This document shows, piece by piece, positions 1 through 64,000 of a stretch of DNA of 64,000 nt; the stretch's first letter is position 1, and every line of letters begins with the position of its first letter. Origin of the DNA: Rhizophagus irregularis. Its lineage: Eukaryota > Glomeromycota > Glomeromycetes > Glomerales > Glomeraceae. The notes under the pieces are model-generated. The model did no database searches and was not told where the DNA came from. It saw nothing but the letters and a program-made list of their open reading frames with translations. Where the stretch lies: positions 4,092,001-4,156,000 of the forward strand of contig NC_089430.1 of NCBI RefSeq assembly GCF_026210795.1, read 5' to 3'. A program made the translations under genes and the position numbers.

Positions 1-556
1 AGCATTACAAACACGGTTGGATATCTGGCCTGTAAGTTGAGGAGGCACAAGAAGTGGATAAACTGATACAATTTCCTGTAACAATGCCGCCATAACACCT
101 ATGTTTATATATTAAATGATTTTAGATATAAGATAATTAATAATCCATATTTTGTATTTTGCAATAAATTCATCCATGACAAGATATAAAGAAAATCATA
201 CCAAAAGAATGCCATAATATCAACGCCAAATCATCATATTGTTCCCGCTTTTTACTCAACTCTACAAGAGCTTGTTCTCTGTTCGCAGGATTTGTTAGCT
301 CAGTAATTAAAGAATAAATCTTTTCTTCTTCAAAATGCGGCATTTTATGTTGGTGTTGCATCGGCAAAGACAACGGAGTTCCTGCTCCGGCTCCCCAAGG
401 ATCGTTACCCATATGTAAACCATGGAGATTTGATACGGAAACGTGTAATTGCGAAGCTAGGTTATTAGCCCCTCCAACATTCAATGGATTCGGAGTTGCT
501 AAAGCCGATGCTGAAGCAAAATAGGGATTAGTGTGATGTGGGGCGAGAGAATGCAT
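1..556 (-). CDS. CAF40: CCR4-NOT subunit CAF40/RCD1 (CNOT9), 5' part, runs off the window
   Basis: This is the armadillo-type CNOT9 subunit of the CCR4-NOT deadenylase, which acts in mRNA decay and repression. Two exons are visible. Exon 1 is 556-202 and ends in LILWHSFG with donor GTATGA. Exon 2 is 98-1, follows a TAG acceptor, and reads [17 protein letters not shown] then ISNRVCNA before the edge. These match the conserved RCD1 block ([38 protein letters not shown]). The join is phase 1 and restores a Gly codon. The first 70 or so residues are a low-complexity Ala/Asn/His-rich lead, common in fungal and plant orthologs. The start is the first Met in frame. The rest of the gene lies beyond base 1. 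The family call is very secure. Confidence 0.95.
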
Positions 557-2424
557 TTTTTGGTTAGAGTTTTCTTGTTAAATCTCTTTATAATAACGAA
601 GTGTATTTGAAGGTTTAGACTTTGACTTTTATAACAAATAGAAAAGAAAATTAGGCTGTTGATATTAATTTAGAGAGAGAGTTTTGGGATAATTTTTTTA
701 ATCACAAACAGGTTTTGGTCGAGAATTAAAATTATGTCACATGATCTTTGTATTTGTTTGTTACGTCATCATACCTGCACATGACTAAACAATTTATGAG
801 GACTCCGGAGTCCGGACTCCGGATAATTAATTAAAAATCTAAATCTAAGGAAATATACATAGTTTAGTTATTTATATATGCTTAATATATATTACAAATA
901 TCCTTTTTTTAGCAAATAGATCCAAAACTTTATTTCATATTAAGTATTTAAATTTATATAGCATTATAAATTGACTTTATAGCAAAAAAAATTATATATT
1001 GTAAATATTACAAATAAAGGATTTTTTAGCAGTATTGTTAATTGTTAATTTTAACTAATAGAGAAAAAGTCCTGAAAGGAAAATTAAAGTAATAGAAAAG
1101 ATACCAGATATTTAAAATATAATAAATATTAGGAAATGGAATTGTAAAAAGAATTCTATTTTTTTTTTATAATTGCAATGCATTTGAAAGTTTATTAAAA
1201 TTAAGTTCTAACCTAAATATATATAAGTAATAATGTAATAAACTAGATAATAAATTCTAATATTATTAACTACCAAACCATTCATTATACTTAAAGGCTA
1301 AAGGCATCTTACATGTGTATTGTATGTTAGGTAGATAAGTTTTACTCAAAAGTAGAATTTATGTAAAATAGCCTATTCTTAATATATAATACCCTTCTTT
1401 ACAAAGTATTTACAGAACCTACTACACCATAGCATTTTGTAATTATTTCTGTAAATCAAAAAGTTAAAAATCCATCTAGATCATCCTATCATTTTACTTG
1501 CTTTCCAATGCAATTAGTATTGTTCAAGCAAATACCTTAATCAGATAATAGGATTTAAGTTTAGCATATATAAAAAATAAGATCTAGACTGATTAGCTGC
1601 AAAAGTAGTTGCCTCTACTTTTTTCATTTCATAGATATATGAAAAAAAAGTGATTTTATTTATGATAAAGAAGTTGGATAGTACTAATAAATTCCATTTT
1701 ATCCATTATCAGATATCCTTCTATATGCATTATTTCTTTTATATATCATATTTTTCTTCAAATTATATATCAGCTAATTGGAAAAATTGGGCCTTAGTTG
1801 TTTTCCTAAACTATTAATATTATGTAATCTGATTCTCTAAAAACTCAAAAAAAAATTTTTTTATATGTTTAAGCCCTTTTTTATTTATGTAGAATCATGT
1901 CTAACCCTTTTTTTATTATATATATTATTATGTAAATCACATCTAACTCATTGTCCTTCTTTCTAACTTATTGTTCCAAATACTATAATCTGTCAAAATA
2001 TTTATTATTTATAACAGATGGAATACTTAACTATTGCTTTTTTGGTAAAAAGATAGTTGAAAGTAAAATAAGTTTTTAAAGTATTGATGCAAGTATATAT
2101 ATAATAAATGTAAAGTGATAAATATAAACACTGAAAGTATATTTAACTGGTATAGTTTAATTTATTGGCTGACAATTAATATGACAGTCCTTCTTACTGA
2201 TCGCAAAAATATTTCTCAAAATTTTAAGAACTTCCTCTATTGGCCAATATGACATATATATTTAACTATATAATAATTACTTTATATTTTATATTATTAT
2301 TTACTTATCAGAAAAAAAAACTATATATAAAAAATATCCAATTTTCCATAAAATTTTACTAATTCTGAAATTAAAAAAAATTGTTTATAAAAAATTTCAC
2401 AAGTTCTGAATGGATCAGGTTAAG
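557..2424. other. AT-rich region with no gene seen
   Basis: This contains the upstream region of CAF40 and then very AT-rich sequence with no supported coding potential. The only GC-rich islet is at 799-826, a cluster of overlapping CTCCGGA/TCCGGAC palindromes. TCACATGA near 736 may be an E-box-like site. Confidence 0.6.
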
Positions 2425-3763
2425 AGGCCCCAGAAAATGATTATATATGTAAAGTACCAAGATGCTTAATCAACATAGAAAAATTTTATGATGTAAGAAT
2501 TTTATAATGCTTAATTTTGAGAAAATTTTATACTATATAAGATAATTAAATTGCATATTTTTGGTATTATTTTAAAATACTAAAAGTTTTTACTAATTGT
2601 TTATTTTTCATATTTATAGAACTTTTTAAAATATTATATATTGAATTTATAATTAATTTTTATTTTATTTTTACTAACAGTGAGTGTTAATTTTATACTA
2701 TATTTTACAATTTTATATAAATGTATAAACAAAAATTTTTTTATGAAATTTCAGTTTTTTTTTTCAATGTTTTATTAATTATCTTTCAATAGTATTTTTT
2801 TAATTTTTATTAAACTCAGTATATTATTTTTAATATAAAATTACTATATTATATATATTTATTTGTTAAATAAAATTACTGTAAATATATTTTACTTTAA
2901 AATATAATTTCACTATTCACCACTTTGGTTATATCAAATTATCTTTTATGTTTAAGTAAGGTTGTTCAGCAAGTTAAATTTACTTGTATTTTAATTTTCA
3001 TAAGGCTAAGTATAATATTTATATAGAAAAGCATATTTTTTATAACAGTAATAACTTTTAAATTTTTCACTTTTTTATTTACAACTTTAAAGTGTAATTA
3101 CATCACTTTGGTCAAATGAAATCGACTTTCTAAATTAATTAAAAGTTTTTCAGCAAGGTCGAAACTACTTATACATTAATTTTCATAAATGTGAGTATAA
3201 TACTTATGGAGAAAAGTGCATTTTTCATAATAGTACTAACTTCTGAATTTTTCATTTCTCTGTTTACAAATTCAGAGTGTAATTACATCCTTTTAGTCAA
3301 ATGAAATTGACTTTCTAAATTAATTGAAAATTGTTCAGCAAGGTCGAAACTACCTACATATTAATTTTTATAGATGTAAGTATAATACTTATGGAGAAAT
3401 TTACATTTATTGTAATAGTATTAATTAAAATTTTTTTTTTACTATTTATTAACTTTATTAATTGAATATTGTTAATCTACTTGTATATTATGTTTAGTTT
3501 AGCTTCACAATGTATTGATCATATTTAAAATTAGATTTAATAAAATATATTTAATTAATAAATATATTTTATAAATTATATGTGTTATAATAAAAATTTA
3601 ATTAGGTTAGAAGATTAATAATTTGCTTATTTTTATATAATTTTTAAGGTTAGATTACTTAGATATTAACAATGCTTAGCAATTATAGTAAAAACCTATG
3701 CTTATAGCTACTAATAAAAAATATTTTTAGGACCTTACCTATATAAGTATTTTCTGGAATCCT
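2425..3763. mobile_element. Non-autonomous hAT-like TIR element, copy 1 (1.34 kb)
   Basis: The left end reads AGGCCCCAGAAAATGATTAT. The reverse complement of the right end reads AGGATTCCAGAAAATACTTA. These match the ends of the nested copy at 15237-23588, and the body is collinear with that copy once its insertions are removed (about 1.32 kb). No transposase is present. The last third (about 2.93-3.42 kb) is about 2.5 tandem copies of a roughly 185-bp unit holding the phrases GTTCAGCAAGGTCGAAACTA and CAAATGAAATCGACTTTCTA. No target duplication is clear around this copy. The class comes from the 8-bp duplication around copy 2. Confidence 0.8.
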
Positions 3764-4689
3764 AAAAAAGCGAAATAAAAAGATCTTTCTCTTAGTAGAC
3801 AATGTACAGTTCATACTATTAGTAATTGGAGTTATTGATAAATATTACAATCCATTATTTGCCTCCCAATATTACAGTGCATCTGCAACCTGCTAATGCT
3901 GACATTATTAATTCATTCAAAGTTTGTATATTATTTATTATAAATTAGATTATAAAATTAATAGCACATATTCTAATAATTTATTAATCTTAGGTATAAT
4001 ATCGTAAAAGACTTATAAAAGATAGAATTAAGGCTTATGATAATGAATGGAGTTAAATATACTAGTTCCTAAATTGAAGATAAGTGACTCTATTTTACTT
4101 TGTACAAAAGCTTGAAAAGCTGTAACAAGTGAAACTATTTATAATTATTTGTCCAAAACTGGAATTTTGCCAATTTCGCCTTCACCCTCACCTTTACCTT
4201 CACTTTTACCTTCATCTTCTGATGAAGAACAAAATGATGATGGCCTAAATGAAATAGAAGAGATCCAAATTGTATCAATATAGTAATTTTATTTCTGGTG
4301 GATTAATAAGTGCTAAGAAATTTATCTTAATTGATAATGATAATAATTATGGGGGAGAAGAAATTACAGATGAAGAAATTGTAAATACAGTCAAACTTTG
4401 ATATAGCGAACTCTTGATATAGTGAATTTTTCAGACAACTATAATAAATTTCCTCTTGCTATAACAAATTAACCAATCAAATCTCTTAAAATTTTCACTA
4501 TAGCACTATCACAGGTCGAACAGATGTCATTGTCGCAAAATTTGCCTGGAATTTTTCTGGCAAATTGAGAATTATCCCGGTAAATTGAGGTAAATTGTGT
4601 TACAATTTTGGGATAATGGAGGTCTTACAATTTGGCAAATTTTGTCAAAATGGCGACAATCCTACACAATTCCTAATTCAAATGTTGAG

Positions 4690-5060
4690 AAATTTTTCAG
4701 AAATTTTAGTCAAATTTTTAGTAATTTTATGCAAACGTAATGAAAATTGTGGTGAATTTAGTTAAATTTTTAGTAATGTTATGTAAACGAAGTGCAAATT
4801 GTGGTGAATTTAATCAAATTTTTAGTAATGTTATGTAAATGAAGTGCAAATTGTGGTGAATTTAGTTAAATTTTTAGTAATGTTATGCAAACGTAATGCA
4901 AATTGTGGTAAATTATAGTGAATTTTTAGTAATTTTATGCAAAAGTAATGCAAATTGTGGTAAATTGTAGTGTATTTTTAGTAATGTTATATAAATTGTT
5001 GAAAATTTAGGTGAATTTTTCAGCAATGTTGTGCAAATGTAATACAAATTGTGGTAAATT
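4690..5060. repeat. Tandem repeat, unit about 58-60 bp, left subterminal
   Basis: About six degenerate copies of a unit containing TTTTTAGTAATGTTATG then CAAATTGTGGTGAATTTAG. Copies lose similarity toward 5060. Further TTGGACAATTGAGTG motifs continue to about 5280. No coding potential. Confidence 0.75.
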
Positions 5061-5515
5061 TTGCATTTTTTCGGTAAATGTTAGCTAAACTTTTGATAAT
5101 TTAGTGAAATTTAGGATAATTTCGGACAATTGAGTGAAAATGTTTTACTGATTTTGGACAATTGAGTGTAAACGGTATAAATGCAACATTTTCAGAGACA
5201 ATTTAGTGAAATTTTGGACAATTGAGTGAAATTTAGTAATAATTTTAAACAATTTAGTGTAAACTCCACGACAATTTAAAACACTGTTTTAATAATTTCA
5301 CATAATTTATTATAATTTTATTTATTAATAAATGTACAATTATTATTATTTAACGATAATCTATGGATAATCTGCACCTCTAATTCATTCATGTATCAAA
5401 TGTTCAGTGCCAAAGTAGAAGCCGGTAAGTAAACCAAAAAAAAGAAAAAAATGAAGCGTTAATAAACGTTTCGTTGAAAAAAAATCAAAATAAAGAAACA
5501 TTTCGAAGTATATAC

Positions 5516-7440
5516 CTTCGAAATGTTAAATTCCATACGTCCAAGGACCGTTGAACCTAAAAAATAAAAAAAATGAAACGTTAATATACGTTTCGTTAAA
5601 AAAAATCAAATAAAAAAAATATTTCAAAGTATACCTTCGAAATATTGAATTCGGTTTGTCCAATGAGCCGCCAAACCTAAAAAATATAAAAAAAACGAAA
5701 CATTAATATACGTTTCGTTGAAAAAAATCAAAATAAAAAACAAACATTTCGAAGTATACCTTCGAAATATTCCTTTCGTTTTCACTGTTCCCTTTCGTTT
5801 CCCCCATTCGTTTTCACCTTTCCCGTTCATTTTCACCTTCCCCTTTCGTTTTTCCTTTTCCCTTTTCGTTTTTTCCTTTTATTTTCGTTTCCTCTTCCCC
5901 TTGTGTTTACTCTTTCCTTTTCGTTTTACCCTTTTCCCCTTTCGTTTCATCCATTCCTTTACGTTTTACCCTTTCCTTTTCATTTTATCCTTTCCCTTAA
6001 AGTAAAATAGAAAAAGAAACAAAAATTTAATAAATTAGATAAACAAAAAAAACGAAAAATTCCCCTAATTCCCTTTCCTTATTACCTTTCACCAAAGTCC
6101 GGGTCGTAATTTCATCCGGCATTCCTACAAGAAGGAAGAAAAGAAACGTCAGTTAACGTTTCTTAAAAAAAATAATTAATTATTAAGTTTCGCAACACAA
6201 TATTGCGAAACTCACCGGTTCGTTTCGAACTCCATCATCAAACGTCCGGCGTTCCTACAAAAAGTAAAAGAAACGTATGTTAGTATCGTTTCTTTAAAAA
6301 AAAAAATAATAATTAAAAAAATAAGATTCGCAATATTGCGAAACTCACCGGTTCGTTTCGATTTCCATTATCCAAACGTCCGGAACCTACAAAAAGAAAA
6401 AAAGAAACGTTAGTTAACATTTCTTACAATAAAAAAATAAAAAATTAAGTTTCGCAATGTAACATTACGCAAACTTACCGGTCGTTTCCATCATCCTAAC
6501 GTCCGGAACCTACAAAAAGTAAAATAAAGAAACGTTAGTTAACGTTTCTTATAATAAAAAAATAAAAAAAAAATTAAGTTTCGCAATGTAACATTGCGAA
6601 ACTTACCGGTCGTTTCCATCATCCTAACGTCTGGAACCTACAAAAAGTAAAATAAAGAAACGTTAGTTAACGTTTCATTTAATAAAAAAAAATAAAAATA
6701 AAGTTTCGCAACACAATGTTGCGAAACTCACCGGTTCGTTTCGAACTCATTATCCAAACGTCCGGCGTTCCTACAAAAGAAAAAAAGAAACGTTAGAAAC
6801 GTTTCCTAAAAAAAAATAAAAAAAAATTTAATTTTTTAAAAAAAGGGTTCGAAGAATTTCGCAACTTACCCTTTAGTTTCCTCATTTCCCAAACTCAAAC
6901 ACCGCAAATCCTACAAAAAAAAGGAAACATCAGTAATGTTTCCTAAAAAAAAAGAATTTAGAAAAAGTTTTGAGGCGAACGCCTCGAAACTTACCATTTC
7001 GTTTTTCCAAGTTGAATACGCCGGAAAGACCTATAAAAAAAAATAAAGGATTGTTAAAAATGTTCCTTATAAAAAAAAAAAAATTTTTTTTAGTTTTTTT
7101 TTTTAGTTTTCGAAACGAAAAGCTACCTTTCAGTTCTTCGTTTCCCGAAATCAAACACCGGAAGCCTACACAAAAAAAACAAAAAAAGGAAGCGTTGAGA
7201 AACGTTTCCTAAAAGGAATTAAAAAAATTAAAAAAAGTTTCGAAGCGAAACGCTTTGAAACTTACCCATTTCCTGGCTTTCTAAAGACGAATACCGAAAG
7301 ACCTAAAAAAAGAAAGTGTAGAAAGCGTTAGAAACGCTTCTAAAAAAAAAAAAAATTATTAAAAGTTTCGAAGCGAAACGCTTGAAACTTACTATTTCAT
7401 TGGAAGATTCTGACGCTGATTACATAATTAATATGGTTAT
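5516..7440 (-). other. Array of about 14 mini-exons with hairpin-bearing introns
   Basis: Read on the minus strand, the same plan repeats about every 130 bp: T-rich tract and TAG, a short block starting with G, then a 5' splice site. Candidate exons (forward coordinates, transcript order) are: ends at 7393 (first), 7302-7266, 7165-7127, 7030-6995, 6910-6870, 6770-6732, 6637-6607, 6509-6479, 6386-6349, 6254-6216, 6124-6086, 5995-5760 (long, purine-rich), 5676-5635, 5556-5516. Lengths are 31-42 nt apart from the long one. Donors are GTAAGT (5), GTGAGT (3), GTAGCT, GTAATA and GTATAC/T. Acceptors are TTTTTGTAG, TTTATAG or TTTTTAG. Typical exon text is GTTCCGGACGTTAGGATGAT. Exon lengths are not all multiples of three and no single frame stays open, so I do not call a protein. 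Introns are about 75-100 nt and hold two hairpins each, one starting at the 5' splice site and one around CTAAC. Confidence 0.7.
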
Positions 7441-7600
7441 TGTTAATAATAGTAGGAAGGGAAAGGGGAAGGGGAGAGAAAGAGAGAAGGGGAAAGGGCG
7501 AAGGAGAATGGGAGGGAAGGTGAAGGTGAAGGTGAAAGAAAGAGGGAAGGGGAAGGTGAGAGAGAAAGGAAGGTAAAGGGCGAAAGAAAGGAGAAATAAA
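7441..7600. repeat. Purine-rich minisatellite
   Basis: Strand-asymmetric (G/A on plus) repeats of GGGAAGG, GAGAAAGA and GGTGAAGG. Open frames here on both strands (up to 64 codons) are low-complexity consequences of the repeat. On the minus strand this would be a pyrimidine-rich lead just upstream of the mini-exon array. Confidence 0.7.
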
Positions 7601-7609
7601 GGCATGAGA

Positions 7610-7965
7610 AAAAAAAATTAAGCTTTTTGCTAAAAAAAGCTTAATTTTTTTTCGTTATACCGCAGTTGAAGCTGCGGTAATTATTAAGTAATATCGCGTG
7701 ACGCACGTGATATATAATTTTATATAAATAGGGGCATTTTCCCCGAAAAATTTTTTTTTTATTATAATTTTTTTGATAGATGTATATATATACTTATATA
7801 TATACATATATATATATCTATCTAATAACTTTACGAAAAGCCCCTCCTCTGTAAACAGGTAGAGGCCATAAAGTACCTATAGGGGGAGAGCCGTTGCTGC
7901 TCCCTCCGCCTGTTTATAGTGACAAAAGAGGGAGTCTTCAGTAGTAAGGTTTCGTATAAATTAAA
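7610..7965. other. Row of consecutive hairpins with a possible kissing-loop pair
   Basis: In order: a 12-bp stem ATTAAGCTTTTT/AAAAAGCTTAAT followed by a T run (terminator-like); TACCGCAG/CTGCGGTA with a 6-nt loop; ATATC..GTG/CAC..GATAT; a long AT-only stem at about 7778-7827. Then comes a GC-rich block closed by ACGAAA (7833-7838) and TTTCGT (7950-7955). Inside it, CCTCT (7846-7850) pairs with AGAGG (7861-7865) around a loop holding TAAACAGG. CTCCCTC (7900-7906) pairs with GAGGGAG (7928-7934) around a loop holding CCTGTTTA. The two loops are perfect 8-nt complements. GGGGGAG (7882-7888) is a competing partner for CTCCCTC. Which strand is transcribed is unknown. I do not recognise a known RNA family. 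Confidence 0.6.
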
Positions 7966-8149
7966 CAACACATCGTGTTGATACATTGTTAAAATTAACA
8001 ATGTGAATTTAATGTTAAATAATGCGTTAGAATATAAATATTATAAATTTAATAATGTCCGTAATTTTACAAATAAATAAAAATTATCCTAACAATTTTA
8101 ATGTAATTAAGTGTAATGCTACATTATCCTGTGTAATTGTAGTATTTTT

Positions 8150-8560
8150 TTTGTGTTTTTTAGTGCAATTCCGCGTTTTTAGTGCAATTCTGCGTTTTTA
8201 GTGCAATTCTGCGTTTTTTAGTGCAATTCCACATTTTTTAGTGCAATTCCGCATTTTTTAGTGCAATTCCGCGTTTTTTAATGCAATTCCGCATTTTCTA
8301 GCATAATGTTACATAACACGAAATTTTCTAAAAATATGATAATTGTGGTACTTTTTAGTGTAATGCTACATTGTCTAGTGTAATTGTGGTATTTTTTAGT
8401 GCAATGCTGCATAATTTAGTATAGTGCTACATTTTTTAGTATAATTTAATGTAATGTGGAATTTTCCAAAAAATGTGATAATTGTGATGCTTTTTAGTGT
8501 AATTTGGTGAAATGCTACATTTTCCAGTGTAATGCCATATTATTGAGCATTTTCAAAAAA
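8150..8560. repeat. 20-bp minisatellite, decaying rightward
   Basis: About seven near-identical copies of TTTTTTAGTGCAATTCCGCG between 8155 and 8305, followed by degenerate AGTGTAATGCTACATTTT variants to about 8560. Noncoding. Confidence 0.85.
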
Positions 8561-8599
8561 AAAATGTAACATTTTAACATTCTGACGAAAGTGAAACAT

Positions 8600-9060
8600 T
8601 TGACCAAAAAAACATAAAATTTGCTAAAAATATGCAACATTTGACAAAAAATATAGAATTTTCATAAAAAAATGCACCATTTGCTAGGAAATCGGAATAT
8701 TTGACAAAATTTGATTTTAATTGACAATGTTATAACAATTTTATGAAATGTTGTTACAATGATATCACATTGGAGATAAAATGTGGCATTTTCATAAAAA
8801 TGCACCATTTGCAAGAAAATTGGAACATTTGACAAAAAAAAAGCAAAATTTGATTTTAATTAACAATGTTATAACAATTTTATTAAATGTTATTACATTT
8901 GAGGTAAAATGTGAAATTTTCATAAAAATGCACCATTTGCAAGAAAATTGGAACATTTGGCAAAAAAAAAGCAAAATTTGATTTTAATGACAATGTTATA
9001 ACAATGTTACGAAATGTTACAAAAATGTTACATTTGAGATATAATGTAGCATTTTCCCAA
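8600..9060. repeat. Tandem repeat of about 115 bp, three copies
   Basis: Each unit contains CATTTTCATAAAAATGCACC, then TTGCAAGAAAATTGGAACAT, then CAATGTTATAACAATTTTAT. Small open frames on both strands here are repeat artefacts. Confidence 0.8.
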
Positions 9061-9364
9061 AATTTCATAAGATTTGCTAAATCGGACAATGTTGTAACAA
9101 TGCTATTCCAAAAAATTGCTCAGCGTAATGCAGCATTTTCCACAATTTCCCACAATTTTCCAGGAAAATGGGGAATTTGCATTTTTTGAATTTTGGACAA
9201 TGGCGCCCCTTCGACCTGTGCTAGGGTTCGTTATAACAAGAATTGACTGTATAGTAAAACCAAATGAAACAGATCTTAAAGAAAAAGAATTAATTCTACA
9301 ACCCAAAATATCCACTTCAGAAACATTAACATCTATTATTAAACAAAATATTATCTTTTCTTGA

Positions 9365-9724
9365 TAATCCATCTGATACTTTTTTTATGAAGTTCAATAA
9401 CAGAAATATATTATATAATAATCTTAAAAATAAATTATTTGTTTCAATAAAAATAGTAAAGTTCAATTGGTATTAAAAACATATGATGGATCGTATGTAA
9501 CTTAATATTATAATAATTGATAATATAATTTTTTTTTTTGAACATTTATTAGTAATATAATATAAACATTTATATTTTATTAGTAATATAATTTTTTGAA
9601 CATTTTTATATCAATGTATTTTTTTTTTATATAATAAAGTTCAAAAATCTTTATATCATAAATATTATATAAAAAATCATATGATTTTTGATATATTAAA
9701 CTTTTTATTGTTTACTTATAGATA
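9365..9724. other. AT-rich spacer, nothing recognised
   Basis: AT-rich DNA downstream of the pogo relic. Short direct repeats of AACATTTATTAGTAATATAA occur. No gene seen. Confidence 0.6.
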
Positions 9725-10225
9725 AAGCTTCTAATAGTTCAGGCTAAACTAAAGAACCAATCTGAAACTGGCTAAAAAAATCTTTCAGATCCAAAATTCA
9801 GTTCAGTTCGGTTCAGGTATTAGAACTGAAAAACTGGCAGTTTGATTCAGTTTAATCCCATTTTTTACAAAAATGTGAAAAATCAAATAGCTGTCTATCT
9901 AGTGATCATATAAAGTTGAACCATATATCATTGGATTCCTCTTAACGAGATGCGTCAAATGGTGGTAAGATCACATCTTTAGCATTGATAGATCACAAGT
10001 TAATCTATGCTAAATGATTTATAAATAATTGAAAATATCAAGCTATCTATTGGCGCTAGAGATAGGATCTTAGCACCATTTGATGCATCTCAGTGAGGCG
10101 AATCCAATGAATATTAATTCGTTCATATACGATTACTAGATGGCAAATAATATCAAGTTTCACATTTTTTTAAAATTTTTGAGCGTTGAAAATTAAAAAT
10201 TCTGATATATGAATTTATTTCATCA
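9725..10225. repeat. Solo arm of the foldback element family
   Basis: About 500 bp collinear with the left arm of the foldback element at 23963-25095 (shared phrases: GAACTGAAAAACTGGCAGTT, AAAATCAAATAGCTGTC, GATTCCTCT, AATGAATATTAATTCGT). The opposite arm is missing here, so this is a half element or a deletion derivative. Confidence 0.75.
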
Positions 10226-10982
10226 GGAAATTTTGGGGGTGTTATTTTACTAATAAATATGTCGGTTAACACTAAACAGTTGTTCAATATATTGTTCAAT
10301 GCTGTATACTGTAATGATCGACATAAAGTGTTGTTATATGCAATATAATTAATATAATTACACACATTTTTTATGTTATTTAATACGAGCGTAATTCAAT
10401 ATAATATATTGTGTAATTTAATGCTATCGTTCAATACAAACAACACTAAATGTTGTTTTACTAAAATTTAATATAAAAATACACTAGTTTTTATACCCAT
10501 TTTCTAACAGTTTACGCATTTTTCATTACAAATTTAGGTTTAATGCTATCATTTAACACAAACAATACCAAATGTTGTTTTACCAAAATTTAGTATAGAA
10601 ATACACTACCATTTTTTAACACTATTTATTATCACTAGATATAGTTTAATATATTACAGTATTGCTATACTAAATTAACATATATAAATACAGTATGTTA
10701 TTATATATACAGCTAGTATTTTATATAGATACCTAAAATAAAAATACGTTGACAAAGTATTCATTTTGGCATTTTGTACGTTGAATTTTGATTCCACAGG
10801 TATAAAATTATATTCATTTATAAGTTTTAATAATGGACAATCGTACTTATACAAATGACGTTGATCATTATAACAAAAATCATACTATCTAACTAGCACA
10901 AGATCAAATGATGAATAATTTTTAATTACAATATTAACCAACATAAGTACCTAAAAAGAAATAAATAGTTAATTTATTTGGC
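10226..10982. repeat. AT-rich region with a 125-bp tandem duplication
   Basis: The phrases AACACTAAATGTTGTTTTAC and AATACCAAATGTTGTTTTAC mark two copies (about 10430-10500 and 10555-10620). This may be the subterminal region of the adjacent Plavaka element, which as a CACTA-related element should have repeated subterminal motifs. That assignment is an inference. Confidence 0.45.
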
Positions 10983-13900
10983 TTAGATATTATATAATAT
11001 ATTCAATAATAAAACAAATAATACTTTTCCAAAACATGTTCCTTCATTGGTATTATAATCTTCAGCTTCTTCAACATTCATATTAATTGAAACATTACTA
11101 AATTCTGGTTCATTATAGTACTTGCTAACTGCTCGAACACAATCTCCACTAGCAGTCATATTTGTATAACTATACCAAGAAATAATTGTATTATTAATAA
11201 TCATCTCCTCGGTTAAATTATCATCTAAATCAAAAAACTCATTTAAAACTATGAGAAATTGGCTTAACGCTAACAAAGCATCAGAAGCAAGACTATTTTT
11301 TTCCTTATAACTATCAAAAAATTCGTCAAAATTTTCTAATGCAAATTTTCCCAATAACCCCTTTAACGATGTGAATTTTTGAGATTTTTTTTGTTTAGTT
11401 TGATGTATCAAGTATTTTAACGTTGTTTTGTGTTGAACCTATAAAATAATTAATTTTTAAATGACATCAAGAATGAATTTAAAAAATACTATACTAACTG
11501 TATTAATAATTTGTCCCATTAGTTCTCGTTTGTTACTTGATCTGTATGGATTTTTGACGTAATCTTTGTGCAAAAACTCGTATGTTTCTGTTGTATAACC
11601 ATTAATTGCACCAAACTCTTCAATTGAATTAATGATGTGATACACCCAATTGTGTAGTTTGGGCAATTTAAGTTCAGATCGGGAATAGTGTTGGAATAGT
11701 TTCACAAATGCTGTTATCCAATCTGTTATTAATTTCTATAATAAATAAAAATCAAATAGTTGAAACAAATGTTTAATTAAAATGATACTTTTTTTAAAAA
11801 ATTACTTTAAATTCTACCAGTTCCGAATTCGTAAAATATTCTTTTCGGCTAAATAAATACATTTTATTCTACCGATAATAAACATTAACCAATGCATTAT
11901 CTTGTTTTTTAGCGTTCTGTTCTTTGCTGTACTTTATTATTAACCCTTCAATTACGAAAAGAAATACTTTTATCATATTATAGTATTCATTTACCGTAAG
12001 GCGCTTAATATTTTCTAATCCATGTTTGAAAATTTTAAGCCCTAGAAATCTAGGAATAGTGGCTAAGCATTTGTCAAGTTCATCAACTGCCACTTGTCCA
12101 CATAGATTTTTCAACATTTCTTGTGTATAAATTACTTGATATTTATACAATCCTAGATCGAGATGATGCATCCTATCTGGGTATGTTGCTAAATATATAT
12201 CAAGTTGACTAAAGAATAATATATAAATAATATAAGGTGGCTAATTCAGTTTTTATTATTATTTAATTAATATATTGTATTAATTTTATCTGTTATAATA
12301 AAATTGACTTACGGATATTTCCAAAAAATATTATTCATGTCATATATCGAATATTGATAAGCGAGGCGTTGATTTACAATATTTTTCATGGTTGTTGGCG
12401 TTCTTAATTCTATTTCATCATTGCTTAATCTTAAATTATTCAAATCTTCTCTAGAAATTAAACATTTATGGTAAGGATATTTACTGTTAATCGAGTATGT
12501 TAACGTTTGTGTAGCATTTTCTGGAAGATCTTCCAACAAGGTAGATATATACGGAAAACACCATATGTCTCCATTATTTGTTTGTAAATCAATGCCCCTA
12601 TCTTTGTATGACAATAGCGGATGCATCATGACATCAAATGCTTTATGAAACAAAGTCTTTTTTGTTAGCAAAAATCTCCTTGATTTTTTTTCCGAAATTG
12701 TTTTTGCTTTTAATATTAGAAGATAACAAAGAAGAACTTTAGCGTCAGGTTTATTATGATGCCAGTTTGGTATATTACCTAAAGTCAAATACACTGGATG
12801 CTCAGATAATTTTCCTATTTGGTCACAAGTTGTAGCATCAGAATAAAGAATTATTGATAAAATATTTGCCGCGTTAAGAAGCGTATTTTGTGTCTTTTCT
12901 CACCATTTTCCATTGAATTGTTCACTATAAATTCTTTGGCCTCAATTGTATAATGGTGTAAATTTAAAGATACAATGTTCAAAAATATCATTATTACTCA
13001 GCAATTCTTTTATAGCATCAAAAATCTGTCGATAGTGAAGGTAGTATGTTTCATTATTATATTTCATTATAGGCACCTTTTTGAAAGAGGTATGTGATTT
13101 TGCTAATTGATCCAAAAACTTTCGGCCTTGTTTCACTGAAGTAGGTAAAACTACATCATCACGAGCAATACTTTTTGAAAATTTAAGTATTTCATTACTA
13201 CAAACATCTGATAGATCCCATTTAACAAGTAAGCTCATAAAATTTCCAAACTCCTTGGACAGAAAGTCTATTTTGTCACTCGTAGTAATATCAATATTTT
13301 GGCAACTGGCAGATATTCCACATCAATTAACTCAAATTCTACGTCCTCCTGTAGTAAACGGACAAAAAGCTTGTTAAAAGCTTATTTTATTGATTTTAAA
13401 TTGTGTTAACTTAATACCTGAATTTTTTCATCTTCATTATCTTCCATTTCTCTTTCATCAACATCATCGTCTTCTAGTACTTCATCTTCTTATACGTCAT
13501 CATCTACATCTTCTTTTATGTTCGTCACTTCCATGTTTATTTCTTTTCCTACATCTACTTCTACATACAGTCAACTCTTGTTATAATGAACCCTAGGTTC
13601 TAGACTTCAACTTCGCTATAAGGCTATAGTGAAGATTTTAAGAGATTTGATTGGTTAATTCGTTATAGCAAGAGGAAATTTGTTATAGTTGTCTAAAAAA
13701 TTCACTATATCAAGGGTTCGCCATATCAAGGTTTGACTGTACTCTCTTTCTATATATGTTTTCACATTTGTTTCTCTGTCTATATCTATTTCATTATTGT
13801 ACGCCATTTCTTCCTGTTACTCTTGTTGATTAAAACTTTCTTCTGCGTCTTTTAAACGGTACGTTTCACCATCATATTGCTCTTCATCATTATTTTCGTT

Positions 13901-14038
13901 TAAGATAATTGTATTATTTCTTTTATTTGCAATTTCTTGCAGATAGCTGTCTATTGTACTGCCGTGAATTTTTATATGATTTCTAAATGCCGTATGACAA
14001 GAAAAGTTTCTTGAACAATAAGAACACTTGAATATCAT
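10983..14038 (-). pseudogene. Plavaka-type (CACTA-related) transposase, decayed
   Basis: In minus-strand order: an N-terminal C2H2 finger (CSYCSRNFSCHTAFRNHIKIH pattern, 14026-13964); an acidic spacer now holding a MITE; MSLLVKWDLSD..FSKSIARDD and YLHYRQIFDAIKELLSNN; VYLTLGNIPNWHHNKPDAKV; DIWCFPYISTLLEDLPE and YPYHKCLISREDL; PDRMHHLDLGLYKYQ; LPKLHNWVYHIINSIEEFGA then NGYTTETYEFLHKDYVKN and YRSSNKRELM. This is the motif series of fungal Plavaka/KDZ-like transposases annotated near CACTA elements, which cut and paste the element in the nucleus. Several breaks look like introns (for example GTAAGT near 12314) but others change frame, there are stops, and a MITE sits in the gene, so it is called dead. 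The family call is good; exact exons are not claimed. Confidence 0.8.
13568..13739. mobile_element. 172-bp pogo-like MITE inserted in the Plavaka gene
   Basis: The ends are CAGTCAACTCTTGTTATAAT and, as reverse complement of the right end, CAGTCAAACCTTGATATGGC. TA lies at 13566-13567 and 13740-13741. The termini match the 4.86-kb element at 4388-9249, so both probably used the same transposase. The whole element is a near foldback. Confidence 0.85.
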
Positions 14039-14501
14039 TTTTACGGTAATGTTTTCAAACGAATTTGATAATTCTTAAATTTATTAGTATATTTATGAAA
14101 TTATTAACAAAGGTAAACAATTTATATACAATTAATTATTTAGAAGTAATTTCAACTTGTGATGACAAACTAAAATAATACAATGGTATTTTATTACTTC
14201 AAAGAGGAAATGGGTCTGTTATAATCAAGTGATTTTGAATTTATGATGACATAACGAATTAAGTAAGATATCAAGTGCTAATTTTCAAACTGAAGTGATG
14301 TTTGCTTATTTTATTTATTTGTACTAGTTACAAATACTTTTGCTAATATGCTAACAGTTTTTAGAACATGCTGACGGGTGTGGATTTGGAATTTTTAGAA
14401 AAATAAAAGAATGCCTATTTTTTTGGCTTTCTCTTTTTTATTAAAATCACCATTTCTTTTACCCTATTTTTTATTAATCAAACTATCATTTAGTAACAAT
14501 C
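14039..14501. other. AT-rich spacer between the Plavaka relic and the next gene
   Basis: No coding or repeat signal beyond AT richness. It should include the right end of the Plavaka element and the upstream region of the following gene, but I cannot delimit either. Confidence 0.4.
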
Positions 14502-15143
14502 ATGGTTAAAAGTCGACGTTCTAATAATTCTAAGAAAACTACAAAAAATGCTGAAGTTTCCTCTATGGATTTTATTCTACATCGTCCTAAACGAAAAGAA
14601 ATACAGGTTCTTTATTATATTTGTTAACATTATCGTATTAATTTATTTTTTTCAAAATAATACTAATATAATATTTTTCGTTATTTTATTAGACCTTTGA
14701 TGATGATCAAAGTATTTAATTTAAATTATTGCTATGTTTGTCTATACATTAATTTTATATTAACACATTTTATTTCCATTGAATTAGCTAACGAGGATGA
14801 TAATGTAACTAAATCTCCTGCAGGCTCACCTTCATCATCATTGGAGTCTTCAAAACAAACAAAAAAGCTTTATCTTGATTTTGATGATGCAATTATGCCA
14901 GATTTAGTCCCACGAATTGTAATTGAAGATAATGAAAGGAATTCGTCTGCAGAAAAAACAATTCTTCATGAATCTGCTATTTCTCCAGAAGTAATTTCAA
15001 GATCAAGCGTTAGTAAATTGTGGTTTCATTCTAATTTGATTAATTCATTGAAATATTTTAACTATAATATTACGCAGGTTTACAGTCTCGTAAATTTTCA
15101 AAATATTTCAACTGTAATATTACGCAGATTTACAGTCTCGTAA
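14502..15143 (+). CDS. Hypothetical acidic/serine-rich protein, 3' end formed by satellite DNA
   Basis: A three-exon model joins without a frame break: 14502-14606, 14693-14711 and 14788-15143, with GT/AG borders (GTTCTT..TTAG, GTATTT..TTAG). It gives 159 residues. The N-terminus is basic (MVKSRRSNNSKKTTKN). It is followed by an acidic patch (TFDDDQTNEDDN), a Ser/Pro stretch and YLDFDDAIMPDLVPRIVIED. No domain is recognised. From about residue 120 the frame enters the 50-bp satellite (NYNITQVYSL..., from 15036), so the native C-terminus seems replaced or truncated. It may be a gene fragment. The exon chaining supports past coding; present function is doubtful. Confidence 0.5.
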
Positions 15144-15236
15144 ATTTTCAAAATATTTCAACTGTAATATTATGCAGGTTTACAGTCTTGTAAATTTTCA
15201 AAATATTTTAACTGTAATATTACGCAGGTTTATAGT
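15036..15236. repeat. 50-bp satellite, left block
   Basis: About four copies of a 49-50 bp unit containing GTTTACAGTCTCGTAAATTT and TCAACTGTAATATTACGCA. The array stops exactly at the border of the nested element at 15237 and resumes at 23589, so both blocks are one array split by an insertion. Confidence 0.9.
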
Positions 15237-15605
15237 AGGACCCTGGAAAATGCTTATATATGTAAAAGTACCGAGTCTTGCCTAAACATAGTAAAGTTTT
15301 ATGATGTAAGAATTTTATAATGCTTAATTTTAAGAAAATTTTATACTATGTAAGATAATTAAATTGCATATTTTTGGTATTATTTTAAAATACTAAAAAT
15401 TTTTAGTTGCTTATTTTTCATATTTATATAACTTTTTAAAATATTATATATTGAATTTATAATTAATTTTTATTTTATTTTCACTAACGGTGAGTGTTAA
15501 TTTTGTACTACATTTCACAATTTTATATAAATACATAAACAAAAATTTTTTTTTGATGAAATTTCATTTTTTTTTTTCAATGTTTTATTAATTATCTGTC
15601 AATAG

Positions 15606-17320
15606 TAGAGTTTCGAACCAGATTTATTTTTTAAATCTGAATTAGATACGAATAAATCCGGTTTCCTTTGGTTCAATCTGGATATAATAAATCCAGTTTC
15701 CTTCAGTTAATCTGGATATAATAAATCCGGTTTCCTTCAGTTAATCCGAATATAATAAATCTGGTTTAATTTCAGCCAGTATTATTTATTAAATTTTAAA
15801 TAAAACAAATAATTTACGCAGGGGCATTGCAAAGCACTCCTATTACGTCATTTACATGGTAAGTTTTGATTAGTTATTTGTTTAATAATATTTCTTTTGC
15901 AACGTTTCTAACAAACTGAAACTTTTTTTTCTCACCATTAGACACGAATCCAGGCTGCTAAGTGGGGAAGGGAGGATTGGACACAAGCCCTTTAGACGCG
16001 AACCATGGGAAGGAGTTAGAGAAGGGAAATTTCTTACAGTCGTTTTTGTCAATAAATTTCATTTTTGACATAATTCAGTTTTTATATAATGTAACAGTTC
16101 TGTTCATATTGATTTTTACAATCGTAATGTTAGTAAATTTTACAATTTTTTTTTGTTAATAACATGCATTTTTCTTTATTTAATTAATAAACCTAAAACA
16201 AATACATAATAGCAACGTTCTAAGACATATATTTACTAACTAAATCATAGTTAAAACTGAATCCAACTAAGCTACTGATAATTGACTTGATTATTAATTC
16301 TATAATTAAAGAAAAACTTATTTCCCCTCTTTGTTTATGCTATAAAACCTTCCAAAAAAAGCTATAAAGAAGAAATAACTAAAACTATATTAAAAAAATT
16401 ATTACAAGAAATAAATAAAATCAAAAAAAAAAATTAATAAAAATGAGAAGGGAGTAAAAAAAGATGGTAGTGAATGAAAGAAAGTAAAAATAAGCAAAGA
16501 AAATGCAAAGAACAAAAAAAAAGTAAAAAGGAGATAAAAAAAGTAATAGGTAATAAAAAAAAAGTAAAAATGGAGCATAAAAATGAAAAAAGTATAATAA
16601 TAGGAAGACAAAAAGAGTGAATAAAATAATTAAAAACAAATAATAATTGACTGACACCACCCATTAAAATAAAGAGAAAAAGAAAAAAAACTGGTTAATA
16701 TCTTTTAAATAAAGGAAAGCAATAGAAAACAAGAAAGACAGAGTAGCAGACATACCTTAAATAAAAATCTTACCTTAAATTGTTTTAAAAAATGTCAAGT
16801 TACAAAAAGCAAAAAATAAAAAAAGAAGCCTTACCATTTTTACCCAATCAATAAATGGAATAAATATCAAAAAATATCAAATTTGCAGGATAAGTAATTC
16901 GGGCAGAAGTTTCATACGCAGCCATACGCTGATACGTAATTGATCATCATAATTCTGGCCAAATTATAAATTTGACCAGAATTATAATTTCCATTTTAGG
17001 AAATTGATGTTACACAAATTCGAAAAAGGAAATTTTCATTTTTTAGAAAAATCAAAATTTGTAGAATGGCTATCGCCAAAAAAGGATATGATAGGCATAG
17101 CCGTAGTTATAATTCTGGCCAAAATTATAATTTGGCCGGAATTACTGCCGATCAATAATAAAACTGAATAAAACCGAATATAATAAATCTGAATGAAACG
17201 AATAAAACCAGATATAATAAATCTGGATGAAACCGAAGCAACCAAATCTCTCCGGGTTTAAATCTGAACCGGGTGAATCTGGATTTAAATCCGAATGTCG
17301 AAGGTCAGATCCAAACTCTA
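15606..17320. mobile_element. 1.7-kb hAT-type non-autonomous element
   Basis: It starts TAGAGTTTCGAACC and ends GGATCCAAACTCTA-like (reverse complement TAGAGTTTGGATCTGACC). A perfect 8-bp duplication GTCAATAG lies at 15598-15605 and 17321-17328. TIR and duplication length fit hAT. Subterminal regions repeat the motif AATCCGGTTTCCTTCAGTTA in inverted orientation near the other end. An intron-like piece (GTAAGT..CATTAG, 15861-15944) precedes a short open frame (15962-16159). It may be a captured or relic exon but I do not recognise it. The centre is a long A-rich tract. Confidence 0.85.
16948..17146. repeat. Two short palindromes of one family
   Basis: Near 16951 and again near 17106 the sequence reads AATTCTGGCCAAA, a short AT centre, then the inverse (TTTGGCC/TTTGACC..GAATT), giving self-complementary blocks of about 34 bp. 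They are about 155 bp apart in the same element. They look like minimal TIR-TIR units. The half-site AATTCTGGC also occurs at about 42465. Confidence 0.6.
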
Positions 17321-17610
17321 GTCAATAGTATCTTTTTAATTTTTATTAAACTCAGTGTATTATTTTTAATATAAAATTACTATATTATACATGTTTATTT
17401 TGTTAAATAATCTGAACGATATAAATGATCCTAACACGTGGACACAGTACAAACTCCAGGTCCCCATATATGCGTACATGGATGATACGATATTTCTAGA
17501 ATTGTCAAAGTATAGGATGCAAAAGATAGTGGATATAGCGAATGAGTTTTACTTGATTAATGACATTAATATCAACGCCAAAAAGTCAGAGCTGATAATT
17601 ATCACATATG

Positions 17611-19391
17611 TGCCAATTTTTGGAATTAGTCTAAATTAAGATTTTTATAAAAATTTATATTTTAGTAAGATTAACATTACACAAATCTAAATTAAATATG
17701 TGTTACATATTTACGTAACTCAGATTTAATAAAAAATAAAAAAAATTTTTTTAATAAATATTTAAAAATAACGGTAATAACCACTTCTTTTTCCCCATCA
17801 CTCCCATCACTTTTCCATCATTTTTCTATTCACTTTTATTAAATATGACAAAAAAGTTTATAAGCAAATATAGCAGTTATTTTTAAGTGGTAAGTAAAAG
17901 AAAAAACTTAATATTTTATATACATAGATAAGACATATTTTTTTATAATTTTTAGCTTTAATTTATTGTTTTTTCTTTTGTAAAAAATACATGCAAATAA
18001 AAAATAATTATGATGTAAAATAGTTGTAAAATGAATAATAAGATATTTTTTTTTTTCAAAATAACTAATTATATATTTGTTTTTTATCTTTTAAAATTAT
18101 TTTATTAGATTTATTCTACTAAAATCCTTAAATGGCAAATAAAATCTTTTAAATAAAGTAAAAGAATTTGGGATTCTCTTATGAAAGCATTTTTTGGTAA
18201 GAAAAAAAATTTTCAGATCGGACTTTATGCAGGTGACAAAATCGTGCATTATTATTCCTGGAGATATGCTAACGTCATCATTTTACATTCATTTGAAAGC
18301 TGAGAATTTGCTCTATCGTAAGAATCAAAGATCAGGAAAATTGGATCACTGGATGAGGCGTAATTAATGATCAAAGTCAAATCAAATTTAAAAATTAAAA
18401 ATAAATATATTAGATGTAATTATTCACAATCCAGTGATTCAATTCATTCGATTTTAGGCTTATTAGATAGACCTCAATTTTCTCTTTCAAATGAATATAA
18501 TTTCATTTGTGTAGCTTGCATCTACAGGTATTTAATAAATTTTTTTATATCAGATTTTATCAAACTTATAAAATTTTATATTAATAATATAATTGATGAT
18601 TCCTAAACATCTACCGTATATCGCGGGCCATAGTACAACCCCTATGCATAGTACCCCCCTTGAAAAATTTCATAGAATTGTATAGTACCCGGGGGATATT
18701 TACAATTATCTCGTGATCTAGTGATCAGATTTGAGCCATCATTTTTTTGTTTGATAGCACTCATTGAGCTCTTCAAAATAAAAAAAAGATCGTTCAAATT
18801 GGACTGGTAGATCGTGAGATATTCGCAAAAAACAGAATTTTTAGGCTTTGTTTAGTACCCGGGGGTACAGGGTCAAACCCCGATTTTTGCAAGATACCCA
18901 GGGTACTGTGGCCCGCTATATACGGTACATATATTAAACGAATTATTTTAAATTTATTTTAAAGATAAAAGTTGGCATCACCTTAGGGAGCAAAGATCAT
19001 TCAAATTGAATCACTACATGTGAAGTAATTAATGATCAAATTTAGATAAAATTCAATAAATATACTGAACGTGATTACTGAACAACTAGTGATTCAATTC
19101 ACTTGATTTTAGATTCATTAGATAGATCTCGATTTTCTCTTTCAAATGAATGTAAATTTATTTGTATAGCTTATTTTTACGAAGAATTATCAATGATTTT
19201 GTCATGAGAGTTATATTTGATCTTTTAAATTTTAATGATATCTTATATTAAAAAAAAATTAAAAATTATATAATTAATTAGTTTTTTTTGCATTATCTAG
19301 TATAAATTTATTATTCTTATATAAATGATAATTTATATTTGCTTTAATAAAATTATTTTTATATAAAAAAATTAGATTCCAAGGATCGGCC
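17611..19391. mobile_element. 1.78-kb TIR element inserted in the LINE
   Basis: It breaks the RT frame between KSELIII and NPTVEK. The termini are TGCCAATTTTTGGAAT and, for the reversed right end, GGCCGATCCTTGGAAT (12 of 16 match). CATATG lies on both sides (17605-17610 and 19392-19397) as a candidate duplication. It holds repeated blocks (TAGATAGACCTCAATTTTCT at about 18465 and TAGATAGATCTCGATTTTCT at about 19118) and a smaller MITE. No transposase seen. The exact ends are moderately sure. Confidence 0.6.
18614..18925. mobile_element. 312-bp TA-flanked MITE (CCGTATAT family), copy 1
   Basis: The ends are CCGTATATCGCGGGCCATAG and CCGTATATAGCGGGCCACAG (right end reversed). TA lies at 18612-18613 and 18926-18927. 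The interior has GTACCCGGGGG-type runs. Two relatives in this window are at 56200-56458 and 59416-59641. The TA duplication suggests Tc1/mariner-type mobilisation. Confidence 0.85.
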
Positions 19392-22300
19392 CATATGAAT
19401 CCGACAGTGGAAAAGCAAGAACAAAACATAGAACTGGGTAGGGACCGTTCAATAGTTCAAGCTACGAATAATGAAATAAGATATCTCGGTGTTTGGTTTT
19501 CTAACAAACCAAGCAGATGACGATGGATGCAACGTCTGTTCACGATAGTCAATGAATTTTGTAATACAGTCCGAAGGAAATTTGTTCTAGCGGGCCAATG
19601 TATATATTTAATTAATAGAGTGTTGATATCCAGATTAATATATATAGCTCAAATCATGATATTGACAGAACATGATTGGAACTAAGTATTCGCCCCGATA
19701 ATGAAGTTAGTAAAAACTGGTTGAAACTACCTAAAAACACACCATCATCGTTATTATTTTATGAAGGGGGATTCGGTATGGACCATCCATGGAAACACTA
19801 TTGCATTAACAATATAATAGATCTAACGATTAGATTAAATAGTGATTCACACGCGGCAACATCAACACAAATCAGACTTAAAGACACGCAGCTTAAATCA
19901 CTCATTACTGATCCGATTTTTGACTGTGATCTTAATGTAATGCACTAGATAAAACCACAAACTCAGAAAAACATTTCATTTAACGCTTTGGTAATAACAA
20001 AAACTCTTGATATGTCAATGGCAGTAGATCCGATTGACAAATCAAATTGGAGCATTACAGGAGGGAAAGAGCCAATACTGAAATTTTTTAAACAGTTTTA
20101 GCTTACGAAATACATATATAGAATCAATCAAAGCGTACATTACCCAATATTTTACATTGATCAATTATTTATTAGGAGAACATATCTTATGACATGGAAA
20201 TAATACCATAGATTAGCATTACTTCTGGTACAAGGAAGAACAGCTAGATGGTACCGTGATGTGGCTCATTTATGCACATCCAGAATAGATAATCTAATAG
20301 TATCAAACGAACTGGAGATTACCAAAGTTAACCATTGGCCCTTTTTACAAGATATCATACCAGATGCACGCCGAAAACAAGCTATTTTTATACAGGAATC
20401 ATCAGCGGAATCAAATGTATGGACAATAGGTAAAGTTAATAAAATACGCCGCCATAAAAAAGGGATTTTAGTGAACTATCACCCAGGATACAATGATAAT
20501 GGAATCATTAAATGGCAGAACATGGGAAGATCTATTACGGCTGAATGTTGCAAGGTGGTGATATTAGATAAAGTCCCTAATAAACAGGGATGGAATTTCC
20601 CTTATGAATAGATAAATTCGAACCAATTAGACGCATCAATACCCAACAATAACCTACCATCATCAGCACTAGATCCCATAATCATCCTATCATCGGTTCA
20701 AGACATATGGATTCATAGGTGGATAGAAGATGACAAACTGAAATCGCGATTAATGGATATTAGAAATATACTGGCAGAGAGATCATTGGTAGATTACTAC
20801 ACAGATGGATCACTCACACCAAGCACTCCCACAACAATGGGTAAATAAAATCCCAACTTAGTGTATACAAATATGGGTGCGACATTTTGTGTCAATAATG
20901 AACCACACCTATCAGCCCAAGCAAATTTATCGCTATGGCCTTCATCCACAAGATCGGAATTGGTGGCAATTTTTATGGCACTACTCACAGCCCCAATGAA
21001 TGCAATAATCAATATCTACACAGATAGTCAAAATGCCATTTGCATGATCAATAATCATCATAATAAATCGGGCAGGAAATTATTGAAGCAGACAAATTCC
21101 TTAATCCTACTTAAAATTAACATTCTTTTACAAGAAAAAAAGATGGAACTGATATTAGAGAAAGTTAAGAGATATAGTGGAGATGCTATGAATGAAATGG
21201 CAGATGAATTAGCCAAGAGCACAGGCAATAGCAACCATTATTTCAACAACAGATTTAATTATAGTAATAGAACAGTTAGATTTTTCCCAATTTTCAAATA
21301 GATACCAATTGAATATAATTTAAGGAAGTTTATTAAGACCCTAATGAATCCGAGAGTGGAGCAGAATGGTCGATACTTAAAACAAATGAATATGAAACAC
21401 CAATTGACTGGAACATAACTTGGAATTTAATTCATAGATACAAAGGATTCAACTGTATTTCAGTTAAAAAGCATTGGCATCTAATATTTATTACTAAATT
21501 ATTTGCTAAACTTCTTCCTATAGGTACTATTCTACTCCAAAGAAAGCCAGATATATACAAGGATTTTGTTTGAGCAAGATGTAATGCTAACAAAGAAGAA
21601 AGCAGATATCATTTTATTGAATGTGATGCTAATAAGAAACTATGGCCTATAATTAAAAACAAAATGCAAAATGATTTAGTTCCTATAATTCAAAAATTAA
21701 ATGATTCGCCAGAGAACACATCCAAGATTATAAGTGAAAAATTAAATCAAATACTAGGATCACAACATGATAACAATAAGTTTACTGACTTCTACTTACT
21801 GGCTTTAGAAGCTAAGATTAACACTAATTTTTCCAAAATTTCAAAACAGACATTTGGATTATCAGAATCAAAAACATTTTACTTCTGGCCTCCCTCTTAG
21901 ACTCATTTATTATTCATTTTAAAGAATTAATTTGGCTACCAAAATGTAATGCTACTGTGGCATGGGAAAAGGCAAGAAATATTGGAAGAAAAGATAAACT
22001 AAATAGATCTGAAAATATGGATCGCTATTACAAATCCTCACATCAAAATTCTAAACATCTAAGACAGGATAAACAATACCTAAAAGAGAACAATTTAATA
22101 GATTCACAGGAAGATCAGATTGTAGTACTGGATGATATTCCAATTGAACAGAAGTCAGTGCAGTCAGAAACTTCATTAAATGAAAATCCCATTTTATCAA
22201 AGTTCCATAGGGTGGGGAAAAAAAGCACATGATCAAATGTGCTTGTTAATTAGTAACAATTGGTGGTACAGTTGGGCTTATAAGAAAACAAAAAAAATTA

Positions 22301-23588
22301 TTAACAATGTTGTGATAGACTTAGAAACAATATGACTAAGCCTATTGGGAATTTATTGTGAATTTATTTTGGGATTATTTAATCAATTTTAAAGCATATT
22401 CTAAATTGTATTATTTAATTTTTAATATTTAATCTTTTATTCCTATTTTATTTTATTTTATTTTATTTTGTACTTTTAAATTTAGTTTTCTATATTTGTA
22501 TATAATTTACTTTATATTTATTGTTATTTTACTTTTACTTTTATTTTTATTCTTTATTTTATTTTATTTTATTTTACTTATTTTGATAGCATTTTGATGA
22601 TCGCATCCTACTGGGTGGATATAGCTCATGATAATTTGTTTGTATGGTATATAAACTTAATATCAATAAAGCATATATAGATCATTAAAAAAAAAAAAAA
22701 AATATTTTGTTAAATAGTAAAATTACTATAAATATGTTTTACTTTAAATATAATTTCAATACTCACCACTTTGGTTATATCAAATTATCTTTTATGCTTA
22801 AGTAAGTTTGTTCAGCAAGTTAAATCTACTTGTATTTTAATTTTCATAAGGCTAAGTATGATATTTATATAGAAAAGCATATTTTTTTTAACGGTAATAA
22901 CTTTTAAATTTTTCACTTTTTCGTTTATAACTTCAGAGCGTAATTACACCACTTCAGTCAAATGAAATCGACTTTCTAAATTAATTGAAAGTTGTTCAGC
23001 AAGGTCGAAACTACTCATAAATTAATTTTCATGAGTGTGGGTATAATACTTATGGAGAAAAGTGCATTTTTCATAACGGTACTAACTTCCGAATTTTTCA
23101 TTTCTCCGTTTACAACTTCAGAGCGTAATTACACCTCTTTGGTCAAATGAAATCGACTTTCTAAATTAATTGAGAATTGTTCAGCAAGGTCGAAACTACC
23201 TACATATTAATTTTTATGGGTGTAAGTATAATACTTATGGAGAAATTTACATTTTTTGTAATAGTATTAATTTCGAATTTTTCTTTTACTGTTTATTAAC
23301 TTTATTAATTGAATATTGTTAATCTACTTGTATATTATGTTTAGTTTAGCTTCACAACATATTTAAAATTGGATTTAATAAAATATATTAATTAATAAAT
23401 ATATTTTATAAATTATATGTATTATAATAAAAATTTAATTAGGTTAGAAGATTGATTTGCTTATTTTTATATAATTTTTAAGGTTAGATATCAACAATGC
23501 TTAGCGATCATAGTAAAAACCTATGCTTAGAGCTACTAATAAAAAATATTTTCGGGACTTTACCTATATAAGTATTTTCCGGGGTCCT

Positions 23589-23870
23589 TTTACAGTCTTG
23601 TAAATTTTCAAAATATTTTAACCGTAATATTACATAGATTTACAGTCTTGTAAATTTGTAGAATATTTTGACCATAATATTGCGTAAATCTTACGATATT
23701 GAAAACTTGTGTAATATTTTAACCATAATATCACATAAATCTTACGAAATTGTAAATTTACGTAATATTTTGAAATTTTTCAAAATATTATGCCATAAAC
23801 TTTCATAAACTTACAAAATCATAAACTTATGCAATTTTTCATGCTATAAAATTTTCTGATAATTTTTTTA
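23589..23870. repeat. 50-bp satellite, right block
   Basis: The array interrupted at 15236 continues: TTTACAGTCTTGTAAATTTT, then progressively diverged copies with TTACG/ATATTAC motifs until about 23870. Divergence increases away from the insertion. Confidence 0.85.
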
Positions 23871-23962
23871 TAAAAATAAAAATAAAATATTAGTTTTGTA
23901 ATGAAAATTTACGTTTTTAGTATTCAAAAAAAATAAATTTAAATGTTTTACCTTTAATATAG

Positions 23963-25095
23963 AAGTTCAGAATAAAGCTCCAAATGGACTAAATTATAGA
24001 CGATTTGGATTAGAACTGAAATTCATAAGAACTGAACTGAAAAACTGGCAGTTCAGTTTGATTTAATTCAATTTTTATAAAAATGCGAAAAATCAAATAG
24101 CTGTCCATCTAGTAATTGTACAAAGTCAAGCCATATATTATTAGATTCCTCTCAATGAGACGTGTTGAATGATAGTAAGATTATATCTTTAGCATTGATA
24201 GATTGCAAAATAACTTACACTAAATGATTTATAAAAAATTGGAATTAGCAAACTATATATCAATATTAAAGAGATATGATCTTAGTATCATCGACGTGTC
24301 TCAGTGATATGAATCTAATGAATATTAATTCGTCTGTGTACAATCACTGAATGGCGAATAATATCAAGTTTTACATTTTTTTAAAAATTTTGAGCGTTAA
24401 AAATTAAAATTCTGATATATAAATTTATTCATCATCCAGTAGTTATACAAATATGAATTAGGACTCATTAGATTCGTCTTGATAAGATGAGTTGAATAGT
24501 AGTGAGATTATGTCTCTAGCGTTGAGCATTAGTAAGCTATCTATCGATGCTAGAGATGTGATCTCACCACCATTCAATTTGTCTCATTGAAACGAATCTA
24601 ATGAGTCCTAATTTATATTTGTATGACAATTGAATGACAAATAAATTCATGTATCAGAATTTTAATTTTTAAATGCTCAAAAATTTTAAAAAAATGTGAA
24701 ACTTGACATTATTTGCCATTCAGTGATTGTACATGAATGAATTAATATTCATTGGATTTGTTTTACTAAGACACGTCAAATGGTGCTAAGATTATTATGT
24801 CTCTAACATTGATAAATAGCTTACTAATTCCAATTTTTTATAAATCATTTAGTGTAGGTTAACTTGTAAATTGTGATCTATTGATATTAGAGATATGATT
24901 TTACCATTATTTGATGCGTCTTATTAAGGGGAATCCAATGATATATAGTTTAATTTTGTATGATTACTAAATGGACGACTATTTGATTTTTCGCATTATT
25001 ATAAAGATCAGATTAAACTGAATTAGAGCCAGTTTCAGATCAGTTTTCTGATTTATCCTGATTCCTGAACCATTTGAAGCTTTAGTTCAGAACTT
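23963..25095. mobile_element. 1.1-kb foldback element with ~500-bp arms
   Basis: The left arm starts AAGTTCAGAATAAAGCTCCA. The right arm reversed starts AAGTTCTGAACTAAAGCTTC. The arms remain complementary through AAAATCAAATAGCTGTCCAT and the ATTAATTCG phrase to the centre near 24.55 kb. No open frame. A solo arm lies at 9725-10225. A transcript through it would form a long hairpin. Confidence 0.8.
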
Positions 25096-25985
25096 GTTTC
25101 AACTTTCTTTATCTAAAAAAAAGTAATATAAACATTAGTTAATATTTGTCAATAAAAATTAATAAAGAAAAAATTTTTTAAAGTTTTTACTTTTGAAGTA
25201 AAACCCAGAACTGTTTTCAGCAACTGAAACTTAAAAAATTAATAAAATAAACATTAATATTATTCATTAAATAAAAATTAAAATAAAAATTTGAAGGTTT
25301 TATCTTTAAAATAAAGTGTTCTGAATCTACAATTAAAAAAAAAATGAATTTTAGTTAACATTTATTAAATAAAAATAAAAAAAAAATTCACTTTTTTTTT
25401 AAGTATACTTTTAAAATTCTTTTATCCAAAAGTCAGAGAACTAAAACTCTACAAAAAAATAACTGAAATATTAGTAAATATTTTGTAAATTAAAAGTAAC
25501 AAAAAATATATAAAGAATTTTAAAGTTTTACCACTGTTTTACTTTCAAAATTTCATATAGGTTTTTATCTAGTAGCTATAAATCTAAAAAAATAAAATAA
25601 AATAAAATGTTAGTTAATATTTCATTTAAATAAAAAAAATGAAATAATTTTGAAATTTTACTTTTGAAATTTTATTCTGAAAAGTTTTCAGAAATCATGA
25701 ATCTATAAAAGAAAAAAATTGAAATGATGTTAATAAGAATATTTTATTAACAATAACAAAAAAAAATACAAGATAGTAAATACCTTTAAAATTTCATTTA
25801 GAAACCTATTTAGAAGGCCGTAAGTCTACAAAAAAGAAAAAATGAAAATGTTAGCAAACATTTTGTTTAAAAAGAAATAAAAAAATATTCAAAATTTACT
25901 TTTGAATTAGAATTTCAGTTAACTTTCTTTATTCAGAAGATTATTTGCAATCTAAAAAATAAAAGAAAAAATGGTTATTAGTAAT
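25096..25985 (-). other. Second, decayed mini-exon/intron array
   Basis: On the minus strand the same architecture recurs at about 110-125 bp spacing: TTTTTTTGTAG then AGTTTTAGTTCTCTGACTTT.. then GTATAC (exon about 25451-25411); TTTTTTTAG then ATTTATAGCTACTAGATAAA.. then GTAAAA (about 25585); TTTTATAG then ATTCATGATTTCTGAAAACT.. (about 25702); TTTTTTGTAG then ACTTACGGCCTTCTAAATAG.. then GTATTT (about 25826). CTAAC-like branch sites inside small hairpins (ATTAACTAACAT) precede the acceptors. Units are more diverged and AT-richer than in the 5.5-7.4 kb array. No open frame. Confidence 0.55.
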
Positions 25986-26263
25986 AGGAACCCTGACATT
26001 ATATATACAATTCAGAGAGTAACTTTTTAGCAAATTGGCCTAAATTTCAAAAAAAAATCACGTTTTTTGCGATTATTTTGGCATCTAGTAGTCCAATTTA
26101 TGCAAACTTTTTTTGTTTTGTAGCCTTATTGAATGTTTGAATCCTTTAGTAACTATTTGTAATAATAAAATAAATAAATAAACTAAGATTTGTACTTATG
26201 AATTTTAGTTCCTTAGCTTATTATCCTTCAATTAATGCAAGCATTTATAAATAGGGATGGTAA

Positions 26264-26772
26264 AGTTCTAGGTCCTAGACCTAAAAACCTAGTCCTAGGA
26301 TCTGGTCTGCAGATTTTTAAGTTCAAATTTTGGACTAGAAGCAGACCAGGTTCTAAAAAGTCCTAACTAATAAAGTATTATTATATATTAGATAAACATT
26401 AAATGTGTAGGTTATAAGAGATTTATATAAAATAATATTATGTTTAAATTATATATGTATAGTTTGCTGTAAATTGTAAATTTGATTTTAAGTAATAATA
26501 AATTATAAAAAATGCACTGCAATATTGCAATACAATTTTTATATTATTAAAATCATATTAAAAAATGAGTTGCAATATTGCGATTCACATTTTTATATTA
26601 AAATCATATAAAAAAGTGAATCGCGATACTGCAACTCACTTTTTTTATATAAAATCAATATAAAAAGTGAATCGCAATATCACAAATCACTTTTTTTATA
26701 TTTAGTTATCACTAAATTCATAAAATCTATAAATAACTTAGTCAGGATCAGGTCTTGGGACCAGAACACTTA
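26264..26772. mobile_element. Candidate 0.5-kb TIR element
   Basis: The left end AAGTTCTAGGTCCTAGACCT resembles the reversed right end AGTGTTCTGGTCCCAAGACC. The interior (about 26505-26705) has four alternating palindromic units around TGCAATATTGCAA and GTGAATCGCGATA separated by AT linkers of about 40 bp. No target duplication could be fixed. Confidence 0.5.
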
Positions 26773-28131
26773 TTATGATTGCTCAATATAAAAAAAATTA
26801 ACATCCAAAATGATGAGAATGACCAGCCAAAAAAAAATATTTACCAATTCTATTGACGATTTTTCAGTTATACTTACATGTAATGTACAAGTTTTAATTA
26901 TAAATGATTAGAAAATACAATTAGAGGGTGAATAAAGAAGGTACCAGCTTTGAATTTTAAAATTAAACTGGTAAAAGTTTCTAGAAAGAGTATATTTTAT
27001 TTTTATTATATAAAAACACTTGTTAATATTTTTATTTGTTTTTTTTTTATAGGTATGGGGTTTATATTGAAATTAATCCAAGTAATAAAAATAAATTTTT
27101 TTGAATAATTTTTTTTTAAAAATAGTGCTTTAAAAAGTAGTGTGAGACAACTTAAAATAAAGAATAAATATATAATACATTATACTGTTAATAATAAAAC
27201 AAAGAATATTAACAAATCATATGAAAAGAATTTTATTGAACAAATGCTTATTTTTAATTTCAGCTAGAGTTACGAACTAGAAAACTAATTCTGGCTACTA
27301 TAATAAATATTATTTAACTGGTGAGATTTTTGCAAATCCTCTTCCCTTTTAGTAATTACATGATATGTATCACTTCCCTAAAGTTATTATAAAATAAAAA
27401 AAAAAAGTTCATTAAAACTGGACTACTGAATGCTAAGAAAATTGTATAACTTTAATTTTTATACTTTTTAAAAAATGGGCCAATTTGCTAAAAATATAAC
27501 TTATAATTTATTTTAGAGATTTCTAGAATTTTTACTTTATAACAAATGTTATAATAAGATGCAATATATATTGTATTAAGTTTATCTTATTTATTAATCA
27601 TTATTACATTTAATTTTAGACTAGTATTTTATTATATTATATGTATGAAAAAGTAATGTAATACTATAAGAGATAGTTACATCTGCAACTTTATTGGTTT
27701 GTCATATATATAATAGTTATAGTAGTTTAATGTTAGTGATTTTTGTTTATAAAAGTAACAAACAGAAGTCTTTATATAACTACTTAATATCATTCTCAAT
27801 TAGTTAACATTTTATAAAATCCTATCATTTAATAAAACCTGACTGTCTTGAAAAATTAACAAATCTTGTATCTCTACCTATAAGACATCAAATATAGGAT
27901 ATGTAATCTTACAATTATTTTCAGGTTTTATTATTAATTATGTAAATTACATGCATGATAAAAGATTTTAACTACCAATTCTTTTTACATTGTTAAAAAA
28001 ACTATTTATCACGTAACAAGTATTGAAAAAGTTGATAATTCGAAGATAATATAATTAAAAATATCAATTTAAAATTAAGAATCCTGAATATAGTAATAGG
28101 GGTTTCTAATTCAAGTAGAATTTAACCTTAG
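26773..28131. other. AT-rich intergenic region, no gene seen
   Basis: No open frame of note, no repeat family shared with the rest of the window, and no RNA gene recognised. The right part should contain the 3' UTR of the following gene. Confidence 0.5.
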
Positions 28132-29982
28132 CTACTTTTTTCTATATAAAGTACGTTTTACAACTTTAACAATTACATCTGTATTTGGAAAAGATAAATT
28201 TTCTAAATTCTCCGCATATGGGGTGGGAATATCTAATAATAAAAGAAATGATTAGGCAAATTATAAATATAATATCAAAATTATTAATGTCAACTATTTC
28301 CTTATAATATAATAATTACCAGCACAGGTTATCCTTTCTACTGGAGCATCCAAATAGTCAAATGCTTCCGTTTCCATTGCTATAGCGCATATTTCACTAC
28401 CAACTCCAAATTGGGGAAATCCTGCTTCAACTGCCACCAAATGATTAGTTTTCTTCACTGAATTTACAATTGCATTAACATCAAGCGGTCTAATTGAACG
28501 TAAATTAATAATTTCAGAGGATATCCCTTCTTCACTATGCAATTTTTCAGCCGCTTCTAGGCAATAATTTATTGATCTTGAATGTGATACAATAGTTACA
28601 TCTTTTCCTTCACGTACTATTTTTGCTTTTCCAATTGGCAGAATAAAATCTTGTGACATTGCTTCTTGAGACATTGGAAAAGAAACTCCATATTGCAGTT
28701 CATTTTCTAACACAACTACAGGGTTAGGATCTCTTATTGCGGCCTTTTAAGTTCATAAGGGTGCTTCAATTAGTCAGTCATAAATAATTCGGAAAAAAAA
28801 AATTGTATACCTTCAATAAACCCTTAGCATCTTCACTATCCCATGGAGAAACTACCTTTAACCCAGGAATAGCACCATACCATGCTGAGTAATCTTGTGA
28901 ATGTTGAGCGGCAACACCAGCAGCTGAACCGTTTGGTCCACGGAAAACTATTGGGCATGTTACAGTTCCACCAGACATATATAATATCTTTGCTGCAGAA
29001 TTAACTACGTGATCAATTGCCTTTATGAATAAGAATGACATAAATTTAGTTGATAACAGAATAAATATAATGTGAAAATATTTATAATACAAACAAGAAA
29101 GAATAATTCGTGAATTTAACTAACTTGCATGGAAAAATTAAATGTCATAAATTCACAAATTGGCCTCAACCCCGATAATGCCGCACCAACAGCTAAACCT
29201 GCAAAACCTGCTTCTGTAATTGGCGTGTCAATCACTCTTTTTGGGCCAAATTTGTCGAGTAAGCCCTTTGATACCTAATATTAAAAATCAAAAATGTAAA
29301 TTAAAAGAGTACAATAATTAATTTATTTTTTTAAATTGTCACTTTACCTTATAAGCACCATTATATTGAGCAACTTCTTCACCGATCAAAAAAACACGTT
29401 CATCACGAATAAATTCTTCTTCAAGCGCAATATTCAAAGCATCTCTTACGGGCATCTATAAATAATAATAACCATTAAAAAGTATCACTGTTGCACAAAT
29501 AAATTAAATCAGAAATAAGAATAATGCTCCAGGACCAGGATAATTATAATAAGGGAAGATAATTGATAAGATCAGGTGAAAAAAAGTATGTATATAAAAA
29601 ATTGGTATTCAGCCAAAATATAAGTGAAATATTGTGAACTCTATATATTTATCCAAGTTGTATGTTACTAGTCGCGTCCATACTAAGTAATTTTTTAAGT
29701 GAAAAAACACACGATATTATTAAGTATCCCGTATTTACTAAGTTGTGCTCATTCGTATACCGTAAATAACGACTAAATTTACTCATAATAAGAACTAAGG
29801 AAATACAAAAAAAAACAATTGCTTAAATAAAATGCTCTCACCGTAACTTCGTTTGAAGTCGCAAGATTTCGCCTTTGCAAGAGTAAAGAACTAAAGCATG
29901 GTATGATTCGTCCTTTTCCTGCCTGCTTAAAAGAGTTAATTACAGAGGTATTGACGAATTTTTGTAATATTGCGCTATTCAT
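28132..29982 (-). CDS. PDB1: Pyruvate dehydrogenase E1 component subunit beta, mitochondrial
   Basis: E1-beta pairs with E1-alpha to decarboxylate pyruvate with thiamine diphosphate in the mitochondrial matrix. Six exons chain with correct phase and GT-AG borders: 29982-29842, 29455-29348, 29274-29125, 29020-28811, 28743-28320 and 28232-28132, giving 377 residues (family about 360-380). Exon 1 is a targeting peptide rich in Arg/Ser (..[11 protein letters not shown]). Then come [12 protein letters not shown] and [50 protein letters not shown] (TPP-binding region), [28 protein letters not shown], the transketolase C domain ([18 protein letters not shown]) and [12 protein letters not shown] at the end. 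It is divergent from the panB-like gene with 387 bp between starts. Confidence 0.96.
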
Positions 29983-30369
29983 AATGAATACTTTACTATA
30001 TTTTAATATATCAGATATTAGCCGAAGAAATTTATCCGATCGTCAAAAATTTGTCATACATACCATGATGATGAAATTATGTTAATTTATTTATTTATAC
30101 TAAATTTAATAATTAATTTAATATATTAAAATGTTTATTACTTAAATAGTAAATTAATAATAATGCAAAAATTTAAATATTATTATATTTTTTGATTTGA
30201 TTTACATTACATAAACATAATCGCGCGAAGAGCTTCCCCTTTAACCTCGGCTTTCGGATAAAACAATTACACGTGTATTATACTTCATAACTATTTAAAA
30301 GAAGTAATTGGATTATGGATATTGGCGCTATCTACCGACTCTTCTTCTACGACGAAAACAACAACAAAT
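29983..30369. promoter_or_regulatory. Shared divergent promoter PDB1 / panB-like
   Basis: 387 bp between two start codons facing away from each other. CACGTG (E-box-type palindrome) sits at 30270-30275 in a locally GC-richer stretch (30220-30280). Motif presence is seen; function is inferred. Confidence 0.5.
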
Positions 30370-31722
30370 ATGAAGAATTTTGTATCATTTCGGCAGAAAC
30401 GGCTATTAAATTTAGGGATAAAGTGTTTTCGCCAAAATATTTACTGTATGAAACAATTTTATAGCTCGAAAGGTGTTAATGCATCCAATCCAAGTACGAT
30501 TTATTTATTATTCTTTTTTTGTATAAAAAAAAAAAATTTTAATCGATTTTTGACTTGATTTGTTTCAATTAGATAGGGCAAAAGTTACGATAAATACAAT
30601 ACAAAAATTGTATAAAAGTAAAGAGCCAATCACTGTGCTTACTGCACATGATTATCCTACAGGATTATTTGTCGAAAAGGCCGGAATTGAAATTTGTCTT
30701 GTGGGCGATTCATTGGGAATGGTGGCATTAGGTTATCAAAATACTTCGCCAATAACTATGGAGGTATTAAATTTAATTTTAGTAGGTAAATTTTTTTTTT
30801 AATATTAACCATATTTTTACAAAAGGAGATGCTTCATCATTGTCGAGCTGTTACTAGAGGTGCAAAATCTTCTTTCTTGGTTGGAGATATGCCATTTGGG
30901 AGTTACGAAACGAGTCCCACAAATGCATTGAAAAACGCAATTCGTTTCGTTAAAGAAGGAAATATGGAGGTATTATGCATATTTGACGGATCGAGTTTAT
31001 TTATGTTTTTACTTATATATGTGATTATTTTCCATTAGGGTGTCAAATTAGAAGGTGGATCAGAAATGTTAGAAACAATTCAAAAAATCACAAGAATAGG
31101 AATTCCTGTAATGGGTCACATAGGATTAACACCACAACGACAATCTTCTTTAGGTGGATACAAACTTCAGGGAAATACTGCCGATAAAGTAAGTGGCTTT
31201 AATTTTAATTGTACTGTTTCTTACCTATTACTTAATTCCTTGCCTATATTATAGGCAAAAAAACTTATCGAAGATGCAAAAAGTCTTCAAGAAGCAGGTT
31301 GTTTCGCTATAGTGCTTGAAGCAATACCTGAACCTATTGCTACCTGTGTCACGAAAATATTACGTATACCGACTATAGGCATCGGTGCGGGCGCTGGCAC
31401 AAATGGCCAAGTTTTAGTTCAACAAGATATGTTGGGTATCTTTGATCGTTTTATGCCTCGGTAAGTCATAACGAGATACTTTCATACTTTGTGAATTGGT
31501 CACGTATTAAATATCATGCCATTAATTTTAAATTATATTAGCTTTTGCAAACATTATGCAAAACTTGATAAGATTGTTACTGATGCTATTAAAACTTATC
31601 GTGAAGAAGTAAAGACTGGAGTATTTCCTGCGAAAGAACATAGTTATCCGATGGAAAAAGAAGAATACGAAAAGTTTATACAATTTATTAACGAAAACGA
31701 AACAAGCTCATTAGACAAATAA
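30370..31722 (+). CDS. ECM31: 3-methyl-2-oxobutanoate (ketopantoate) hydroxymethyltransferase
   Basis: This enzyme adds a hydroxymethyl group from methylene-THF to ketoisovalerate, the first step to pantothenate and CoA. Six exons in phase: 30370-30493, 30573-30763, 30826-30969, 31039-31188, 31255-31460 and 31542-31722; 331 residues. Family motifs: [99 protein letters not shown] and the C-terminal [15 protein letters not shown]. The start is the first in-frame ATG. The preceding N-terminus ([16 protein letters not shown].., about 45 residues) looks like a mitochondrial presequence. It faces SEC13 tail to tail (163 bp). Confidence 0.95.
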
Positions 31723-31885
31723 AAATAGATATATTATTAATTTTTCTAAGATACAAGTTTATTTTTTTTTTTAATATAATATAAAATAATAGGTGCTTTT
31801 TTTAATAAATTTAAATGTTCTTACTATTAATTAAAAATTTTTCTCTTTCTCATATTATATAATTAAATAATTATAATTATTATAT

Positions 31886-33252
31886 TTAATCATCTAATTC
31901 TTGTACTTTTTCCCATTCACTTTTCAAATTTTCTTGCCACAATGTTACTTTATTATCACCGGACGCCACAGCCAAGATTGTACCTGACAAGGACCAACTT
32001 ACAGACCAAACCACGTCAAGAAATTTTTCAGGTTTAAGAAATTTTTTTACCCAAGGAGAATTAGGATTATTCTTTTTCCAGATTATGACGGTTTTGTCCT
32101 ATTTTTAAAAAATCGATTGGTTTAATTTAACTATTTTTATAAAGAAACTGAATTCGACACTCTCGCACCTGAGAACAACTGGCCAAGTAGTTTTGTGGAA
32201 GCCCAAAATTTGGAGCCCATGCAACATCACGAACCCAGTCTGTATGACCTTCAAGTGTCCCCTCTTCTTTCCATTCTTTGGTATCTTCACTATAAAAGAA
32301 ACCGATTTGTTTAATAAATAATATTAAATGAAAGCATACGCAGTGTAGTGCGTGATAATACCTATAAGCCCAAATTTTTACTAAATTATCGCATCCACAT
32401 GAAGCGAATCTTTTGGAAACATTAACATTTGGTGCACCTCCAGTAACCTGAACAAGAGCACCTGGTATTGTAGCTGGCGCCCAAGACACACTATTTGCGC
32501 CAATACTATGTGCTTCAAGAACAACTGCGTCCCATGAACCATCATCTATTACGAAATATTAAGAATTCAGGAAGTATTAAGTGCGACGAAAAAACAATTA
32601 GTCTAAATACCTTTAAAAGTAAGGACAGAAACTTTTCCGTCCGAAGAAGCACAAGCTAAAATTGGACCAAGTTCATGAGGTCCCCACGCCACAGAATTTA
32701 CTATAAGCAACGACAAAGTAAAGAAAGTGAAATATATGATACGAAAAAAATTAAGATAAAGATTGGCTTATTTAACATATACCAGATGCTGTGTGTAAAG
32801 TGTGTTCTTTAATTTTTTTCCATGAGCCAGCACCATGATCTTTCCAGATAAAAACTTTGCCATCATAAGAACATGATGCTAATATGACGCCAAATTTTGG
32901 ATGAGCCCAATCTACTCGCCATACAGGACCTTCATGTCTAAAAAATAAGCAAATTGTGAAAATTGAACTACAAGCATTAACGAAGACAAAGAACTAACCC
33001 TTTCAGTGTTTCCACTTCTCGTCGCTCTTCACCATCAAGGTCAAATATCTTGATGGTGCGATCTGAAGAACAGGTAGCTAACTTTAGTCCATAGTAATCG
33101 AGTTGAGCATCATGCTAAGTCGTTTAATTAAAAAAATTATTCAATCAATACAAAGCTGTTTGTCAAATCTATTTATAAACACTTACCACCATATCTTCAT
33201 GGTGTGTTTCAAGGCCTTGATGAACGAAGTTTTTTGATTTTTCGACAGACAT
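31886..33252 (-). CDS. SEC13: SEC13, COPII coat / nuclear pore WD40 protein
   Basis: SEC13 is the beta-propeller that pairs with SEC31 in the COPII outer cage and with NUP145C/NUP96 in the nuclear pore; it also acts in SEACIT/GATOR2. Seven exons chain in phase: 33252-33187, 33114-32999, 32937-32783, 32700-32611, 32545-32362, 32289-32169 and 32098-31886; 314 residues. The six repeats are visible: [36 protein letters not shown] with [48 protein letters not shown] with [29 protein letters not shown], and [20 protein letters not shown]. Length and order match yeast and human SEC13. Confidence 0.97.
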
Positions 33253-33496
33253 TGTTCAAAATTGACAATTTTATTAAGACCAACTCTTTAACTCTTAAGA
33301 CGCCAAAAAAAACACGTTCAAAAATTTACACGGTGCGAGTCTTGATTGGTTGAAAATTTTAGATTTGGGTCATCCAGATCTTCGAAAAAATTGAATTGTC
33401 AGTGTAAAAATACAATCACGTGATTTTTAACCAACCATAATTTGGTCAATTTGGTCGATCAATTATAAATTAGATATTGTCGAAATTAGTTTACAA
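33253..33496. promoter_or_regulatory. Shared divergent promoter SEC13 / GPALPP1-like
   Basis: 244 bp between start codons. The palindrome TCACGTGA lies at 33416-33423. A CCAAT-like box (AACCAACC/GATTGG) is also present. Function inferred. Confidence 0.5.
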
Positions 33497-34673
33497 ATGT
33501 CGGAAGAAATTGGACCACAAATTCCAGCTCATTTACGTAATGAGGAGAGAGCATCTGTACCAGAAATTGGTCCGCAGTTATGTGACTCAATTGAGCGATC
33601 TTCTAAACACGATTCTGAGGTTTCCGAGGATACTCCTATTGATCCAATGTTACCTCAAGGAAGAGCGTTACCTAATTATAAAAAGCGTGTAATTGGCCCT
33701 GCAGTAATGCCTCCTCCGGGATATAGTCACCAAGAAGAGAAAGAAGAAGAAGACATAATAGGTCCAATACTTCCGAAGGGTTTTAAAGAAGGGAGCGATG
33801 ACAGTAATTTACAAAAAACAATTCAAGAATTTGAGGAACGAGCAGAGAAAATGCGCAAAGCTCTTGAAGTCAGTTAAGCATTTCTTTGTCTAATTTATTC
33901 TATTTAGTAAATTCAACTACTTTTGATGTTATAGCCAAATGATCAAGGCGATAAACCTTTACAACGTGGAGAATGGATGTTGGTGCCACCGGAAACAAAA
34001 TTTCTAGGAGGTAGTTCTAGACTTTATTAACAATATTAAATTTTCGCATTTTTGCTATAAACAAATTAAAATAAATAAATATTATTTATAGAAACTCCAA
34101 CTAATATGCGATCACGTCAATTCAAGAAGAAAACACAAGATCCAAGTAACAGCGATAATTCACTTTGGACGGAGACTCCTGCTGAAAGGGAAGAAAGGCT
34201 GAAAAAACAGGTATTATCAAATTTATCTGAATTTTTATTCATTTTACTTATTCGCTGATTCCTTAAATTATTCTAGGCAACTTCTAATCAAAAAAGGAAA
34301 CATGCCAAAGATGAAGATGATGAACCAATAAAATATACTCGCATTGACTTAGAAACGGCAGAAAAAGTGAAGGAATATAACGTATGTATCTGAATTATTT
34401 TTTCGTATAATTTTATTCTTTTATAATTAATTTTGTTCTTAATTCTTTTATCAGGAATTGTATCGGCCAAAATCTCTTTTGGAGACGCATTCTGAAAATT
34501 ACGTTAAATCACGTAAATGGCAAGATGATGACGCAAGTAAACGATCTTTTGATCGTGAAAAAGATGTATTAGGTACACGTCGTATGGATTCGCGCAAGCG
34601 CAAAGAGTTCTTGGACAATGCGAAAGGATTAGGTTCAAAATTTGGGCACGGTAAACATGGATCGTTTTTGTAA
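33497..34673 (+). CDS. GPALPP motif / DUF3752 protein (GPALPP1-like)
   Basis: A conserved eukaryotic nuclear protein of poorly known role. Five exons in phase: 33497-33868, 33935-34010, 34092-34210, 34277-34381 and 34455-34673; 296 residues. The N-terminal half has the repeated IGP motif (EIGPQIP, EIGPQLC, VIGPAVMPPPGY, IIGPILPKGF). The C-terminal DUF3752 part is clear: GEWMLVPPETKFLG, NSLWTETPAEREERLKK, YRPKSLLETH, SFDREKDV and GSKFGHGKHGSFL at the end. The first donor (GTCAGT) is slightly unusual but the join keeps frame and family alignment. I know of no assigned enzymatic function. Confidence 0.9.
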
Positions 34674-35575
34674 TCTATTTAGCAAGAAAAAATGCCTAAT
34701 ACTTATATTAGAACGATTGGTCACAAAATAGACTATAATATGTTATTCATTATTTCCAACTTGCCATTATTAGAAAGTAAATTAAAATTATAATTGGGTA
34801 TTTATGACGCAAGTATATAATTACCGAAAAAGTCAAATAATCTTAAAGCTGAATGAATGTCCAGCCTGTTCTTTAACCCATTTTTTGTAATAATGATAAT
34901 TCTTTTAAAATTATTATAGCTATTTATTAAAGCTTACTTCGTACTTCTACTATTAATTCGTAAACTATTGTTTTATTTTGTATAAAGCCTAACAATAAAA
35001 ACATGATGGAATAAAAAAAAATATATTTTTTTCCTAATATAATTCATTGCCTTATGTCATTTTTTATCATATCTGACATGCATCACAAAATTAGTTATAA
35101 TTTGCGTTTTACATTAACAATATGCCTAAGAAAAATGAGCACAATTATTGGTTAAAATATGCGATTGTTTCTACATCCTGAACGGTTTGCGTTCCCTAGT
35201 AAAATAACAGATAATGCAAAACATAGTATAAATACTAAATTAGTAAATTTTTCTGTCAAAATTTCACATATTTTTAATTTATAAATATACCTCACATAAA
35301 GTCCTAACAATTTAAGAACTGGAATAAATTATTATATTAATAAAATGTATACATAATATCTTCATAATAAACCCTAACTCTATCCTAATTCTAATAAAAA
35401 TTTATTAATAATGTTAGATAATTTAATGCAATTTTCATTATAATATTATTTTTCTTTAAAGTACATGTTTTCTTTTTTTACAACTAAAATTATGAAAAAG
35501 ATATCTAAATAATTCAATACTTTTGATATCTTTACATTAATATTTCAAGTGTTCATGTTAGATTAATTAATTATT
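34674..35575. other. Intergenic region between convergent genes
   Basis: AT-rich 3' regions of the GPALPP1-like gene and SFT2. No open frame or repeat of note. A few CCCTAA-like words (35373-35395) occur. Confidence 0.5.
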
Positions 35576-36536
35576 TTAAATTGGTAATACTTGACGTGCA
35601 ATCATACGTGATCCCACTTGTAATGTACCAACTCCTCCTGGTAAATATGAAATAGTGTACCTATACAAACAAATGTATCGTTATTCATTATGGTTTATAA
35701 CAAAATTAATTATATAATCTTACCATATAAGTGCTATAACTTGTATAATACTAAATAGAAGAGTGAGAAGAGTGCTTTGTAACTTATAAAAAGAAGATTC
35801 TAATTAGTAAGAATGGAAATACAAAGGCATAACCACAAATTTACTTGCTTACCCCAATTGCAGAATATAACGTTCCTATCATTGATCCCAAATAGGCAAC
35901 AGTGAAAGGAATACGTTCACGGGAAAAAATATGTTTAAGATGTGCAATTGGTCCATGCAACAAGGCGAAACTACAAAAATAAATTTACAGTTACTATATC
36001 AAAAAAAAGCAGTAAATAATAATAAAAATTCAGAAGACAGTAACCTCATTAGAACCAAAACACTCCCCATTGTATAAGTTACTGCGAATTTTCTTGGTTT
36101 TAATGCCAAAAGGGGCAAAGTTAAGAAAGCCTATAAAATTTAAATATAAAATTTTTTTAAAAAATTCAATTAGGCAATTAAATAAATTGTTTACTTACAA
36201 TTAAAAAGCATAGAACTCCGGCGGCCATACAAACTCCAAAACCTACAAATCTCTAGAATAATATATGATTAATAAAATTCAAAAAGCCTTTATTAGAGCA
36301 TAACTACTCACCTGCCACCTAGTCAATGTAAACCATTCCTCCTCTTCCTCGACGGTATTATTTGATAGAGGTACATATCCTCGTACTCTATTACCAACAT
36401 TGCCAAAAAAATTTGAAGTATTCTCAGTTAATTGGGAGAATGTAGAAGTTTTGTTAGAGTTTATATCGTTGTTAGAGTTTGAAGCCCAACGAAAAGATCG
36501 TAAAGACTCGCGGAATTGCTGTTCACTGGACGACAT
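35576..36536 (-). CDS. SFT2: SFT2-like vesicle transport protein
   Basis: A Got1/Sft2 tetraspan protein of the Golgi involved in fusion of endosome-derived vesicles. Six exons in phase: 36536-36312, 36252-36199, 36130-36045, 35970-35853, 35782-35724 and 35660-35576; 208 residues. The N-terminus is a Ser/Asn-rich cytosolic tail. The core begins FTLTRWQRFVGFGVCMAAGV, followed by four membrane segments: FGVCMAAGVLCFLIAFLTLP; FAVTYTMGSVLVLMSFALLH; FTVAYLGSMIGTLYSAI; LLTLLFSIIQVIALIWYTIS, then YLPGG, the usual end motif of the family. It is divergent from the lectin gene (163 bp between starts). Confidence 0.93.
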
Positions 36537-36699
36537 TTTTTTAAAAAAAATTGTTCGGAGAATGTTTGAGCCTGATTTTCTTTAAGTGTAACAAACACGT
36601 GATCAATAAAATTTAAGTAAAGAACCGTTACACAGCTACATAGCCTCTAAATAAAAAATAAATTACTCTATTAACTTTTTACCAGCTCTATAGAACACG
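36537..36699. promoter_or_regulatory. Shared divergent promoter SFT2 / L-type lectin
   Basis: Only 163 bp separate two opposing starts. CACGTG at 36596-36601 is central. No TATA box seen. Confidence 0.5.
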
Positions 36700-37878
36700 A
36701 TGAAGGGTTTGTTCAAATGTCTTGCCCTATTGGGGCTTGCTGTTTGTTCCACGTTTGCATATGATGCTACAACGGAAGATGATGGTAGTCAGGCAATTCC
36801 GCTTCGAACCCATTCTATTTATATGCCTTATATTGGTAGGTAAACTATTTTATAAATTTTTAAAAATTTAGTTATTTTCAACGCGTCTTTTTTTTTGGTT
36901 TTTTTTTTAGATCAAGACTTTCAAAGTCGATGGTTTGATTTTGGTGCTGATACAGTGATCAATACTAACAAGCACGTTAGACTGACCTACGATCGACCAT
37001 CCCAGACTGGCTGGTTATGGAGTCGTCTGGTAAGAATTTATTCTCATTATTAATTTTAATTGCAATCTTGTAATATGTATAATAAATCCAATTTGATTTA
37101 ATTCATAAATTAGCCCATAACTTCTACAAATTGGCAAGTAGAATTCGAATTTAACATTGATGGACAACATCCGACTCTTCATGGCGATGGAATGGCTGTA
37201 TGGTTTACATCGGAACGTGCCAAAGTTGGTCCTGTCTTCGGATTCATTGATAAGTTTGAAGGACTTGGTATCTTTTTTGATACATATGCCAACGCCAGAC
37301 ATCCCGTAAGTAGTTGGTCAAAGATGCGATTTATAAGTTCATTTTTATTTTTACTCGTCTATCTAATTTATATGATTCAATTTAACTAGCATTCATTCCC
37401 TTACGTCATGGCCATGGTTGGTGATGGTACAACTGAATATGATCACGATAATGATGGTAAAAAGAATGAAGTTGCGGGATGTGAGGCTGATATAAGAAGT
37501 AAACAAGTAGCAACCAAGGCACGAATAACTTATTATAAAAATACTTATCTTGAGGTCAAATTACAATATAAAGCATGGGATCAATGGGAACCATGTTTTA
37601 CCATTCCTAATGTTACTATTCCCTCAGTTGCTTACCTTGGTTTCACTGCTTTAACAGGTGAAGTTAGTGATAACCATGATATTATTAGTGTTACAACAAA
37701 TAACATCGTCTCTGTGCCACCAAGATCTTATAAGCCATCTATACGCCAACAAGATCCTTCGTCTTCAAGTTGGTTTGGTCTATTATTCATATTAAAACTT
37801 ATTGCGACCTTCGCTTTTCTTAGTGTCTTGGTTCTTGTTTACAGAATGTACAAGAATCAATCAAATAAAAGGTTCTAA
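36700..37878 (+). CDS. L-type lectin cargo receptor (VIP36/LMAN2-like)
   Basis: A type I membrane lectin that carries high-mannose glycoproteins between ER and Golgi. Four exons in phase: 36700-36835, 36911-37029, 37114-37305 and 37390-37878; 311 residues. There is a signal peptide (KCLALLGLAVCSTFA). The lectin domain shows SIYMPYIDQDFQSRWFDFGA, WSRLPITSTNWQVEFEFNI, LHGDGMAVWFT, FFDTYANARH (Ca/sugar site) and PYVMAMVGDGTTEYDHDNDG, with two Cys (AGCEAD, EPCFTI) placed for the conserved disulfide. A stalk is followed by one TM (LLFILKLIATFAFLSVLVLV) and a short tail YRMYKNQSNKRF. It lacks a coiled coil, so it is VIP36-like rather than ERGIC-53-like. Confidence 0.94.
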
Positions 37879-38804
37879 ACTTCTAATTATTTTATTGAAT
37901 ATTTTGGTATATTATGAGTAAAAAAAAAATTAATAATAATTAATTCTAGATTAGATAAAAGTAATAAAAATAAAAATTGCTTTTTTATTAGTTTTTCTGT
38001 CGAATTTCTATAATCACTACTTAACTTTTTTAATTAAATAAAAAAATTTTACTTTCGCTTCCTTCAAACTTTTCTTACTAACATATAAATAAACAAAATC
38101 ATCATTTACGTAAGTTTTAGATATAATGCACGAATGGCATTAGATGCACGTAAATATCGCATATAAATAACATAGATTATATGTCAAAGTTTGACTTGAA
38201 AATAATGTATTTAATGAATGTTAAAAAGTTGATAACAATAAAGGTATAAACGACAAAGATTGCCATCATCAATTAAAAATGGTAATAGGTTGGAGCAGGT
38301 CAGAATGAGAGAGTAAATGTGTTTATTCCATAATTGTACAAATGTTAATACAGTATTGTTCAGAATTGGGACATAATTTACAATAGTATTCTTACTCATA
38401 AAAATTAAATTTAAATGGATGAGATATTTGTCTTTTCCACAATAGTCCCAGTTGACAACAAACAAATTGAAAAAATAATGACGAAAAAAAAGTAATTGGA
38501 ACATAATGCAGTCATTCTTGTCTAGAAGACAATTTTTTGACTTATGAGCCTTTTCGAGTTTAAAAACATTAAATTAAAAATTGATTCATCAACAATTAAC
38601 GATTTTAATACTCGAAAAATAGTATCTCTTTCGTATAACAACAAACGTGATTGTGGGTTTTAAGTTGTTTATAATGCGGCGCTTCATATAGCATCAAATT
38701 CATATTTCAAAACATCAGCATCTTCAAATAAAAATCCGTCCTAGTTTCCTGTGAGTTCTTTATAGATAATTTTATTTATTTTAAAAAGTTCTTGAACCAT
38801 GTCT
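37879..38804. other. AT-rich region, nothing recognised
   Basis: 3' region of the lectin gene, then AT-rich sequence. The open frame on the minus strand near 38.2-38.5 kb has no family resemblance. Confidence 0.4.
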
Positions 38805-40600
38805 TTAAGAACGGAAATAATCTCCATGTGGAAAGTCTGAAATCTTATTGTTGTGACATATCTTATTGATCAAAGGATCCAACCAAAACGGTAATTCTTG
38901 GATTTCATCGCCTAAAATAAATTGATAAAGAAATGTTCAGGTAATAATTGTAGACTTACCGACGCCGGAATACGTAACATCAGCTCCGAACACGATTGTC
39001 TGATTTATTTAACTTGGATAATTATCCAACAAATAAATCAACAATTCTGAGGCTGCTCTTCATGTTATTTCCCTGAAATTGATTTTTAGACAAAGCATTC
39101 CACAATATTGCTTGATTGTTTTTACCATTGTACACTTTATAATAGAATAATTTCAACTGTGGTTTAAAAATACAACGAAAAACATCGAGTAGGAATTCCA
39201 CCACCGTATCCTCGATTCTCTTAATTTCGTCATATGACGAAGGATGACACTGAAGAATACATAAAATTGGAGGTATATGTGATTCTCATAAAAATTAAGC
39301 CCTATGTTAGTTTTCTAACAAATAAATATACAATTCCTTCTTAATTTGCCGAAAACTAGAGAAAATGACTACATACCGTGAATTCTATGTACCTTATTAT
39401 ACGTTATAAAATGTTATTGGAAGTCTTAAAGGCTCGCTCTTTTGCCTGGACAAAGTTTTCAGGTACCATATCAAGGAACAACTTTTGATTCATTTTCAGA
39501 ATAATAATTCTAGTGAAAATTCACATCCTTATATTTAAAAAATAGAGTCGACATTACAGGATGGTAAGCCAATTAGGAGCAGGAGCAGGAGATACCTTAA
39601 ACCCATTGTTTACAGTGCTCGTTTTGAACATAATTTGGTGAATTCATGCCATTTCGAATCTTATTAGAGCGCTATATTCAAAATTAGAAGTATCAAAAAA
39701 ATACAAATTTTGCAATTACAAATTTGATCATATCGGCAGTTTGTTTGTCCTTGTAATTCTTTGGCCCTTCAAAGTTTACTAACTTTACTTGTGAATATAG
39801 CTCTAAATTATCTCTCTTCAAATCATCAACTTCAAGCCTTGATCCATTTTGCGCTACGATACATGATTAGGAAAAGATACCACAATTTGACGATTATATT
39901 GTTGAAAAATTGTTGCTCATGAATTAGGCGATCTATTCATTAAGTCAAATAACATGCCTCCAGAAAAGCGTGTTTCTCATACCGAAAATTCTGATAATTT
40001 CTTTGCTCTATAGAATTATCACCTCGATGGTTGGAACTTTGAATGACTTTTCAACCTTAAGACGGTCTTTATTTGTAAATCATACTTGCCGTGATAACAT
40101 CTTGCAAGAACAGTAACAATATTGCCTAAAAGGCGTTTAAAATATTAATGGTCGACAACTTGAATGTCCTAATGAGTAACCCGATTTATAAAAAGCTATT
40201 GCGCTTGTAAAAATTGACAAAAATTGCCTAAGATAATAATCAATTAATAAAGCAAAGACATTACTGGTAAAAGAAACTTATTTACCTTGATCCGGTCGCA
40301 AAGATTGCCAATAGTATTGCCAAATTTCAGTCTCACCATGTTATTGAAGAAAGCACGGCGACCAACGGCAGTGAAAATTTATTTACTTGATTTGTTAAAA
40401 CGTGATTGCTACATAAAATATGAAATTTCGGAAACCAAAATTGTACAAATATAGACTATAATTTCAATTACCGTGTTCGGTTTAGTTGACAAAACGAATA
40501 CTTAAGATTCTTTTTACTTTTTTCAACTTAATAGTAAGTGACGTGAAGGCCTTTTGCTGTACTTTGAAACAGTTTCATAATCGGACAATGTAATCTGACG
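38805..40600 (-). pseudogene. Argonaute (AGO) pseudogene
   Basis: Minus-strand fragments in AGO order. N domain: FTAVGRRAFFNN (about 40375). L1: EIWQYYWQSLRPDQG ending at a GTAAAT donor (about 40284-40330), then SAIAFYKSG (about 40190). PAZ area: LQIKTVLRLKSHSKFQP (about 40050), NYKDKQTADMIKFVIAK (about 39750) and GFKVSPAPAPNW (about 39580). PIWI entry: QYCGMLCLKINF (about 39110), then QTIVFGADVTYSGVG (38955-39003) with a GTAAGT donor, then DEIQELPFWLDPLINKI and a stop at 38805. The first catalytic Asp (GADVT) is present but the rest of PIWI is missing, and frames shift between pieces. AGO proteins bind small RNAs in gene silencing. This copy cannot make a working protein as read. Confidence 0.8.
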
Positions 40601-43600
40601 AGAGTAATTTTTAAATTAGTATTTAAGCAAATAGTTGCGTCACCAAATGAAAATTGCTTTGCAGAATATACGACCTGAAGAAGATTTTATCGATTAGGTA
40701 AAATATTAAGAGAAACCTAAGGTAGTCCAATTCCTCCAAATATATTTCCGTGTTCAGAATTTTCAAAATATTCAAATATTTTACGATTTAACGCTGAGAT
40801 GTTTCAGGGGTATATCAACGACGTATTAATACGCATTCAAACGATAAGCAAAAATATATTGAACAAAGCGAATTTATACAAGGAATGCATTTCAAACTAT
40901 AAAACTTCAAAAAAGTTTTTTTGGCTCGAATCACAGCTGCGTCAGGGTTTAATTGGCGCAGGATTAGATTTAACCCACGAGAGATTTATGCTATTTCAAC
41001 TTTCAAAACGATCAAAAAGAAAATCTATTTCCTAATCCACTTTTTTTACCGTAATACAATAAATTATTCCTTTTCTGTAAACAATCGAAAAATTTGACGA
41101 ACCGAGCTATTAACATAATTTCTGCGCTAGATTGGTGACGCAACTTTTTGTTTTCGTTAGAAAATTTTGCTTAGGGATTACTATTTTAGTTTGCTTATCA
41201 CTTTTTCTTGTATATACAAAAAACTCTTTATGGACTACTCATCAACAACTTCAGCCTAGGTGTTTACCAGAGCTTAAGACCTTACTGTAATGGACAAGTC
41301 GTGAAATGGTTTCAGAAATTGTTTAGAATTGCCAGATTGACTTCGGCTTAGGTGGTTGATCTTGGAGTTAAGACACTATTTATATGATATTCTTCGATTT
41401 TGTAAAACGGAGATTATTTTATTTTCAAACTAATAATGATAATTGTAAAGGAAAAATTAATATAACCCTTTATATAATTTTGAAACTTATTAATATAAAA
41501 TTGATAATTATGTTTAATTTTAACTTTAGTTCTTTTAACGAGAATTAAAACTGAACATATAGAAGATGCAATAAAATTGTTAAATATAATATTGGTCAGA
41601 TTGTTTATTTATACATAATCTTAATTTAATAAAGATTGATTAATAAAACAAGTTTTAAAATGTAAGAAAAAGACAAAGAATTTATATAAAATATAGAGAA
41701 AACTATGCATTTTTTTTGCAAAAATGAAATTAATTACAAATTTAACCCTATCATTATTTTTTTTTTAAAAAAAAAATATCTGATATATAATTAGTAATGT
41801 CAACTGACCGATTAATAATTAGTTGAAATTTAAAGTTAAATCAGTGTTAAATCACTAAGATCTCGAAGACTGATTACTGATATCCTGGTAATTGGGAATA
41901 CTTGGTGACCAATAGGAATTAACAAACATCTCTGATATCTCATTAACTTACAAATAATGTGTAATAAAATATTCTTCATGATAACTCGGTTAATATTGAT
42001 TCTAGAAATGCGATTTTACTACCATCTCATCGAGATGTTATCTACCAAATCACTAGATAGTAGATATCAAAACAGGGATATGTAGGATAAGAATTTCAAC
42101 TGTAGTACGTAATTTTGCAAACTACTTAATTTAAATTATTTAAATCTAGTGTTGTACTCATGTTATTTAGGCTGGACCAAGCCAAATAGTATGTTTAACA
42201 TAATGGTTCTTTGAACAACGTAAATTTTATAATGATTCATTAATTATTATATAACAGATAATATATGCTAATTTCATGTAAAAGAAAATTATTCACACCA
42301 TTTATTCTTTTTAACTTGTATATACAAGAGATTAGATAAAATTTGAATTTATTTTAAGAAAGTGTAATTTCTCATTATTATTTGAATTTTTCAAAGTTTA
42401 TGAACTTAATACAACAAATTATTAGATACTGTATGAACATTTTATGGCAGAAATTAAAGGATAATTCTGGCTAAAATTATGTTTGTTCAATTCACTTATT
42501 ATTGTTTAATATCCTTCTTTAGATTGTTTGAAACATATCATGTTAAACACACTTCTTAATTGGTCTGACCTTAATAATCACAGTGATATTTAATATTTAA
42601 TATTAGTTATTAGGCTTGTTAAATTTAAAACAATATTTATTTGATTTATCCTCATTAAAGTTAATCTGAAATAGAATATAACACTAATTTATGATTTATT
42701 ATATAATTTTAAACAAATGTTCTAATATTTCGGTTAAACAGATATGGTTCAATTTTTATTAATGGTACCAAATTCTCACTTTTCAGTATTCTTTTCTAAT
42801 AACAAATTTTTTTCAACAAGTGATGATCTTTTTCTTTTCAAAAAAAAAAGACCTTTCATCAGAATTAAAAAATTTTAGATCTAGGAACAATGATTTAACA
42901 CTTGCCTGACAACTAAACACCTATAAACCTACTTGACTAAGCGCTAACATCTAAAACTAGTAGTCATAGAAAAAAGGAGAAATCAATTTTCCTTATTTCC
43001 TTAATTAAAAAAGCGAAGAGGATTAACGTCATGTGTAAAGAAAAATAGGTAAGCTTTCTTAATAATATTTCATAGCGTGTGAAAAATAAAATGATTGATG
43101 AGATCCGAGGGAAATATCATAATTTACTTTTTTCATTAGTATACGCAGTATACTAGCTAATAATGTACACCTCGGGAATAAAGAGAATAATGAAAAATGC
43201 GTTAAAATAAACAAAAAAAAAAGCAAAAAAGAAGTAATCCAAATAGATAGAAATAGATATAAATACACCCTATTTTCTGTCATGCCAAGATAACCTAAAT
43301 TTCAAAAAAAAAAAATACTCGAATAAGAATATTAATAATACACTCTATCTGAATTTGCTAGTTCGTTGGAATTCATTTGTTCAGCCGTTCTGGCTAAATA
43401 TATGTAGCATTTTTTAACACTTAAATATAAAATATCGTAATATATTAAACTAAATAGGTGAATAAAATAAAGTTCTAATTTTATAAGAATTTAAAATTAA
43501 ATTAGTATTGCGAATATAAATAAACTTATATAACTAGTTGTTAATTTAATATACATACCGTAATTAATTAAGATATGACCATTAATATCATATTTACAAA

Positions 43601-43607
43601 AGAAGCG
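40601..43607. other. AT-rich gene desert
   Basis: No supported gene. A 78-codon plus-strand frame (40799-41035) has no recognisable homology. The text around 41840-42080 contains repeated ATCTC/GAGAT and CTAGATAG phrases that may be repeat debris. Confidence 0.4.
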
Positions 43608-44463
43608 TTAAACCACTAATTTTTGATCAAAATTTCCATCAATTGGCATTTTCAGTGCAGCAACGATTTCAGTCATTGGATCAACTACAGGATTTAATGT
43701 AGAAGATGGTAATTGCCGTTGTTGCTGCACTGGCGAAGAAATTGGTGTTAAAGTTGGTTTTCTCTGCAAAGAAAAGAAATTTTATTTGTCATATTCTCTT
43801 TTAGTTAATGCATTCATTAATTGAGGATTAATGAGGATTAATTTACCTTAACTTTAAATAGAGATTCATTTTGAAGAGAAATTGGTCTATTGTTATTATC
43901 GTTATTATTATTAATATTATTATTATTATCAGTAACAATTTGTTGTTCTGAGGAAATAGACGTAAGCGTGGGAGTTTCATGATTCTTGATATCATTATTA
44001 TTGGTATTGGTATCATTAGCTGATGGAATTGTGGATCCTATATTCAAACCTTCTAAACTAAGAGCAGCTGCAACTTCAGCCATTTGATTTTTAATTTTTT
44101 CGGGCTAAAATTAACAAAACAAATTAGAAGAAAACAAAATTTTGATGAGGACTTTTAACTTTAATTGTGGATTACAACACTTACGTCAACTTTACCACTA
44201 CGCAATTCGGTGATACCGATATGACCGGTATGTTGAAAATTAGAAGGAAGGCCGATAAGACCTTTATGAATTTTCTTTTTTTGTTTTTTAACAACTTTAG
44301 CTTTTTTAGCATTATTATTAGTAGGAGAACCATTTACATTATCATTTTCGTGAAAACGGTTGTTGACAGGTTTTTTATTTATTGTTTGTGAGTATGTTGC
44401 AGAACTAATACCAACATCTAGTTTTGCTTGCTTTTGTGAAGAAGAAGAAATACAACCACCCAT
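43608..44463 (-). CDS. CRIB-domain protein, likely lipid-anchored Cdc42/Rac effector
   Basis: Three exons in phase: 44463-44185, 44104-43847 and 43763-43608; 230 residues. It opens MGGCISSSS: Gly2 fits N-myristoylation and Cys4 palmitoylation, so membrane attachment is likely. A Lys-rich stretch (KKAKVVKKQKKKIHK, residues 53-67) precedes the CRIB motif IGLPSNFQHTGHIG (70-83; consensus I-S-x-P..F-x-H-x-x-H-V-G), which binds GTP-loaded Cdc42/Rac. The rest is low complexity (Asn runs, 130-165) with no kinase domain. It resembles small CRIB scaffolds (CDC42SE or Gic type) rather than PAK. Role in polarity is inferred from the motif. Confidence 0.85.
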
Positions 44464-46094
44464 AATGAATTTCTGATGAGAGAGAAAAGAAACCTTTTTT
44501 TTTTCGTTAAAAAAAGAAAACCGTTACAAAAAATATAAATAAATAAATTGTAAAAAAAATAGGTATAATCTATTTATATGAAAAAAAAAAAAAAAATTTT
44601 TTCACTAGAACTTAAAAGGCTTTAGTTCGTAAAAAAATTTTAAAACGATAATAGATAAGTTTCGTTTGTTTTTTTTTAATTTTTTTTTTTAAAAAAAAAA
44701 AAACTTGAAAAACACGCTTCCTATATTTATACTTTATTAAAAAAAAGCAAGTTTTCCGTATGGAGTAATTGGATAATCTAACACAAACTGATAAACTTGA
44801 ATTAAACTTAAATTGGATAGAAATTTACAGGAGAAGTATAAACTATAAATACATTGCGCGCTATATTTTGGGTTATATAATAGTCCGTTGACTTCTAACT
44901 ACGTCATTTAATGTAGTACCTTGTTTAAAATAATAATAGAAGGTAAAATAGGAACAGCCAATATTTATTTCTTTGTCCCTTATCAGCTCAGAGAATAAAG
45001 TAAATAAAATAAATTTCATAGTTCATAGATGTTTTCCCGTTCTCCATCGATTTGTATGTTGTTTAAAAATGTCATAAGATCATCAATGGGGTTTTAAGCT
45101 AAAAATATATCAATAAATGTGCGTTGGGATGATTACCAGTAATATTTCCTGTTGATTTTCTCAATAAATAATTTAAGTTATCAATATATAAATTTTGGGG
45201 CGTAAAATAAAACCTTAATTTTTTACGCCTTTTATGATGAAAAGGAAAAAAAAAAATTATAATAACTTGTTATAAATATACTGTATGTACATTTGACAGG
45301 AAATTTTTTATTGACACCCGTCAGCTTCGCTAAGGAAAGTAGCTAACTATATAATTAAAAAATGCAAGCACAAATAAAAATAAATGAACAATATTTTCAA
45401 ACAATACCCATTGCAGATATAAACCAAATAGATTAATCTACCGTGAGAAGATCACATTCATCCTTTCAAATAATCGCTTAGTCTTTCCCCAGATATTTTT
45501 AACTTTAAAAAAAATTACTTTTACTTCTTTCCTTTTGCTTTATATCCTTAACGTAGATCACTTTTTATTTCGGAAAATTACTAGTTTAGTTTCAAGAATG
45601 AACAAAAAATATATGAAACTGATCACAAAACATCCCTTACATGTTGACTGACATTGCATACAATATGATTGGATGTCATCTTTACCTTTTTTTATTTTTG
45701 TTAAAAAAAAAAATTAACATATAAAGAGTAATATTTCTATTATAGTGTTTATTTTTTTGACTCGTCGAAAATCCGAAGATCTTTTACAAAAAAAATTTCC
45801 ATATCATTCAAAATTTGATTGGAAATCCAAAAAAGTATAAATAGTATCGGAATAATGTTTTAAAAAATTTACTACTTTTTTTTTTTCAAAGAAAAAAACA
45901 AAAAATCTGGACCTGTATCTTACATTTTTGTTTGTGTTTATGACTCAGTATATGATGAAATTTGGAGTATTTAATTAAAGATTGTTTGTACAACATTCAA
46001 TTTGTAAGAAGCATGTTTACAACCGGAATTCAGTCCGATACATAAATAACTAAAAAGGTAATAAATGAATAACAATAAATATTTTTCTACTTTT
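44464..46094. other. Intergenic region, no gene seen
   Basis: Homopolymer-rich upstream region of the CRIB gene and then AT-rich DNA. No repeat family or RNA gene recognised. Confidence 0.4.
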
Positions 46095-47267
46095 TTAAGT
46101 CCCGTTACTAAGGCCCCATTGGAAATCTTTCAATTCGACATTTTTAATAAAGTCATCAATTTTAACATCACCCTCTACATCTTTAATTAATTCATTATAA
46201 ATTTGCAAACCAGAATTAAATTCATCTTGATTACCCATGGCATGATAAACAATTTTATCAATACCAGCTAAATGAGCAGCCGCAATTTGTAAACAAGACA
46301 TAATAGTAATATTACCACCATAAGCACCACATCCCCAATTTCCTGTATGAATAATCACTCTCGGTTTTGGTACACTTTCTTCTTCGTTGATGTTTATTTT
46401 AGTATGTTCTTGATTCTCTTCATGATTTCTTTCAAGTATTCCTTTTTCTACCAAACTCTCAAATTTGGCAGCAAGAAATCCTGAATAGCCGGTAGCCAAT
46501 ATTCTTTTAATAGTATTAAAAGTATATTTTCCATGTCCATGTTTTGGTGCTTCAATAGCAATGATATTAGAATAATAAGGATTTCCTGTTTTTGGATCAA
46601 TTCTTTTATCATATATTGTTGTCGCTAATTTAATGGCTTCAGGTGATGCATGTGCAAATTGGTTTCCATATAATCCAAATGGTCGTTTTTCATTTTTATT
46701 AACATCAGTTTTTACTTGTACTTTTCTTTCTACTCCTCTAACTAATATTGGTGTTGATATAAACGATGATGAGATTGAATCTTTAGTGAGAATTGGACGT
46801 GCTGTTGTAAAACAACTCTCTTGATCTCCTTTTACAAGATAATCTCGAAGTGAACATAATACTGGATGTTCTAAACATTGACTTTCATCTTGCGCGAATA
46901 AATTTCCTCCATAATATCCAAATACATGTTTATCCGCAAAATTAATATACCAATTTACCGTGTTATTGTCTTCAGGTGACGAATAATCAAATACATCATT
47001 CTTAACTTCAATCTTCATTTCTTTTCCCCCTTGAGGATTATCACTTTCACCTTTAAAAGATTTCGGTAAAGGAAATTCTTCCCATCTTGTATATTCCAAT
47101 TTACCATGAAATGAATCTGCCCCTTCAGGGGTAGCCATTTCGTATATTAATTTCTTATTTTTACAATACCATTTTGGTGGATTTTGTTTTACCAATTCAT
47201 TTGCTATAAATGATTCATGATGAGTTAAATGATTTTTTATTACTTTTATTATTTGACGTAATTCCAT
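46095..47267 (-). CDS. PARG-like macrodomain protein (putative ADP-ribose glycohydrolase)
   Basis: One uninterrupted exon; 390 residues from MELRQIIKVIKNHL. The frame is open 67 codons further upstream (to 47468), but a TATA box (TATATAAAAGA on the minus strand, 47311-47321) lies between, about 44 bp before the chosen Met, so the shorter start is preferred. NTVNWYINFADKHVFGYYGG followed by NLFAQDESQCLEHPVLCSL resembles the catalytic stretch of PARG-type macrodomains (NFA...GGG..AQEE.L...S.L), with QDE where QEE is usual. Later VIIHTGNWGCGAYGGNITIM matches the PARG block TGNWGCGAFGGD. PARG removes ADP-ribose chains. Activity is uncertain because the Gly triplet and one Glu differ. A fungal-specific macrodomain relative is the alternative. 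Confidence 0.65.
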   Translation of the reverse strand: MELRQIIKVIKNHLTHHESFIANELVKQNPPKWYCKNKKLIYEMATPEGADSFHGKLEYTRWEEFPLPKSFKGESDNPQGGKEMKIEVKNDVFDYSSPEDNNTVNWYINFADKHVFGYYGGNLFAQDESQCLEHPVLCSLRDYLVKGDQESCFTTARPILTKDSISSSFISTPILVRGVERKVQVKTDVNKNEKRPFGLYGNQFAHASPEAIKLATTIYDKRIDPKTGNPYYSNIIAIEAPKHGHGKYTFNTIKRILATGYSGFLAAKFESLVEKGILERNHEENQEHTKININEEESVPKPRVIIHTGNWGCGAYGGNITIMSCLQIAAAHLAGIDKIVYHAMGNQDEFNSGLQIYNELIKDVEGDVKIDDFIKNVELKDFQWGLSNGT

Positions 47268-50200
47268 GATAAAATGAAATAAATGAGGAGAAAATATAGA
47301 AAAATGGTATCTTTTATATAAGTCATTGAACGGAACATTCGGTTCGGAATAGTAATTCCCAACTGTAAATAAATTAATTATTTTGGTATCACCTGAGGGG
47401 TTGAATAAATAAATAAAGGAATAAATAGGAGGCATGGCCTGATCAATTGTCACATTTAAAACTATCAAAAAAGTAAAGGATCAGCCGATAATCGAAGTAT
47501 TTCACAAATGGTAAGTAGTGAAAGGGAAAAAACTATTTTAATACTTCTATACATATGAGATTTACATTTGTGTCTTTGTGTCAGGTTGTACTGTAAATGC
47601 ACATATATGTTCGTCAGCTTTATTGTAGTACATAGACTTAATTTTACAAGTGATAATGCTTGTGGGCTATCTTTACATAAACCGTTTCATATGAATAAAA
47701 TATTTCGTGCTTAGCCTGAAAAACAAATTATCTAATTAGTTCGTAAACTATGCACTTCGTATCTAAAAGAAACTAGTTCAAGAAGGAATAAGAGAAGTAT
47801 GTCGGAAAAATATTCATACCGGTGTTTTGTTTGGGATTTTCGTCTCTAACCTTTCTCTGGCATTTCATACTGGAGTACGTCACGATCGTTTATATAAGAC
47901 GTTGGACTATACTTTGAACGAATTATATATGATAAGTAAATTATCTATACCCACAAGATTATGAGTTAATTTCACTACAATGCCTTCAATCGCTGAGTTA
48001 TGTTAAGGAACTTGACATTTAAATCATCACTTTCAAGATCATTTACAAACTCTTCATTTCCTATCTACCTGAACAAATTTGCAAAAACTACTGCAAAGCA
48101 GCTTTCGTATGTGTTTGTTGTGTTATTTTATAGACTGCCATATTAGATCTACGACACCTATCATTATATCGACGGGCCTTCTATATGCTTGATATATTAA
48201 TAGATGCGATGAGAATCTTTCTCATCAAGATTGTTGAAAAGGGTATTCAGTCCCAAAGTTGATGTTCAAAATGATGTGTTCGTTTCTCGAAATTGTAAAT
48301 GACTTTGTCATGTAAAAATAGATCTTCATATTGTTTGGAGAACAAGGGATGAGAAAATTAACATTAACCAGGATCACATCAAGAGAAACCGAGCAGGATT
48401 CTCTAATTCTTGGACGAAATTGGAAAGCAATCTACTTGCATTTCAAGATAGCCTTTGAGAGTGATGATCATATAACCTTCGAATATAATGTTTGTTAATG
48501 TTAGTCGATTAATTCACAAAATCTTCTGTAGTCTGTCAGAATTACAAGAATTATATCATCGTAGTGAAGTTTAAAAATGAAAAGGAAAATATTTTCTGAT
48601 TAAGAGATACACTATCAATAAATGGAATTATTTCCTCAAGAAATGTGATCGAAGATGAAGAAGTAAATGAATTATAAAATTAGTTGATGGGCGAAATCTA
48701 AGGAATATTATATCGGGAATATGTTTAGATATTCATGAATTTTTTGAAAATAGGATTAAATGATTTAAATACTGTATATAAAATCTATATATACTTAATG
48801 TTTATAATATATGCTCATTGTGAACATCTGCTAGCCGGGTGGTGTGGTTCAGTTAGGAATGTTTTATGTTTAGTAGAGTCGTTGATATTATTTTTTAAAC
48901 AAAGCACTGCTCCCTTAAGGGTAATTTTGTCAGTAAAAAAAAAAATAATTTATAATAAATTTGTCTTAATCGCTAAAAAACAATAATTGTTCAAGTCCAT
49001 TTTTATTATTTTTCGATAATGATTAAAAATATCAGGGGTAATAGCGAAGCTATAAAGTGGCAATTGGTAAAATGGAAGCATTTCCAAGGAGGGAATTTAG
49101 CGGATCCAGGCGAGTTCCTGAAAAATATAATTTTTTTTTAAATTTATACTAATTTTGATCATTTAACGTGCCTCCAAGCACCAATTTTTATTATAAACAA
49201 CTGTAAACAGCAACGCATTAATTCATGGCCCACCTGGTAATTATTTTACCATAATTCGTATATAAATCATATAATTTATTGTTAAGACACTTCATTTTAT
49301 GTTTTTTTTTAAAAAAAAAATCATATACATAATACATTTAAACTTTCCATTTAATAATTATTTTATTAAAAATATAAAATTCAAAATAACTACTTTATAT
49401 AAATCATTATTAATTATTGAATTATTAAAAAATCTATTGTATTTATATAAGATAAATGTAAAAAAAAGTATGATGAATAAATTCAGTATAATAACAACTA
49501 AAAATTAAAATATACTAAAATAAGATATTAAAATTGATATGATTTGTTACGTTTTTATTACTTAAAGTTACAGAATTAATGATTTAAAAGATATGAAAAA
49601 TTAATCAATTCCAAATATTTCCATATTTTTTATATTTTTTCATATTTAACCTTAAAAATATCAACTAGTAGGAAAAAAAGAAAAGTTATAGGCTTTTGTA
49701 AATTATAGAAAATTAAAATAGTAACAGTATTAAATTACTTTTATTAAAAATAGACAAATTATTGGAAAATTTTAGAATGATAAAATAGTCAAGATTTTAT
49801 CAAAAAAATTAATAAAAAGAAAATCTTAGTTTTTATTAATTATAAAAATTTTACATTAATAATAAGAGTACTAATATTAATAGTAAATAAAATATTAAAA
49901 AGAACTGTAATATATTATTTAATATAGAATTTCTGAAATATATAATAAAGAAAAATAGATAAATATATATTACAGTTATAATAAAAATTTAAGATTTTTT
50001 TAAAATAGCAAAACCTTTAAATAAATTATTAAAAAAAGAAACATTAATAATGGTTCTTTGGTTAATATGTTAAACATCTTTGTCAAATATGTGTAACTTA
50101 CTTACAGGTATCTTTCCAAATATACTAGGCAAAAAACTCTTTATATTATTCCGATGCATATCACACACCATGCAAAAATTATAAATCCTATGTGGGCGGG

Positions 50201-50316
50201 TACAATTGAGCTCGCAGGCAACGGCGTTTTGTGGCGCAGAGAATTTCTTTGTTCTCAAAAAGATCATTATTACACAACATTAACGAAACTATTCAGTTTA
50301 CAGAAAACAAATTTTA
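47268..50316. other. Intergenic region with possible unrecognised relics
   Basis: No supported gene. A short open peptide at about 49035-49130 (plus; RGNSEAIKWQLVKWKHFQ) and a Cys-rich minus-strand frame at 50101-50267 (CELNCTRPHRIYNFCMVC, ending at a GTAAGT) may be exon remnants. Sequence from 49.3 to 50.05 kb is extreme AT. Confidence 0.35.
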
Positions 50317-52461
50317 TTATTTCTTTTTTTTAGCTGGTGACCCTGTAATTGGTGGAGAACAAAACAAAGCAGACATCTTCTTCCGTTTTACTCCGGTGCA
50401 TAGTATTTTTGTTCTTTCGCTGTTCAGATTGATGAGCATCTTCTTGGTAGCGTCCAACTTTTGCAAAAATCCTAACATGGTGCAATAAGCGATTTTGGTG
50501 TTACATATGTCCCATCTTGATGATGGTATAGGTGCTTCGTAAGCAAGTATAAGATGGAACAAACCGCCAGCAGCTGTGAGTGCGTAAATGCGAATTGTGC
50601 GGGCTAATCAAACACGATATAATTAGTAAGAAAATAAATATGTCAGGCTGAAACTTATCACTTACCAACAACAGTAAAGCCCCACACGACTAAAGCACTG
50701 GCATCAACTCCATTTAACTGATCTTGGGTCAAGACCCACACATCACGCAATTCCCACCCGAGCTTAAGGGTATCCATCCACTCTTTAGCAGAAGTGCACC
50801 TCGGAAGTCCACCTGATACCTCTCCACATCCAAGGTCAGGACTCCAATGAAGGCCATTAAATTTGATAAGCACATCTACTCTATATCCCATTCGTGCACG
50901 CTCTGTGGGGTCTCCACCCGAGTTACGACGTATTGCCGTGGCGCGAAGTGTACTTTCAAAACTAATGGATTATATATGAAGAATTAGCTTCTTTTATATG
51001 TAATAACTTATCAAGAGCCAACTCACTATTGTATAACGTAATCAGGCACATCTCTGATTGATGCGTCAATGAATGGGATCACATTGCGCATGGTATGTTC
51101 ATATTCTGAGATGACGTCTTTGTTTGGGCAATTTATCGCATCATTGCTAAAAGAAAAAATAATGATGGTAAAATAATAATGGTAAAATAATTAGATGTCA
51201 TCATCTTTAATAAAACTGATAAAACTTTTTATGTCAACTCACATCCTATAAACCAATTTCTTGACAGTTCGTTGTTCAGGCGTACTCGCGCGAATATCTT
51301 GTAGATCCTCTGCCTATATTATTATATCTTAGCAAATGTCTTCACAATTAAAGACCTCAAGGAGATGCAATGTTATAATTACAGCAAATAGTTCATCAAA
51401 AAATTTATCCTGGCCATCTGAAAGACTTGGTAAATCAAAGCTCACGTTAGGCAGTGACCGGCGCATCGATGACATATATCGATTAAGCAATTTTGTGGTT
51501 GGTCCGTGTTGACCTGAATGGTCAACAATGTGGTAAAAAAGTGGACTAGAAAATGTCAATTTAAGTTTTGATAGTATTGAACAATAAAAATGAACTTACT
51601 TGTATAAACACCTCGTCTTCGGTATTTTTAATCGATAACTCTCCACTAACGCATGTACTTCCGCCCATTCATCTGAAGTTAATTCTTTTCCAGTTTCAGC
51701 TTTCATCACATGTGGCTCACGTAGGTCGGTAACATCCACGTCACCTTCATATTCTTTATCTTTCCCTCCGTTAGAAAAGTCATCATTGTTATCATTGGAA
51801 AGATAATCATTATCGTCATTATTGAAAAGGTTGTCGTCATTGGAAGGGCCGTTATCATTGGAAAGGTCTTTATCATTGGAAAATTCGGAAAGGACGTCAT
51901 CATTAGAAGAAGATACACGGTGTTGTTGGCTTAAGCCCTCGGTTTCAGAGGTCACTAGGCCACTAATAGCATCGTGCTCCCGATAAACGTTAATTATAAG
52001 TGTCTTATTATGTTTTTCCTAGATTACAGAGTGAAGTATTAAATAGTTTTTTCTATCTAATGGACGGTATGAAAACTATTTCGGTTTCGATTACCAGCCT
52101 TAGAGAATTTTACTTTTTCTTCTAATTGTCCTAACTCAAGTTTCCGCCAAAAATCCTCGGCAAGCTTGGATTTAAACATATTCTATATGATATAAAGATG
52201 CAACATGAGCATAATAGTAGGCAATAAAGACCAATACCTATATTATTAGTGCCTTACGTCTAGATTATTAGCCAGGTACGATTTCGCAATATTTGCTTCT
52301 TTGGCTTTACCAGTGTGACTGATAATTTCTAAACATTTTCTAAGATCTTCCTGGGCGGCATTGCGAGAGCTATGCAAGTAACTGTATTTTTTGAAAAAAG
52401 TGATTATACTAAACTTTGCTAAGTTTTCTTGCACGAATTTCACCTTTGCCGAGTCGGGCAT
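50317..52461 (-). CDS. Uncharacterised fungal family protein, eight exons, possible frame break in exon 6
   Basis: Exons: 52461-52258, 52182-52114, 52018-51600, 51545-51383, 51313-51243, 51148-51027, 50961-50666 and 50603-50317, with GT-AG borders. Most joins keep phase. The N-terminus is helical (MPDSAKVKFVQENLAKFSII). An Asn/Asp-rich low-complexity segment follows (exon 3), then a conserved-looking C-half with GYRVDVLIKFNG..DLGCGEVSGG, which has the spacing of a PD-(D/E)XK nuclease-like core (D...GEvS) seen in large Glomeromycotina families. This is an inference; the usual Lys is not evident. It ends in ITGSPAKKKK. Within exon 6 the frame after NDAINCPNK is shifted at an A run (about 51117-51121) relative to the frame that reads VISEYEHTMRNVIPFID, so the gene is damaged, mis-sequenced or differently spliced. 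Confidence 0.6.
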
Positions 52462-52630
52462 TTTTCAGATATTCCTGGGACGCGCTTTTATGAATCCCTA
52501 TGAGGAAATGAGGAAATGAGGAGACGTGTATACATCAGGTGATCATTAGCCAATCATCAAAAGTATCAATAATTTATCAAGATCGTCAATCAAAATTATA
52601 CGCGAACCATCCGTTCTCTCCATATTGGCA

Positions 52631-52995
52631 TATCTAGAGCCTGTTAGTCCTTTAGTTGATCAATTGCTAAAGGCTTGGATCCTGGAATGGTTGTGCGACG
52701 TGTTTCAAAAACATGAAAAATAGTGAGAGGAGTGTTGTTACCACGCCGTGGGACTTCCCCCTTGCTATCGCGTAACGACTTCAGGGCCTATGCTCAAAGT
52801 TTCAGTCTTAACTGATGTGTCTAGAACCTATTAGCCCTTTAGTCGATTACTTGCTAAAGGCTTGGATTCCGGAATAGTTATGCGACGTGTTTCAAAAACA
52901 TGAAAAAATAGTGAGAGGAGTATTGTTACCACGCCTTGGGACTTCCCTTTTGCTATCGCATAATGACTTTGAAATAAGCTCTGCAGTTTCAATTG
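52631..52995. repeat. Direct tandem duplication, unit about 185 bp
   Basis: Two copies (starting about 52631 and 52817) share TGCGACGTGTTTCAAAAACA, TAGTGAGAGGAGT, TTACCACGCC and GGGACTTCCC..TTGCTATCGC. This is GC-richer than its surroundings, just upstream of the eight-exon gene. No open frame. Confidence 0.85.
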
Positions 52996-53029
52996 GAGAT
53001 GATAAGTGACAGCGTCTTACGAATCTGGG

Positions 53030-53369
53030 GACTTTCTTATAGTAAAAGTTGTTCCAATTTTACAACTCTGGTCTTGAACTCAGCATTTTCTTCCATAGCT
53101 ACCACTTTTTTCTAAGTTCCAAGAATCTAAGCATTTCTTTTATACAAGATCGGGTAATCTCAATTAAGAGCAGTTCTCTTAATGAATTAACGATTGCGTT
53201 TGACATTGTTATTGAAAGATGTGGATTTATTCAAAACTTCGAATTAGCGCGCGATATGGGCGATTTTTCACAGAAGTGGAAAAATGCTAGAGAAGTAAAT
53301 GAAATGTGTGATGTTATCGAAGAGGAGAGAGTACGCGACCCTCTACATTTTCCTTTATTTTTCAACTAG
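53030..53369 (+). pseudogene. Small open frame / coiled-coil gene fragment, unrecognised
   Basis: A 106-codon plus frame ends VNEMCDVIEEERVRDPLHFP. The opposite strand at 53050-53090 reads ENAEFKTRVVKLEQLLL, like the coiled coil common in repeat-associated fungal proteins. The two strands conflict and neither gives a full gene, so I treat it as debris of expanded-family genes. Confidence 0.3.
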
Positions 53370-55018
53370 AGTAATATTATCTTCGGGTGATTTGGTGTAT
53401 AGTGCTTGCGTCCTATGTAAAGTTTCTTTGTTTGGTTGATGCCTACACTTGAATCTTAGGCCATTTAATGCGAGTCCCAGCATCATGTTATTCCTTTTAT
53501 TTCTTTGCTCTTTCACATTTCCGGTAAATTTCTACGTCTTTTTGTCTATTGGTCTCTTAGGAATGAAACTAGAAATGCCTCGGTATATGGAACTTTATTT
53601 TCGTATTTTCTTTTTTTTTATGACCGCTTTTTTAAGGAAGTGGAACTAGAAACGTCTTGATAGGTGCTTTTACTACCTTTTCTTTTTTTAGAATTGCTTT
53701 TTTTATCAGTCAATGGATTGATTTTTTTCTTTTATTTCTTTTAACCGGTAGTTCTTTCTTCTTTCTTTTTTTTAGGGCCACTCTTTTTTTAGGAAGTAAG
53801 AATAGGACTAGAAAGGCTAGAATCTAACGCATTGATTGCAAAAATCATTATTTAAATTTGCAGTAATAGCATTAATGATTTTAAAAGATAATAAATTACA
53901 GTATTTTATAATTATTTTTTATTCGCTTTTTTAACATCATATTTGGCATCTGTTATACGTGATCAGCTCACTTTTTTGTTTGGAAAGAAGTTTTTTTCCC
54001 ATTGTCAAAAAAATTTTTATAGACATCATTATAAGCTAATCTAAAAAAAGCATAACCTAAATTACATAAAAATGTTATGCATCATACTAGCATTTTCAAC
54101 GAGCTTGATAACAGGTTTAAATAATATCTCTATTATAGGAATGGCTTACATGAGTTATATAATCATGTAATGAAAAAAAGATATATGAATATAAGCAAGT
54201 AAAACGGAGATTGTCCACAAATCGGATTTATTTAAAGAATTAGGTTGTCGATAATCCGTATCTAATGGATAACTAATGGAGTTTATTAAGAGCTATTTAA
54301 CTTTAAAATCTATTTTAATAACTTTGATTGTCGTTAAGAGAGAGAACAGCTTTTAGAGATTAAGATCGAAGATCGTCGTCTCTATTTAGATCATTTTTGT
54401 ACTTATAAAAAAACCTAAACTTTAACTCGGAAAAATTAATAATATATTGTGACATGTTACATTTGATCGCTTGATAAGTTATGAAGTTACTGTAAAAATG
54501 ATAGGAAAGAGTGTTCAGAAATGACAGAGTAAAAATAAGATAACCTTGCTTAATTAATTATATTTACGACTTGATTCATTCAAATATATGAATATTTACT
54601 ACGTACGCTCAACTATAAGTAAATAATAATTATTCTGTAAAAAATAAGCTATTTAGGAATTATTTCATGAGGATTGAAGGATTTTATACCAGATGATCCC
54701 GAATGGTATTTCTTTATTTCTTATGTAATGTAATACATTACCAATTGCTTAAATACTTAAGCAATGCACCTAAATACTGCACTAATTACGTTATAAGTTT
54801 ATCGTAAGGTCCTTTATGTGGAATTTTTTTAAATTTTTTTAACTCTAATTTCATAATATTTAATTATAATTTTTCGTTATCTTTTTTTTTTATAGCAATA
54901 TTTACAATATTTACTAAAATTGAAATGATGATTGTGTCCAAGACACATAAACCCTTAATTAATCTATACGAATTTCTTGAAGTAAGCTGATATAAAGAAG
55001 AAATCAATGTAACTTAAT
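53370..55018. other. AT-rich intergenic region
   Basis: Nothing recognised. T-rich runs between 53.5 and 53.8 kb give chance hydrophobic frames. Confidence 0.4.
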
Positions 55019-55194
55019 TGGGTCTGGCTCATTTCACCGACAATCATTTCACCGAAATCCTACCCTAACCTAATCACAACCCTAATTTTCTTACCTAACC
55101 CTAACTTTAATCCTAAATTCCCTTGTCGGTGAGATGACCCTGTGAAACGTCTGTCGGTGAGATAATCGTCGGTGAAAGTGAAGTGAATGCGACC
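55019..55194. mobile_element. 175-bp MITE containing telomere-like CCCTAA words
   Basis: The left end TTTCACCGACAATCATTTCA and the reversed right end TTTCACCGACGATTATCTCA form inverted repeats, extended by a weaker GGTC..TCA match outside. The centre holds CCTACCCTAACCTAA, CAACCCTAA and CCTAACCCTAAC. No target duplication fixed. Confidence 0.65.
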
Positions 55195-55199
55195 TCTTT

Positions 55200-56175
55200 T
55201 TGGGGTGAAAAAGTTTTTATGAAGGGAGAAGAAACGGTTATGTATCTTCCTTCATAATAGATAAAAATTCAGATAATCCTAGATATTTTGAAGGTGCAAT
55301 TCAAGATACAAGACTGGAACAAAACTTTCCATTTGTGCACGTAAATTAAAAGAAGACCAATGGGTAATTATAATTAATAATGGTTGATATATTCAATCAT
55401 GGATAATAGCTACGCGCACGTTCATTTCAATACTCATAAAAGTGTAAGTGAATTTATGATAGAATGAAGGGAAAGTAACTTGAAGGTCCGAAGGGTATTA
55501 TTAGGTTCAAAAGAACACATTAAAGAATCAAAATTAATTACCTTAAGGATTAAGGTAAGTTTTTTTTCATTGTATTTTCCGCTTTTGACCTTATGTTATA
55601 ATTTAACCACTTTTTTACTTTATCAAATGAAGAACAGGATTAACAAAATCAAAATCTCCAACCTATCGAGCTTCCCGAACCAACAGGAGAACAGACGCAA
55701 CAAAACCAAAATCTCCAGTCAATTGTACCCTCTCCAAATCTACCGAAGAACAGGTGCAAAATCTCCAACCTATTGCAAACCCCAAACCTACCGAAGAATC
55801 ATCTGAATATGATTTACGAATTCAATTTATCGAACCAAATTCAAAACTTAAAAGATTTTGTCAATAATGAGGTATAAACTATGTATTACTTGATTTCATA
55901 GTACTTTTGGTTAAAAAAATCAATCAATATTACAAACCTTGCACTTTGGGTAAGATCTTGATAATTATATTTTTTATTTTAGCCAATTTTTTTTTTTTAT
56001 AATAGAATGAATTAGTCCAAAATTTATGACGTTACCCTAGAAAATAATATCACAAAAAATTGAATGTGAAAATCCAATTCCTTCAATTGGAAAATAACAC
56101 TTAAGCGAAAAGTAGAAGAACTTGAAGTAGATCTACATATTCAAAAATCAAAATCAAAGAAGAGGACAACATAAA
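55200..56175 (+). pseudogene. Decayed Gln-rich gene fragment
   Basis: Plus-strand pieces: a Gln/Pro repeat (QNQNLQPIELPEPTGEQTQ, QNQNLQSIVPSPNLPK, then QVQNLQPIANPKPTEESSE in another frame) and YDLRIQFIEPNSKLKRF. After an AT-rich interval comes LTLKRKVEELEVDLHIQKSK, a short coiled coil. Frames change and there are stops, so no product. The family is unknown. Confidence 0.4.
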
Positions 56176-56199
56176 TCACATATATATAATGAAATATTA

Positions 56200-56458
56200 A
56201 CGTATTTTGCGGGCCACAATGTACAGTACCCTATATGAATTTATTTTTTGGTTTTTTAAAGTATCCGGATATTTTGCAGGGAGATATTCGATTTTTAACC
56301 TTCAAAATTTGTAAAATACCCAGGGTATAATACTAGGAAATAAATTACGCAATATAAATTCCTGTACCCCCTAAGCGCTTCATGTAATATACCCCGGATA
56401 TAACCTCCTAAAGTATGTACCATACCCCGGCCCGGGTACTATGGCTCGCAAAATACGG
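56200..56458. mobile_element. 259-bp TA-flanked MITE (CCGTATAT family), copy 2
   Basis: The ends are ACGTATTTTGCGGGCCACAA and CCGTATTTTGCGAGCCATAG (right reversed). TA lies at 56198-56199 and 56459-56460. The interior has GTACCC and CCCGGGTAC runs as in copy 1 (18614-18925). Confidence 0.85.
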
Positions 56459-57925
56459 TAAACGTTAAATTCGAATTCAATTACACAATTTTTTATTATT
56501 CAGTATAAGGAGTATTGAAGGGACAACTATTTTCCATAAAGCAGTACTTTATTTGACGTGTATATATTCGATTATAAAGTCGACTGGAATGATGATCAAA
56601 TCCCGTGTAACCAGGAAATTGTAGTAAAATTTTATAATTTCCTGAAAGAAATCAAATTTCGAAAAAAAAAACTTTGAAATTGTTATTTTTTCATCAGGTT
56701 TCATAAGATTTTTTCTTTCTTTTTTTTTTCATTTATTAAAAGGAATCAACTAAATTAATTTTTAATATTTTTAAAATTCGGAAGTTTCCAATTACCATTT
56801 TTATTTTTATTGTCGGTATTGTGAATTTGTGATCTTTGAAGGATTTCTATTTTGGGCTTTATTATAAATTCTACAATACAATTAAAAAAAGTAAACAATT
56901 CTTTTTTTTTAAAAGAAAAAAGAAAGAAAAAATAAGGAAAAATATTAGTAAAAAAATCTATTTGAAGGATCTAGGTATTCAATCCCCTAAAAAAAAAATT
57001 TATTTTTAGATGAACTGAGCAGCGAAATTGAATATACGGTAAATTTACCTTTAAAGTATTATATTTTAAAGCATTATATTTCTGTTTAAATCCTAATTTT
57101 AACAGATAATCGTAAAGGTTCATAATTTTAATTAGTAAATAATGGCTACTGCTGCGGCTGCGGTTTGTGGTACAGTATTTTTTTATCAAAATCTATTTAT
57201 AATATTTATCATATGTCATAGCATTTCCCGATCCGAATTGTAACAAAGAAAAAATGTCACTTCACGTCAATGCATCACTTTATAAAGATATATATATATC
57301 TACCATAATTCAATGCACATAACAATAGTAATTAGATACATTACAGTTATTTGAATACATTGTGTTTACGTAAAATAAATTCTAAAAGGATGATTAAAGA
57401 AATATAATAAATTTAGTTTTGGAAACAATCTTATTTAAAAAAATTTTTTTTTCTTGTGTTGTTTTTTTGTTCTTTGTTTCAATACACGTGTAATTAATGA
57501 TACTATAGCGCGTCAATCAAAGTAATTTACATTTAAGAATGATTAAACGTAGTCTAACAAATTTGACACAATAGAAGTTTTTATAAATTATTGGGCAAAT
57601 TCCTTTCATTTTCTTCAGCCTCTTCAGCCTCTAGTAAGTAATACATTCACCATTGGCGTACACATTGATTGATACATTCAGTTGTAAAATAAAATGGCAA
57701 TAATTCAATAATTATAACAATAGGCTTATTGACATTATAAAATCGTAAGCATTGTTCATTATTTTAAATTGCTTAGTTCCTTTTAAGTGATTATTATGTT
57801 CAACTAATTATTACAACACTAGGCTCACGTGTTGAAATTTAATCAGTTACGTTAATTACAAAAATGCATAAATACCACAAATATTACACCTAAATTGTCA
57901 TCTCAAAACATTTTTTTTTTTCGAT
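56459..57925. other. AT-rich region upstream of the HMG-like gene
   Basis: No gene seen. CACGTG occurs at 57485-57490 and 57826-57831, the latter about 95 bp before the next start codon. Confidence 0.45.
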
Positions 57926-58372
57926 ATGAACATACAACGGTTTAAATATCATGTACTCGCAAATTTTAATAGAATCATTCGACATCGTAATGTACAAACA
58001 CTCGCGGATCTATCATGGGGTAGAAGATTAACCGGAAAAGATTTAGTAAATCAATGTGTAATCCGGGAAGCTCATAGATTGCAAATTTATGATCGGAATA
58101 TAATTGATTTAACAACGAATTTTATTTGGAATGATTTATCACCTTCGCGAAGGAATCATTTCAATGGAATTGCAAATAATGCAAATAATATAAACCGGAA
58201 TCGTATGTTAAGAATTAATTCGATAGATAACACTGACTCTCTTAATCGAATCGCTCAAATCACTTATCAACAAATTACAAGTAATTATCTAGAACAAAAT
58301 TTTTACAACGGAACGAATTTTAACGATAATAATAGTTTCGAATCCTCAATTTTACCGTCTGGATTTCAATAA
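57926..58372 (+). CDS. Small HMG-box-like protein (MATA_HMG type), tentative
   Basis: A single-exon 148-residue frame. Residues about 35-95 (LTGKDLVNQCVIREAHRLQIYDRN then IDLTTNFIWNDLSPSRRNHF then NGIANNANNINRNR) have the helix pattern and Trp/Pro/Phe spacing of the HMG box (IS..a...W..lsp..r..f..lA...n). The usual N-terminal RP.NAF motif is weak. MATA_HMG-like genes are an expanded family in arbuscular-mycorrhizal fungi, and such proteins bind DNA in the nucleus. The tail is Asn-rich. Two CACGTG sites lie upstream. It could also be an unrelated small helical protein. Confidence 0.5.
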   Translation: MNIQRFKYHVLANFNRIIRHRNVQTLADLSWGRRLTGKDLVNQCVIREAHRLQIYDRNIIDLTTNFIWNDLSPSRRNHFNGIANNANNINRNRMLRINSIDNTDSLNRIAQITYQQITSNYLEQNFYNGTNFNDNNSFESSILPSGFQ

Positions 58373-59415
58373 GATTGAAAAATATTTTTTTTTTTTCGTT
58401 ACTCATCGTACCCTACAGCAATATTCTCGTTTCTTTCCTTATTTTAAATTACATAGATTATATATACACTTTTTCATTTTTTTCGTTTTTTGATTATAAC
58501 ATTTTTCTCATTCGTTATTAGCATATATATAACGCGTAGTTAGTTCCGTTATTACACTTAACATACGATACTTTCCATTTTATGTTTGTACATTTTCTCA
58601 TTCGTTATGATTTCTACACTATACATTTGCACATTATGTTACACATTCATTTATAATTACATCTTTTAAGATCATTCCCCATTTATAGATATTATACATA
58701 CATACAATAAGTCAATTATGCTATACATATTACATTCTATACGTATCTTTTATTATTGTTTTACAAAATTTTTTAGAATAGTTTAATATTTTATAAGGTC
58801 AAACAGTGTTCGACAAACACTAGATATTTTATTTATTACGAACGCATATTCACGTTATTACACATACATACAATAAGTCAATAGGTCAATTATGCACATA
58901 TTCATTTGTATTATTTTACATAATTTTTTAGAATATTATTTTTTAAGGTCAAACATGCTCGTTCCACTTATTATATCTCGTTTGGAGAACAGGGAGAGGG
59001 GAAGTTTTTTTTAATAATCGAATTATGTTATCCTCACTTTCAGTGTTAGTTGAGGACCAAAAGGATTTATTGATAAGATAGAAAATTAATTAAGCACTTC
59101 ATATGTATAAATAACACAGAAATTGCAATTTTCATCATTAAGAACATTAAGGTATACTTAATAAAGAGAAAAAGAAAAAGATCTTTTATTTTTAATTTTA
59201 TGAAGTGGAAGTGTATTAAAGCTTTTAAACCAATGATAAAAATTTATTGTAAATTATTTTTAATCGTGTAAATTCGTTGAAATGTGTTCTTTAATGATTG
59301 AAAGCTTTGAAATTATTTTTAAAGGAAATCGAAGCGAAGAAAACAAAATTAATTTGTTTACGTAACATTTATTTATTTATTTTATGTTATATAAATTTCG
59401 TGATAATATCGTATA
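58373..59415. repeat. 3' region with local duplications
   Basis: ACATACATACAATAAGTCAA occurs at about 58699 and 58863, each followed about 90-100 bp later by TTTTTTAGAATA and AAGGTCAAACA, indicating a tandem duplication of roughly 160 bp. ACATTTTCTCATTCGTTAT also occurs twice (58500, 58590). No gene. Confidence 0.55.
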
Positions 59416-59641
59416 TCGTATATCATGGGGCCATAGTACGTTAGTACCCCAACTACCCCATGTATAGTAAGTATCCTCTCAAAAAAGATTTTCCTAAATT
59501 TTGATATCCGATTGATATGTAAAATATATGTGCTTGTATTCCCCCATGTATAGTATCCACCCATGTAATATAGCCCCGGGTACAAGTTCAAAACCTCCGA
59601 AATTTGTAAGATACCCGGGTACTATAGCTCGTGATATACGA
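59416..59641. mobile_element. 226-bp TA-flanked MITE (CCGTATAT family), copy 3
   Basis: The ends are TCGTATATCATGGGGCCATA and TCGTATATCACGAGCTATAG (right reversed). TA lies at 59414-59415 and 59642-59643. The interior is CCCCATGTATAGTA-rich. This is the most diverged of the three copies. Confidence 0.8.
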
Positions 59642-60019
59642 TAGTTTTAGTAAATTCATTGTTATCGCATTATGCACATCTATGATGGATTTGATCGAGA
59701 TTTTTTTTTTGTGATTTTTTTTTTATTATTGCGAAGATATCCGAGCCGCACAGTTGTACAGTAGATAAACGCCTATAGGCTTATTGTATCATACTCTCGA
59801 TAAGCAAGATGGTATGTTAATATTTGAAAATTTTTTCACACCTACGGCTAATAGTATATTAAAAAGACATGTAACAGGCAAAAAATAAAAAAATTTAGAT
59901 TGTAATTCTATCAGAATACTATTCGTAATATTTCAATATTATTGCAAAAAAGAGTATTCTGAAAGAGGAGTTATGAAACTTTTATATTTTTTACTATTAA
60001 TTATGAGCCCATGGCGGAA
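59642..60019. other. AT-rich spacer
   Basis: Nothing recognised. Confidence 0.4.
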
Positions 60020-60240
60020 TTCTACCTTTTTTTTTTAACGGTCATAAATTCATTTCGTATTTATTTAAAAAAAAAAAGATTTTTTAGAAAAGTTAAAAAT
60101 TATTCAAACGATATCCATCCTTTGAGTTAATATTTTAAACATCTCTACCTTTTTTTTACGGTCATAAATTCATTTCGTATTAATTAAAAAAAAAAAGATT
60201 TTTAAAGAAAGTTAAAAATTGTTCAAGCAATATCCATCCC
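60020..60240. repeat. Tandem duplication, unit about 125 bp
   Basis: Two copies of TCTACC-T run-ACGGTCATAAATTCATTTCG.. followed by AAAAAAAAGATTTTT, GTTAAAAATT and ATATCCATCC. Similarity is high, so the duplication is recent. Noncoding. Confidence 0.85.
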
Positions 60241-60449
60241 TTAATAAGTTATAATAGAGATTAGGTAATTAGTATAATATCAATTCATCTAAATAATGTA
60301 TTTTGAATTTACATATAAGGTATATAACATTATATTGTATTTAATTAATGAAATTTTATTAGTAAACTTTTGTAAATTTTGATTTAAACTTGTGTAATAA
60401 AATTATTAAGTAAAGTTCATCCTTATTATGTAGATGATTATATTGGATT

Positions 60450-60552
60450 GGGGGTCTTCACAAAAAACGTGATTGAGATTGAGATTGAAATTTAGAAAAT
60501 TCTATATGAAATCTCAATCTCAATCTCAATCACGTTTTTTGTGAAGACCCCC
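60450..60552. mobile_element. 103-bp near-perfect hairpin MITE
   Basis: The left arm GGGGGTCTTCACAAAAAACG continues as TGATTGAGATTGAGATTGA and pairs with the right arm ending GTGAAGACCCCC. There is about one mismatch in roughly 45 bp, with a loop of about 15 nt. ATTGGATT flanks both sides, offset by 3 nt on the right, as a possible target duplication. Near identity of the arms suggests a recent insertion or selection for a hairpin RNA. Confidence 0.75.
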
Positions 60553-61594
60553 ATTATTGGATTACTCATCTCCTCCTGCTATCCTGATCACTTATAAAAT
60601 CACTATTTTGAGAAGTGAATGAAAGGGAGCTTCTCTTCGATGGGGAAAATAAAATTTATAATGATTCCATTTCATTTTGTTAATAAATAACTCTTGCTAA
60701 ATAAATAAATCTTTTTAAATAAATAAATATCTTTTGAACCTTTCTTGGTGCTCGATTTTTGATGTAATTTGGTAATTCAAGCATCTATTAAAATTTTTTT
60801 TTTTTTAAAAAAAAAGAATTTATTAAAAAACATATACATTAATTATATATATTTAATTCTTTTTTTTTTTAAAGAAAAAAAAAAAAAATCTTTCCTATAA
60901 ACATGTAATAAAATTCATAATATGAGAATTATAGATAAAATAATCACTAAAATATGTGGACTTCATATAATATACTAAAAATCAATCAAAACGCTCACAA
61001 ATTCCTTTGCATCCACCTTATTCACACTATCACATTAATAAAATAATATATGAGACGTTATAATAGGACATTGATAATAGGTAAGGTTGGCAAATTAAAA
61101 GAATGAAAGAAAGAAATAAAAAAAATTTATGAAGAAAAAAAAATAATTGGATTTTTACAGTAAATATAATTTGTAAAAAATAAAGGAAAAGACCGTTATA
61201 TTACAACATAAATCAAAAAAATGATGACTATACACGAAAATAAAAAAAAAAGGAATGAAATTTACAAAAAAGAAAAAAAATAGATCATATTTACTGTAAG
61301 ATCAATTAATATAAACAAAATGGAATGAGTGATCAAAATTTCTTGGTTAAATTAAACCAAGTGAATTAATAATCTATTAATCTATAAAAAAATCCCATCT
61401 TAAAAAAGAATTTTTCCATGATTTGTTGTTAAAAGAAAAAAAAAATTGTTCCGAAAAAATGTTTCTATATATAAAAAACCCCGAGATCATGTATAACATT
61501 CTGATATTGAAAAAGGAAAAAAAAAACAAAATATTATTAAAACGTACGTTCCGTTCCTTTTTCCTTTTTTTTTTAATAACATATAATAGCATTT
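60553..61594. other. AT-rich 3' region of the PARP-like gene
   Basis: Homopolymer-rich; two A/T inverted stretches (60795-60825, 60858-60888). No gene seen. Confidence 0.45.
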
Positions 61595-62697
61595 CTAAAA
61601 ACGATTGAAATTACCTGACATCTCAAATAATATTAAGAATCTAGGTAAAGTTGCCTAAATAACAACAAGATGAAAAATTTCTGAAAATCAATATTATCAA
61701 GAAAAAAAAAATCAACAATATACGCTTACCTTTTCTTTATTTACAATTAAAATTCCTTTCGGGGCCTTTTTTATAACATCAACCACAAACATAGTCTTTA
61801 CTGATTTTACTACCACGCCATTACAATAATAAAGTGACGTACACGGATCGTTTGCAAACCACATTCCTAAATTATGAGTATTATATAAAAAAAAATTTTT
61901 TTAGCATCACTAATATAAATAATATATATATATAGTATTTAAATATGGTCGTTACTATACAGTGACAAATAATTATTTATCACCGTAGTTGTTTTGCCAT
62001 TAAATAATAATCCTAACCCTAATCCTAACTCTAACCCTAACCCTAATCTAACCCTAATACTAATCTAAGTATCACCATAAAGATACTTACTATTTTTCTT
62101 AAATAAACTTTTAGTTTTTGTGTATTTAGTTTTGTTTCCTTGTTGTACAATTCCACATAAGCCACAATCTTTTTCACAAAATTTTCTTTCAACATGAAAC
62201 CTTTCTTTTATCTCTTCCTCCTCATTTTCTTGACTATAACTTAATTCTTCAACAAATCTTTCAGGTGTACAATATGAAGTAGTACCATGAAACATCCTGT
62301 GAGTAATCTCTTCGATACTTTTTCCGGTCCTTTTACTTAAATTTTTTTTATAAGCTTCATGCCGTTTTTCAAGTTTTGTTGGCATACGTAATTCAAATAT
62401 CCCAAGAATTTTTGATTGTGAAAGTGGTCGACCTTTAAATGATGATTTTACTGAAATATAATTTGGATCATTCTGATTTAATAATATCATTTCTGTTTTT
62501 TGAATCTTTATAGGTTTTTGTGAAGGACTAGATGATTTATTATTTGAAGAAGAATTTTTTGTCGAGTCACGTCGGATTAAATACGTTAAACGGGACGAAA
62601 AGGATTTTTTTATGGCGGATGGTGATGAAGGAGAAGACGGGGAAGAAGAATTATTTTGAATGATTGAAGTTTCATTTATTTCACAATTTTGACCCAT
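61595..62697 (-). CDS. PARP-like ADP-ribosyltransferase domain protein
   Basis: Three exons in phase: 62697-62091, 61866-61730 and 61654-61595; 267 residues. The N-terminus is Ser/Asn/Pro-rich (1-70). The domain runs from ILGIFELRMPTKLEKRHEAY to the end: RTGKSIEEITHRMFHGTTSY (His137 of the HGT signature that holds NAD), the Cys cluster CEKDCGLCGIVQQGN (typical of fungal PARP-like proteins), then RMWFANDPCTSLYYCNG (Tyr of the H-Y-E triad region), VKTMFVVDVI, and LPRFLILFEM at the end, where PARPs have (P)RYLIVY. This fits the small fungal PARP catalytic-domain family. The third triad position is not a clear Glu, so mono-ADP-ribosylation or inactivity is possible. Intron 1 carries telomere-like repeats. 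Confidence 0.8.
62010..62062. repeat. Interstitial telomere-like repeat in an intron
   Basis: About eight imperfect CCCTAA units (AATCCTAACCCTAATCCTAA and on). On the gene strand they read TTAGGG. They lie wholly inside intron 1 of the PARP-like gene. Confidence 0.9.
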
Positions 62698-64000
62698 GAT
62701 TACAACAAATAATCAAAAAAAAAATCCTTTTTATATATAAAAATGTTAAATTTTTTTTTTTTTAGAAAATCTACGAAAGAAATTGACTCTATATATAAGA
62801 TCATAAAAAAAAAGATGGGATTAATTTAAAGTTAAAGGGATTTTCGTATCAAAACAGATAGTCAGCTAGTCAGCTAATATTATATAGAAACCCCCTTTGA
62901 AGATCTTACTAATTTTATACTTTTGTTGTACAAATAAAAGAAGCTTTATTGTAAGTGTATCAGTATCACGAATCAAAACAAAAAAAAAAAATTTGCATCA
63001 TTTGAAATGTTCAATATGGAAAGATTCTTTTTTTTTTTCGTGAAGCTAAATAATCAAGACTCCATGTGCACAAAGAAAAGAAAAAAATTCGAGAAAATGA
63101 TCGGAATGGTCGGAATATTCGGAACATTTGGTCAACGTCGCACGAGTTACTGAATTCCGTAAACAGGGGCGGGCAAATTCGGAAACAACTAAATATAACA
63201 ACCTTGAATAAGGAAAAAGTCTTTTTGTGGAAAATGAGAATAAATCAAGTCCGGAAATTGGTATCATTATTTAAATATATATAAGATTAATGAGATAAAA
63301 TTAGAAAAATTTTTTATCAAAAAAAAAATAAAAAAATAAAAAATTTCACTAATCAATGCGCAGTAAAACAATACAATTGTGAAATCACTTTGTGTTCTTA
63401 AATACGATTTGTTGAAAAAAAAACTTATCATACATATTTTACGCATGTAATATGAAGTCAAATGGCGTTAAATAAACTATAAATAGTTTTACCTGCTGAT
63501 ACATAGTATTTAAAATCATACGCCATTAATCAAATCATTATGTGACAAATTTGATAGTAAAAAAAAAATTTCTTTCATAGAACAATGGGTAAGAAGAAAA
63601 CAAAAGAAAGAGGAAATACCATGAGTAACAAAAAAATGTTGTACTTTAACATTAAACTTCTGCTTACGGTTACATAAGAAGCAAATATACTGTATATACA
63701 TAAATTATAAGTGTCGATATTTTTTAACATACCATAAAACGAACACAACGGCGCAAAAATTAGATCGACGCCTATTTTCTACGGTACAAGCTTTTCACGC
63801 AGTTATTAGAGAAAAGACATATGTTTGCCTCGTTCTATGAAGATATCAAGGATACCTTATTGATAAACGATATAATTTTTTTTCGGGTAGTCAGCCATAA
63901 AGATGTCAAGGAGATTGATGAGTTGAAAAAGTCTCCTTGAACGATATTATAGATACGAGCCTTGTGTTTGGATATCACCTAGCCAGGTTGGGGCCCAATA
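62698..64000. other. Upstream region of the PARP-like gene and right edge, no gene seen
   Basis: Homopolymer-rich DNA. Short frames near 63.05-63.28 kb overlap on both strands and look random. The last 280 bases (63.72-64.0 kb) are less AT-rich (GCGCAAAAATTAGATCGACG, CCAGGTTGGGGCCC) and may be the edge of a gene or repeat outside the window. Confidence 0.4.

Follow-up and report, generated by a model that had tools for sequence, protein, structure and literature searches.

The stretch of DNA analysed here, called the window, comprises 64,000 nucleotides of Rhizophagus irregularis. Within it, an array of short exon-like and intron-like units sits in a 4.7-kb element (4510-9220) with terminal inverted repeats, the ends of which read CACAGGTCGAA. 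Fourteen donors alternate with 13 internal acceptors along the minus strand, from 7392 down to 5515. The GT of the donors starts at 7392, 7265, 7126, 6994, 6869, 6731 and 6606 in the first half of the array, and at 6478, 6348, 6215, 6085, 5759, 5634 and 5515 in the second. The features of the locus are as follows.

4510..9220, minus strand: apparently non-autonomous CACTA/EnSpm-type element with ends CACAGGTCGAA
8155..9220, no strand assigned: 5' terminal region with tandem repeats, its outer ~650 bases common to elements of 8-9 kb
7600..7990, minus strand: presumed promoter region upstream of the array; it holds hairpins, a palindrome of CACGTG type and a TATA-like word, TATTTATATAAA, at about 7730-7719
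7393..7624, minus strand: CT-rich tract (7624-7435) and end of the first exon
7266..7302, minus strand: mini-exon 1, 37 nt
7127..7165, minus strand: mini-exon 2, 39 nt, donor GTAGCT
6995..7030, minus strand: mini-exon 3, 36 nt
6870..6910, minus strand: mini-exon 4, 41 nt
6732..6770, minus strand: mini-exon 5, 39 nt
6607..6637, minus strand: mini-exon 6, 31 nt
6575..6606, minus strand: example of a donor hairpin, GTAAGTTTCGCAATG-TTA-CATTGCGAAACTTA
6479..6509, minus strand: mini-exon 7, 31 nt
6349..6386, minus strand: mini-exon 8, 38 nt
6216..6254, minus strand: mini-exon 9, 39 nt
6086..6124, minus strand: mini-exon 10, 39 nt, donor GTAATA
5760..5995, minus strand: purine-rich exon (GA tract), 236 nt, acceptor AAG, donor GTATAC
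5635..5676, minus strand: tail mini-exon, 42 nt, its donor in the loop of a ATTTCGAAG..CTTTGAAAT-type hairpin (by inspection)
5516..5556, minus strand: tail mini-exon, 41 nt
5300..5434, minus strand: terminal exon with AATAAATAAA (from about 5326), acceptor AG missing in the window copy
4510..5234, no strand assigned: 3' terminal region with tandem repeats, partly common to the 8-9 kb elements

In the window array the mini-exons (n=12) measure 31-42 nt, the one further exon (5995-5760, purine-rich) 236 nt, and the complete introns (n=13) 78-100 nt as computed from the exon borders. GTRAGT is found at 9 of the 14 donors, the rest being GTAGCT, GTAATA, GTATAC (two) and GTATAT; the internal acceptors are TAG in 12 of 13 cases and AAG in one, and the AG of the last acceptor (about 5435) is gone in this copy. 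Of the 220 distinct introns in the sampled copies, 151 contain a strict CTRAY branch-like motif, and part of the remainder has TTAAC. The longest strict exon chain in the array region counts seven exons, versus at most one across 500 dinucleotide shuffles; it is likewise at most one in the 222 tiles outside 4400-9300 on both strands, and zero on the plus strand of the array region. The chain is 7 rather than 12 because the strict finder accepts GTRAGT/GTRAGC donors only. The alternation of 14 donors and 13 acceptors, which shuffled sequence reproduces for one unit at most, confirms the original prediction of an array of mini-exons with splice signals at this place. The 236-nt exon had been missed, and first and terminal exons flank the array on its two sides.

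Matches to the array were found in at least 40 separate places of the genome (the best 40 of 443 candidates), with two more on C20, and the upstream region by itself matches at least 40 places at 85-100% identity (the best 40 of 209 candidates). The ~400 bp upstream of the array, which carry the TATA-like word, the CACGTG-like palindrome and hairpins, are followed by the CT-rich stretch and then by the first donor, and are presumed to act as promoter. At the other side, a shared terminal exon starting with GTTTTCACC or similar was found in 30 of 31 loci. AATAAA lies within about 160 bases in the terminal exon in 29 of these 30, the sequence of L090 stopping too early, and the acceptor AG of this exon is intact in 29 of the 30, the window copy being the exception. 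Moreover, the terminal exon is entered from a main-array intron in some subfamilies and from a tail-type intron in others, and therefore the intron chain survived rearrangement. A TATA-like region, a CT-rich first exon, mini-exons and a terminal exon containing AATAAA together suggest that the array forms the body of a noncoding gene of Pol II type. No spliced retrocopies were present among the best 40 of 83 candidates, and Rfam gave no match above the gathering score.

As for the element itself, the flanking sequence diverges directly past its 3' end in 11 other loci having that end, and a 3-bp target duplication is present in 15 of the 16 copies having both ends (two of these are long elements) and absent in the window copy. 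The earlier suggestion that an exon+intron unit was duplicated serially inside a DNA transposon is supported. Among the sampled copies the terminal word is CACAG at 30 of 30 5' ends and 19 of 20 3' ends. Typical CACTA/EnSpm (CMC) ends begin with CACTA or CACTG, so the element is termed CACTA-type rather than a typical CACTA element. The longest stop-to-stop frame within the window element is 112 aa. Pairing of the end matches revealed elements of about 8-9 kb with the ends of the window element. Over the end stretches read, about 650 bases (5') and 600 (3') are common to them and the array element. In the interior of one of them (L089, C11:974000-978000, 4 kb) lies a gene for a protein of tnp2 type (PF02992, E 1.2e-9); 94% of this protein aligns, at 96% identity, with a protein known from R. 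irregularis DAOM 197198. This 4-kb interior does not match the array element, and neither it nor the end stretches read from the long elements showed an array. Because the long elements share its ends and one encodes tnp2, the array element is apparently a non-autonomous relative. CMC/EnSpm elements are mentioned in work on R. irregularis transposons (PMC11075540; PMC8647823), and the word start "splic" is absent from the main text of both papers.

Two further observations were made on the long elements. A repeat of ~52 bp near the 3' end is present in far more copies in three 8-9 kb elements (L041, L043 and L044) than in the array elements. In L089, open frames at 2751-3491 on the plus strand oppose the tnp2 gene and may be a second gene; they gave no convincing Pfam match, and their coiled-coil look is an impression only.

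Constraint on the splice signals was examined with consensus arrays built for four subfamilies from 21 loci (6, 3, 8 and 4). Since the unit lister reports only units with GT and AG, it is the gaps that count, and outside the GA-tract region no gap of unit length was found, bar one unit in subfamily G3, where the acceptor is one base off and was misread by the lister. A profile of the consensus intron, trained on GT/AG-bearing units and hence biased toward them, gave 421 hits in 31 loci, of which 293 full-length units were used for counts. Their donor dinucleotide is GT in 279, GA in 10, AT in three and GC in one. The 10 GA cases are tail units with a GTATA donor further along, which in L013 is itself altered. 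The acceptor is AG in 289, the other four reading AA with AG one base on. In the comparison between clusters (37 clusters of at least three units, 241 of the 293), differences affect 2 of 148 GT/AG cells versus 513 of 3188 cells in the intron and 73 of 324 in the flanks of the exon (Fisher p 7e-9). Both GT/AG differences fall in the T column and were assigned to wrongly anchored tail units, because only the GA tails, among the units lacking that T, are numerous enough to cluster. Once these are removed GT/AG do not differ at all, versus 16-23% of the other cells between the cluster consensus units. Sixteen columns are invariant between clusters, including the exon base G before GT, the G of GT, and TAG.

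Within clusters, 6 of 964 GT/AG cells have changed versus 241 of 18755 non-CpG intron cells (p 0.07), which is compatible with neutral decay after insertion and selection at an earlier time. The expectation that GT and AG mutate less freely than their neighbours thus holds between unit clusters; within subfamilies, after insertion, their rate cannot be told clearly from that of other non-CpG sites. Of the 32 GT/AG columns of G1, 7 vary; the alignment of this subfamily, with its differing unit numbers, was judged unreliable. CACTA elements capture gene fragments, and the array might be a neutral relic of such a fragment, amplified in tandem, in which splice sites remain only through recent copying. 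The unclear difference within clusters agrees with this idea. Against it, GT/AG are the same in cluster consensus units that differ by 16-23% elsewhere (the two mis-anchored tails apart), and the two-sided changes in the donor stems described below require selection or repeated palindrome repair; a relic therefore appears unlikely to us.

The observation that introns are more conserved than exons was rejected as proof of intron function, being mostly an effect of CpG sites. Among non-CpG columns, variable ones make up 6 of 421 in stems versus 12 of 253 in exons in G2, a clear difference, and 14 of 335 versus 11 of 177 in G4, a small one; in G1, with its unreliable alignment, the order is reversed (42 of 325 versus 23 of 228 in exons). 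Once CpG is removed, a slower evolution of introns than of exons is therefore a weak tendency in these alignments. In the array copies of G4 and G2, CpG sites are ~5-23 times more variable than others, depending on the region, and transitions account for 77 of 87 and 70 of 73 two-state columns, respectively, which together are a signature of cytosine methylation.

Two hairpins form when the introns are folded, a donor stem and a second one containing the branch-like site; the mean fold z is -5.4 for introns (n=38) versus -0.1 for exons (n=42). Furthermore, a fold of -10 kcal/mol or lower is reached at 244 of 274 donors of the arrays, versus 1 of 48 GTRAGT sites in the rest of the window. Folded introns have no inverted repeat joining both ends, and those examined contain separate hairpins instead of the single donor-to-acceptor hairpin of a mirtron. 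Covariation was measured in 24 donor hairpins of equal length, picked from 99 because they fold. In these, 98.4% of cells are paired, versus 23-47% in slid structures; two-sided changes number 29 versus 11.3 in shuffles (0 of 500), and the covariation score is 0.359 versus 0.219 (0 of 500). Two of the five measures on these chosen hairpins are not above shuffles, namely the pairs with two-sided change (4 versus 4.1) and the further pair types (10 versus 10.8). In known cases, U1 is blocked by a hairpin that covers the donor (PMC9977717). In yeast, according to PMC12350175, true splice sites are poor in structure, and helpful stems, which draw the branch point close to the donor, begin 10 nt or more away from the latter in models. 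Stems over the donors would thus be expected to hinder splicing.

The same hairpins could also serve as DNA. On such a reading the array would provide palindromes as binding or structure sites for transposition or replication, with splice-like words inherited from a founder and left unused. The antisense strand of the introns folds with a mean z of -6.6, lower than the sense strand in 34 of 38, and changes of the G-U versus the A-C kind number 25 versus 12 in the donor stem and 11 versus 16 in the branch hairpin. These opposed counts were rejected as proof of RNA-level selection and give no clear strand signal; together with the better antisense folds, they make palindromes at the DNA level conceivable. 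In addition, there are further tandem repeats near both ends of the element. However, the AG, the T preceding it, the G of GT and the exon G before GT, which lies outside the hairpin, are invariant between clusters; the T-rich stretch and TAG are strand-specific; the terminal acceptor is retained in 29 of 30 loci; and the long elements have no array in their end stretches or in the single interior read. Considering these points, we regard a purely DNA-level role as rather improbable.

It had also been proposed that the array might yield variable short peptides by alternative splicing, and many similar exons with good splice signals would suit a combinatorial generator of this kind. The 176 distinct exons, however, have lengths of 0, 1 and 2 modulo 3 in 42, 67 and 67 cases, in line with the original remark that they are not frame-preserving; the longest spliced frame is not above shuffles in any of the four subfamilies, and stops occur in all three frames. 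Since the exons do not keep frame, peptides are hardly to be expected, and we consider this idea very improbable; nor do the exons keep frame as in a gene for a tandem-repeat protein.

A duplex between the CT-rich first exon and the GA-rich exon was compared with shuffled tracts in 15 loci. It lies far beyond the shuffles in L026 (z -7.4) and L033 (z -7.2), moderately so in L036 (z -4.7) and L035 (z -3.5), and is weak, with z from -0.9 to -2.0, in six (the window copy, L010, L011, L012, L014 and L016); a GA tract was not found in L018, L023, L025, L015 and L017. Such a duplex was therefore rejected as a universal feature, and a long RNA duplex from the two tracts is possible in some subfamilies only. 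That the element is above all a source or decoy of double-stranded RNA, which feeds or titrates RNA interference, would fit the four loci in which the duplex clearly beats the shuffled tracts; with six weak loci and five lacking the tract, it seems to us quite unlikely.

Considering the ends, the number of places, the anatomy of the array, its kept splice signals, the covarying donor hairpins and the noncoding exons, all of which the sequence shows, we assume, with a probability of roughly 0.55, that the 4.7-kb element is a non-autonomous CACTA/EnSpm-type transposon carrying a spliced noncoding intron-array gene in which the introns are the selected part. The element would be mobilised in trans by the longer elements with the same ends, one of which encodes a tnp2 transposase. 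Its cargo would be one noncoding Pol II-type gene with a tandemly amplified exon+intron unit as body, splicing would use most of the marked sites, and the transcript would end at the AATAAA in the shared terminal exon. We take the intron as the unit under selection and the mini-exons as spacers, because the exons are unstructured and do not keep frame, and the repeated, folded part is the intron. We infer that every transcript may give rise to about twelve small lariats, each with two hairpins, in the manner of a noncoding intron-host gene, and that the donor stem may gate or slow the access of U1; what the element gains could be the occupation of splicing or silencing factors, which is a guess. 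The original prediction had listed a spliced noncoding RNA as one possibility, which the evidence at the sequence level supports, and a way to make many intron lariats or hairpins as another. The latter is the reading favoured here; its hairpins are seen in the folds (mean intron z -5.4) and the lariats are presumed. A bolder version, in which the element represents a new class of mobile noncoding gene, an intron factory whose splicing is gated by covarying donor hairpins and whose two-hairpin lariats act for the element, is put forward tentatively, and we hold it to be doubtful.

Several known systems resemble parts of this plan. Host genes of snoRNAs (SNORD115/116 type; PMC11028025) likewise consist of noncoding tandem exon+intron units with structured introns, but the array rides in a transposon and its hairpins overlap the donor and branch site. 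In the 220 distinct array introns, box C was found in none and ACA after the second hairpin in none; CTGA occurs in 13 and ANANNA between the hairpins in 24. The Rfam list for 4400-9300 holds no snoRNA family, and snoRNAs in the introns were rejected on account of the boxes missing at the expected places and of this result. Non-autonomous CACTA/EnSpm (CMC) transposons share the inverted ends, the 3-bp target duplication, the repeats in the terminal regions and a tnp2 partner, and differ in that here the cargo is an array-type noncoding gene and the end is CACAG, not CACTA. Introners and introner-like elements are hairpinned, repeated introns that spread as transposable elements do (PMC7789003), whereas here intron and exon have been copied together in tandem at one locus and the intron ends are not joined by an inverted repeat. 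The stwintrons of Hypoxylaceae are sequence-similar and internally symmetrical fungal introns too, but the array introns are not nested. The late leader of murine polyomavirus is a small noncoding exon that stands in tandem in the precursor with leader-to-leader splicing (PMC5086616); unlike the array, it has a single genomic copy and its repeats form in giant transcripts. A stem across the 5' splice site is known from exon 10 of MAPT (PMC9977717), which is a single regulated exon and not many units. The SP7 effector genes were rejected as relatives, their plan being different in the text available. Among the titles listed from open-licence papers, none concerns this array.

If the array is spliced, a transposon would here carry a cargo under selection for splicing and not for coding, present in at least 40 natural copies of differing length. 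It could then serve to study how the introns of fungi work with donors held in stems, by what route exon+intron units are multiplied, and which benefit an intron-rich noncoding gene brings to a transposon.

The surroundings of the element contain other mobile sequences. Pieces of a Plavaka transposase (PF18759, with two stops within the match) adjoin it at 10983-14074 on the minus strand, with a weak C2H2-like zinc finger beside them; this transposase was rejected as the element's own, being located outside it. The inverted arms at 4386-4509 and 13618-13741 were likewise rejected as element ends, as the arm is a short repeat in its own right: one arm matched at least 40 places of the genome (the best 40 of 338 candidates), and the two are inverted copies of a short repeat starting like CAGTCAAACYTTGATAT. 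The array element appears to be inserted in one CAGTCAAACYTTGATAT-type repeat without target duplication. In another locus (L015, near position 3319), five bases separate the end of the array element from a further CACAGGTCGAA end, which looks like a side-by-side insertion of two elements.
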